Part shown: positions 1 to 35,318 of the stretch, in pieces | How positions within the stretch are numbered: position 1 is the stretch's first letter | Layout of the letters: the number at the start of each line of letters is the position of its first letter | Origin: a virus | DNA: 35,318 nucleotides | Direction: 5' to 3' (one strand) | IMG/VR virus record: IMGVR_UViG_3300017967_000088 | Span: 1 to 35,318 of that record | Made by a program: the position numbers and the translations under genes | The notes under the pieces: generated by a model | What the model was told of the DNA's origin: nothing | Database searches by the model: none | The model's input: only the letters and a program-made list of their open reading frames with translations

Positions 1-3000
1 AGATCCAATGTAAGGATCTTGGATTACGCTAAAATAACTACCACTTAGATTACCGTTGATATCAAAATAGAACAACGTTCCAGGAATATCTTTAATGAGA
101 ACTTGGATGCCCAATTGTTGACCCGTTACTGGATCATTTTCTACATCTGTGATATTTTTGTAAGTAAAGACATTAGTGTTTTCCTTATCAAAGGTAAACT
201 CTAGTCTTCTATCTTGATTAGAAACATCAGAAGTATCAAATGTATAAGCATGACCATTGATTAGATTCAAGTTTGGCTCTTGACAGAAAATAACCGCAGT
301 AGTTACGATTGCTTCATTTGGAGTCGAAGAACCTGTGGGAATATTAAACTGGAATCTTCTCTGAGTTGTAGCACCAGTTACAACAAAGGTTCCATCATAT
401 TCAGATGGTTGGCAACCAGTAACAACAACTTGATCTCCAGCTTTGAGGTTGTGGGAAGCACTAGCTCTTAAAGTATATTCAATCAGTACATTATTTGGAG
501 TAAGGGTAAATCCATTACCATTACCAATGTTCAGATTGTTGGCTGTCAGTTGCTCACCAGCTCTATATCCAGAACCAGCTTTGGTTAGAACAACAGAACT
601 GACTTCTTGATTGCTGTTAACAGTAATCGTAAATTCGGCACCCTCTCCAGAATCTTGACCATTGAACAGTGGGACATTATAGTAAACGCCTTCAGTGTAT
701 CCACTGCCAGCAAAAATAACCCAATCCTGATCGATCAGGGAGCCAGTCTTAAGAACAGTTCCAATATCAACACTAAATCCGTTTCCACCGCCACCACCAA
801 TCTGTGCGTCATTTATTGTAAGAACATCTCCGTCGAGATATCCTTTTCCTTGATTGGTAATAGTAACCGCAGTAACAGCACCACCACTAACGGTAATATT
901 AGCAATGGCACCAGAACCAGAACCACCACTAAGGCGTCTGCCATTATAAGTGCCGTTTAGATAATTTTCACCACCAGTGATTGTCAGTTCACCTTGCTGG
1001 ATTCTACCAGGACTGCTTTGGTAGTAATCAGTGGCATCAAAGTAACTGAAGTTATATTTGTTATTGATAATTTTGACATTAATGTCTTTATTGATGTAAT
1101 TGTCAGTAATACTTACATCAACAAATTCATCTGGTTTGATGAAATGTGGTTCCTCTGTAGTAATAGTAGCCGTGATGACATCAGTGTCATTATTGACAGA
1201 GTATACCAACGCGCTAACGGTTTCCCCAGTGATTCTACCAACACGAGCAGAAATTCCACTGCCACCAGTGTCGGTTTCATCAAAGATGAGTCGATCATTA
1301 ACTTTATAGTCAAAGCCAGCACCTTCAATCAAGTATTGATCAATACCTGAAGAGAAATATCTATTTGTAGCAGAAACATAGAGGGAATCTGTCTTACCGC
1401 CTTTGATTGTTGGGAAGTAATCATAGTAACCAATACCAACATCATCAAATACCAAGTATACTGGTTCGGTGCCACCATTAGCAAAGTTCTCCAAAATAAT
1501 TGGAGTGGTAGCATCTTCCATTGCTAGCAGGAATTCTTCTGGATCGCCAAGATCTTTTCTGCGAACAACAGATTCATCAACTGCGATATATGGAGCCTTA
1601 TAACGCACAGCATCTTCAGTAAATAGACGCTGAAGACCATTACCAGTCCAGTTGATACTATCTGCTTGAGAGTAGAAGTCTGGACCGATAAAGTAAGGGA
1701 ATTTGGGGTTACCTGTTGTACCGTCGATAGCACAGAAGTATGCGTATACACCACCAGGATACTCTGGAGTTACGCAGAAACGACCGTTGTAGCGATCAAG
1801 GTCACCAGATCCTTCGACATATTCGTAGTCTTCGATGTAGGTGCCCATACGGTCAGTCAGACCCTGTACAAGCGCATCTCTGCTGGTTCTCAGCCTATAG
1901 CTGGAAACCATCTGCTTGTATTGGTTGAATGGGTTTTTGTTCTCTCTATCAGCGTATCCATAAGGACCATAGATGGGATGACCATCAAAAGCCCAACCAA
2001 TGATAGGTGAGTGTCTAGTTGGATTGAGTTCTGAGTTGTTTGCGTCGCTAACGTTATCCTTCAGCAAGAAGCGAAGCTTCTTGGGGTTGTACATATATCC
2101 ATATTCACCACCATATACCGCAAAGTTAGATCCTCGAATGGAAACTCCATTAGCAGCATCAGCAACTTTATATGGAGACATCTGAGCACTTGTCAGACCG
2201 AATTCTTCTGGAGTTGCGGCTTTGTTATAGTTGAGGACAGGCAGTTCTACTTGGAAAGCAGCACCTGTACCAGGATAGACAATATCAACAAATGTCTTAC
2301 CAGCGGTATATCCAATACCACCGTTTGTAACTCTAATAGCAGTAACTTGCTGAGAATTAGAATCAATCTCAGCAAAAGCCACAGCACCTACGCCATCACC
2401 AGTAATGATAACGTCAGGAGGACCATAGTAGTTTGTACCACCATATGTCAGAATAATAGAAACAATTCTTCCATTAACAATGGAAGGATATGCTACAGCA
2501 CCTGTACCAGAAATTAGAGTGATATTTGGTCTTTCGTCGTAATTGGATCCAGGGTTTGTAATAGTAATACCATCGGATTCCAATCCGCCACGAACAACGG
2601 CTTCAGCAGTAGCACCACTTCCTCCACCACCACTTAAAGTGACAGTTGGTACACCAGTATAACCAGAACCCTCAGCAGTGACACTAATAGCAGTAACCAC
2701 ACCAGAAGTAATAGTGGCAGTAGCAGCTGCTTGTACTGTAGGATTACCACCGCTAACAGAAACAGTAGGAGCAGTGGTATAATTTGAACCACCATTTGTT
2801 ACGTTAATCGAAAATACTCGACCAGAAACAGATACTGTAGCTTCAGCAGAAACACCTTCAAGTTCCCATAGGCAGGAACCATCTACAGTAAGGCTACCGT
2901 CAACAGCAGTGGGTTCAGTTCCACGTTCTGCGGATTTACCACTACCAAGGTTTTTATATCTGTTACCAACGCTATTGCGAACTCTCTGGTTGATGAAATA

Positions 3001-5052
3001 GTTAGTTCCTGGTTTCCAGAGTGGTTCAAATTCTACAATAGGTGGATTGGTGATATCATAACCATCACCAGGGTTAAGTACGCTAATTTCACTAACGCCA
3101 CCATAAAGACGGAAATCTTCCGACTTATATGAGAAGAATGGCACACCATTTACACCAATACCGATTTGCCCCACTGGAGTTGGGGTCTTAGTCGATTTTG
3201 TAAGTGTGGTTCTAGGAATACGTTTCAGGTAACGTTGGTTACCAGGATCTAGATCGATACCTTGGGCAAATGGTCCAATTCTATGGCTAGGCAAACCACT
3301 AGAAGCGATGATAGCATGGTCATCACTTCTGTAGGTATTTTGGACATCAGCAGGAATATTTTTAACAATGTTGTTGATACTGGTGTCAGTAGAGCTGGAT
3401 TTTGCGAATTCTCTAGTAATCAGGAAATCGCTGTCAACACCAGCAATAGGAATGACATTTAAGCGAACTGTAAACTGAGTATCGTTCGCAGTACCAATAA
3501 CATTGAAAGTTTTGTTATATACGTCTTCTGGAGCATTGAGAACAACAACTGTGTCATCACGACGTAATCCGTGAGGCTTTGAAGTTGTAATCAGAGCTTC
3601 TACTCTTCCCTGAGAGTCTGGGGAAGATAATTCAATTTTCTTACCAGTAAGAAGCTTCTTAACGTTGTAAACAAACGAATCCCAGATTGGCTCTAGAGAA
3701 TCAAAACCAGGAGCGGCAGGAGTAGTGACTTTAGAGTCTTGTACGTAGTATTTGCCACCATTGGTGAGGTTGACACCTCTAGTGCCACCAAATACAGCAA
3801 TGTCAATTCTACTTTGATCTACATTAGAATATCCGTAAATACCAAACGCCGAAATGACTTCAGAACCAGCTAAGTGTGGACGAGACTCAGTATCCTGCCT
3901 AGCACGGGTTACTCCAAGAAATTGAGTTACAGTTTTGTCGTCATACTCGAAAACTTCATTATTAATACGGAAACTTCCGTTAGTCTCTGGCCAACCGAGT
4001 GTAGAGTCAACAGTAACAAATCCCTGGTCGAGATTTGAACTAAGATCTTCGGAAAGAACAGTTTTATATGGTGTGGTGAATTCACCTTTACCATTTTCAG
4101 TATCTACATCCAATTCGTAGATTTTACCGTCTTCGGTAAAAACTTCTACAACAGTTTTGACGTAAATGCGGGCATCCCCTACATTTGGGTCATTGGGATC
4201 AGCATCTTGGTACAAAACTTCCCCTGTAAGTTCTACGGGGTTACCAGAGATGGCTTTAGCACGAATAATTTCTCTGGTGCTATAGTAAGCATCAGATGGT
4301 TTGAAAATTCTATCTTTAGGGTATAGAATTGTGGATTCTACACCAAAAAGAACCCTCATCAGATATTTGAAGGATCTGGAGGTTCCTTTAGCCGCATAGA
4401 AGTCTTTCAGTCGTTTTGTGACTGAAGAATCCCTAATACCCTCAGCAAACTTATTGGGGAACGATTCAGAGAACTGAGTTCTGAATCTTTCAAGAATAAA
4501 CAGCGCAAAGAAGTTATTGAGGTTAATTACCTCAGATTGGAACGCATGTTCTGCTGGTTCGGACTCAGCAAATGTATATTCCTTGATTAGACCGATATTT
4601 GTCGTAGCGTGGAATCCACGAACACATCCTCTAAACTGTGTGTTAGTTTTTTCCCTATAATATATAATTTCTTCGTCAATGAGGATCAAACCCTCAGATG
4701 GAAAGTCTTTAGTGTTTTGTACGTCAATGATGCCCGCATCAATAGACACCAAGCCTGCGGTTACTGTGGATTCGACAAGATCATTGAGATTGTCGATATT
4801 ATAGTAGTCATCAAAGTTCCCAATGATGTCCAGGGGATTACCCTTCAGTTCTTGGCTCCTATAGTAATACTTTAGGAACTGAATGAAGTCAGGATAATCT
4901 TCTCTGATAAATTGAGGTAAAAATTCCTCAACTCTATCAGATATTCTGTCTTTAACATCAGGTGAGACTGTAGCGTCAATGGGAGAGACTCCAACCGATG
5001 TGGAGGGAGTCTGCCAAGACGCTACGCGCCAAGATGACCTTTCAATTGCCAT
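1..5052 (-). CDS. 7: Baseplate wedge protein gp7-like, very large, with YHYH domain; 3' end outside window
   Basis: Reading frame open from ATG at 5052 to the window edge (1684 codons, no stop met), so the protein is longer than T4 gp7 (1032 aa). It follows gp6 by 6 bp, the T4 order of wedge genes, which is the main basis for the gp7 call. The N-terminal half has the start [14 protein letters not shown] and the stretch [20 protein letters not shown] around residues 45-65. Residues about 700-930 contain glycine-rich beta repeats of the type [15 protein letters not shown]. Residues about 1014-1035 read [20 protein letters not shown], the signature of a YHYH domain, running to about residue 1130. 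More glycine-rich repeats follow (positions 540-1000). It should join the wedge to the tail periphery. Identity as gp7 is family-context inference; the YHYH match is seen directly. Confidence 0.8.
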
Positions 5053-5058
5053 TAGGGT

Positions 5059-6912
5059 TTAACTATAGCTGGACTCTGGGATAATACCTGTACCTGCGGT
5101 ATTAGAACCGCTCGCAATCTCATCATCAATTACATTTACCACTAGGTTATCTATACCCAATGTCAAATAGGTTTCTCGGAGTGCTACGAGATCATTTGAC
5201 TCAGGTACGACCGAAAACTGGAGAATATTTTGATTGCTACCAACAACTTCATCAATGATCAAATCGTTGATAGTGATTTCTCCTCTTTCATAATCAACAC
5301 TTCCCCAATTGCCCCCAATATACTGGGTAGCGCCATTTTCGGTAATGTAGAAAAGCCTTACAGTACCGAGACCATCATCATTTAGGTAATATGTAAAATT
5401 GCCACCATCCACTCTCTTAAAACCATTAGAGGTGAAACTTGGCGACTCCAATTGTGCGTTAATTCTATTACCAAAGCAAATAGTATAGTTAAAACGCTGA
5501 TTCAGGGATACGGTAACATTTTTTCGCATTCTGATGCGAGTGATGTTTGATGTAACCGATTTTTCAGCATCGTCAATGATTTTCTGTAATTTTGAATACT
5601 TAAATTTGCCACCAAACTTGTTAAACTCCTTAGTTTGGTTAAGGGACTCCAGAGTCGTGAAAATGACCTGTTTGAGCTCCTCCTGGGAGCGTCTGGTGAC
5701 GTTTGGGTTAAAGTATACGAAAGAAGTCAAATCAATATAGACTACAGATGGATCTATAATCTTTGGCTCGACCGCTCCTACAGAATAGTTGCGAATTTTC
5801 TTAAGAACTGCCTCTTTTTCGGAAATTGACAGTCTGTCAGCATTTTTGGGTTTAATGGCAATCATAACTTTGCCATATTCGGGAGGATCTGCTTGCTCTC
5901 CTCCGAATGCGACAATTGATTGGACATTTGGGTAAATTTGAGGAATAATCGACTCATAATCCTTAGTAGTTACCGCTCTACCGAAACTAGAGTAGAATTT
6001 GGGTGCGGCATACTTAATAGAAGTCACAGATTCGGCTTCTGCGCCACCATCGGGAGCAGATTCGAGTGTCAGAGTGATTCCAGACGTGATTGGGTTGTTA
6101 CCAGAGTCCTTAATAGTTCCAGCAAAGGTAAAGTCGTCTAAACCATTAGCACCAGAACCACTAGAGAGCGAATATGTCGCTTCAATGACATCGCCATTCA
6201 AAAGTTTCTCCCCGATGATACCATCACCGAAGATAAGTTCAAATCTTCTGTATTCAGACTCTTCAAGGAAGAAGTTTTTGCTAGAGTTATCAACTGCGGT
6301 AATGTCAGTAGCCAAAAGATAGGCGTCAGTAACAGTTCCGCGAGTTACTTCAATCTTTAGAGTAGAAGTATCAGCTTTTTCGTTTCCGAGAATAAATCTT
6401 TGGCGCTCAGAAGTGTTTCTGACAAAAGTATCCTTAATGAAGATGCCCTCATAGGCAACAACATCATTAAAAGTCGCAATACCGTTCAGAGTATTGACAG
6501 AAACGATCAAATCTTTGGGAATTGAGAAAATATAGTTCGTATTTTCCTCACCAACGAAGCTTGCGAAGATTCCAGCGTTGATTTGGACCGCTTGGGGGTA
6601 AGGAAATGGAGTTTGGATCTCAACTTTGAAGGTAGCACGCGCAGATCTGTAACTTCTTGGCGTATAACCGATCAATTTAGCCAATTTTACGACATTTTCG
6701 CGCAAAATTGCGCTATCAAGGAAATTTTCGTTGACAATGAGGTTAGAACTGACCGCCGAATAGTAAGTATTGTAGGCGAGAACGTCTAAAAGGACCGAAA
6801 GTGACGATCCTTCAAAGTCATAATCCGAAAATTCGTCTTGACCAGCAAGATATGCCTTAAGTTGGGCTTTAATCTCGTTAAATTCTAACGAGTTGACCTG
6901 GGTAAGTGCCAT
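5059..6912 (-). CDS. 6: Baseplate wedge subunit gp6
   Basis: 617 aa, close to T4 gp6 (660 aa). The N-terminus (LEFNEIKAQLKAYLAGQDEF, then SVLLDVLAYNTYYSAVSSN and LAKLIGYTPRSYRSARA) is the conserved start of gp6/baseplate J-like proteins in T4-like phages. In T4, gp6 forms the ring of dimers that ties the six wedges together and contacts gp25 and gp7. Its ATG shares one base with the gp25 stop (TAATG at 6914-6910), suggesting translational coupling, and gp7 starts 6 bp after its stop. The stop codon (5059-5061) follows Ser-Tyr-Ser. No frameshift or truncation is visible. Confidence 0.92.
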   Translation of the reverse strand: MALTQVNSLEFNEIKAQLKAYLAGQDEFSDYDFEGSSLSVLLDVLAYNTYYSAVSSNLIVNENFLDSAILRENVVKLAKLIGYTPRSYRSARATFKVEIQTPFPYPQAVQINAGIFASFVGEENTNYIFSIPKDLIVSVNTLNGIATFNDVVAYEGIFIKDTFVRNTSERQRFILGNEKADTSTLKIEVTRGTVTDAYLLATDITAVDNSSKNFFLEESEYRRFELIFGDGIIGEKLLNGDVIEATYSLSSGSGANGLDDFTFAGTIKDSGNNPITSGITLTLESAPDGGAEAESVTSIKYAAPKFYSSFGRAVTTKDYESIIPQIYPNVQSIVAFGGEQADPPEYGKVMIAIKPKNADRLSISEKEAVLKKIRNYSVGAVEPKIIDPSVVYIDLTSFVYFNPNVTRRSQEELKQVIFTTLESLNQTKEFNKFGGKFKYSKLQKIIDDAEKSVTSNITRIRMRKNVTVSLNQRFNYTICFGNRINAQLESPSFTSNGFKRVDGGNFTYYLNDDGLGTVRLFYITENGATQYIGGNWGSVDYERGEITINDLIIDEVVGSNQNILQFSVVPESNDLVALRETYLTLGIDNLVVNVIDDEIASGSNTAGTGIIPESSYS

Positions 6913-7301
6913 TATTTCTTGAGGATGACTGCGATGTTGTCAATAACGTTTGGTAGACCTGTGATGAGATAGTATATCTCTACGTTGAGATCATTTTGGT
7001 CCTCAGTGAAATTCACTTGAACGTCATAACATACAACACGAGGTTCATATTCATTGACTAAGGTTTTCACCCTGTCCTCAAATTGGATCTTATTGCCAGA
7101 TGACCAAAGTTCAAATAGTGGCGAAATTAGGTTTCCACCAAAAGCTGGTAGAAACGGCTTCTCATAGAAGTTGTAACGAACAATGTTCTTTACAGACTCC
7201 TTGATAGCCGCTTCATTCTTCAGAGTGTTAACATCGTCCGTAACGGGATTTTTCCGAAAGGAAAGATCAAAATCCTTAAACGAACGGCTAGTGGATGCCA
7301 T
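6912..7301 (-). CDS. 25: Baseplate wedge subunit gp25 (gp25/TssE fold)
   Basis: 129 aa, near T4 gp25 (132 aa). Residues 85-89 read YEPRV, the EPR core conserved in gp25 and in type VI secretion TssE, where it helps nucleate sheath assembly on the baseplate. The frame can be extended to a TTG at 7310, but the ATG at 7301 (MASTSRSFKDFDLSF) fits the family start and leaves 22 bp to a CTAAATA late-promoter-like motif at 7323-7329. The stop overlaps the gp6 ATG by one base. The order gp25-gp6-gp7 is the T4 core order. Confidence 0.92.
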   Translation of the reverse strand: MASTSRSFKDFDLSFRKNPVTDDVNTLKNEAAIKESVKNIVRYNFYEKPFLPAFGGNLISPLFELWSSGNKIQFEDRVKTLVNEYEPRVVCYDVQVNFTEDQNDLNVEIYYLITGLPNVIDNIAVILKK

Positions 7302-7322
7302 TTGCCACAACTCGACCTACTG

Positions 7323-7329
7323 TATTTAG
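7323..7329 (-). promoter_or_regulatory. Late-promoter-like motif upstream of gp25
   Basis: On the minus strand this reads CTAAATA, one base from the T4 late core TATAAATA and similar to late motifs of T4-like cyanophages. It lies in the short gap between the 62-aa gene and gp25, about 22 bp before the gp25 ATG. T4-type late promoters need only this -10 element, read by a gp55-like sigma factor with the sliding clamp. Confidence 0.5.
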
Positions 7330-7348
7330 CAGGTTTTCTGAAGGGGCA

Positions 7349-7537
7349 CTATTCCCAGCGTTCCACGTAGTCATCAAATCCATTTTTCCCACCACATTGG
7401 CGAGAAAGGCGATTTGAGGGTGGATCGTTGGGTTTTGCCTTGGTTGATTTTAGATATTTATCAGCTGCTGGAGAGGTAATTAGTACCATTCCGCTTTTGA
7501 TGAAGTCGTCACCGACATCTACAGGTGAGTTAGCCAT
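7349..7537 (-). CDS. Conserved cyanophage-type hypothetical protein in baseplate operon
   Basis: 62 aa, MANSPVDVGDDFIKSGMVLI at the start, with a basic, proline- and asparagine-rich centre (KSTKAKPNDPPSN) and a C-terminus ending in ERWE. No known domain recognised. It is the only gene here with an obvious strong ribosome-binding site: AGGAGG 8 nt before the ATG. That site forms the 3' arm of the hairpin at 7545-7580, so translation may depend on hairpin opening. It sits directly upstream of gp25, and small conserved proteins in this position of T4-like cyanophages are presumed virion- or assembly-related. Confidence 0.8.
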   Translation of the reverse strand: MANSPVDVGDDFIKSGMVLITSPAADKYLKSTKAKPNDPPSNRLSRQCGGKNGFDDYVERWE

Positions 7538-7544
7538 AAAAAAT

Positions 7545-7580
7545 CCTCCTAAAAGTCTCAGAAGAGAACTTTTTAGGAGG
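7545..7580 (-). terminator. Hairpin acting as terminator and ribosome-binding-site mask
   Basis: CCTCCTAAAAGT (7545-7556) pairs with ACTTTTTAGGAGG (7568-7580) with one bulged base. On the minus strand the stem is followed by ATTTTTTA, so it resembles a rho-independent terminator for the 47-aa gene. The downstream arm also holds the AGGAGG ribosome-binding site of the 62-aa gene that starts at 7537. Confidence 0.7.
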
Positions 7581-7600
7581 TTGCTATCTCCGTGAGTAGT

Positions 7601-7607
7601 TATTTAG
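7601..7607 (-). promoter_or_regulatory. Late-promoter-like motif upstream of the 62-aa gene
   Basis: Reads TTCTAAATAAC on the minus strand, with the same CTAAATA core as the motif before gp25. It starts 3 bp after the stop of the 47-aa gene and lies just upstream of the 7545-7580 hairpin, so a transcript from here would begin with that hairpin in its leader. Confidence 0.5.
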
Positions 7608-7609
7608 AA

Positions 7610-7753
7610 CTACTTTCCTTGCCCACGGTACTTTTTCTTTGCTTTGTTACGAGAAGTAGCAGCGTATTTGGTGTTTTTGGAGTTGCCTTGACGAGTGCAC
7701 TTGGGCTTAGACTCCAATTTTACGTTGCCAGTGAACGAAGGACGCTTTGCCAT
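7610..7753 (-). CDS. Small highly basic protein
   Basis: 47 aa (MAKRPSFTGNVKLESKPKCT at the start), with 15 Lys/Arg residues and a C-terminus rich in KKKYRGQGK. No acidic stretch, membrane segment or known domain. The composition resembles nucleic-acid-binding or ribosomal-type peptides, but function is unknown. It lies between the PAAR gene and the 62-aa gene, in the same orientation, and is followed by a CTAAATA motif and the 7545-7580 hairpin. Too short for usual length cut-offs, but its clean start and spacing support it. Confidence 0.75.
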   Translation of the reverse strand: MAKRPSFTGNVKLESKPKCTRQGNSKNTKYAATSRNKAKKKYRGQGK

Positions 7754-7811
7754 GGTCGTTTTTTCTGTGTGTTACCCCAAAATCATAGAGCCAAAGCGGG
7801 TTTTTGTCAAC

Positions 7812-8129
7812 TCAGTCCCCGATGTAGACTTTTTTAGCGCCTTCAGAGATGCCATGGTTGGCAATTTTGCTCCCACAAGCGATGTCAGAACCCAATCGAG
7901 CGCATTTTTTGCCGTTTACAAAGACCGTATTCGATCCAGTAGTGATTTTTCGCTGTGTTGGGGCGTGAGTAGTGCTGTCACAAGTGTGTGCTGACCATTG
8001 ATCATCCACTCTACCGACGTTTTGACCGCCCGCATAGACGTTTGGAGACCCCGCAGGGAGGGTTGTAGGGGGAAAACAACCATGTCCAGTACAATATCCG
8101 CCAACAACCGATGGTGTAGTGCTAGCCAT
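7812..8129 (-). CDS. PAAR-domain baseplate spike tip protein (gp5.4-like)
   Basis: 105 aa covering one PAAR domain. Seen are the repeated PAAR elements: SPNVYAGGQNVGRVDDQWSAH, then GSNTVFVNGKKCARLGSDIACG, then a C-terminal KVYIGD, with Cys and His residues (H63-type WSAHTC, IACGSK, IANHG) able to bind the metal that sharpens the tip. PAAR proteins cap the central spike of contractile tails and T6SS and pierce the outer membrane. The gene lies 6 bp from the 214-aa protein upstream and in the baseplate module. T4 gp5.4 is the functional counterpart. Confidence 0.88.
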   Translation of the reverse strand: MASTTPSVVGGYCTGHGCFPPTTLPAGSPNVYAGGQNVGRVDDQWSAHTCDSTTHAPTQRKITTGSNTVFVNGKKCARLGSDIACGSKIANHGISEGAKKVYIGD

Positions 8130-8134
8130 AGTGA

Positions 8135-8779
8135 TTAATATCGAGTTTGAGTGAGTGCTGTGCCCAATTTATCTCTACCTAAGTCCCAATTATTCTTCAA
8201 AGTCTGAGTAACAGTGAAAGTATAGGTCACAGGGACGCCAGAACAGAGGGTAATTACGTCATATGTATAGGTCAACGCCCTAGTGGCACGGAAATCGGGC
8301 TTGTATCTGATGAATGTATCCACTGTAGATGGGAAATCATTCTCAAATTGACCACCTGTAGTATATGGATCTGGTTGAACACTGTCTTTGCTGATAGTAA
8401 AGATCTCACCACCTTCGCTTTCAGTGCTATCCAATTCAAGTTTTGGTGTGTGAACCTGTTTTCCAGTCTCGTCGTCTCGGTATTCCCATACCCTTTCGTC
8501 AAACAGGGTCTCGTTAAAAGTCCCGATACAACTAATTGTAGGAAGAGTGCTGAGCACTGCTGTGGGTATATACGTCAAACCGCCTACTGGATACCCTGGG
8601 CATAGTCCAGGATCGATTCCAGAGGCGACTGAAGGGGTTACAGAGGTCATTTCGACACTGACTAAAACCTCTAATGGAGATGTGTCAGTGGGGCATGGCT
8701 CAAGGATAACTGTGATCGTATCCGAAAAGGGAACGCCGATCGTAGCATCGTTAAAATTGTATTTACTTAGGTACGCCAT
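8135..8779 (-). CDS. Probable virion protein of the baseplate module
   Basis: 214 aa, Thr/Pro/Asp-rich and beta-strand-like (starts MAYLSKYNFNDATIGVPFSD), with several Cys residues (CPTDT, LCPGYP, SCIG, TLCSG) and no membrane segment or signal peptide. It ends in a Tyr. No named domain recognised. Its position, 6 bp before the PAAR gene and upstream of gp25-gp6-gp7, suggests a structural role, perhaps at the spike or hub, but this is inference from neighbours only. Confidence 0.8.
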   Translation of the reverse strand: MAYLSKYNFNDATIGVPFSDTITVILEPCPTDTSPLEVLVSVEMTSVTPSVASGIDPGLCPGYPVGGLTYIPTAVLSTLPTISCIGTFNETLFDERVWEYRDDETGKQVHTPKLELDSTESEGGEIFTISKDSVQPDPYTTGGQFENDFPSTVDTFIRYKPDFRATRALTYTYDVITLCSGVPVTYTFTVTQTLKNNWDLGRDKLGTALTQTRY

Positions 8780-8812
8780 GCCCTCAGAGTTCGCGGTTTT
8801 TACGCGATTTTT

Positions 8813-9019
8813 TTAATCGTCTGTGAGGTGATCTAAACACATCGGAGATGTTCCTACCTCAATGCTATTTAAGCGTTTTTCATGGTCACAGACAACATCA
8901 ACGAGTTTTTCATATTCCTCAGAGCCTGGACGGCGCATAAGGAGTGTCATGTCATTCAGACGCTTTTCTAATGCTTCTACTTGACTCTTCAAAAGAAGAA
9001 TCATATCTAATTCGCTCAT
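8813..9019 (-). CDS. Small coiled-coil protein
   Basis: 68 aa. Residues 4-35 form heptad-like patterning (LDMILLLKSQVEALEKRLND) and the middle stays acidic and helical, ending in CLDHLTDD. Function unknown. The ATG overlaps the preceding gene's stop (ATGA at 9019-9016), so it is likely translated by coupling in the PPTase operon. Confidence 0.75.
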   Translation of the reverse strand: MSELDMILLLKSQVEALEKRLNDMTLLMRRPGSEEYEKLVDVVCDHEKRLNSIEVGTSPMCLDHLTDD

Positions 9020-9216
9020 AGTGCTTCACAGGATATACACTGCTCTTGTAGATTGTACACTAACTTGTGATTGTCAGTGACAACATAAAATCCGTCTACG
9101 GTTTGATCATCAGAAGAATGGAAGCCATAAGTTCTCACTTTCTCGCATGTACCGTCGATACAAAACTGCTTCGTACCTGCGAGATATGAGTGAAAACGGT
9201 CATCCAGGTTAATCAT
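9016..9216 (-). CDS. Small hypothetical protein in PPTase operon
   Basis: 66 aa with four Cys (FCIDGTC near residue 20 and CISC near the end), starting MINLDDRFHSYLAGTKQF. The paired Cys could bind metal, but no known zinc family is recognised. It overlaps both neighbours by four bases (ATGA), and both junctions show the same GCACTATGA string, so the three genes 9674-8813 behave as one translationally coupled unit. Confidence 0.75.
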   Translation of the reverse strand: MINLDDRFHSYLAGTKQFCIDGTCEKVRTYGFHSSDDQTVDGFYVVTDNHKLVYNLQEQCISCEAL

Positions 9217-9674
9217 AGTGCTACGGCTCCGTAGAGATTGTTGGGGAGCCCCTCTAAGGTAATTATAGAGGAATGTTCTGGTATGACAACACTTAAGTTG
9301 CCATTGATACCTTTCTTAACTTTCTTCCAGTAGGCTTCCTTCCTTACCCAGATACCATAAAATTCGTCGGCAGTTTTCACCTGCTCCTCTTCTGAAAAAT
9401 ACCTACGGCAAAGTTTTTCAAATTCTCTCGGACGCCCAACTTCAATGTCTACCCCAATCTGCTTGGAACCTACCGCAATCGCGACATAATCGTCACTGTC
9501 GGATTTACTCCAATGTACGTGGGCGGGCAAATGACAATTGAGCTTACCATCTAACCAGTCTGCGATACACAATCGGATTAACTCGGAGTGCGTCACACGG
9601 GGGTTATCAAAAAGGTAAACTCGGAATTTTTTCTCGGAAAAAATTTTGAGAATAGGGATCCTATGAAAAAGCAT
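9213..9674 (-). CDS. 4'-phosphopantetheinyl transferase-like protein (Sfp type)
   Basis: 153 aa. Residues 73-78 read IGVDIE (Asp76 and Glu78 would bind Mg) and residues 109-118 read WVRKEAYWKK (Glu113 and Lys117), with FSEEEQ at 93-98 between them. This is the Sfp/AcpT-family signature. An upstream HWSKSDSDDYVAIAVG (54-69) fits the family's substrate-facing strand. Such enzymes move phosphopantetheine from CoA to a serine of carrier proteins. At 153 aa it is shorter than Sfp (224 aa), mainly at the N-terminus. No carrier protein gene is seen in the window, so the target may be a host protein. It heads the operon that leads into the baseplate genes. Confidence 0.8.
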   Translation of the reverse strand: MLFHRIPILKIFSEKKFRVYLFDNPRVTHSELIRLCIADWLDGKLNCHLPAHVHWSKSDSDDYVAIAVGSKQIGVDIEVGRPREFEKLCRRYFSEEEQVKTADEFYGIWVRKEAYWKKVKKGINGNLSVVIPEHSSIITLEGLPNNLYGAVAL

Positions 9675-9736
9675 TGGCGTTCGTTCGAGGGGGCGAGAGC
9701 AAGACTTTATAGATTAGGCTTGCGGGTCCCTTTTAG

Positions 9737-9770
9737 CTAGGGGGGGGGCGCCCAGGGCGGGCGCCTAGTG
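9737..9770 (-). terminator. GC-rich hairpin between early-type block and baseplate module
   Basis: GGCGCCC (9747-9753) pairs with GGGCGCC (9759-9765), flanked by CTAG on both sides and by a run of nine G (9740-9748). No clear U-tract follows on the minus strand, so it is a weaker terminator candidate or a processing/pausing structure. It separates the small-gene block from the late operon. The rest of the 9675-9777 gap has only a TATAAAG-like string near 9700. Confidence 0.45.
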
Positions 9771-9777
9771 TGATTCT

Positions 9778-9990
9778 TCAGAGTGCCCAGCAGGTCTGAT
9801 TCACCCACTCGCCGTAGCTGATGGGTGCTAGCATGTAGCGGTCCCAGAGGAGGCGCAACTGGTCACGGCGTCGGCACTCGTGGGTGCTGTAGTGTCCAGA
9901 CTGCCATGCGATCGTGACGCTACGGGTCAGAGGGGAGAGGCGAATGGCACGGGTTGCGGTGCTTGCCTTGCTGGTGTCTAGGGTGATCAT
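9778..9990 (-). CDS. Small hypothetical protein, GC-rich block
   Basis: 70 aa, basic, starting MITLDTSKASTATRAIRLSP and containing HYSTHECRRRDQLRLLWDRY. No domain recognised. The -10-like hexamer TAGACT lies at 10011-10016, followed by a CA-rich leader without a Shine-Dalgarno. It is the last gene before the hairpin that closes the block. Confidence 0.65.
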   Translation of the reverse strand: MITLDTSKASTATRAIRLSPLTRSVTIAWQSGHYSTHECRRRDQLRLLWDRYMLAPISYGEWVNQTCWAL

Positions 9991-10010
9991 GCTGTGTTGT
10001 GTGTGTGGTT

Positions 10011-10016
10011 AGTCTA
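10011..10016 (-). promoter_or_regulatory. -10-like hexamer for the 9778-9990 gene
   Basis: TAGACT on the minus strand, identical to the hexamer at 11247-11252. It is preceded by a GAGGGGTCGCCCCTC stem-loop, but no TGTCCAC box is found at the usual distance; that stretch is the coding end of the upstream gene. Confidence 0.4.
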
Positions 10017-10034
10017 CCATGGAGGGGCGACCCC

Positions 10035-10286
10035 TCAGAGTTCCCAGAGCATCTCCTCCATCTCAGCGGCGTCGATGGCGGGGTCGTCCCAGCGCACCCC
10101 GTCGCCAGTGGTGACCAGATGGCGACCGATCTGCCCGTCAGTCATGCAGCGCACGAACTTCTCCCAGGCGGTCTCAATGCCTGCCTCTCGGTAGGTCACA
10201 CACGCCTTAGCGGTGTTGTAGAGAAATTCATCGTTTCCGATCCAGAGGGCGGCGTTCCAGGTTTCGTAGTTTGCCCAACCGTTCAT
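10035..10286 (-). CDS. NYETWN-motif phage protein (DUF7249-like)
   Basis: 83 aa. The N-terminus MNGWANYETWNAALWIGNDE matches a small protein family widespread in phages and some bacteria, with the NYETWN..LWI.ND signature; its function is unknown. The C-terminus is acidic (AIDAAEMEEMLWEL). The promoter upstream has a TGTCCAC box and TACAAT. The leader is CA-rich with no Shine-Dalgarno. Monocistronic, with its own promoter, like its neighbours. Confidence 0.85.
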   Translation of the reverse strand: MNGWANYETWNAALWIGNDEFLYNTAKACVTYREAGIETAWEKFVRCMTDGQIGRHLVTTGDGVRWDDPAIDAAEMEEMLWEL

Positions 10287-10311
10287 GGTCTGTCGTTTGT
10301 GTGTTGTGTGT

Positions 10312-10353
10312 ATTGTAGAGCCAGGGTCGCTCCCCTCAGGGGGAGGGTGGACA
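10312..10353 (-). promoter_or_regulatory. TGTCCAC-class promoter for the 10035-10286 gene
   Basis: TGTCCAC box at 10347-10353 directly after the upstream stop codon, 29 nt spacer, then TACAAT at 10312-10317. The spacer contains a CTCCC-loop-GGGGAG stem. No TTGACA-like -35. Confidence 0.65.
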
Positions 10354-10355
10354 CC

Positions 10356-10577
10356 TCAGCGATTGACCCCAAACACCAGATCAGCGATGGCGTTGGTGTT
10401 GGCATCGGTGCGACACCAGCGGACGGGCTCACCCTTCTGGGGGCACATCCAGATCATGCAGGGCTCACCCGTGATTTGTGCCAGGCGGAAGGCGTGGTTC
10501 ATGTCGGTCGCCCAGTCGCACCCGTGAGGATCGAAGTTGGTCCAGGCGGCGGGTTGAACTGCGATGGCGTTGGTCAT
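10356..10577 (-). CDS. Small hypothetical protein, GC-rich block
   Basis: 73 aa, starting MTNAIAVQPAAWTNFDPHGC and rich in Trp, Cys and Met (CMIWMCPQKGEPVRWCRTD). The four Cys could bind metal; no family recognised. It has its own TGTCCAC-class promoter, and the stop codon is followed at once by the box of the next promoter. Confidence 0.75.
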   Translation of the reverse strand: MTNAIAVQPAAWTNFDPHGCDWATDMNHAFRLAQITGEPCMIWMCPQKGEPVRWCRTDANTNAIADLVFGVNR

Positions 10578-10598
10578 GTGCTTTGCTTTGTTCCCTTA

Positions 10599-10641
10599 AT
10601 TATAAGGGCAGAGGTTGGCGGTTCTGGGGGGCTAGTGGACA
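10599..10641 (-). promoter_or_regulatory. TGTCCAC-class promoter for the 10356-10577 gene
   Basis: TGTCCAC at 10635-10641, 30 nt spacer, TATAAT at 10599-10604. The leader contains AAGGGAA followed by a CA-rich stretch. Confidence 0.65.
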
Positions 10642-10655
10642 GTGCCCCGACTGGT

Positions 10656-10820
10656 TCACTTCCTGAGTTCGTGCTGTGCTGCCAGGATGATGTCAGCAGT
10701 CACGACCCGAAGGGGACGGATCGGCTCCCAGGCAACGTACAGCACGAGAGCCGCCACAACGATCTTAAGCATGGTCTGGCGATGGTAGGATGCAGAGCGG
10801 GACTTGGTGAGTGCTTTCAT
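10656..10820 (-). CDS. Small single-pass membrane protein
   Basis: 54 aa from the ATG at 10820. A basic N-terminus (MKALTKSRSASYHRQ) precedes a hydrophobic segment (about residues 17-33, LKIVVAALVLYVAW) and a C-terminal helix ending ELRK. The charge pattern predicts the N-terminus inside the cell. A longer frame exists, but this ATG follows the upstream stop by 2 bp, so the two genes are probably co-translated. Function unknown; small membrane peptides of this sort in phages can act on host envelope or transport. Confidence 0.65.
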   Translation of the reverse strand: MKALTKSRSASYHRQTMLKIVVAALVLYVAWEPIRPLRVVTADIILAAQHELRK

Positions 10821-10822
10821 GA

Positions 10823-10996
10823 TCAGTCGCGGTCGGAGATGTTCCACACTCCCCAGGTGCCTGCCTCAGGGGCAGGGGTGAGGATCTCGGTGCCTGCAGC
10901 AACGTCTGCTTTAGCAGCGGCAGAGCGTGCCATCATGGCGTTGTGCTGACGGGTGTAGTCAGCGAGGATGGCGGAGAGGTCAGGTGTTTTGTTCAT
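10823..10996 (-). CDS. Small hypothetical protein with predicted leaderless start
   Basis: 57 aa from the ATG at 10996 (MNKTPDLSAILADYTRQHNA), Ala-rich and helical, ending VWNISDRD. A start at 11044 is possible in frame, but the promoter hexamer TATACT ends just 6 nt before the 10996 ATG, which puts the predicted transcript start at the A of ATG. No family recognised. Confidence 0.7.
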   Translation of the reverse strand: MNKTPDLSAILADYTRQHNAMMARSAAAKADVAAGTEILTPAPEAGTWGVWNISDRD

Positions 10997-11002
10997 GTCC
11001 TT

Positions 11003-11043
11003 AGTATAGGGTCTCAGGGGGTGCTGTGGGGGTTTGGTGGACA
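11003..11043 (-). promoter_or_regulatory. TGTCCAC-class promoter, leaderless type
   Basis: TGTCCAC at 11037-11043, 28 nt spacer, TATACT at 11003-11008, then AAGGAC and the ATG at 10996. Confidence 0.7.
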
Positions 11044-11078
11044 CTCTGCCAACTGGTCAGGCAGCCGCCCAGTTAGTG

Positions 11079-11240
11079 TTACTTAGTGCCGAACATTTCT
11101 TGATACAAATCGAGATCCTGGTTCTTATACTTTTCATTGGTCAACCAGATCTCTTGTTCGATCCAGGCAACTTGTGCCCTTGCCTTAAGCAAACTCTCAC
11201 GCAGTTCGTAGAGTTTCTGGTTTCGTTCTGTGATTGTCAT
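11079..11240 (-). CDS. Small coiled-coil protein
   Basis: 53 aa (starts MTITERNQKLYELRESLLKA), highly charged and helical throughout, ending MFGTK. No family recognised. It lies next to the HicA-like gene but shows no HicB features (no RHH/HTH and no HicB fold). The start is fixed by TAGACT, which ends 6 nt upstream, as for other leaderless-type genes here. Confidence 0.75.
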   Translation of the reverse strand: MTITERNQKLYELRESLLKARAQVAWIEQEIWLTNEKYKNQDLDLYQEMFGTK

Positions 11241-11246
11241 GTGTTG

Positions 11247-11289
11247 AGTCTACAGGGTCAGGGGTGCTGATCTAGGGGTGCTGTGGACA
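11247..11289 (-). promoter_or_regulatory. TGTCCAC-class promoter, leaderless type
   Basis: TGTCCAC at 11283-11289 right after the TAG of the HicA-like gene, 30 nt spacer, TAGACT at 11247-11252, then CAACAC and the ATG at 11240. Confidence 0.65.
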
Positions 11290-11290
11290 C

Positions 11291-11509
11291 CTAGCAGACC
11301 GTCTCCAGCTTGGCATAGAACTTTAGGAAGTTCTTGGTGACCCCAGGGGAGAACTCATGCGAGCCGCCGCTGCCATGGATCGGTAGGGGGAACGTTTCAC
11401 TGAGGGCAGGGTGTGAGATCTTATCATGTCCAGAGCGACCCCTGCGGATCTCAACGCCTGGGATCTTGGCAAGCATCTTGCGAGCCTGCCTCATCTTGAG
11501 TTGTTTCAT
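11291..11509 (-). CDS. HicA-like (YcfA family) small RNA-binding/toxin-like protein
   Basis: 72 aa, the usual HicA length. It starts MKQLKMRQARKMLAKIPGVE, followed by RSGHDKISHP (27-34), then PLPIHGSGG and SPGVTKNFLKFY. This matches the HicA pattern: a helix, a G-H-x-K strand with the catalytic His (His28), a PxHG turn, and a P-G-T-x-x-x-(I/F)-L helix. HicA proteins are dsRBD-fold mRNA interferases usually paired with HicB. No HicB is seen beside it. It may be a solitary phage effector on host mRNA, or inactive. Family assignment is fairly secure; activity is inferred. Confidence 0.75.
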   Translation of the reverse strand: MKQLKMRQARKMLAKIPGVEIRRGRSGHDKISHPALSETFPLPIHGSGGSHEFSPGVTKNFLKFYAKLETVC

Positions 11510-11515
11510 GGTGTC

Positions 11516-11521
11516 ATTCTA
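11516..11521 (-). promoter_or_regulatory. -10-like hexamer for the HicA-like gene, leaderless type
   Basis: TAGAAT ends 6 nt (GACACC) before the ATG at 11509. A GGGGGC-loop-GCCCCC stem at 11529-11548 lies just upstream and could terminate the preceding gene. No TGTCCAC box is found. Confidence 0.5.
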
Positions 11522-11528
11522 TAGGAAA

Positions 11529-11548
11529 GGGGGCACCGTAGCGCCCCC
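11529..11548 (-). terminator. GC-rich stem-loop before the HicA-like promoter
   Basis: GGGGGC and GCCCCC arms with an 8-nt loop, between the stop of the 108-aa gene and the promoter of the HicA-like gene. On the minus strand the stem is followed by TTTCC, a weak U-rich tail. Confidence 0.45.
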
Positions 11549-11568
11549 ATGTCACGTTCTGTAATGTC

Positions 11569-11895
11569 TCAGGCGAGACGCATGGATGAGAAGAATGGGA
11601 TTGTGTCCATCCCGTTGCCAGTGTTGATGCGAACGAACCAATCGAAGTTCTTCTGGAAGACGCCCTCCCCAGGCATCCCGTGGGCGTCTAGAATGGCGTT
11701 TAGGCGACTCTTGGTAGTGTTAGACTGCCAACCCCCATCAAAGAGGCGAACGAAGTTGTCGCCCACCTCAGCGATCAGGTTGCCATGGAGGCGGACGATA
11801 GCCACACCGTCACAGTGGTTGACCGAGGTGTTCCCAGACTGCCAGTCCCGATTCTCGGAGATGGCGGCGTTCATTTGGGTTTCGATCTTACGCAT
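11569..11895 (-). CDS. Conserved phage hypothetical protein (MRKIETQMNAAI family)
   Basis: 108 aa, starting MRKIETQMNAAISENRDWQS, then GNTSVN, VRLHGNLIAEVGDNFVRLFD and GGWQSNTTKSRLNAILDAHG. This combination recurs in many phages of varied hosts as a small protein of unknown function; I recognise the pattern but know no role. Expressed from its own TGTCCAC-class promoter, with a CA-rich leader lacking a Shine-Dalgarno. Confidence 0.8.
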   Translation of the reverse strand: MRKIETQMNAAISENRDWQSGNTSVNHCDGVAIVRLHGNLIAEVGDNFVRLFDGGWQSNTTKSRLNAILDAHGMPGEGVFQKNFDWFVRINTGNGMDTIPFFSSMRLA

Positions 11896-11921
11896 GGTGT
11901 CGTGTCGTTTGAACTGAGGTC

Positions 11922-11964
11922 ATTATAAGCACCCCTCGGAGGGGTTTGGGTGCCACTGTGGACA
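11922..11964 (-). promoter_or_regulatory. TGTCCAC-class promoter for the 11569-11895 gene
   Basis: TGTCCAC at 11958-11964, 30 nt spacer with an ACCCC-tccga-GGGGT stem, TATAAT at 11922-11927. Confidence 0.7.
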
Positions 11965-11976
11965 CCCTGTCAGGCG

Positions 11977-12159
11977 TCACACCAGGAAGGTGGAAGGGTC
12001 GCCGTAGTCTCCGACGATGTTGCCGAAGGCGTCTCGGATCTCGGCGTAACCGAATTCCTCGGACAGGTCCAGGCAGAGCAGCATGGCACGATCCAGGTCG
12101 GTTGTGGTCTCGTTCTCCTCAGGGGCAGAGGGGCAGATGATCTCGTAGGTGTTGTTCAT
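11977..12159 (-). CDS. Small acidic hypothetical protein
   Basis: 60 aa, starting MNNTYEIICPSAPEENETTT, with an acidic helix and a C-terminal FGNIVGDYGDPSTFLV. No family recognised. TATAAT ends 6 nt before the ATG, giving a predicted leaderless message. The first gene of the GC-rich block in transcription order. Confidence 0.75.
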   Translation of the reverse strand: MNNTYEIICPSAPEENETTTDLDRAMLLCLDLSEEFGYAEIRDAFGNIVGDYGDPSTFLV

Positions 12160-12165
12160 GTAGAC

Positions 12166-12208
12166 ATTATAGGCACACGCGAGGGACGATCCAGGGTCAG
12201 AGTGGACA
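12166..12208 (-). promoter_or_regulatory. TGTCCAC-class promoter, leaderless type
   Basis: TGTCCAC at 12202-12208, 30 nt spacer, TATAAT at 12166-12171, then GTCTAC and the ATG at 12159. The remaining gap to 12304 holds only a 17-codon frame and the stem-loop at 12288-12326. Confidence 0.7.
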
Positions 12209-12287
12209 GTTCAAAGAAGTGGCACAGACCCGCTTGCGAATGTCCCCCATGGTGTGGCTCAATAGTTTGTGTCACCGAGAGAGGCAA

Positions 12288-12326
12288 CGATTACTATCAA
12301 CAACTCACTGAGAGTTTGAGTAATCG
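12288..12326 (-). terminator. Stem-loop at the end of the 12305-12484 gene
   Basis: CGATTACT (12288-12295) and AGTAATCG (12319-12326) are perfect inverted repeats, with an inner CAACTC/GAGTTTG pairing. The hairpin spans the stop codon of the gene. No U-tract follows, so it may protect or process the 3' end rather than terminate. Confidence 0.4.
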
Positions 12327-12484
12327 TCACCCACAAACACTTGGTAACACAAACCCTCCATCAGGTAGTAGTCAGCAACCTTCTGAAACTCAGGGTGATC
12401 ATTGATTAGATCAGTGTCCAACAGATACTGAACATAATCCACCTGATCAGTAGGGTTAGCAAACTCAATCGGTGTAGTAATCAT
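12305..12484 (-). CDS. Small acidic hypothetical protein
   Basis: 59 aa from the ATG at 12484 (MITTPIEFANPTDQVDYVQY), continuing YLLDTDLINDHPEFQKVADYY and ending VGDDYSNSQ. An in-frame ATG at 12496 would add four residues. Upstream extension is unlikely because it would overlap the previous gene out of frame along its whole length. Overlaps that gene's end by 20 bp. No family recognised. Confidence 0.65.
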   Translation of the reverse strand: MITTPIEFANPTDQVDYVQYLLDTDLINDHPEFQKVADYYLMEGLCYQVFVGDDYSNSQ

Positions 12485-12659
12485 CGGAGGCGTCATCGTA
12501 GTTGTTGATGTCTTTGGTGTAGTTCTTGATCCTCTTAGCGTTAGCAATCTTATCAAGATAGCCGCTACTCTCAAGGTCAAGATACTCAGCATACTCTCTC
12601 TTCTTCTTACTGAAAGAGGAGTTACGATTACTACCTCTATTGTTCCAGGTTTTAGCCAT
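12465..12659 (-). CDS. Small hypothetical protein, basic N-terminus and acidic C-terminus
   Basis: 64 aa: MAKTWNNRGSNRNSSFSKKK at the start, Lys/Arg-rich through residue 47, then an Asp/Tyr-rich tail (DDASDDYYTD). The bipolar charge suggests nucleic-acid or protein binding, but no family is recognised. A TATAAC-like string lies about 40 bp upstream near 12700, overlapping the end of the next gene. Confidence 0.65.
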   Translation of the reverse strand: MAKTWNNRGSNRNSSFSKKKREYAEYLDLESSGYLDKIANAKRIKNYTKDINNYDDASDDYYTD

Positions 12660-12699
12660 TTGTGATACTTTTGTCTTAACTCAAAGGTTTCACTAATAG

Positions 12700-12987
12700 T
12701 TATACTTTCTGTGAAAGACTACCATCTTTCACCAAACCATTGAAATACTTACCAAGAGACAAATGCTGCTCTTTTGTATACTTTTCAAGGGTTTCTACCA
12801 ATTCCTTCAAATCACCTGAGAAAGTATAATCATACACTTTCTCTTGACTTGCGAAGGTTACACTAACTTTCTCAGAGTCCACCGAAATCGTGTCAATAGC
12901 TGTGCTGTACTCTTTTACATCAAAAGTGACAGGACTCACAGTTGTGGCGGCTTTCGGTGCTGCTGCTTTTTTCTTGCGTGGTGCCAA
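12700..12987 (-). CDS. Hypothetical protein with TTG start
   Basis: 95 aa if begun at the TTG at 12987: (M)APRKKKAAAPKAATTVSPVT, then a beta-rich middle (TISVDSEKVSVTFASQEKVY) and a helical end. The frame extends to 13119, but that extension would cross the promoter at 13015-13056 and reads as non-natural sequence. No ATG is available, and AAAGGGAT lies 8-10 nt before the TTG. The Lys/Ala/Pro-rich tail followed by a compact domain is common in cyanophage small proteins; function unknown. Confidence 0.65.
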   Translation of the reverse strand: MAPRKKKAAAPKAATTVSPVTFDVKEYSTAIDTISVDSEKVSVTFASQEKVYDYTFSGDLKELVETLEKYTKEQHLSLGKYFNGLVKDGSLSQKV

Positions 12988-13014
12988 GGTTTGATCCCTT
13001 TCGATTACTTTGTA

Positions 13015-13056
13015 ATTATACAGCCAACTCGGAGGGTTTCGGAGGGGTCTGGGACA
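13015..13056 (-). promoter_or_regulatory. TGTCCAC-class promoter, variant box
   Basis: Box variant TGTCCCA at 13050-13056 (preceded by AAC as in other members), 29 nt spacer, TATAAT at 13015-13020. Drives the TTG-start gene. Confidence 0.55.
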
Positions 13057-13179
13057 GTTCTCAAAGTGTACTCCGAGTGGTTGACTTTCGATAGGTTGCG
13101 TGCTAAGACCCACAAGCACCTAGACAATCTCATACGTTTCCGCGAACAAGCTCACACAAACCCATTTTTTAACACATTC

Positions 13180-13233
13180 TTTTCCACAGGTTTTTCCACA
13201 ACGTTTTCCACAGAATACACGGAGTTTTCCACA
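13180..13233. other. Cluster of four DnaA boxes (TTTTCCACA)
   Basis: Four identical TTTTCCACA 9-mers on the plus strand at 13180-13188, 13192-13200, 13204-13212 and 13225-13233. Each matches the DnaA-box consensus TT(A/T)TNCACA, and TTTTCCACA is the form reported for cyanobacterial origins. Start-to-start distances are 12, 12 and 21 bp. They lie in the longest non-coding stretch here (12988-13239), next to a T6 run. Candidate replication origin or DnaA-titration site. Confidence 0.7.
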
Positions 13234-13239
13234 AGTATG

Positions 13240-13857
13240 TTAGATTAACTGTTGTTTCAACACATCTATCACCACGGAGTAACGCGGAGCCTGTCCCTCA
13301 TTATACACTCTATGTTTCTTCTTTGCTCTGAAGATCATATACTCTGACTCCATGAAATACTTTCTTACTACTCTCTTCTCTGTCTCTTGTACTTCTAGGA
13401 ATGTACCATTGTCAGTAGAGATATTGTAGAAAGATCTGAATTGGATTACTCCTTCACATGGGTCATCATCATAGTGCCAATCTAGTCCATAGCCAGGATC
13501 GAGTACAGTAATACCAGCATATGTGGTATGACCAATGAACTCAATCATCTTGGTTAGTTTAGGCATCAGTTTAGCATTACGTTTGTAGTGCTGACTGTTG
13601 TATAGTAGGGGAGCGATACACCAACTAGGATTAGTTGTCCTTTGTGGTGCTTCATAATACTCCTTCTCTAGTATAGGAAAGCCTTTACCTTCTTTAGCGA
13701 TGAAGTTCTCTTGATAGGAGGCAAAGTCTCTAAACTCTAGTTGTGGTAGTGCTTTATCAAACTCTTCTCTGATCTGATCATTGAATCGTTTGAGTACGAG
13801 TAATCGTGGCTCTACTTTACTTGGATTCAGGAATGAGGAGTTTGTTTGTTGTTCCAT
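13240..13857 (-). CDS. Aspartyl/asparaginyl beta-hydroxylase-like 2OG oxygenase
   Basis: 205 aa from the ATG at 13857. The C-terminal half shows a double-stranded beta-helix metal site: WHYDDD with His128 and Asp130, distal His182 (KKHRVYNEGQ), and Arg192 in APRYSVVIDV, which would hold 2-oxoglutarate. The spacing and the RYSVVIDV strand resemble Asp/Asn beta-hydroxylases and related phage dioxygenases. The likely role is hydroxylation of a protein or small-molecule substrate using 2OG, Fe(II) and O2; the substrate is unknown. An in-frame ATG at 13881 is an alternative start; both overlap the end of the preceding gene. It ends 6 bp from the DnaA-box cluster. Confidence 0.7.
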   Translation of the reverse strand: MEQQTNSSFLNPSKVEPRLLVLKRFNDQIREEFDKALPQLEFRDFASYQENFIAKEGKGFPILEKEYYEAPQRTTNPSWCIAPLLYNSQHYKRNAKLMPKLTKMIEFIGHTTYAGITVLDPGYGLDWHYDDDPCEGVIQFRSFYNISTDNGTFLEVQETEKRVVRKYFMESEYMIFRAKKKHRVYNEGQAPRYSVVIDVLKQQLI

Positions 13858-14014
13858 ACTGGGAATAGAGTTTAGCATCATTTAGAGCTTGTTGATCGCT
13901 CTTGAATGGTCCATAGTTGTATGGTGTATCTTGATAGGACCAATACACACCTTTACGCTTTTGCTTGAGATCAATGATGATTTCTTGGTTATTAACTTGG
14001 AATTGGTGCTTCAT
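13817..14014 (-). CDS. Small hypothetical protein
   Basis: 65 aa, starting MKHQFQVNNQEIIIDLKQKR, with alternating basic strand and an aromatic centre (YWSYQDTPYNYGPF) and a C-terminal helix. No family recognised. It overlaps the preceding 59-aa gene by 23 bp and the following oxygenase by about 41 bp, each in another frame, as is common in compact phage operons. Confidence 0.7.
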   Translation of the reverse strand: MKHQFQVNNQEIIIDLKQKRKGVYWSYQDTPYNYGPFKSDQQALNDAKLYSQYGTTNKLLIPESK

Positions 14015-14171
14015 TGAATAGAGGGATGAGTTCAGTGTGTGTTACTTTTGGATCGTGGGCTCTGATATTACTTTCGTAGTGAATCGCATCTTCGATAGAC
14101 AGAAATGGTACTTGGACTATAGAGACCTGTTTCCTCTTCTGTCTCGTCAAAATAACGGCATACCTCATCAT
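13992..14171 (-). CDS. Small hypothetical protein, easily missed
   Basis: 59 aa, starting MMRYAVILTRQKRKQVSIVQ, then VPFLSIEDAIHYESNIRAHD and a Pro-rich end (NEAPIPS). A beta strand, helix and strand pattern; no known family. It begins 12 bp after the stop of the 63-aa gene and overlaps the following gene by 23 bp. The longer frame over the same DNA (14068-14298) lacks a sensible start and overlaps two neighbours. Confidence 0.65.
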   Translation of the reverse strand: MMRYAVILTRQKRKQVSIVQVPFLSIEDAIHYESNIRAHDPKVTHTELIPLFNEAPIPS

Positions 14172-14182
14172 ACAATGTGTGA

Positions 14183-14374
14183 TTATTTACATGTGGATTG
14201 GATGTCTTTCCAGTGCTCCGTGAAGACAACAAGATTGGTGTCACGCTCTTTGGTCTCTCCATAACGAGTGGTGATAGTAACATAACGTTCACAGACAAAG
14301 TTGATTACACCGTCATGTCCATTGTAGGACACCACATCACCTTTGTCAAATGGACTATACTTCTCGGGTGTCAT
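14183..14374 (-). CDS. Small beta-rich hypothetical protein
   Basis: 63 aa: MTPEKYSPFDKGDVVSYNGH, then DGVINFVCERYVTITTRYGE. The pattern of a D-V-V-x-Y-x-G turn followed by strands recalls KOW/SH3-like small barrels in which such proteins bind nucleic acid, but the match is weak. It overlaps the end of the 109-aa gene by 20 bp. Confidence 0.7.
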   Translation of the reverse strand: MTPEKYSPFDKGDVVSYNGHDGVINFVCERYVTITTRYGETKERDTNLVVFTEHWKDIQSTCK

Positions 14375-14684
14375 TGTTGAGTGCTTCCTTGAGTGCTTCG
14401 GCTACATTCTCCTTGAAGGAACGATAGGGGATGAACAACTCATCATCCTCTGTCTTATAGTCCTGATGCGTCTCTTTGAACTTACGATCTACATCATACA
14501 GCATATTCTGTACAATGTCATTGATCACTTCAATACTCTTTGGTGTGATGGAGTGCCATTCATAGCCAGGGAACATGTCATCCTTGACTCGATCTAATAG
14601 GGCTTTCTTACAATGCCATTGATGATCAAAGATCTGGGTAAATGCTTCCCAGTCATGATTAGATTTGAAATGTGGGATAGTCAT
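14355..14684 (-). CDS. Helical hypothetical protein
   Basis: 109 aa, starting MTIPHFKSNHDWEAFTQIFD, rich in charged helices (IEVINDIVQNMLYDVDRKFK; FKENVAEALKEALNND). No membrane segment and no known motif. Located 9 bp after the 147-aa gene, same operon by spacing. Confidence 0.75.
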   Translation of the reverse strand: MTIPHFKSNHDWEAFTQIFDHQWHCKKALLDRVKDDMFPGYEWHSITPKSIEVINDIVQNMLYDVDRKFKETHQDYKTEDDELFIPYRSFKENVAEALKEALNNDTREV

Positions 14685-14693
14685 TTGTTCTTC

Positions 14694-15137
14694 TCAACTG
14701 TCAACTAATGCTTCCATGTCAGAATGTCCCCATGGTGGCATATTATCACCTTTGATCTTGGGTTCACTACCAAAGTTCTTTTCATAATGAGCGTTCATCT
14801 TAGCCCATTGAGCATCACGCTCTTTCCACTCCTGGTATTTCTTGTCCAGGTCCTCATTCATCGTTAGATCATACTCACCACAGAGCTTACGCTGTTCATC
14901 TTCACTGACACAATCATTGAATACCAATGACATAGCAGCAGTTCTGATTGATTTGGGGTCCATGCCTACACATAGCATGAACTTCTCAAATAACTTGAAA
15001 TACTGCTTACAGTTGAGATCTGATGCTGGTGCTGTGATCAGGTAATGCTCTTCAGGAATGTAATCATCATCATCCCATCCATAAGAGGGAGTGAACGTAG
15101 CATCAAACTTGAATTGTACTTCTGCTTCGTAGGTCAT
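14694..15137 (-). CDS. Hypothetical protein of the small-gene operon
   Basis: 147 aa, starting MTYEAEVQFKFDATFTPSYG, with an acidic loop (DDDDYIPEEHYL), a helical middle and a C-terminal coiled region (LDKKYQEWKERDAQWAKMNA). Function unknown. The ATG overlaps the stop of the AbrB-like gene (ATGA), so expression is likely coupled. Confidence 0.78.
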   Translation of the reverse strand: MTYEAEVQFKFDATFTPSYGWDDDDYIPEEHYLITAPASDLNCKQYFKLFEKFMLCVGMDPKSIRTAAMSLVFNDCVSEDEQRKLCGEYDLTMNEDLDKKYQEWKERDAQWAKMNAHYEKNFGSEPKIKGDNMPPWGHSDMEALVDS

Positions 15138-15292
15138 GATGCTTTCTTGATGGTGATCGTGTTGTCATCATTGACAATCCATTCTAGAATGTCACCTTCG
15201 TACCAGCCAAGTGAATCTAGAATCTCATCAGATAGTGGGATCATACAATCATCACCATCTTCTTCTATTGTTGTTGAATACATCATGTCCAT
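15134..15292 (-). CDS. AbrB/SpoVT-like small DNA-binding-type protein
   Basis: 52 aa. After a short acidic start, the sequence IPLSDEILDSLGWYEGDILE (18-37) and TITIKKA at the end follow the swapped-hairpin AbrB/MazE pattern (strand, IP.E.L..LG...GD.., strand). Such proteins act as dimeric transcription regulators or antitoxins. Here it could be a small regulator; no toxin partner is adjacent. Its start lies inside the end of the preceding gene and its stop overlaps the next ATG. A second protein of similar pattern is at 33425-33619. Confidence 0.7.
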   Translation of the reverse strand: MDMMYSTTIEEDGDDCMIPLSDEILDSLGWYEGDILEWIVNDDNTITIKKAS

Positions 15293-15486
15293 GCTCTCAT
15301 GAATTGATCAAGTGTGAAGATGTCGTCAGTCTGTGTCTCTTCGACTAGCTCATCATAGGATAGATCCTTGATTGCGTCAAGGTATTCTTCAGGTGTAGGA
15401 TCTTGCTCTGGATCAAAGTCATCATGGCATAACCACTCATACTCTTTGACCAGAGCATTGATTAACTGCTCTTTAGTGTAGCTCAT
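15283..15486 (-). CDS. Small acidic hypothetical protein
   Basis: 67 aa, strongly acidic (starts MSYTKEQLINALVKEYEWLC, then DDFDPEQDPTPEEYLDAIKD). Predicted all-helical. The first helix with KEQLINALVKEYEWL is typical of small cyanophage proteins of unknown role. Overlaps the preceding gene by four bases (ATGA) and the AbrB-like gene by 10 bp. Confidence 0.75.
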   Translation of the reverse strand: MSYTKEQLINALVKEYEWLCHDDFDPEQDPTPEEYLDAIKDLSYDELVEETQTDDIFTLDQFMRAWT

Positions 15487-15839
15487 CGCTTGTACAGGTA
15501 ACCACCTGCCCAGTCACAACGCTCAAACATCTCTTCACGAGAAGGAATAGAGAGCACATTGTAACGCTCACCCTTAGCAGGAGCTTTTACACTCGCAGGC
15601 TTATACACAGAACCAGTCTTCATGTCAATAAAAGCATGGATACTATCACGCTTACCATTGATATACATGTGGATCTTGTGATACTTACGCCCCTCAGAGT
15701 TCATCTTGTAAGTATAACCATCAGGAGCATCATGGGACAGCGCATCACACAGCATCAGCCCATACTTGACAATGTTGAGATAGATCGTGTTCCGCGCATC
15801 AGCGGTGGCGCAGAACTCAGCGAAGGTAGCGGTGCTCAT
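15483..15839 (-). CDS. Hypothetical protein with own promoter
   Basis: 118 aa from the ATG at 15839 (MSTATFAEFCATADARNTIY). Residues 40-75 read YTYKMNSEGRKYHKIHMYIN and IHAFIDMKTGSVYKPASVKA, a beta sheet; the family appears in cyanophages but I know no function. The frame extends upstream to 15899, but the promoter at 15861-15903 lies within that extension, so 15839 is preferred. Confidence 0.75.
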   Translation of the reverse strand: MSTATFAEFCATADARNTIYLNIVKYGLMLCDALSHDAPDGYTYKMNSEGRKYHKIHMYINGKRDSIHAFIDMKTGSVYKPASVKAPAKGERYNVLSIPSREEMFERCDWAGGYLYKR

Positions 15840-15860
15840 GTCGTTGTCTGAACTGAAGTC

Positions 15861-15903
15861 AGTATAGGGTGAACTGGTGGGGTTTGGGAGACTGATCATG
15901 ACA
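15861..15903 (-). promoter_or_regulatory. TGTCCAC-class promoter, divergent box
   Basis: TATACT at 15861-15866, 30 nt spacer and TGTCATG at 15897-15903 (preceded by AAC). Only TGTC of the box is conserved, so this is a weaker member. Confidence 0.4.
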
Positions 15904-15917
15904 GTTATTGAACTGGC

Positions 15918-16127
15918 TCAGATCGCAGAGTCCTCGACCAGATCAGGATAGTATTCTTCCACTTCAGCAATCAGCTCATCCACAGTATATGAATCAAGGT
16001 TCTGATCCAGCATGTCAGCTACAAGACACATGAGAGTCTTGGTGTCCATGTCATCAACCATGCGGTCAATATATGCTTGCTGGAGAGTGTCACGATCGAT
16101 GATGGGCATGGCAGTGGTGTTGTTCAT
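15918..16127 (-). CDS. Small acidic helical protein, predicted leaderless
   Basis: 69 aa from the ATG at 16127 (MNNTTAMPIIDRDTLQQAYI), then DRMVDDMDTKTLMCLVADML and an acidic end. The pattern of two helices is common among small cyanophage proteins; function unknown. The in-frame extension to 16196 is rejected because TATAAT with AAGGAC lies immediately upstream of the 16127 ATG, identical to the 10996 gene. Confidence 0.7.
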   Translation of the reverse strand: MNNTTAMPIIDRDTLQQAYIDRMVDDMDTKTLMCLVADMLDQNLDSYTVDELIAEVEEYYPDLVEDSAI

Positions 16128-16133
16128 GTCCTT

Positions 16134-16139
16134 ATTATA
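16134..16139 (-). promoter_or_regulatory. -10 hexamer, leaderless type
   Basis: TATAAT ends 6 nt before the ATG at 16127, with spacer AAGGAC identical to the 10996 gene. No clear TGTCCAC box; the corresponding upstream DNA is coding. Confidence 0.5.
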
Positions 16140-16356
16140 GGGGATCGAAGAGGTCGTGGAGGTCATTGGGGTCAGTTCCAGGATCGTCACAGTCATCGAA
16201 CATGGTAATGTTGCTCACTGGTACCTCATGCTCACCAGCAATGCGATACCAATGCTCACCATCTCTTAGTCCAAGATACTCTAACTCATCAGGAGGAAAA
16301 GTATTCTCACGCATCGCTGCTTGGATGCGATAGTGAATCAAATCACTCGGCTTCAT
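16135..16356 (-). CDS. Small hypothetical protein
   Basis: 73 aa: MKPSDLIHYRIQAAMRENTF, then PPDELEYLGLRDGEHWYRIA and an Asp-rich C-terminus (DDCDDPGTDPNDLHDLFDPL). No family recognised. Its start overlaps the 42-aa gene by 14 bp, and its end contains the promoter hexamer of the next gene. Confidence 0.7.
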   Translation of the reverse strand: MKPSDLIHYRIQAAMRENTFPPDELEYLGLRDGEHWYRIAGEHEVPVSNITMFDDCDDPGTDPNDLHDLFDPL

Positions 16357-16471
16357 TGTTCCAGAAATCCTCCCAATCCTCAGGAGAGTCAGTTACATCT
16401 TCAATGTTGGGGTTCAGAGTGAATGATGGGTCAATCATCTGACAGTTCTCTTCAAACTCTTCGGGTGTCAT
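16343..16471 (-). CDS. Very small acidic protein
   Basis: 42 aa: MTPEEFEENCQMIDPSFTLN, then a very acidic tail rich in Asp/Glu/Trp. Its ATG overlaps the preceding stop (ATGA), and it covers the otherwise empty gap between two well-supported genes, which supports it despite the size. Function unknown. Confidence 0.6.
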   Translation of the reverse strand: MTPEEFEENCQMIDPSFTLNPNIEDVTDSPEDWEDFWNNEAE

Positions 16472-16677
16472 GATGCTAAAACGTGCCTGTAATCAATGGA
16501 CTTGATACACCAGCCAGCAGCAGATGTGATCTCTTCAACTAAATCATCGCCATCATCTGCTTCCCAGAATGTGCCGATGTAATCGTCATACAAATGCTGC
16601 TCATCTTGAGGAGTTAATTCTTCATCAGCAGAATCACAATCAAGGTCAAACTCAATAGCAGTGACTTGGTACATCAT
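16468..16677 (-). CDS. Conserved small cyanophage protein (WCIKSIDYRHV)
   Basis: 69 aa, starting MMYQVTAIEFDLDCDSADEE, with a central GTFWEADDGDDLVEEITSAA and the C-terminal GWCIKSIDYRHVLAS. I recognise this pattern as recurring in T4-like cyanophages; its role is unknown. It abuts the upstream gene's stop and overlaps the next ATG. Confidence 0.8.
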   Translation of the reverse strand: MMYQVTAIEFDLDCDSADEELTPQDEQHLYDDYIGTFWEADDGDDLVEEITSAAGWCIKSIDYRHVLAS

Positions 16678-16913
16678 CAGCAGTACACGGGGGAGTAATC
16701 AGGACCACAGTAGGCTTCAGTGTTGAAGTCAGTAACCTCAGCACCGTTAGCAATCAGGTTGCGGATAGAATACAGAGCGTCAGACTTAACAACGGTGGAG
16801 AATGACATCATCTCACTCTCAGCACCAGGATGCCAGATGACACGCTTAACAAAACGCTTGCCACCAGCACAAGGAAAGAAGTCGGTCTGGGTGGCGGAGG
16901 TCAGGAGTCGCAT
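16677..16913 (-). CDS. Small hypothetical protein with own promoter
   Basis: 78 aa: MRLLTSATQTDFFPCAGGKR, then FVKRVIWHPGAESEMMSFST, ending GPDYSPVYC. Four Cys and a basic centre; no family recognised. The TATAAT hexamer at 16935-16940 is about 21 bp upstream, followed by a leader without a Shine-Dalgarno. One base is shared with the following gene (16677). Confidence 0.72.
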   Translation of the reverse strand: MRLLTSATQTDFFPCAGGKRFVKRVIWHPGAESEMMSFSTVVKSDALYSIRNLIANGAEVTDFNTEAYCGPDYSPVYC

Positions 16914-16934
16914 GGGTCGTTTGCTGATGTAGTA

Positions 16935-16940
16935 ATTATA
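16935..16940 (-). promoter_or_regulatory. -10 hexamer for the 16677-16913 gene
   Basis: TATAAT on the minus strand, preceded by CCACCC as in other promoters here. An AGTGGCAC string replaces the TGTCCAC box at about the right distance. Confidence 0.45.
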
Positions 16941-16957
16941 GGGTGGCTGGTGACCCT

Positions 16958-17170
16958 TCAGAAGGAACCCTGTGCCACTTGCTCTAGAGGCACACGCTTG
17001 ACCTCCAGACGCTTCCAGCCACGGATCTCTCTGATACCATTGACCACCTGATTCACCACGTTGTTATGCTGACGGTTCAGACCACGAACACTCTTAGTCG
17101 CAGGGCGAGTGATGTAGAAGATGCTGGTGCTGTTGTCGCTGTTGTCGATGGAGACTTCGTAAGCGTTCAT
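16958..17170 (-). CDS. Small hypothetical protein
   Basis: 70 aa: MNAYEVSIDNSDNSTSIFYI, then a basic helix TKSVRGLNRQHNNVVNQVVN and GWKRLEVKRVPLEQV. Beta-rich start and basic helix suggest nucleic-acid contact, but this is only composition. Begins 8 bp after the preceding gene's stop. Confidence 0.72.
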   Translation of the reverse strand: MNAYEVSIDNSDNSTSIFYITRPATKSVRGLNRQHNNVVNQVVNGIREIRGWKRLEVKRVPLEQVAQGSF

Positions 17171-17178
17171 CAGGTGAC

Positions 17179-17340
17179 TCAGTTGAAGTTGAGGTAGGTA
17201 TTATCGGGGAGCAGTCCCATCTCTTCACATCGGCACTCGTAAGCAATACGCTTGAGCATCTCAATGTCCATCTCTTCAATGGACTTAAGGATGGTGCGAC
17301 GCAACTGGAGATCGATGGTGTCGTCGGAGATCATGGGCAT
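17179..17340 (-). CDS. Small hypothetical protein
   Basis: 53 aa: MPMISDDTIDLQLRRTILKS, then IEEMDIEMLKRIAYECRCEE and LLPDNTYLNFN at the end. Mostly helical. TATACT at 17366-17371 and an AAGGGAAC stretch precede the ATG. The alternative overlapping frame (17094-17279) begins with TTG inside this gene and is rejected. Confidence 0.7.
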   Translation of the reverse strand: MPMISDDTIDLQLRRTILKSIEEMDIEMLKRIAYECRCEEMGLLPDNTYLNFN

Positions 17341-17365
17341 CGGTTGTTCCCTTGACTACCTTAGT

Positions 17366-17371
17366 AGTATA
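17366..17371 (-). promoter_or_regulatory. -10 hexamer for the 17179-17340 gene
   Basis: TATACT within the gap after the oxygenase gene, preceded by GAGCC. No recognisable TGTCCAC box, since the upstream sequence is the coding end of the oxygenase. Confidence 0.4.
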
Positions 17372-17374
17372 GGC

Positions 17375-17983
17375 TCACCAGTAGGGCAAAAGGTCGCGTG
17401 GTAGTCCAGCTCTCCGACTGTCCACCTGCTTTTCCCACGCCAATGGGGTATTGTCCTGATCAACCGTCATATTGAACGACAGCACAGCCCTAGGAGTGTC
17501 GCTCTCGTTTGGCTGTGTGTAATGATGGAGGAAACTTGGAAATAGAATAAGATCGCCTTCTTTGACCTCTGGCACATACGTCAGCTGCTCACCTGTGACA
17601 AAATGGTCAAACGGACTGACAAATATGGTGGGTGTGTGTACATCAGGATCATAATCTAGGTACAATACCGCACTCCAACCACCATGTCCGTGATTGTGTA
17701 CTGGATGATGGTTGTTCTTGTATGCTTTCTCGAACCATGAGCGCACAATGAGTGGCTCACACCTGAAATCATGCGCGAATTGATCTAACTCATCCCTCAA
17801 TGTACCAGTGATGGAGCTCAACAATAACTTTTCTGAGCTTTTGTCCGCGTAGTCCGACCATACCCTCTCGCTGCCCATCGTGAGCTGCCTAGATTCCAAA
17901 GTGTCAATTAGGAACCGCTTCTTGCGGTCCCAATCACTCAAACTGTACCTCACCAGAGGTATAGAGAACATCGTTTCAATCAC
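17375..17983 (-). CDS. 2OG-Fe(II) oxygenase (2OG-FeII_Oxy_5-like)
   Basis: 202 aa. The iron site is visible: His96 and His98 in VHNHGHGGWSAVLYLD, distal His153/154 in FPSFLHHYTQP, and Arg165 in PRAVLSFNM for 2-oxoglutarate. The GWSAVLYL strand and the EGDLILFPS motif match the oxygenases common in marine cyanophages. Substrate unknown; such enzymes may modify host or phage proteins or nucleotides. A GTG start at 17983 is chosen because AGGAGG lies 9 nt upstream; an ATG 12 nt further in is possible. It follows the helicase gene by 33 bp. Confidence 0.85.
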   Translation of the reverse strand: MIETMFSIPLVRYSLSDWDRKKRFLIDTLESRQLTMGSERVWSDYADKSSEKLLLSSITGTLRDELDQFAHDFRCEPLIVRSWFEKAYKNNHHPVHNHGHGGWSAVLYLDYDPDVHTPTIFVSPFDHFVTGEQLTYVPEVKEGDLILFPSFLHHYTQPNESDTPRAVLSFNMTVDQDNTPLAWEKQVDSRRAGLPRDLLPYW

Positions 17984-18016
17984 TCGTGAGACCCTCCTAG
18001 AATCGCCTGTAAGGGG

Positions 18017-19255
18017 TCATACCCATGCGTGGGCAGGATTACCCTTAGTAAAGATACAATCTACCACACGCTGTAGACGTGAGGCAATCTGTGCGCCATG
18101 GTTGCTGTAGACAGGGACAGTAACAAAGCCAGTGCCCTTCTTATAGTTAGCCCAGTTACCTGGCTTGAGCGCACCACTAGAGATTGCTTGCGCGTCGTCG
18201 CGGTGAAGACGAATCACGCGACCGATAGTCTGCGCCATCTCAATGATTGGCAACTGGCGAAGGAGAATAACGTGCGTCAAACCAGGCACGTTGATACCTT
18301 CAGACAGAATAGAATAGTGGAAGAGGACAAACTTCTTGTCCTCATCGAGTCCCCAAGCGTGAAGAGTGTCAAAGAATTGGTCACGAGTGACCTTCTGACC
18401 GTCAATGATTGCGCCATGCTTGGATGTAATCATCATCCAAGAGTAACCACGCTCGATCAACTCTTGCTTGAGACCAGTCTGAACAAACATGTTCATGATA
18501 TTCCGCGCAGAGGGAGCAGCAACCAGAACTTTGGTGGCTTGCTCATCACTGAGAGTGTCAATGATGCCAGTCACAGTGTCAGCATCGACAAAAGCAATAG
18601 TCTCTTTGGTACGAACTGCCTCAGTCTTGTGAGTGATAATGGTGGGAGCAACAATGCTGCCGCACTCCATCAGCTCCTGAGCAGGAACAGTGATCAGATT
18701 GTTACCATAGATCTGAGCATTGTTCATGCCACGCTTGCCATTGCGAGCAAACTTAGGAGTAGCAGTGAAGAAGTATGCGTTGTCAGCGTCAACAGATGCC
18801 AGAGCAACAACGGGGAAGAAGTTACGCTGTACGCTATTGTGTGCCTCGTCGCAATACAGAGTGTTGATCTTGACACCAGCATCAACAATCTTGTTCAGAG
18901 AGTTGTAGGTGGTGAATAGAATAGCGTGCTCATTGGCTTTGCGGCACATGTCAACGAACAAACCGATCTTGTCGCTGTTAGTAGAGCGGAAGTGAGGAGT
19001 CTCACCACTGTGAACGTGACCGATGATCACGTTGTCAATCAGCTCTTTGAACTCATCACAGAGCTGAAGCGCGAGCATGATGCGAGGCGCCACAACGACA
19101 GTCAGAGTGGGCTCAGATGCCTCAGAGAGGCGGTTGAGCAGGTCTCTGATGATACAGAGGGTCTTGCCGCCGCCAGTGGGGATGTAGACAGTGCCACGGT
19201 CCCAAGCAGCGAGGGCGTCAACCGTGCGTTGCTGGTGGGGGCGAAGGGTGTACAT
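18017..19255 (-). CDS. Superfamily 2 DEAH helicase (ResIII/UvsW-like)
   Basis: 412 aa. Motif I PTGGGKT at 26-32, the DEAH box at 136-139 (DEAHN), motif III TATP at 164-167, and motif VI QTIGRVIRLH near 345, so all core SF2 helicase motifs are present. The N-terminal RPHQQRTVDAL is the Q-motif-like RPYQ region of the ResIII class. It is smaller than T4 UvsW (503 aa) and lacks an obvious N-terminal DNA-binding add-on. Likely an ATP-driven DNA translocase used in replication fork rescue or recombination. It has a TGTCCAC-class promoter with an embedded terminator. Confidence 0.9.
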   Translation of the reverse strand: MYTLRPHQQRTVDALAAWDRGTVYIPTGGGKTLCIIRDLLNRLSEASEPTLTVVVAPRIMLALQLCDEFKELIDNVIIGHVHSGETPHFRSTNSDKIGLFVDMCRKANEHAILFTTYNSLNKIVDAGVKINTLYCDEAHNSVQRNFFPVVALASVDADNAYFFTATPKFARNGKRGMNNAQIYGNNLITVPAQELMECGSIVAPTIITHKTEAVRTKETIAFVDADTVTGIIDTLSDEQATKVLVAAPSARNIMNMFVQTGLKQELIERGYSWMMITSKHGAIIDGQKVTRDQFFDTLHAWGLDEDKKFVLFHYSILSEGINVPGLTHVILLRQLPIIEMAQTIGRVIRLHRDDAQAISSGALKPGNWANYKKGTGFVTVPVYSNHGAQIASRLQRVVDCIFTKGNPAHAWV

Positions 19256-19277
19256 CGTGTCTTGCGTTGATGGAATC

Positions 19278-19319
19278 AGTATAAACTAAAAAACCCCGCC
19301 GAAGCGGGGTCAGTGGACA
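19278..19319 (-). promoter_or_regulatory. TGTCCAC-class promoter for the helicase gene
   Basis: TGTCCAC at 19313-19319, 29 nt spacer containing a full terminator hairpin, TATACT at 19278-19283. The leader is CA-rich without a Shine-Dalgarno. Confidence 0.7.
19288..19309 (-). terminator. Rho-independent terminator after the ParB-like gene
   Basis: CCCCGC-TTCG-GCGGGG stem with a UUCG tetraloop followed by TTTTTT on the minus strand: a textbook intrinsic terminator. It lies inside the spacer of the next promoter. Confidence 0.9.
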
Positions 19320-19332
19320 GTTCAGGTCAGTG

Positions 19333-20334
19333 TCACACGGACACGATGTCCTCTTCAACCCCGATCACCTGAGGCAGGAACCCCTTGAGATCGAACAACT
19401 TGAAGGAGGATCCTTGCTCAAGACGGGCAGTAACGATAGCATCGATGATACCATTGAAATGATCCATCTTCTGAGCAATCTCACGCCGCATGTCTTCGGC
19501 TTCCTCAGCAGGAACATCTTGAAGGAATGACACTAGATCAGGAACCTCACCAGTAGCATAGAACTTCTCCATGATCTCAACGATAGTACGATAGATGTAA
19601 GTACGATCGCCAGAACCATTCAGCACCACAAGATTCCTGACTCCGCGTCCTTGCTCATTCAGCATAGTTACTGCTTTCTTACGAGCAGAACGAGTGCTGA
19701 AACTCTCCATGGTGAGAGAACTCATCTTCTTGGCGATACACTCTTCAGCGAGAGTAGCGACCTTCTTCTGAGTGAAGGAGTGATCAATGGTGTTGATGAA
19801 GTCCACAATCTGACCAACAGTGGGCATGTTGTGGGGGTCATCTTCACACATCTCGTCAATACGAGCGGCGATCACTTTCTGCCAGTCAGTGATAGTGGCT
19901 GCCTTAAAAGCGTTCCAGTGATTGTTCTTACCAAGACCAATCTCTCGTGCTACATCTTCACGGGTGAACCCAGCGCGAACCTGAACCACGTTAAAGATCC
20001 AGCAAGAATAACCCTCTTGCTCGATGGCATCGAAGCGAGTATAGCCATCGATCAACTGACCGTCTTCAAAGATATAAGGAATGTCCTCATCAACTTTATA
20101 CCCAAAGACGCGAAGGGCATTGCGGATGCGCTTCAGATTCTCCTGGTCAGTACCAGTTGCGCGGAAGATGTTGTAAGTCTGACCCTGATCGTTCTCAGTA
20201 ATGATGCTGCTGAGTGTACGAGACTCACGACGCACAATAGTATAGCTGCGACCGTTAATCATCGGATACTGGCAGTCATTAACAGACGGACCAGAGATCA
20301 TAGAGATCTTGATGAAGTTTGCTTTGTTGTTCAT
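19333..20334 (-). CDS. ParB-like (ParB/Srx fold) protein
   Basis: 333 aa. Residues about 66-115 contain a helix (QENLKRIRNALRVFG), an acidic strand and DGQLIDGYTRFDAIEQEGY (92-109), which matches the ParB/sulfiredoxin box with its D-G-x-T-R motif. Residues 121-138 (AGFTREDVAREIGLGKNN) look like a helix-turn-helix. The rest is helical with no recognised domain. ParB-like proteins bind DNA and can cut or modify it or bind CTP. Whether this one has nuclease or regulator activity is unknown. Upstream lies the short inverted repeat AATCTGCTAGATT, possibly an operator. Confidence 0.72.
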   Translation of the reverse strand: MNNKANFIKISMISGPSVNDCQYPMINGRSYTIVRRESRTLSSIITENDQGQTYNIFRATGTDQENLKRIRNALRVFGYKVDEDIPYIFEDGQLIDGYTRFDAIEQEGYSCWIFNVVQVRAGFTREDVAREIGLGKNNHWNAFKAATITDWQKVIAARIDEMCEDDPHNMPTVGQIVDFINTIDHSFTQKKVATLAEECIAKKMSSLTMESFSTRSARKKAVTMLNEQGRGVRNLVVLNGSGDRTYIYRTIVEIMEKFYATGEVPDLVSFLQDVPAEEAEDMRREIAQKMDHFNGIIDAIVTARLEQGSSFKLFDLKGFLPQVIGVEEDIVSV

Positions 20335-20337
20335 GAT

Positions 20338-20350
20338 AATCTAGCAGATT
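20338..20350 (-). promoter_or_regulatory. Short inverted repeat before the ParB-like gene
   Basis: AATCTGCTAGATT (arms AATCT and AGATT) sits 3-16 bp before the ATG. It could be an operator for autoregulation, or a mere coincidence; no consensus promoter was found in this gap. Confidence 0.35.
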
Positions 20351-20407
20351 TGCTTTGGTGTTGCTGGTGGCAGACTTGCCTGAGCAACTTGACTACTTTA
20401 CCTGATG

Positions 20408-20848
20408 TCAGGCAGGGATGTCAAGCCCCATTTCGTGAATTGCCAATTTAGTAATCCACGTTTCGTCCCTGTGTGCTTCTACTTCCCATGGCTCATCGTC
20501 ATAGGATGTATCTTCAGGGACAATACGAGAGAACCAATAGTTCTTATCGTATTTGGTGACATGCTCTCTCTTCACACGCTGCTTAACATGAATCAACTCA
20601 TGAATAAGCGTGGTGAGATAGTCGTAAGGATTGAGATTAGCATGAAGCTCAATCTCAAACTCACGCGGACGTGAGCATGAATCTATGATGCCACATGTTC
20701 CGAAGTTACCTTCACGCAACATGCCACGAGTTACTACATCAATGGCAAGGTCATGCTTCCCAATAAACCTGGGGCAGAACCAATCGATGACAGCGCGGGT
20801 GAGTCTGCGCCGCTGATTATAGCCTGAAAAACTGATGGCAACTGACAT
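20408..20848 (-). CDS. SprT-like zinc metallopeptidase
   Basis: 146 aa. HELIH at residues 83-87 within YLTTLIHELIHVKQ is the HEXXH zinc site; Glu122/Glu124 or His126 in EPWEVEAHRDE may give the third ligand, as in gluzincin-type proteins. Similar small HEXXH proteins (SprT/SprTN-like) occur in phages. The possible role is proteolysis of DNA-bound or stalled proteins, but no evidence links it to a target. It follows a 49-aa gene by 43 bp and precedes the ParB-like gene. Confidence 0.75.
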   Translation of the reverse strand: MSVAISFSGYNQRRRLTRAVIDWFCPRFIGKHDLAIDVVTRGMLREGNFGTCGIIDSCSRPREFEIELHANLNPYDYLTTLIHELIHVKQRVKREHVTKYDKNYWFSRIVPEDTSYDDEPWEVEAHRDETWITKLAIHEMGLDIPA

Positions 20849-20891
20849 AGATTGTGGAGAGTCCAGACTCCGCTAATGACAAAAAGTAATT

Positions 20892-21041
20892 TCATGAGAG
20901 GCGGTAGAGATAGTCCTCCAACTTCTTGACAATCTCTTTGTATTCTACACCGAGGTGACGCTCTTCGTTGTTCTGGTCACGAATGTTCATCAACTGAAGA
21001 GCAGAGATGATTGCTTGGAGCTCGGTCTTTGTGAGATTCAT
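20892..21041 (-). CDS. Small helical hypothetical protein
   Basis: 49 aa: MNLTKTELQAIISALQLMNI, then charged helix EERHLGVEYKEIVKKLEDYL. Two-helix pattern, similar in kind to small phage proteins that support larger partners, but unassigned. TATAGT lies about 25 bp upstream in the end of the methyltransferase gene. Confidence 0.65.
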   Translation of the reverse strand: MNLTKTELQAIISALQLMNIRDQNNEERHLGVEYKEIVKKLEDYLYRLS

Positions 21042-21062
21042 GCGCTTGCCTCAACAGAAATA

Positions 21063-21941
21063 CTATACACCAGGGAGTGTGGCAACCATGACCACATCGT
21101 CCACTTTTACATCCGCACACCGCTGCTCAGCGATGGCAGCATAGTTGGGATCCATCTCGATCCCATAAAAGTCGCGCTGTACATTTAACGCCGCGACACC
21201 AGTGCTTCCCGAACCACAGAAAGGATCAAGAACAACACTACCAGCAGGAGAATAGACACGGATAAGATACTCCATGAGAGAAACTGGCTTGACCGTGGGG
21301 TGATTGTTGTCCTCACCTTTCTCTTTACGAGTAGCGCGAGGAGCATAGAAATACTTCTGATGCTCTATCATCACCTCACCGATGATATTGGAAGGATAAC
21401 GACCGTCAGGATTAGCATCCACAGTCCCATACTCAGCACCAGAGCCTTTAGTGTTACCATCTTTCCCAAACGTACGACGCTTAGCACCACCCTTGACCCA
21501 ACCTTTCGGGGGAAGCTTATCCCAAGGGATACGAGTGGTTTCAGTATCAATCATACCACATCCCCACTTTTCCATACAGTCTTTAATACTGCCTGTGTAG
21601 GGCTTTTGTGCTACAACAATAGGCTCATGCGCTGGCTTGAGTCTATTAGGCTTGGGCATCTTTGTGGTGGTCATCCACATAATCTGATCTTTGATGTTGA
21701 AACCAGCGTCCTCAACATTACATGCGAGGCGATGATACAACTCAGGAGAACAGAAAGCAAGACAGAACGCACCAGGGCGAAGCACACGAAATACTTCACG
21801 CCAGATGTCTACACTGGGAACAGAATGATCCCAGTGTTCCATACCCATACCGTACGGAGGATCAGTGATACATGACTGGAAAGAATTGTCATCGAAAGAG
21901 GTGAGGACCTCTTGGCAATCACCAGTTATGATTGAGAACAT
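21063..21941 (-). CDS. DNA methyltransferase (beta class, probable N6-adenine)
   Basis: 292 aa from the ATG at 21941. DPPY at 27-30 is the catalytic motif IV, and DPFCGSGSTG at 239-248 is the AdoMet motif I, so the order is IV then I (beta class, like CcrM/DpnA-type enzymes). NHPTVKP (213-219) is a conserved motif X region. DPPY favours N6-adenine over N4-cytosine. Its start overlaps the end of the nuclease gene by 23 bp, so the two likely form a coupled pair. The extended start to 22046 is not needed. Confidence 0.88.
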   Translation of the reverse strand: MFSIITGDCQEVLTSFDDNSFQSCITDPPYGMGMEHWDHSVPSVDIWREVFRVLRPGAFCLAFCSPELYHRLACNVEDAGFNIKDQIMWMTTTKMPKPNRLKPAHEPIVVAQKPYTGSIKDCMEKWGCGMIDTETTRIPWDKLPPKGWVKGGAKRRTFGKDGNTKGSGAEYGTVDANPDGRYPSNIIGEVMIEHQKYFYAPRATRKEKGEDNNHPTVKPVSLMEYLIRVYSPAGSVVLDPFCGSGSTGVAALNVQRDFYGIEMDPNYAAIAEQRCADVKVDDVVMVATLPGV

Positions 21942-22470
21942 TAGATTCGCAGCGGTTACGGTCAGCGTGGGTGAAATAGTCAGTCTTGTCTTTACCACCA
22001 GACTGAGTGTACATGTTACGAACGTAGAAGTCAAATCCACGCTCATCTTTCCACTCTTCGTCCATCTGATAGGTCTTCAGGACAGCGCGAAGATCTTCCA
22101 CGAGATTAGAATACATCTCACGCTTGGCTTGACTGACTACATCATCAGCAAAAAATACTGTGGTCTCGTTGTACTTCTTGCTGCTGAAGATATAAACAGA
22201 TCCTTCATGAGGCAATCCACCATTGTAGGTAGGAAATGCTTGCTGAGAAGACTTACACTCTAGATCTAGAGTGCTTCCGTTCTCAAGATCGACACGAAAA
22301 TCAGGGAAGTTCTGACTACCATTAGGCTGCCATTCATACTTGATGTTGTGCTTATCAAGCAGATCTTTTACCTGAAGCTCGTGAAGTGGATTGTCTTGGC
22401 TATTGGTCTTGAAAGGGAGGGAGAGAACTTCTTGGAAGAACGCCCGCACTTTGGGGTTGTGCGTTGTCAT
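21919..22470 (-). CDS. PD-(D/E)XK restriction-endonuclease-like protein
   Basis: 183 aa. Pro56-Asp57 (NFPDFRVDL) and Glu71-Cys-Lys73 (LDLECKSS) give the PD-(X)13-ExK nuclease core, followed by PTYNGGLPHEGSVYIFSSKK, which recalls the post-core region of several type II restriction enzymes. N-terminal helical region (HNPKVRAFFQEVLS). Immediately followed by, and overlapping, the methyltransferase gene. Likely a type II restriction enzyme; the recognition site is not known. It may instead be a repair nuclease or a self-regulated phage nuclease protected by methylation. It has a TGTCCAC-class promoter. Confidence 0.72.
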   Translation of the reverse strand: MTTHNPKVRAFFQEVLSLPFKTNSQDNPLHELQVKDLLDKHNIKYEWQPNGSQNFPDFRVDLENGSTLDLECKSSQQAFPTYNGGLPHEGSVYIFSSKKYNETTVFFADDVVSQAKREMYSNLVEDLRAVLKTYQMDEEWKDERGFDFYVRNMYTQSGGKDKTDYFTHADRNRCESNVLNHNW

Positions 22471-22494
22471 TCGTCTTTTCGTGTTGACTTAAGT

Positions 22495-22535
22495 AGTATA
22501 GGGGATTGGACCACCTCAGGGGAGAATGGTGGACA
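22495..22535 (-). promoter_or_regulatory. TGTCCAC-class promoter for the nuclease/methyltransferase pair
   Basis: TGTCCAC at 22529-22535, 28 nt spacer, TATACT at 22495-22500, ATG at 22470. Confidence 0.65.
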
Positions 22536-22547
22536 GCCTTCTGACTG

Positions 22548-22826
22548 TCACTCTTCTTCGTCATCGTCAAAGTCCCACTCGGGCTCATCATCATCATCGG
22601 TCCACCATAATCTATAGTTTTCCTCGTCTTCTTCATCCCATTCATCTAGGTGCCACTGAATGACGTGAAGTCCTTGAGCAGAACAAGCATGAATTGTGGA
22701 GTCTCCATCATTCATACACAGCACATGTCTCAACCAATCAGTAAGCTCATGCTCACTGTCATACTCATCCAAAATAGAATACAACTCTTCCAGTTGTTCC
22801 CTCTCTAGGTGCTTGGCGCGAATCAT
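22548..22826 (-). CDS. Acidic hypothetical protein
   Basis: 92 aa: MIRAKHLEREQLEELYSILD, then an acidic helical middle and a C-terminal stretch DDDDEPEWDFDDDEEE. A DNA-mimic-like net charge, but no known family. Overlaps the preceding paralogue's stop (ATGA). It ends 22 bp before the nuclease promoter. Confidence 0.75.
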   Translation of the reverse strand: MIRAKHLEREQLEELYSILDEYDSEHELTDWLRHVLCMNDGDSTIHACSAQGLHVIQWHLDEWDEEDEENYRLWWTDDDDEPEWDFDDDEEE

Positions 22827-23515
22827 TTCGGTCTACGCTCCATAAAAGTAATGCGGTCAGTTTCCCACATCTCAAAGTATTCGTGCATCGTACGATAAAA
22901 ATCTACGTCTGCCAGCCAGTATTCTACCACATATCCAGGTTTTAGCAACCTCAATGTATCTGGTTTTGTGACACGAAATGGTGTGCCAGGTCCTATTTCT
23001 TTATCGCCATACCTCATATATTGTGTGGCGATGATCACATCGATCTTATCAGACTGTGGGTTTAGTTCTATCTTACTGTCAACCTTGTGTACCTTGCGGT
23101 CATAATATCCAAGTGTAGTATCACTAGGATCAGGACCAACACACATACATTCCCCACCATCAGTTAGACAGGTCAATCGTGTCATGCCTTCCATCTTAAA
23201 ACTAAGATGTGTGCCTGGTTTATATACCAAAGCATGAGGAATCCCTGCCGTTTCCGACATCCAAATACCCTTAGTGAACACCAAACATCTATTGTGTAGA
23301 TAGAATTGATGTAAGTATTGATTTACTGGTCTTTCTGGCTCATCACCTGTGAGCCCACGAATGTCTAGACCATATTTAATTACTTCAGGTGGAATCTTGA
23401 TTACTTCATTCTCAGGATCATCACCAATAAACTTAAAACCTTTAGGACACTGACTATAGAATAGTGTTGTTAGTTTGTGCCCAAAGTCACGAATCACGAG
23501 TCCAGGTTCAATCAT
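22823..23515 (-). CDS. Tandem paralogue A, unknown function
   Basis: 230 aa. It shares with the next gene upstream the block GMTRLTCLTDGGECMCVGPD (positions near 110-130) and the nearby K-VHK spacing, so the two arose by duplication. The middle is beta-rich with several His and Cys. No recognised domain; a cupin-like or virion-associated role is conceivable. It sits between the tail-fibre operon and the nuclease operon. The ATG overlaps the upstream stop (ATGA). Confidence 0.8.
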   Translation of the reverse strand: MIEPGLVIRDFGHKLTTLFYSQCPKGFKFIGDDPENEVIKIPPEVIKYGLDIRGLTGDEPERPVNQYLHQFYLHNRCLVFTKGIWMSETAGIPHALVYKPGTHLSFKMEGMTRLTCLTDGGECMCVGPDPSDTTLGYYDRKVHKVDSKIELNPQSDKIDVIIATQYMRYGDKEIGPGTPFRVTKPDTLRLLKPGYVVEYWLADVDFYRTMHEYFEMWETDRITFMERRPK

Positions 23516-24240
23516 AAAGTAGATCTATCAACGATTTTAATTAGTCCGTCTTCATATTGTTGGAACCAATCTCTACACAATGCGAGGGTATTGACTGGGT
23601 TCGTAGTAAACTCAAGAATCCAGGTTGGCTCAGTCACCGTGAGGATTTGTTCGCGTTCGACTGTACATTTGAAAGCGAAATGCTTTTTCATCAGAGTTCC
23701 CTGAATGAAACAGTCACTGCTGGGAATAATAATCGAACCTAGAGTTTTTGGTTTGAATGTACCGTTTGCTTCGTATTTGTGTACGATTCTCTCATATTGT
23801 GTATAGTCATCAGGACCAGCACAAAAACTAGATCCGCCCTTTTCTTGAGAAATTAGACGAGTTACACCAGGAAGTTTAATGTGAGTACAAGCACCTTTCT
23901 TATAGATGATGCTGTAGAACGGTACGTTAATACTATCAGATCTCCACTCAGATGTAAAGAACACTGTCCTGTGATGGACAGTCATTCTGTGGTTATCATA
24001 ATAATACTTTCTCATGATCTCTTCATCCTGAGCTACCTTGCCATCAGGATTCTTCTCAATCCAGTCAGTTAATACATCAAAATCTGGCTGGATTTGTGTG
24101 ATGTCAGGATCGTGACCAAAAATCTTTTTATGAAGTCGAGCGTTCTCACAACTCAGCACAGAAAATCCATGCTGTTCAATTACCTTACCAAATCCATACT
24201 GGGCAATTTGGTAACTCTGGGTTTCTGAAAGATCGTACAT
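23512..24240 (-). CDS. Tandem paralogue B, unknown function
   Basis: 242 aa. The region LPGVTRLISQEKGGSSFCAG and the downstream ERIVHKYEANGTF align with paralogue A's GMTRL...GG..C.GPD and KVHK. N-terminus MYDLSETQSYQIAQYGFGKV. No known domain. It shares its first base with the stop of the 158-aa gene (TAATG at 24240). Confidence 0.8.
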   Translation of the reverse strand: MYDLSETQSYQIAQYGFGKVIEQHGFSVLSCENARLHKKIFGHDPDITQIQPDFDVLTDWIEKNPDGKVAQDEEIMRKYYYDNHRMTVHHRTVFFTSEWRSDSINVPFYSIIYKKGACTHIKLPGVTRLISQEKGGSSFCAGPDDYTQYERIVHKYEANGTFKPKTLGSIIIPSSDCFIQGTLMKKHFAFKCTVEREQILTVTEPTWILEFTTNPVNTLALCRDWFQQYEDGLIKIVDRSTL

Positions 24241-24716
24241 TACTCTGCGGCATCCATCTCAGCAAGTTGTTGCTGAAGTTGTTCAAATTGGAAATCAAAA
24301 TCATCTTCATGGAAGATGGTAGTAATCTGCGTTTGTGTCAAAAGTGGATCAAAATGATTGGCTTGAAGTTTATGCATCTCGCACTGGTGTACTTCAAGTT
24401 CACTAGCAGTTACTGTCTGCTCCTGACCTCTGATAGCATTAAAGTTATTCAGAGTCTGAGTTACATCTCTTTCTTGCTCTTTTAATTGTCCAACATAGTT
24501 GAAGACATCATTGGCAAGTTGAAGGCGAAGAGGCTCATTGTCATTATAGGTACGAGCATCTACCTCCATGGCATAACTTTCTTCTTTGAGTTCGTCACAC
24601 TTGACAGTGACATAAACTCTACCTGTTTCGCTGTCAACGCGATCGATAGTGTACTTTACACAGTCAGCGCTATAAACTTTGAACTGTGCTTCTTGTTTAA
24701 TCTCTGATTGTGCCAT
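24240..24716 (-). CDS. Hypothetical protein after the adhesin
   Basis: 158 aa: MAQSEIKQEAQFKVYSADCV, a beta-rich start, then long charged helices (VFNYVGQLKEQERDVTQTLN) and a Gln-rich acidic end (FQFEQLQQQLAEMDAAE). Function unknown; perhaps a chaperone or accessory of the adhesin, since it follows by a one-base overlap (TAATG) and chaperones of tail fibres often lie there. That role is inferred from position only. Confidence 0.75.
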   Translation of the reverse strand: MAQSEIKQEAQFKVYSADCVKYTIDRVDSETGRVYVTVKCDELKEESYAMEVDARTYNDNEPLRLQLANDVFNYVGQLKEQERDVTQTLNNFNAIRGQEQTVTASELEVHQCEMHKLQANHFDPLLTQTQITTIFHEDDFDFQFEQLQQQLAEMDAAE

Positions 24717-25639
24717 TAATTTACAGTCCTACCTCTACGGTCTCCAGTTGTAATCCACGAATATATGTAGCTGTTACCATCAACATAATATCCAGAGTCT
24801 CCATTGGTTCCACGGTTTCCTCCAGATCCTGCGGCTCCTGGGTCACCACCACGGGCGCCACCGTTGGATCCACAGCCTGATCCACCGCCACCATTTCCAC
24901 CTGAGTTGTAGCTACCAGCAGCAGCACGGTTACCAGCATTTCCAGCAGGAATACCGCCACCGCCACCACCACCGCCACCTTGGGCAGAGTTGTAGTTATT
25001 GCCTGAACCTTGACGATAACAGTTCTTACCGCAGTTGTAATTGTAATAGTAAGTGCCTACACACTGACCATTGTTACCACCACGACCACCACCGCCGCCG
25101 CCCCAGACTTGACCATTGTTTTCTACCCATACACCCGTGCGAGTGTATAGAGCAGTACCACCAGTCTGACCAGATCCACCTACATTACCACCATTGCCAC
25201 CTTTACCAGCAATTCTAGCACCAGAATTAACTCTGATGTAGACAGCCGATCCAGCTGGAAATGCTCCAATGTAGATACCAGGATCACCACCAGCATTACC
25301 GTTGACTGTAATCAGTCCACGGATTCTGTCACCACTATTATAGGTTCTACCCAGTGTTGGTGAGGAATAGTTGCTAGTTGTGAGCCAATCACCTAGGTTA
25401 AATGTGCTTGTTCTAGTACCAGTGCCTGTACTTACAGTAAAAGTAAATACATTTTCCTGATCATAAAACGTTCGCCAAGCACCACCAGATTTGACATATG
25501 CTTGCTTGACAGTTCTCCAAGAACCACCAGAGCGCACAGACAACTTATCAACGTAACGCCAAGAACCACCGTCCTTGACGTTAGCATGGAATCCTCTACT
25601 TAAGTATGCGGCAGCAGCCGCATCATATGGAATCGACAT
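24716..25639 (-). CDS. Glycine-rich tail adhesin (gp38-like polyglycine tip)
   Basis: 307 aa. The N-terminus has three short repeats built on GGSWRTVKQAYV / SGGAWRTF (residues 24-60). Residues about 145-290 are poly-glycine, with runs such as WGGGGGGRGGNNGQ and QGGGGGGGGGIPAG, and Gly-Asn-Gly-Gly repeats separated by variable Asn/Tyr/Cys-rich segments (CVGTYYYNYNCGKNCYRQGS). This resembles the polyglycine II sandwich of T-even gp38 adhesins, whose loops recognise host receptors. It ends Gly-Asp-Arg-Arg-Gly-Arg-Thr-Val-Asn. The probable receptor-binding tip of the fibre. Confidence 0.8.
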   Translation of the reverse strand: MSIPYDAAAAAYLSRGFHANVKDGGSWRYVDKLSVRSGGSWRTVKQAYVKSGGAWRTFYDQENVFTFTVSTGTGTRTSTFNLGDWLTTSNYSSPTLGRTYNSGDRIRGLITVNGNAGGDPGIYIGAFPAGSAVYIRVNSGARIAGKGGNGGNVGGSGQTGGTALYTRTGVWVENNGQVWGGGGGGRGGNNGQCVGTYYYNYNCGKNCYRQGSGNNYNSAQGGGGGGGGGIPAGNAGNRAAAGSYNSGGNGGGGSGCGSNGGARGGDPGAAGSGGNRGTNGDSGYYVDGNSYIYSWITTGDRRGRTVN

Positions 25640-25655
25640 GATTTAATTCAACCTA

Positions 25656-28600
25656 TTAGTATCTATACCAGACATCACCATTGCTACCGCCAGATGGTGC
25701 GGAAGTGGAGATAGTTCTGTTACCATAAGCATTAGAACCAGATCCAATGGTGAGTGTAAGAGCACCAGTGCTAGAATTGAGACTGATGCTGGAGCCAGAG
25801 TTGCTGACAGCAAGTGATCTGACACCAGAGTTAGCAATAGTGATACTATTAGCACCGTTGGTAATAGTAATACCACTACCCTGTGTTAGTGTTGCTTTAG
25901 CAAATCCAGAGGAAGAACCAATAAGCAGTTGACCATTGGACAGGGATGATGTATTGATGCCAGTACCACCATAGGCACGATTGATAATCGTTGCTGCCCA
26001 TGTACCAGTTCCGATTGTACCAACTGTAGCCAGAGAAGAGGCAGAAGTCAGGTTGCTCAGTGTGTCAATGGCAGACTCAATCGTTGCCTCAGTTGTAGCA
26101 TCCAGAGCATCAATTCTCTGAAGTGTGGTAGTACCACTGCCATTGTCAGACAGAACCTGCTGACCACCAACCTTAATTTGGTTACCCTTGACATCAAGAT
26201 CACCGTCGATATTAACGTTGTTTCTGATAGTTGTGGTACCAGTTGTAGCGCCAATCGTGATTGCTGTGGCAGCTCTTGCCAATCTCAGCGTGGTAACTGT
26301 AGAGTCAAGCAGATTAAATGTGGTCGCTGTAGATGTAATATCAGCACCATTGACAGCAAGATCAGCAGTCAGAGTTACATTACCTGTTACTCCAAGTGTA
26401 CCGCCAAGAGTTGTAGCACCAGTACCAACTTTAAGAGTACCTGTGCTCTGAATATCAACACCCAGACCATTCAAGAACTGGAGATCACCAGCAGCATCAC
26501 TGTTACCTGATCCACCAGTAATCTTGAGGTTACCAGTATCACTCAGACCGAACTTAGTCCAGTTACCACCAGTCCAATACCAACCCTGATACTCACCACG
26601 GGTAGGAAGTTCGAGCAGTTTCCAGTCACCATCATTAGCAGATGATGTACCTGGCTGAGTAGAGATAACGTCAATGTTCTTGGAAGATTCACCAGTAATA
26701 CCGATCGTAATGTCAGCAGCGGTGAGTTTATTGTTGATCAGAGTTTCATTCTGAACAAGCAACTTACCCTTGAACTCAGTAGTAAGAGTGTTAGATTCAA
26801 CTGTAATCTTATCCCTGACGATGATTTCATCGAATGTAGGACGGAGGTTAGCAGTTTCACCAACAACACTCAGAACTGGTGTATCAAGTGATTCTTCTTC
26901 ACCAGTAACCGAACTAATCTTGGTGTTACCAATGAACAGGTCACCGTTAGAGTTCAGACCAGAGTAGAAAGCGATACCACCTTCTTCTTTCTGTGACTGA
27001 GCCAGGAGAACTTCTTCTTCAGTAAGAACTCTATTCTGTACAGAAGGAAGACCAGTAGAATAGTTACCAGGACCGAAACCAACATATTCAAATGTATGGT
27101 TACCAGATCTAAGGATCGATGGTCTTCTAAGTTCAAGATTAGTACCACCTGAAGCGTTCAGGGGGATCATTCTCAGTGTCAGATCCAGTTCTTCAGCATC
27201 ACCATCTCTGGCTTCCAGAGTGATGTAGTTTGCTGTGGCAGGATCAGCAGAAGTAAAGTTAGTGTAGTTGTTCTTACTTTCAAGAATCCAACGACCCATC
27301 ACCTCTTTAGTGATAGATCTAGCTGGGTCGGCATTGCCAGCACCATCAGTTGTGGTGACCAAACCGATAACAACGTTAGAGGCAGAAGATACAGCAGCGA
27401 TGGGATCTTCTGTTGGATTATCCTTATCCAGTGTAGGATAGAGGTTGTTAATGTTCTGAGAGAACGAGAATCCAGACAGGTTCAAATCACTTGGAGTGAT
27501 TCTACCATCCAATACTGTCAGATAGTAGATACCATTCTGAGCGCCTGCTTTGAGTTCTTGTACTCTTTCAATGTCGTAGATGTAATATACACCTGTGTAG
27601 CCCTGTCCAGATGGTACGTTTCTTTGCTGAAGAATGTAGCCATTGATAGGATCTCTAGACAGAACCGAAGAGTCAACAACATAACGCAGACGATATGTTC
27701 TATCTCTAGAAGATCTGTTATCAGCAATACGCTTCATGAATGAAGCGCCAGTGAACAGAGAGTTGGTGTAGAAAGTATCTTGTCCCAGGTGATAATGGAC
27801 ACCAGTTGAACTATTGCCAGAGGTGGCAGCAGTGACTCTAATATACCATGTACTCAGTTCAGTGTCAAACTGAAGGGGATGTTCTGGATCTCCAGGTACA
27901 AAAGCCTGGGTAGTAATGCTAGTAAAGTCTTCATCAGCAACAGTAGCACTTCCAGTTGGAGTTAGTGCTGCTGAATATATCTGTGGAACAGAACTACCAC
28001 CACTGGAATTAATCAGCGAAACGTACAGAACTTCATTGATTCTAGCACCGAGGTTGAAACCCTGAAGTTTGTATGGTGGCTTGGTTGCTTCACTATTATA
28101 TCCATAAATGTACAGTCTGGTATTAACAGCACCAATGAATGACCACGTTACACCACCATCAGATCTTGCGAATGGTGTGGTAGTCCATGTGGGAGGAATG
28201 TTACCAGTTGTACCACCAGCAGCAGTATAGTAAGCATTGCCGTTGTAGATACAGGAACTACCAGCAGCAAAGTTAGTGGAAGCTGTCCAAGTCTGGTTCT
28301 GTTGAGAAGAGTTATTCTTGATCTTCTGTACATCAAGAGCAATATAACCAACAGCAATCTCATCAATGCTGCCAGCATATACAGTCTGACCACTACCACT
28401 AGAACCACGATAACCACGATTCAGTACCAGTGAGCCATCAGTATTGACAGTCTCGATCTGATACGATTCGGTGGCATCAATAGCACCTACACGAATATAC
28501 TGATTAACTTCTAGCCCATGATTAGCGTTCAGTGGGGTAGGAGATACAGTTCTATTGTGTTGGTTAAGTGTCCAAGTATAGTTCGCAATCGCTTCATACG

Positions 28601-30185
28601 AACGCGAAAGTTTTTTCGGTGGGATAACGTGTGTGACTGTACCTGCCTTATCCTGAGTAAATGGTAGAGTCTTAAATCCTTTCGCTCTCAGGGCGCATGA
28701 ACCGAAGTTAGAGTTCGAGTTGGTAATAGATTGGTCACCACCGTTGATAGCAACGAAGTGATCCGCAAAACCCACAGCGAACACAGACACCGCCTGAATA
28801 ACGGCGTCGTTAGAGCATTTAACGTGGAAGTTTCTATAGGTTGGCTTATAGATGGAGTCACCATCTGTGTGGTTACCAGCAATATATGCTGAGCCATCCC
28901 ACTTAATAAACGCAGAGTCGTCTTTCTGTAGCGAAACACCCGTGAACTGTGCCACAACCATCGACTTGAAACCAGTCGATTTAGCACCGTCAGCGTGCAT
29001 ACCACAAGTACCCCATGTAGATCTCAACGAGATGTTGAAAATATATGGAGAAGCAGAGTCTACGTTATCAATTTCGACTTTAACAGTAGACCCAGTGGCA
29101 ACAGGGTTATTAGCAGGAGCCGCAGCATTTGGATCCTTAATGACATATCTAAATGTCGTTGTTGTTGGAACTTCAGTAATGAAGTACGATCCATTAAATC
29201 TATCAGCAACAGCACCAGATACACCTTCGATCTGTACAGGCGTACCATTAGAGAAACCGTGAGGCGTAGTAGTTGTAACCTCAGCAGTTGTAGTATAAAC
29301 ACCCTGGTTCACAAAGTCAGTTACAATCGTGGAGATTGTAATTGGACCAGATGTGTTAGGACCAACGATTCTATTTTCTTCAACTCTGGTCTGGAACTCG
29401 TCAGCAGAGATAACACCAGTGGTGTCAGGAATATCATCGAAAGCCTTAGCAACCTTCTGATAGTACAGATCGAGGTCTGTAATTGTCAGTGGGTTACCAG
29501 TTGTATCGTTCTTAGAGCTCTGGACGTTTCTACCATCAGCATACTCAAAGCAAGTAAGCTTGTGGTGAGAGAATGATGGTGGGGAACTAGCAGATGGCTG
29601 AGCAGGGTCCTTATAGACACCAGCAGGAGGACCATCAAAGAAGGAGAACTGCCAGAAGTAGCAACCACCAGTTACACGGAAGATAGCAGCACGGTCGATG
29701 CTACCAGACGAAGGGTCAGGAATATAAAGAGGGCGAATCTTAGTCTTTCTAAGATCCATACCAACCAGAGATGTACCTCTGGGTACAATAACACCACCTT
29801 CTACAGAGTTAAATCTATACAGAAGGTTGTTAGGGTTTGGTGTGCCATCAGCGTTCTGAAGTTCCAGGTTTGAACTGGTGTTCAGAATGGGAATATCATC
29901 GTCAATAAAAGCTTCGCCCGCAGTATTCATGCCAGGGCGGTTATCAATTACATACTCAGAAGGGTACAGTACGATGGTAAATGCTTCAAACGCATCGTTA
30001 AACTGACCAGTTCTGTAAGAGAATCTAGCCGACTCAAGTAGTGCCCTTTGAATTGTCTTAAAGGGACGATTGGGCGAGTTACCCCTATTCTCAAACGAAT
30101 CCGATGCGTCGAAGTCGTCTGGGTTGACATATAAACAACGTCCCGTCTTCGATGTGAAGACGTTCTTGAGTCTAGTAAGTGCCAT
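25656..30185 (-). CDS. Large virion protein: beta-helix N-terminus and tail-fibre repeats
   Basis: 1509 aa. The N-terminus MALTRLKNVFTSKTGRCLYV, followed by NRPFKTIQRALLESARFSY and IVLYPSEYVIDN, is the right-handed beta-helix/pectate-lyase-like start common to large cyanophage structural proteins. The last 300 residues consist of repeated short fibre motifs (TSTATTFNLLDSTVTTLRLA; GTIGTGTWAATIINRAYGGT; LSNGQLLIGSSSGF) typical of phage fibre repeats. It starts 6 bp after the gene upstream and ends 16 bp before the adhesin gene, forming one late operon. Probably a long fibre or baseplate fibre subunit. Confidence 0.85.
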   Translation of the reverse strand: MALTRLKNVFTSKTGRCLYVNPDDFDASDSFENRGNSPNRPFKTIQRALLESARFSYRTGQFNDAFEAFTIVLYPSEYVIDNRPGMNTAGEAFIDDDIPILNTSSNLELQNADGTPNPNNLLYRFNSVEGGVIVPRGTSLVGMDLRKTKIRPLYIPDPSSGSIDRAAIFRVTGGCYFWQFSFFDGPPAGVYKDPAQPSASSPPSFSHHKLTCFEYADGRNVQSSKNDTTGNPLTITDLDLYYQKVAKAFDDIPDTTGVISADEFQTRVEENRIVGPNTSGPITISTIVTDFVNQGVYTTTAEVTTTTPHGFSNGTPVQIEGVSGAVADRFNGSYFITEVPTTTTFRYVIKDPNAAAPANNPVATGSTVKVEIDNVDSASPYIFNISLRSTWGTCGMHADGAKSTGFKSMVVAQFTGVSLQKDDSAFIKWDGSAYIAGNHTDGDSIYKPTYRNFHVKCSNDAVIQAVSVFAVGFADHFVAINGGDQSITNSNSNFGSCALRAKGFKTLPFTQDKAGTVTHVIPPKKLSRSYEAIANYTWTLNQHNRTVSPTPLNANHGLEVNQYIRVGAIDATESYQIETVNTDGSLVLNRGYRGSSGSGQTVYAGSIDEIAVGYIALDVQKIKNNSSQQNQTWTASTNFAAGSSCIYNGNAYYTAAGGTTGNIPPTWTTTPFARSDGGVTWSFIGAVNTRLYIYGYNSEATKPPYKLQGFNLGARINEVLYVSLINSSGGSSVPQIYSAALTPTGSATVADEDFTSITTQAFVPGDPEHPLQFDTELSTWYIRVTAATSGNSSTGVHYHLGQDTFYTNSLFTGASFMKRIADNRSSRDRTYRLRYVVDSSVLSRDPINGYILQQRNVPSGQGYTGVYYIYDIERVQELKAGAQNGIYYLTVLDGRITPSDLNLSGFSFSQNINNLYPTLDKDNPTEDPIAAVSSASNVVIGLVTTTDGAGNADPARSITKEVMGRWILESKNNYTNFTSADPATANYITLEARDGDAEELDLTLRMIPLNASGGTNLELRRPSILRSGNHTFEYVGFGPGNYSTGLPSVQNRVLTEEEVLLAQSQKEEGGIAFYSGLNSNGDLFIGNTKISSVTGEEESLDTPVLSVVGETANLRPTFDEIIVRDKITVESNTLTTEFKGKLLVQNETLINNKLTAADITIGITGESSKNIDVISTQPGTSSANDGDWKLLELPTRGEYQGWYWTGGNWTKFGLSDTGNLKITGGSGNSDAAGDLQFLNGLGVDIQSTGTLKVGTGATTLGGTLGVTGNVTLTADLAVNGADITSTATTFNLLDSTVTTLRLARAATAITIGATTGTTTIRNNVNIDGDLDVKGNQIKVGGQQVLSDNGSGTTTLQRIDALDATTEATIESAIDTLSNLTSASSLATVGTIGTGTWAATIINRAYGGTGINTSSLSNGQLLIGSSSGFAKATLTQGSGITITNGANSITIANSGVRSLAVSNSGSSISLNSSTGALTLTIGSGSNAYGNRTISTSAPSGGSNGDVWYRY

Positions 30186-30191
30186 CTAATA

Positions 30192-31199
30192 TCAGTAAAT
30201 AGAGGTTGCTTCTTCAAAGCCAATGAAATTAAACACTGCGCCAGAAGACGCATTGACATAGAGGTTTTGATACTGTTCAAGCACCAAACCAGTCAAACTC
30301 ACTTCAGAACCGTTGGGAACGGTGTATGATTTCAGAATCTGATTAGCAGACTCAGAATAACTTACTGAAGCTACAACGACTTCAGCAAGGTTTTCAGATA
30401 CCCACTCAGCAGTTACTGCCGTACCGTTAAGATTAGCAGCATTGTAGAGTGTTACTGTTGACAAAGATGGGAGCCATTCAATAGCACGAGACTGTACGCT
30501 AAGCTGACCAGCACCACCAATGGCAGACACATACATTGTATTCTGATCACCATATGTGGCAGCAGTGTTGAAGATGTTATTCTTCAGAGTGCTATTCTGG
30601 AGCAGCAGAGTTCCAGTATTAAAATCATAATATGTAACACGACCCCAGGTACCCACGGCACTATCAGTAATAGTACCAGCAGCACCAGAGGAATTACCAG
30701 TGATGGTAACATTTGGAAGAACTGTTACTGGCCAATCACCAACAAAATCCTTGAGCCAAACTTTAAGGTTGGATTGATCCCACTTACAAACAACAGCAGT
30801 TTGTGTACCCTGAAGAGTGCCACCAGGCTCAGTAATCGTTACAGTCTCACCATCTTGAAAAGCAGTGCCGTTGTGAGCACTAATGATGACGTAAGAACTT
30901 GTAGTGTAAGTACCAACAGGGAAACTAAATGCTTCAAAGTTACTGACAACAGGAACTTGAGAAGCAGGAGCAGCAAACTGAATTACATCGCTGTAATCTT
31001 GGATACCCACATCTACTGTGAGCGAAGCCCCAGTAGTGTTCATGATTCTCAGCGAACCACTGGCAAGTCGAGCACCAGGGCAAGTGTACATTGGGAAGTC
31101 CGCACGAACCAATCCGTTAGGACTTACTGTCCTATCGAGGAATTGATTTGCGTATTTTGATGTCGCTGAGTGGAAACTAGCGAGAACTCCGTTTGCCAT
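30192..31199 (-). CDS. Virion structural protein
   Basis: 335 aa, Thr/Ser/Gly/Val-rich and beta-sheet-like (starts MANGVLASFHSATSKYANQF). Short repeats such as GNSSGAAGTITDSAVG and a Val/Thr pattern as in fibre proteins. No known domain. Located 6 bp from both neighbours in the fibre operon, so a structural function is inferred from place and composition. Confidence 0.8.
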   Translation of the reverse strand: MANGVLASFHSATSKYANQFLDRTVSPNGLVRADFPMYTCPGARLASGSLRIMNTTGASLTVDVGIQDYSDVIQFAAPASQVPVVSNFEAFSFPVGTYTTSSYVIISAHNGTAFQDGETVTITEPGGTLQGTQTAVVCKWDQSNLKVWLKDFVGDWPVTVLPNVTITGNSSGAAGTITDSAVGTWGRVTYYDFNTGTLLLQNSTLKNNIFNTAATYGDQNTMYVSAIGGAGQLSVQSRAIEWLPSLSTVTLYNAANLNGTAVTAEWVSENLAEVVVASVSYSESANQILKSYTVPNGSEVSLTGLVLEQYQNLYVNASSGAVFNFIGFEEATSIY

Positions 31200-31205
31200 G
31201 AGTAA

Positions 31206-32969
31206 TTAAGAATATGCGTGGAAGTAGGTCTTGAGTCTGCTAGAAGCAGCAATCTGTTCCGATGTAATAGTCTGATTCTGATTGTTGAGGTCAATCAGAG
31301 TAAGTCTCTTAGCAGTAATACCACCACCGACTTGATTAACTGGATCAGTTTCATTTACTGTCAGGTCACCCTGAATAGCCGCACTACCATTAACATCGAG
31401 TTTAGCAGTAGGAAGCTTACCAATACCAACATCACCGCTGGTATCAATGATCATCTCCAGTGCGCCAGAGTAATCAGCGAAAGTAAGAGGTACAGACTGA
31501 AGTCTCTTCTTAATGATAAAACTGGTATTATCACCACCAATGAGGGACGTTCCCTCAAAGTATATATCTCCGCCAACTTCGAGTTTATATTGAGAAGGAG
31601 CAAGTCCAATACCGACAATAGAATTGACGGAATCCAGTTGGAATGTACCTTGGTCGAAGTTGACAGTACCTGTAGTAACAAGGTTATTGATAGAGCCAAT
31701 CTCACTGATCAGCTTCAAATTACCTGTATGAATTACAGTTTCGGTAGTTTCTGTGCTGCTGGAATAGTCCCAAGTGCGATACTGAAGAGCGCCACCAGTA
31801 GCGCTGAACTGAATGGTAGCAGTAGTATAGTTAGCGCCGCCAGCATCAATCGTAAGTCCAGTAAGTTGACCATTAATAATGACAGGGGTTACAGCACCAA
31901 ATGTACCATCACCAACAACAGTTGCTGTCAGTTGACCATCAGTAAGTCCAGAACCAGGGTCGTTAATAACGAAACTGCCAAGGGCATCTCCATTAAGGAC
32001 AACAGTTACCTGAGGAAGAGTAAAACCATTAGTAGCAACTCTAAGACTGTAACCAGTGTCAGTAGAAGTATAATCAGTGTCTCTATCATAATATGTGAAG
32101 TCAGCGTAGCGAGTGGCTTCACTGGATTGGACATTTACATCAAGAACCAATCTACCAGCGTTGGTATCTTGAGCAGCGTCAAACCACTCCAGTCTCTTAT
32201 AGGATGGAGAGTCACTATTGACATTGATGCGAATGTCTTCAGAATGGGTAGCAATCGCGTTGACTACTAACTGTTGGTTAAAGGTTGTATTGCTGTTGAA
32301 TGTAGAGGTGGCAGTAACCACCATAGTGTCAACAGGAGAAGAACCAATAGTAGTGTTGTTATCAACCTGAAGATTACCCGAAAGGGTCAGACTCTCACCC
32401 TGAAGGCTACCAGTGATGATAGGCGAAGTCAGGGTCTTGTTAGTAAGAGTCTGAGCTGTTGTGAGAGTAACAAGAGTGTCAGTTTGTCCAGGATCAGGAA
32501 GAACATAAGTTCTAGTTACACCAGAAGGAATCTGGGCAGCGGAGAACTTAACAACTTTTGTCTGGTCGGAACTGTTAGGCAACTCGAACACACTATCGTC
32601 AATAGCGATAGGTGAGTTGAATCTAATAGTACCAGTACCAAGAGCCTGGAAAGAAAGATCTAAGTTAGCATCAGCACTATCTCTAGCAGAAATAACAAGA
32701 GCAGTGGATTGTTTTTGAAGCTGTAGCTTCGCATCACCCATAGAGAATCCAATGGATCCTTGGGTTTCAGAATAAACACCAGTAGCAGTCTTAAGCTCAA
32801 TCGCAAGACCAGGAGTGTTTTGAGTTCCCCCAGGTACAGCCTTAAAGATAGAGCCAACTAATGACTTTTTATTGGTATCTACTGGGTCTGAATTATCAAG
32901 CAGCAGAAGCGTGTCCGAACTTGATACATCAGTCAGTAGGGTTAAATCTGATATTTTGCGAGTTGCCAC
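31206..32969 (-). CDS. Tail-fibre-like structural protein
   Basis: 587 aa, GTG start at 32969 with AGGGA 5-7 nt upstream. N-terminus (M)ATRKISDLTLLTDVSSSD and LLDNSDPVDTNKKS resembles cyanophage fibre starts. The middle has fibre repeats (TLTTAQTLTNKTLTSPIITG) and a Gly-rich repeat LTIDAGGANYTTATIQFSAT near residue 375, similar to repeats in gp7. C-terminus SRLKTYFHAYS. The first gene of the late fibre operon, with TATAAATA 29 bp upstream. Confidence 0.85.
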   Translation of the reverse strand: MATRKISDLTLLTDVSSSDTLLLLDNSDPVDTNKKSLVGSIFKAVPGGTQNTPGLAIELKTATGVYSETQGSIGFSMGDAKLQLQKQSTALVISARDSADANLDLSFQALGTGTIRFNSPIAIDDSVFELPNSSDQTKVVKFSAAQIPSGVTRTYVLPDPGQTDTLVTLTTAQTLTNKTLTSPIITGSLQGESLTLSGNLQVDNNTTIGSSPVDTMVVTATSTFNSNTTFNQQLVVNAIATHSEDIRINVNSDSPSYKRLEWFDAAQDTNAGRLVLDVNVQSSEATRYADFTYYDRDTDYTSTDTGYSLRVATNGFTLPQVTVVLNGDALGSFVINDPGSGLTDGQLTATVVGDGTFGAVTPVIINGQLTGLTIDAGGANYTTATIQFSATGGALQYRTWDYSSSTETTETVIHTGNLKLISEIGSINNLVTTGTVNFDQGTFQLDSVNSIVGIGLAPSQYKLEVGGDIYFEGTSLIGGDNTSFIIKKRLQSVPLTFADYSGALEMIIDTSGDVGIGKLPTAKLDVNGSAAIQGDLTVNETDPVNQVGGGITAKRLTLIDLNNQNQTITSEQIAASSRLKTYFHAYS

Positions 32970-32997
32970 GCTGTCCCTACATGAAGATCTTCTGTGT

Positions 32998-33005
32998 TAT
33001 TTATA
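32998..33005 (-). promoter_or_regulatory. T4-type late promoter for the fibre operon
   Basis: TATAAATA on the minus strand, a perfect match to the T4 late -10 element. It overlaps the stop codon of cpeT and lies 28 bp before the GTG of the first fibre gene, so late transcription of the operon probably begins here. Confidence 0.75.
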
Positions 33006-33435
33006 CCTTTTTGTCAAACACGAATGGACCATATTCACTACCCCAAACTTGCTTTCCATTCTCATCATAACCCCTATCAATAACGATGTACTGGTTATGT
33101 CTGAGAATTGCTTCACTGCGAAGATACCCACCATTTACGAATGGACTGTGATAGTTTCTACCAACAAAAGCCCATCCATCAGGTAAAGCAACTCTCTGAA
33201 AATGAATGTCACAAACGGGATTGCGAGCAATAATTTCCTCACCCACCCACTCTAGTTTGATCTCTTTTTTACGATAGATTTGACCATCATGCTTAAACTT
33301 CTGCTCACAATAAAAGGTGTTATCACCTGTCTTTTCATGCTTAAGCAGAATGTGAGCATAGTGACTTGGCCAACTGGATGCTTGTTTCCAGTTATTATAG
33401 TCACCTTCAAACCACTCTAAAAACTCATCGAACAT
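33001..33435 (-). CDS. cpeT: CpeT/CpcT-type phycobilin lyase
   Basis: 144 aa. Motifs: FYCEQKF (41-47), QIYRKKEI (52-59), ...PVCDIHF and the C-terminal IDRGYDENGKQVWGSEYGPF (119-138), matching the CpeT/CpcT family's DRG.D..G..VWGS..GPF signature. CpeT-type lyases attach phycobilins to Cys of phycobiliproteins; CpeT genes are well-known auxiliary metabolic genes of cyanophages. The phage version is shorter than plant/cyanobacterial CpcT (about 200 aa), as usual for phage CpeT. It likely keeps light harvesting going during infection. The ATG overlaps the 64-aa gene by 11 bp. Confidence 0.85.
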   Translation of the reverse strand: MFDEFLEWFEGDYNNWKQASSWPSHYAHILLKHEKTGDNTFYCEQKFKHDGQIYRKKEIKLEWVGEEIIARNPVCDIHFQRVALPDGWAFVGRNYHSPFVNGGYLRSEAILRHNQYIVIDRGYDENGKQVWGSEYGPFVFDKKV

Positions 33436-33619
33436 GTTTATGTATTGTTAGCGTAGCATCTTTACCCCAGTCATTCATCTTCCTAATACCACCGAAAGAT
33501 AACTCTAGGTCTTGATCGTTCCAACCAAGTTCATCAATAAAATCCTTGTGTATTCTAACATGTAGATGTCCACAAGGATCGTATTGATATGAAAAATACT
33601 GCTGAATGTCTGGCTTCAT
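33425..33619 (-). CDS. AbrB-like small protein beside cpeT
   Basis: 64 aa. LHVRIHKDFIDELGWNDQDL (19-38) followed by a strand ending TLTIHKHVR gives the AbrB/SpoVT-like pattern seen also at 15134-15292. Could be a dimeric regulator, but the evidence is pattern only. It overlaps the oxygenase by 4 bp (ATGA) and cpeT by 11 bp. Confidence 0.6.
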   Translation of the reverse strand: MKPDIQQYFSYQYDPCGHLHVRIHKDFIDELGWNDQDLELSFGGIRKMNDWGKDATLTIHKHVR

Positions 33620-34194
33620 ACTACCTTCAAATTAAACCCTAAGGAAAGTCTATCTTGATCTGACCTGTTACGCTCTACACTGTGACGCAAATCAGCAGGA
33701 AAAATTATCATGTTCCATGCTACTGGTTCAAACCAAACTGTGTGGTGGAATGAGGATGCGTTTTGATAATCAGGGTCTACCTTCTCAATCAAATTATATC
33801 GCGTAATGTCTTGCTCATTTTCAAAAACAATTCTACCACAATTAGGTGGAGTTTCAAGCCACAATACACCAGACAAGTCTACATTGTAATGCTTGTGGGA
33901 TAAATTGTAATCCCCAGGTTTGTTCTTATTTAACCACATCGAAGCGGGCAAAACTTCATGGCGATCGTCAATTAACTGACAGCAACCATAGATAACATCC
34001 TCCCAGATTGATTGCCAATGTTCAGCAAACTCAGGCAAAGTGTGGAGATCATATTGTGAGTGCCAACCAGCACTGCTAGAGTTGGGATCGTGGGCAGCCT
34101 GTTCTGAAAAGTTTTTAGCCCAGGAAAGCAACTTTGCCCTGGGCTGAACTTCGATATGAACTATTGGTGTGGGGAATAAGTTAATCAGACTCAT
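33616..34194 (-). CDS. 2OG-Fe(II) oxygenase beside cpeT
   Basis: 192 aa. His100 and His102 in LSHKHYNVDLSGVLWLE, distal His171 in FPADLRHSVERN, and Arg182 in DRLSLGFNLK form the same metal- and 2OG-binding set as the 17375-17983 protein, in a similar family. The N-terminal FPTPIVHIEV is the usual start of these cyanophage oxygenases. Substrate unknown. It overlaps the 59-aa gene upstream by 14 bp. Confidence 0.85.
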   Translation of the reverse strand: MSLINLFPTPIVHIEVQPRAKLLSWAKNFSEQAAHDPNSSSAGWHSQYDLHTLPEFAEHWQSIWEDVIYGCCQLIDDRHEVLPASMWLNKNKPGDYNLSHKHYNVDLSGVLWLETPPNCGRIVFENEQDITRYNLIEKVDPDYQNASSFHHTVWFEPVAWNMIIFPADLRHSVERNRSDQDRLSLGFNLKVV

Positions 34195-34360
34195 ATTTTT
34201 TTCTGATTTTTTTCAGTTCTTTGTATTCTGACTTAATTAAGTCAAATGCTGAATTAAATTCGAGTTTCCCTGCCATTTCCATGGCACAGATAACATCTAC
34301 ACGGTTACCAAAGTGAACGATGGCTCGCTCATACTCATCTAGATTATCGTACTTGCCCAT
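34181..34360 (-). CDS. Small basic helical protein
   Basis: 59 aa: MGKYDNLDEYERAIVHFGNR, then MEMAGKLEFNSAFDLIKSEY and a Lys-rich end (KELKKIRKKYESD). No family recognised. Its ATG shares a base with the upstream stop (TAATG at 34360), and it overlaps the oxygenase ATG by 14 bp. Confidence 0.65.
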   Translation of the reverse strand: MGKYDNLDEYERAIVHFGNRVDVICAMEMAGKLEFNSAFDLIKSEYKELKKIRKKYESD

Positions 34361-34626
34361 TAGTATCGCTCGGGAATGTTGTTGTAAAAATCAACTTCAC
34401 GGTGCCCCATCATCAGGGACTTGAGTTCCGCCCACCTGTCTACATGCTTCTTGTGGTATTCAATCCACTCATTACAGACAGCCAGCATATCTTCATAGCA
34501 CTGACGAGGAGTTACCTCTTCATCTCCCATATAGTCATTAATACAATCATCCATCCTGCTGCGGCGCTGCTTAGCGTACTCAGCGTTCCAGTCAACGTTC
34601 AGTTCGGGGCGACCTTCAATAGTCAT
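34360..34626 (-). CDS. Small hypothetical protein with charged helices
   Basis: 88 aa: MTIEGRPELNVDWNAEYAKQ, then RRSRMDDCINDYMGDEEVTP and long helix CNEWIEYHKKHVDRWAELKS. A recurring type in cyanophages with unknown function. TATAAT at 34645-34650 lies about 19 bp upstream, and the terminator 34665-34687 separates it from the preceding gene. Confidence 0.75.
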   Translation of the reverse strand: MTIEGRPELNVDWNAEYAKQRRSRMDDCINDYMGDEEVTPRQCYEDMLAVCNEWIEYHKKHVDRWAELKSLMMGHREVDFYNNIPERY

Positions 34627-34644
34627 AACATATCGTCGAAGACC

Positions 34645-34650
34645 ATTATA
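34645..34650 (-). promoter_or_regulatory. -10 hexamer after the terminator
   Basis: TATAAT just downstream of the terminator hairpin; it marks a new transcription unit of the 34626-33001 genes. No TGTCCAC box at the usual distance and no good -35. Confidence 0.5.
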
Positions 34651-34654
34651 TCAT

Positions 34655-34687
34655 AGCAAAAAGAAAGGGAGGCGTCAAGCCTCCCTT
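34655..34687 (-). terminator. Rho-independent terminator
   Basis: AAGGGAGGC-gtcaa-GCCTCCCTT stem (34665-34687) followed on the minus strand by TTTCTTTTTG: a strong intrinsic terminator for the 34711-35052 gene. Confidence 0.85.
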
Positions 34688-34710
34688 CGCACTTCCTTCA
34701 CACGATTTAT

Positions 34711-35052
34711 TTAGTTACCCGCATAATAGCACTCTTTTACCTGACCATGTTCAATAGAGACTATGGCTCTGGGTGTTGGAGCATACCAAGATGACCACAC
34801 AGCAGGATAAACCTCAATTTGCTTGGTGAAATTGAATGGCGTGACCCTACCGTTGTTTGTGGACTTGACGAGTTTGAAGTCGCCATGATCCTCAAAATCA
34901 TATGTGCCAGTATAATCGATGCTCCAGAATCTGCCTTTAGGATCGAGCCAATACTCACTGAATAGATTGTCTAAGTTTTGTGTTTTGAGGGTTCGGTTCC
35001 AGAATCCTGGTCCGAGATCAAAGTTTGAGAAGATGGTGTCGTAGTATCCCAT
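34711..35052 (-). CDS. Hypothetical protein, cyanophage type
   Basis: 113 aa: MGYYDTIFSNFDLGPGFWNR, then SEYWLDPKGRFWSIDYTGTY and an aromatic beta-rich end (YPAVWSSWYAPTPRAIVSIE). I recognise the general pattern from cyanophages but know no function. Ends just before a strong terminator. Confidence 0.8.
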   Translation of the reverse strand: MGYYDTIFSNFDLGPGFWNRTLKTQNLDNLFSEYWLDPKGRFWSIDYTGTYDFEDHGDFKLVKSTNNGRVTPFNFTKQIEVYPAVWSSWYAPTPRAIVSIEHGQVKECYYAGN

Positions 35053-35135
35053 GTACGTTTAGGTGGTCTAAACAAATTTGGCCATGTGTCCATAATAATT
35101 TCTCGCAATTTGCTTGGGGTATTATCGTCTATCAC
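34971..35135 (-). CDS. Possible small GTG-start gene overlapping its neighbours
   Basis: 54 codons: GTG at 35135 overlaps the preceding stop (GTGA), and the N-terminal part (VIDDNTPSKLREIIMDTWPN, LFRPPKRTW) looks natural. But the last 27 codons overlap the 34711-35052 gene in another frame, and SSQTLISDQDSGTEPSKHKT looks like shadow sequence. Either a short real gene or a leader; weak support. Confidence 0.3.
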   Translation of the reverse strand: MIDDNTPSKLREIIMDTWPNLFRPPKRTWDTTTPSSQTLISDQDSGTEPSKHKT

Positions 35136-35302
35136 TCTTCCTGGTTAGTTTCCAGTAAGTATTCTACGGTGTTGGCAACATCATTCATAGCATCTCTAAG
35201 GAATGGTTGCTGTCCACTTTCCTGTCTCATTGGATCTTTGTCATCTACCAACGACCAACGCCATTGGTTCATGTCTTGACAATACCAAAGATTTACTTTC
35301 AT
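35132..35302 (-). CDS. Small hypothetical protein at window edge
   Basis: 56 aa from the ATG at 35302: MKVNLWYCQDMNQWRWSLVD, then a polar middle (DDKDPMRQESGQQPF) and DAMNDVANTVEYLLETNQEE. The frame stays open up to the window end, so a longer N-terminus cannot be excluded. Function unknown. Confidence 0.6.
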   Translation of the reverse strand: MKVNLWYCQDMNQWRWSLVDDKDPMRQESGQQPFLRDAMNDVANTVEYLLETNQEE

Positions 35303-35318
35303 AGGAGATATATCAGAG

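Follow-up and report, generated by a model that had tools for sequence, protein, structure and literature searches.

The 35,318-bp stretch of viral DNA analysed here (the window) carries four exact copies of the 9-mer TTTTCCACA within 54 bp, and this cluster is not a product of chance. The array is kept at one locus across many Kyanoviridae genera, as part of a compact element that occurs once in nearly all of the marine T4-type cyanophages examined. We put at about even the probability that this element is an early phage replication origin at which host DnaA docks.

Sequence and setting of the array

All four boxes lie on the + strand, at 13180-13188, 13192-13200, 13204-13212 and 13225-13233 (array 13180..13233), in steps of 12, 12 and 21 bp. 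A preliminary description of this DNA had their starts, common direction and non-coding location right. It was also correct that the window holds no other such cluster: TTTTCCACA is absent from the rest of it on both strands. Its own concern, that the 9-mers might occur elsewhere at chance frequency, did not materialise, with 0.57 copies expected across the whole window from shuffles. Outside the array, the pattern TTWTNCACA occurs in the window only as TTATACACA, at 15601. The reported spacing was accurate but the suggested helical phasing holds only in part, as 21 bp corresponds to two turns whilst a 12-bp step leaves each successive box turned about 50 degrees. Every step is a multiple of 3, which produces what looks like a + strand ORF with repeated FST (12844-13248) across the array. 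A coding repeat was rejected because the frame is not conserved; in the relatives tested it meets stops at the array or next to it, or the repeat has been lost.

The window is a fragment of a T4-like cyanophage (Kyanoviridae), as indicated by its genes for baseplate wedge proteins gp25 (6912..7310, - strand; phrog_261, E 2e-38) and gp6 (5059..6912, - strand; phrog_219, E 1e-181) and for a Dda-like DNA helicase (18017..19255, - strand; phrog_16, E 3e-60). Its nearest records are Synechococcus phages. The element sits between the helicase gene and baseplate genes 25 and 6, with the surrounding genes on the - strand. The array itself is intergenic, flanked by the stop of a 2OG-type Asp/Arg beta-hydroxylase family gene (13240-13881, - strand; Pfam PF05118, E 3e-10) and by a small gene downstream of the element (12700-12987, - strand; 95 aa, TTG start, phrog_4357, function unknown). 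In phage Sf-FR1 the annotated neighbour corresponding to this small gene is named KTSC domain. A separate feature of the window is an island of GC 0.54-0.60 at 10001-12000, against about 0.40-0.49 nearby; the + strand ORF there (9999-10949, 316 aa) had no Pfam match.

On the + strand the element reads as promoter-like block, linker, AT-rich run and boxes. The block, TTGACT-N17-TAAGAC (TTGACTTTCGATAGGTTGCGTGCTAAGAC, 13081..13109, + strand), is conserved, points toward the array and runs antisense to every surrounding gene. A sigma-70 consensus scan of the window called no promoter at the block, and TAAGAC is a poor -10; we regard the block as promoter-like, probably weak as a sigma-70 promoter, and its promoter role as putative. 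The linker (13110..13163) varies in length, and among relatives the distance from the start of the block to box 1 is 72-156 bp. It is followed by the conserved AT-rich run ATTTTTTAACACATTC (13164..13179), a candidate unwinding element. The 20-mer at 13164-13183 is among the least stable DNA of the 2 kb around it, of which just 0.7% ranks lower in stability. In a set of 30 elements, for which some seeds were picked via the T-run whereas the gp25-derived seeds were not, the block-to-box stretch held the least stable 20-mer of its 2 kb, or nearly so (median rank 0.15%). On the - strand, TATAAT at 13015..13020 reads as the probable -10 of a divergent promoter for the small gene at 12700-12987, and relatives have TATAAT/TATACT-type hexamers at the corresponding site. 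Just upstream of the block, many relatives (L125, L126, L383, L388 and others) carry a conserved dyad, TGTGCCACTTTGAGGTCTGGCACA, which is kept weakly in the window. A structured RNA was also considered and rejected: the element gave no Rfam match, and its consensus fold came to only 2 pairs and -0.2 kcal/mol, with no structure conserved.

Conservation across cyanophages

A comparison with other cyanophage genomes, as the preliminary description had proposed, found the array at the same locus in many of them. An 86-bp query around the array matched dozens of cyanophage records, mostly unannotated at that site. Arrays are present in S-H38, S-CREM1, S-RIM44, Sf-CH11, S-PM2 and Sf-FR1, as well as in Syn1, S-CAM1, S-CAM3, S-WAM1, S-MbCM6, P-SSM7 and others. 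They share one genomic region, close to gp25/gp6, and often adjoin a 2OG oxygenase gene. In S-WAM1, S-MbCM6, P-SSM7 and Syn9 the neighbouring genes are reversed, and the entire element is reversed with them. Whole-record counts gave few other exact copies of TTTTCCACA per genome, so that the cluster stands out. In S-PM2, annotated tRNA features overlie CDSs and the element (NC_006820.1, 17.4-19.3 kb); ARAGORN found no tRNA there and the coordinates look displaced.

The number of boxes per element ranges from 1 to 4, and both number and orientation vary. A same-direction 12-bp step accounts for 26 of 42 neighbouring pairs, and inverted pairs 23-24 apart form the second commonest type. S-RIM8, ACG-2014b and Syn9 have single boxes or inverted pairs. 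The occurrence of boxes in both orientations favours a double-stranded-DNA-binding protein over an RNA motif.

The block in relatives consists of TTGAC (TTGTG in two), 17 bases and usually TAAGAC or TAAGCC. S-H38, S-BM3 and S-WAM1 keep this spacing with a different sequence and a better -10 (TTGACA-N17-TAGACT or TACACT). In the core-bearing Synechococcus phages tested, a block matrix gave one outstanding match per genome, with scores of 38-51, whereas the second-best site reached no more than 12.6. Best matches were lower in P-SSM4 (18.0 vs 8.0) and P-HM2 (22.3 vs 5.1); P-SSM2 had no match and the divergent block of S-H38 was missed. In 821 kb of gp25-anchored loci, chosen without use of the boxes, the matrix found 13 blocks and its reversed form none, and boxes lay just downstream in 8 of the 13. 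When block and T-run together were used as a DNA pattern, again without the boxes, more loci were recovered, and boxes were present at almost all of those that were real.

The contig G002, from a close relative, allowed boxes and spacers to be compared directly. Between window and G002 the box bases are identical at 36/36 positions and the spacer bases at 9/18 (Fisher p 9e-6), with flanking genes 81-91% identical over the compared stretch, the 2OG figure being a lower bound because the alignment was truncated at one end. The comparison demonstrates, at the level of sequence, that the 9-mers are under selection while the spacers change. Chance is thus rejected by the shuffles, by conservation in relatives, by the gp25-anchored sample and by the box-versus-spacer test. 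G002 (200 kb) has two block matches, with element copies at C1:964 and 106122, one of the two lying at a contig end; it is possibly a chimeric or multi-genome assembly. A further 115 viral contigs, which lack the cyanophage core, also bear short arrays of at least three TTTTCCACA, spaced at 11-12 and 20-22 bp.

Several relatives keep the block and the AT-rich run without TTTTCCACA, namely S-WAM2, S-RSM4, S-CAM4, ACG-2014e, P-SSM4, P-HM2 and several contigs. The boxes thus form a module that is common yet can be replaced, set on a more widely shared core, and DnaA cannot be essential to all relatives. S-WAM2, S-RSM4 and the loci L383 and L388 have, in place of the boxes, a short inverted repeat, TGATT[A/C]TCA ... 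TTGAGAA, which is seldom seen in host oriC (1/29) and to the eye is somewhat Fur-box-like. Loci recorded with this repeat include L125:6395-6560 and L126:6176-6340. The box-less L125, L126, L383 and L388 each have a second TGATTNTCA about 75 bp beyond the inverted repeat.

Host oriC and DnaA

The identification of TTTTCCACA as the DnaA box of cyanobacterial origins was borne out in the hosts. Upstream of dnaN in 29 Cyanobiaceae there were 17 exact occurrences of TTTTCCACA (0.2 in shuffles) and 95 when up to one mismatch was allowed (7.5 in shuffles). The commonest 9-mers in these regions include TAGTAGTAG, TTTTCCCCA and TTTTCCACA. Thus TTTTCCACA and its near variants are the main motif of Cyanobiaceae oriC, beside the DnaA-trio, which in its TAGTAG-type form is present in 22 of the 29 regions. 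The typical picocyanobacterial arrangement is of tandem TTTTCC[AC]CA boxes, a short spacer and then TACTACTA (DnaA-trio) repeats. Individual hosts depart from the exact motif: the main oriC pair of WH7803 is degenerate (TTTTCCACG-TTTTCCCCA), and no TTTTCCACA pair was found near dnaN in WH7803, RCC307, SynAce01 or WH5701. Such mismatch was considered as an argument against DnaA and rejected, as wider sampling identified one-mismatch and exact boxes as the family rule.

Cyanobacterial DnaA binds origins built of TTTTCCACA boxes (PMC4674748). DnaA is encoded in four hosts, whereas the phages had neither its DNA-binding domain (0/14) nor, above the cut-off, its ATPase domain (0/19). Given the shared oriC motif, the published binding and this distribution of DnaA, the simplest inference is that host DnaA binds the phage array.

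Possible roles of the element and comparison with known origins

An early origin assisted by DnaA is the reading we favour because the layout of T4 oriF/oriG and marks of T4 oriE recur in the element. Host RNA polymerase would start an antisense transcript at the TTGAC-N17-TAAGAC block, and the transcript would enter the adjoining unstable DNA, which would open. Host DnaA could then dock on the TTTTCCACA array beside the opened stretch and help to open it or hold it open, or bring in helicase. Phage recombination-dependent replication would take over afterwards. For transcription, DnaA binding and origin activity alike, these steps are what we infer.

Several features expected of a DnaA-dependent origin are present, namely multiple host-type boxes in a short stretch and, in most of the 30 elements, easily unwound AT-rich DNA adjacent to them. 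A candidate unwinding element downstream of the block, as in an origin of the T4 oriF/oriG type, is present too. No conserved DnaA-trio was found beside the phage arrays, which counts against an origin, though the trio is not universal among DnaA origins. The AT-rich run also lies on the opposite side of the boxes from that in host oriC. The poor -10, the box-less relatives and the variable number and orientation of boxes point the same way. Cumulative GC skew, a check suggested in the preliminary description, had no consistent turn at the element in six complete or near-complete genomes and was uninformative. That description had offered an early origin, a DnaA trap or a switch for the flanking genes; its reading is supported in part, by non-chance occurrence, conservation at one locus and the host oriC type of box, whilst phasing is weak and skew gives no help.

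The main rival is a DnaA-controlled antisense promoter. DnaA on the array would control the antisense transcript, the divergent promoter of the 12700-12987 gene or both, with no origin involved. The array does adjoin two divergent promoter-like sequences, the single boxes and inverted pairs of S-RIM8, ACG-2014b and Syn9 would suit an operator, and DnaA is known to act as a transcription factor too (PMC8203912). We consider this unlikely, if still to be reckoned with: the boxes are placed some 36-120 bp past the putative start instead of over the promoter, and a simple operator has no need of the conserved, least stable stretch that separates block from boxes. It is less probable again that a phage-encoded initiator uses the repeats as iterons and that these only look like DnaA boxes. 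The 12-bp direct repetition recalls the T4 oriE iterons (PMC3016281) and the box-less relatives imply that the core can also be served by a different factor, but the 9-mer is the hosts' own oriC motif, the neighbourhoods seen contain no annotated initiator gene and the phages examined no DnaA-like gene.

Two further readings are improbable. Multiplying phage copies might draw DnaA off host oriC and so halt host replication, for which the exact TTTTCCACA of the phages would be well suited when set against the degenerate WH7803 pair. Two to four sites per genome would titrate little before replication, however, and a sink has no need of a block, an AT-rich run or a fixed position; we give it a low probability. 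Lower still is that of a different kind of DNA site, for example one where recombination or packaging starts, or of a structured antisense RNA. The single copy per genome would fit such a site, but T4-type headful packaging needs none, boxes occur in both orientations, and the fold and Rfam searches speak against an RNA.

Returning to the early origin assisted by DnaA, we tentatively entertain, as possible but doubtful, a more specific form: a single hybrid origin in which an R-loop-style promoter and unwinding element are controlled by host DnaA, with the DnaA module swapped in some lineages for a different binding module on that core. If true, the first replication round of a lytic T4-like phage would be tied to the cell-cycle- and light-dependent state of DnaA in its host. 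More generally, an origin of this kind would link phage replication to host DnaA level and cell cycle. The element offers one exact site to examine in S-PM2, Syn9, Syn1 and P-HM2, with box-less relatives as natural controls; it lies at about 19.2-19.4 kb in S-PM2, about 52.6 kb in Syn9 and about 35.7 kb in P-HM2. A full-text search, with most subscription journals outside it, found no report of DnaA boxes in T4-type phages or cyanophages. For cyanomyovirus origins, one review mentions only the predicted single theta origin of Syn9 (PMC2984593). The accessible parts of the P-HM2 and S-PM2 transcriptome papers contained no origin, antisense or start-site data for the element locus.

Among known systems, T4 oriF and oriG span about 100 bp and comprise a promoter and an A+T-rich unwinding element (PMC3016281). 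The cyanophage element likewise sets a promoter-like block ahead of A+T-rich DNA that melts easily. It differs in its weak -10, in having no assigned MotA box and in adding host-type DnaA boxes, which are undescribed in the T4 origins reviewed. There is also about one element per cyanophage genome, whereas T4 has several origins. The R-loop is a feature of oriF/oriG, to which the element is likened by its layout alone. T4 oriE, with 12-nt iterons and an early promoter, shares 12-nt spaced direct repeats and the lack of a middle promoter (PMC3016281). Its annotated primer is complementary to the transcript of gene 5, a baseplate gene, just as the cyanophage block is antisense to the surrounding genes, and oriE lies upstream of 5.4-6 where the element lies upstream of 25-6. 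The oriE repeats themselves (L430:3427-3558; T4 79.4 kb) differ in sequence, follow a 24/48-nt period and fall within the coding sequence of gene 5, so they may reflect protein repeats and not iterons; the cyanophage boxes are non-coding and match the host oriC motif.

Picocyanobacterial oriC resembles the element in its tandem TTTTCCACA-type boxes beside AT-rich DNA. The host boxes are 8-10 bp apart with the trio on their 3' side, whereas the phage element has a 12-bp step, an AT-rich run 5' of the boxes and no trio. Host DnaA boxes in phage and plasmid origins are already known: the P1 plasmid origin and lambda pO/ori place them next to A+T-rich DNA (PMC5043065), and in lambda the convergent pO promoter lies upstream of them (PMC3985674). 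Both phages are temperate, with initiators of their own (RepA and O), whereas the cyanophages are lytic, of T4 type and have no linked initiator. If our reading is right, these abundant marine T4-type phages, unlike T4 itself, make use of their host's initiator.
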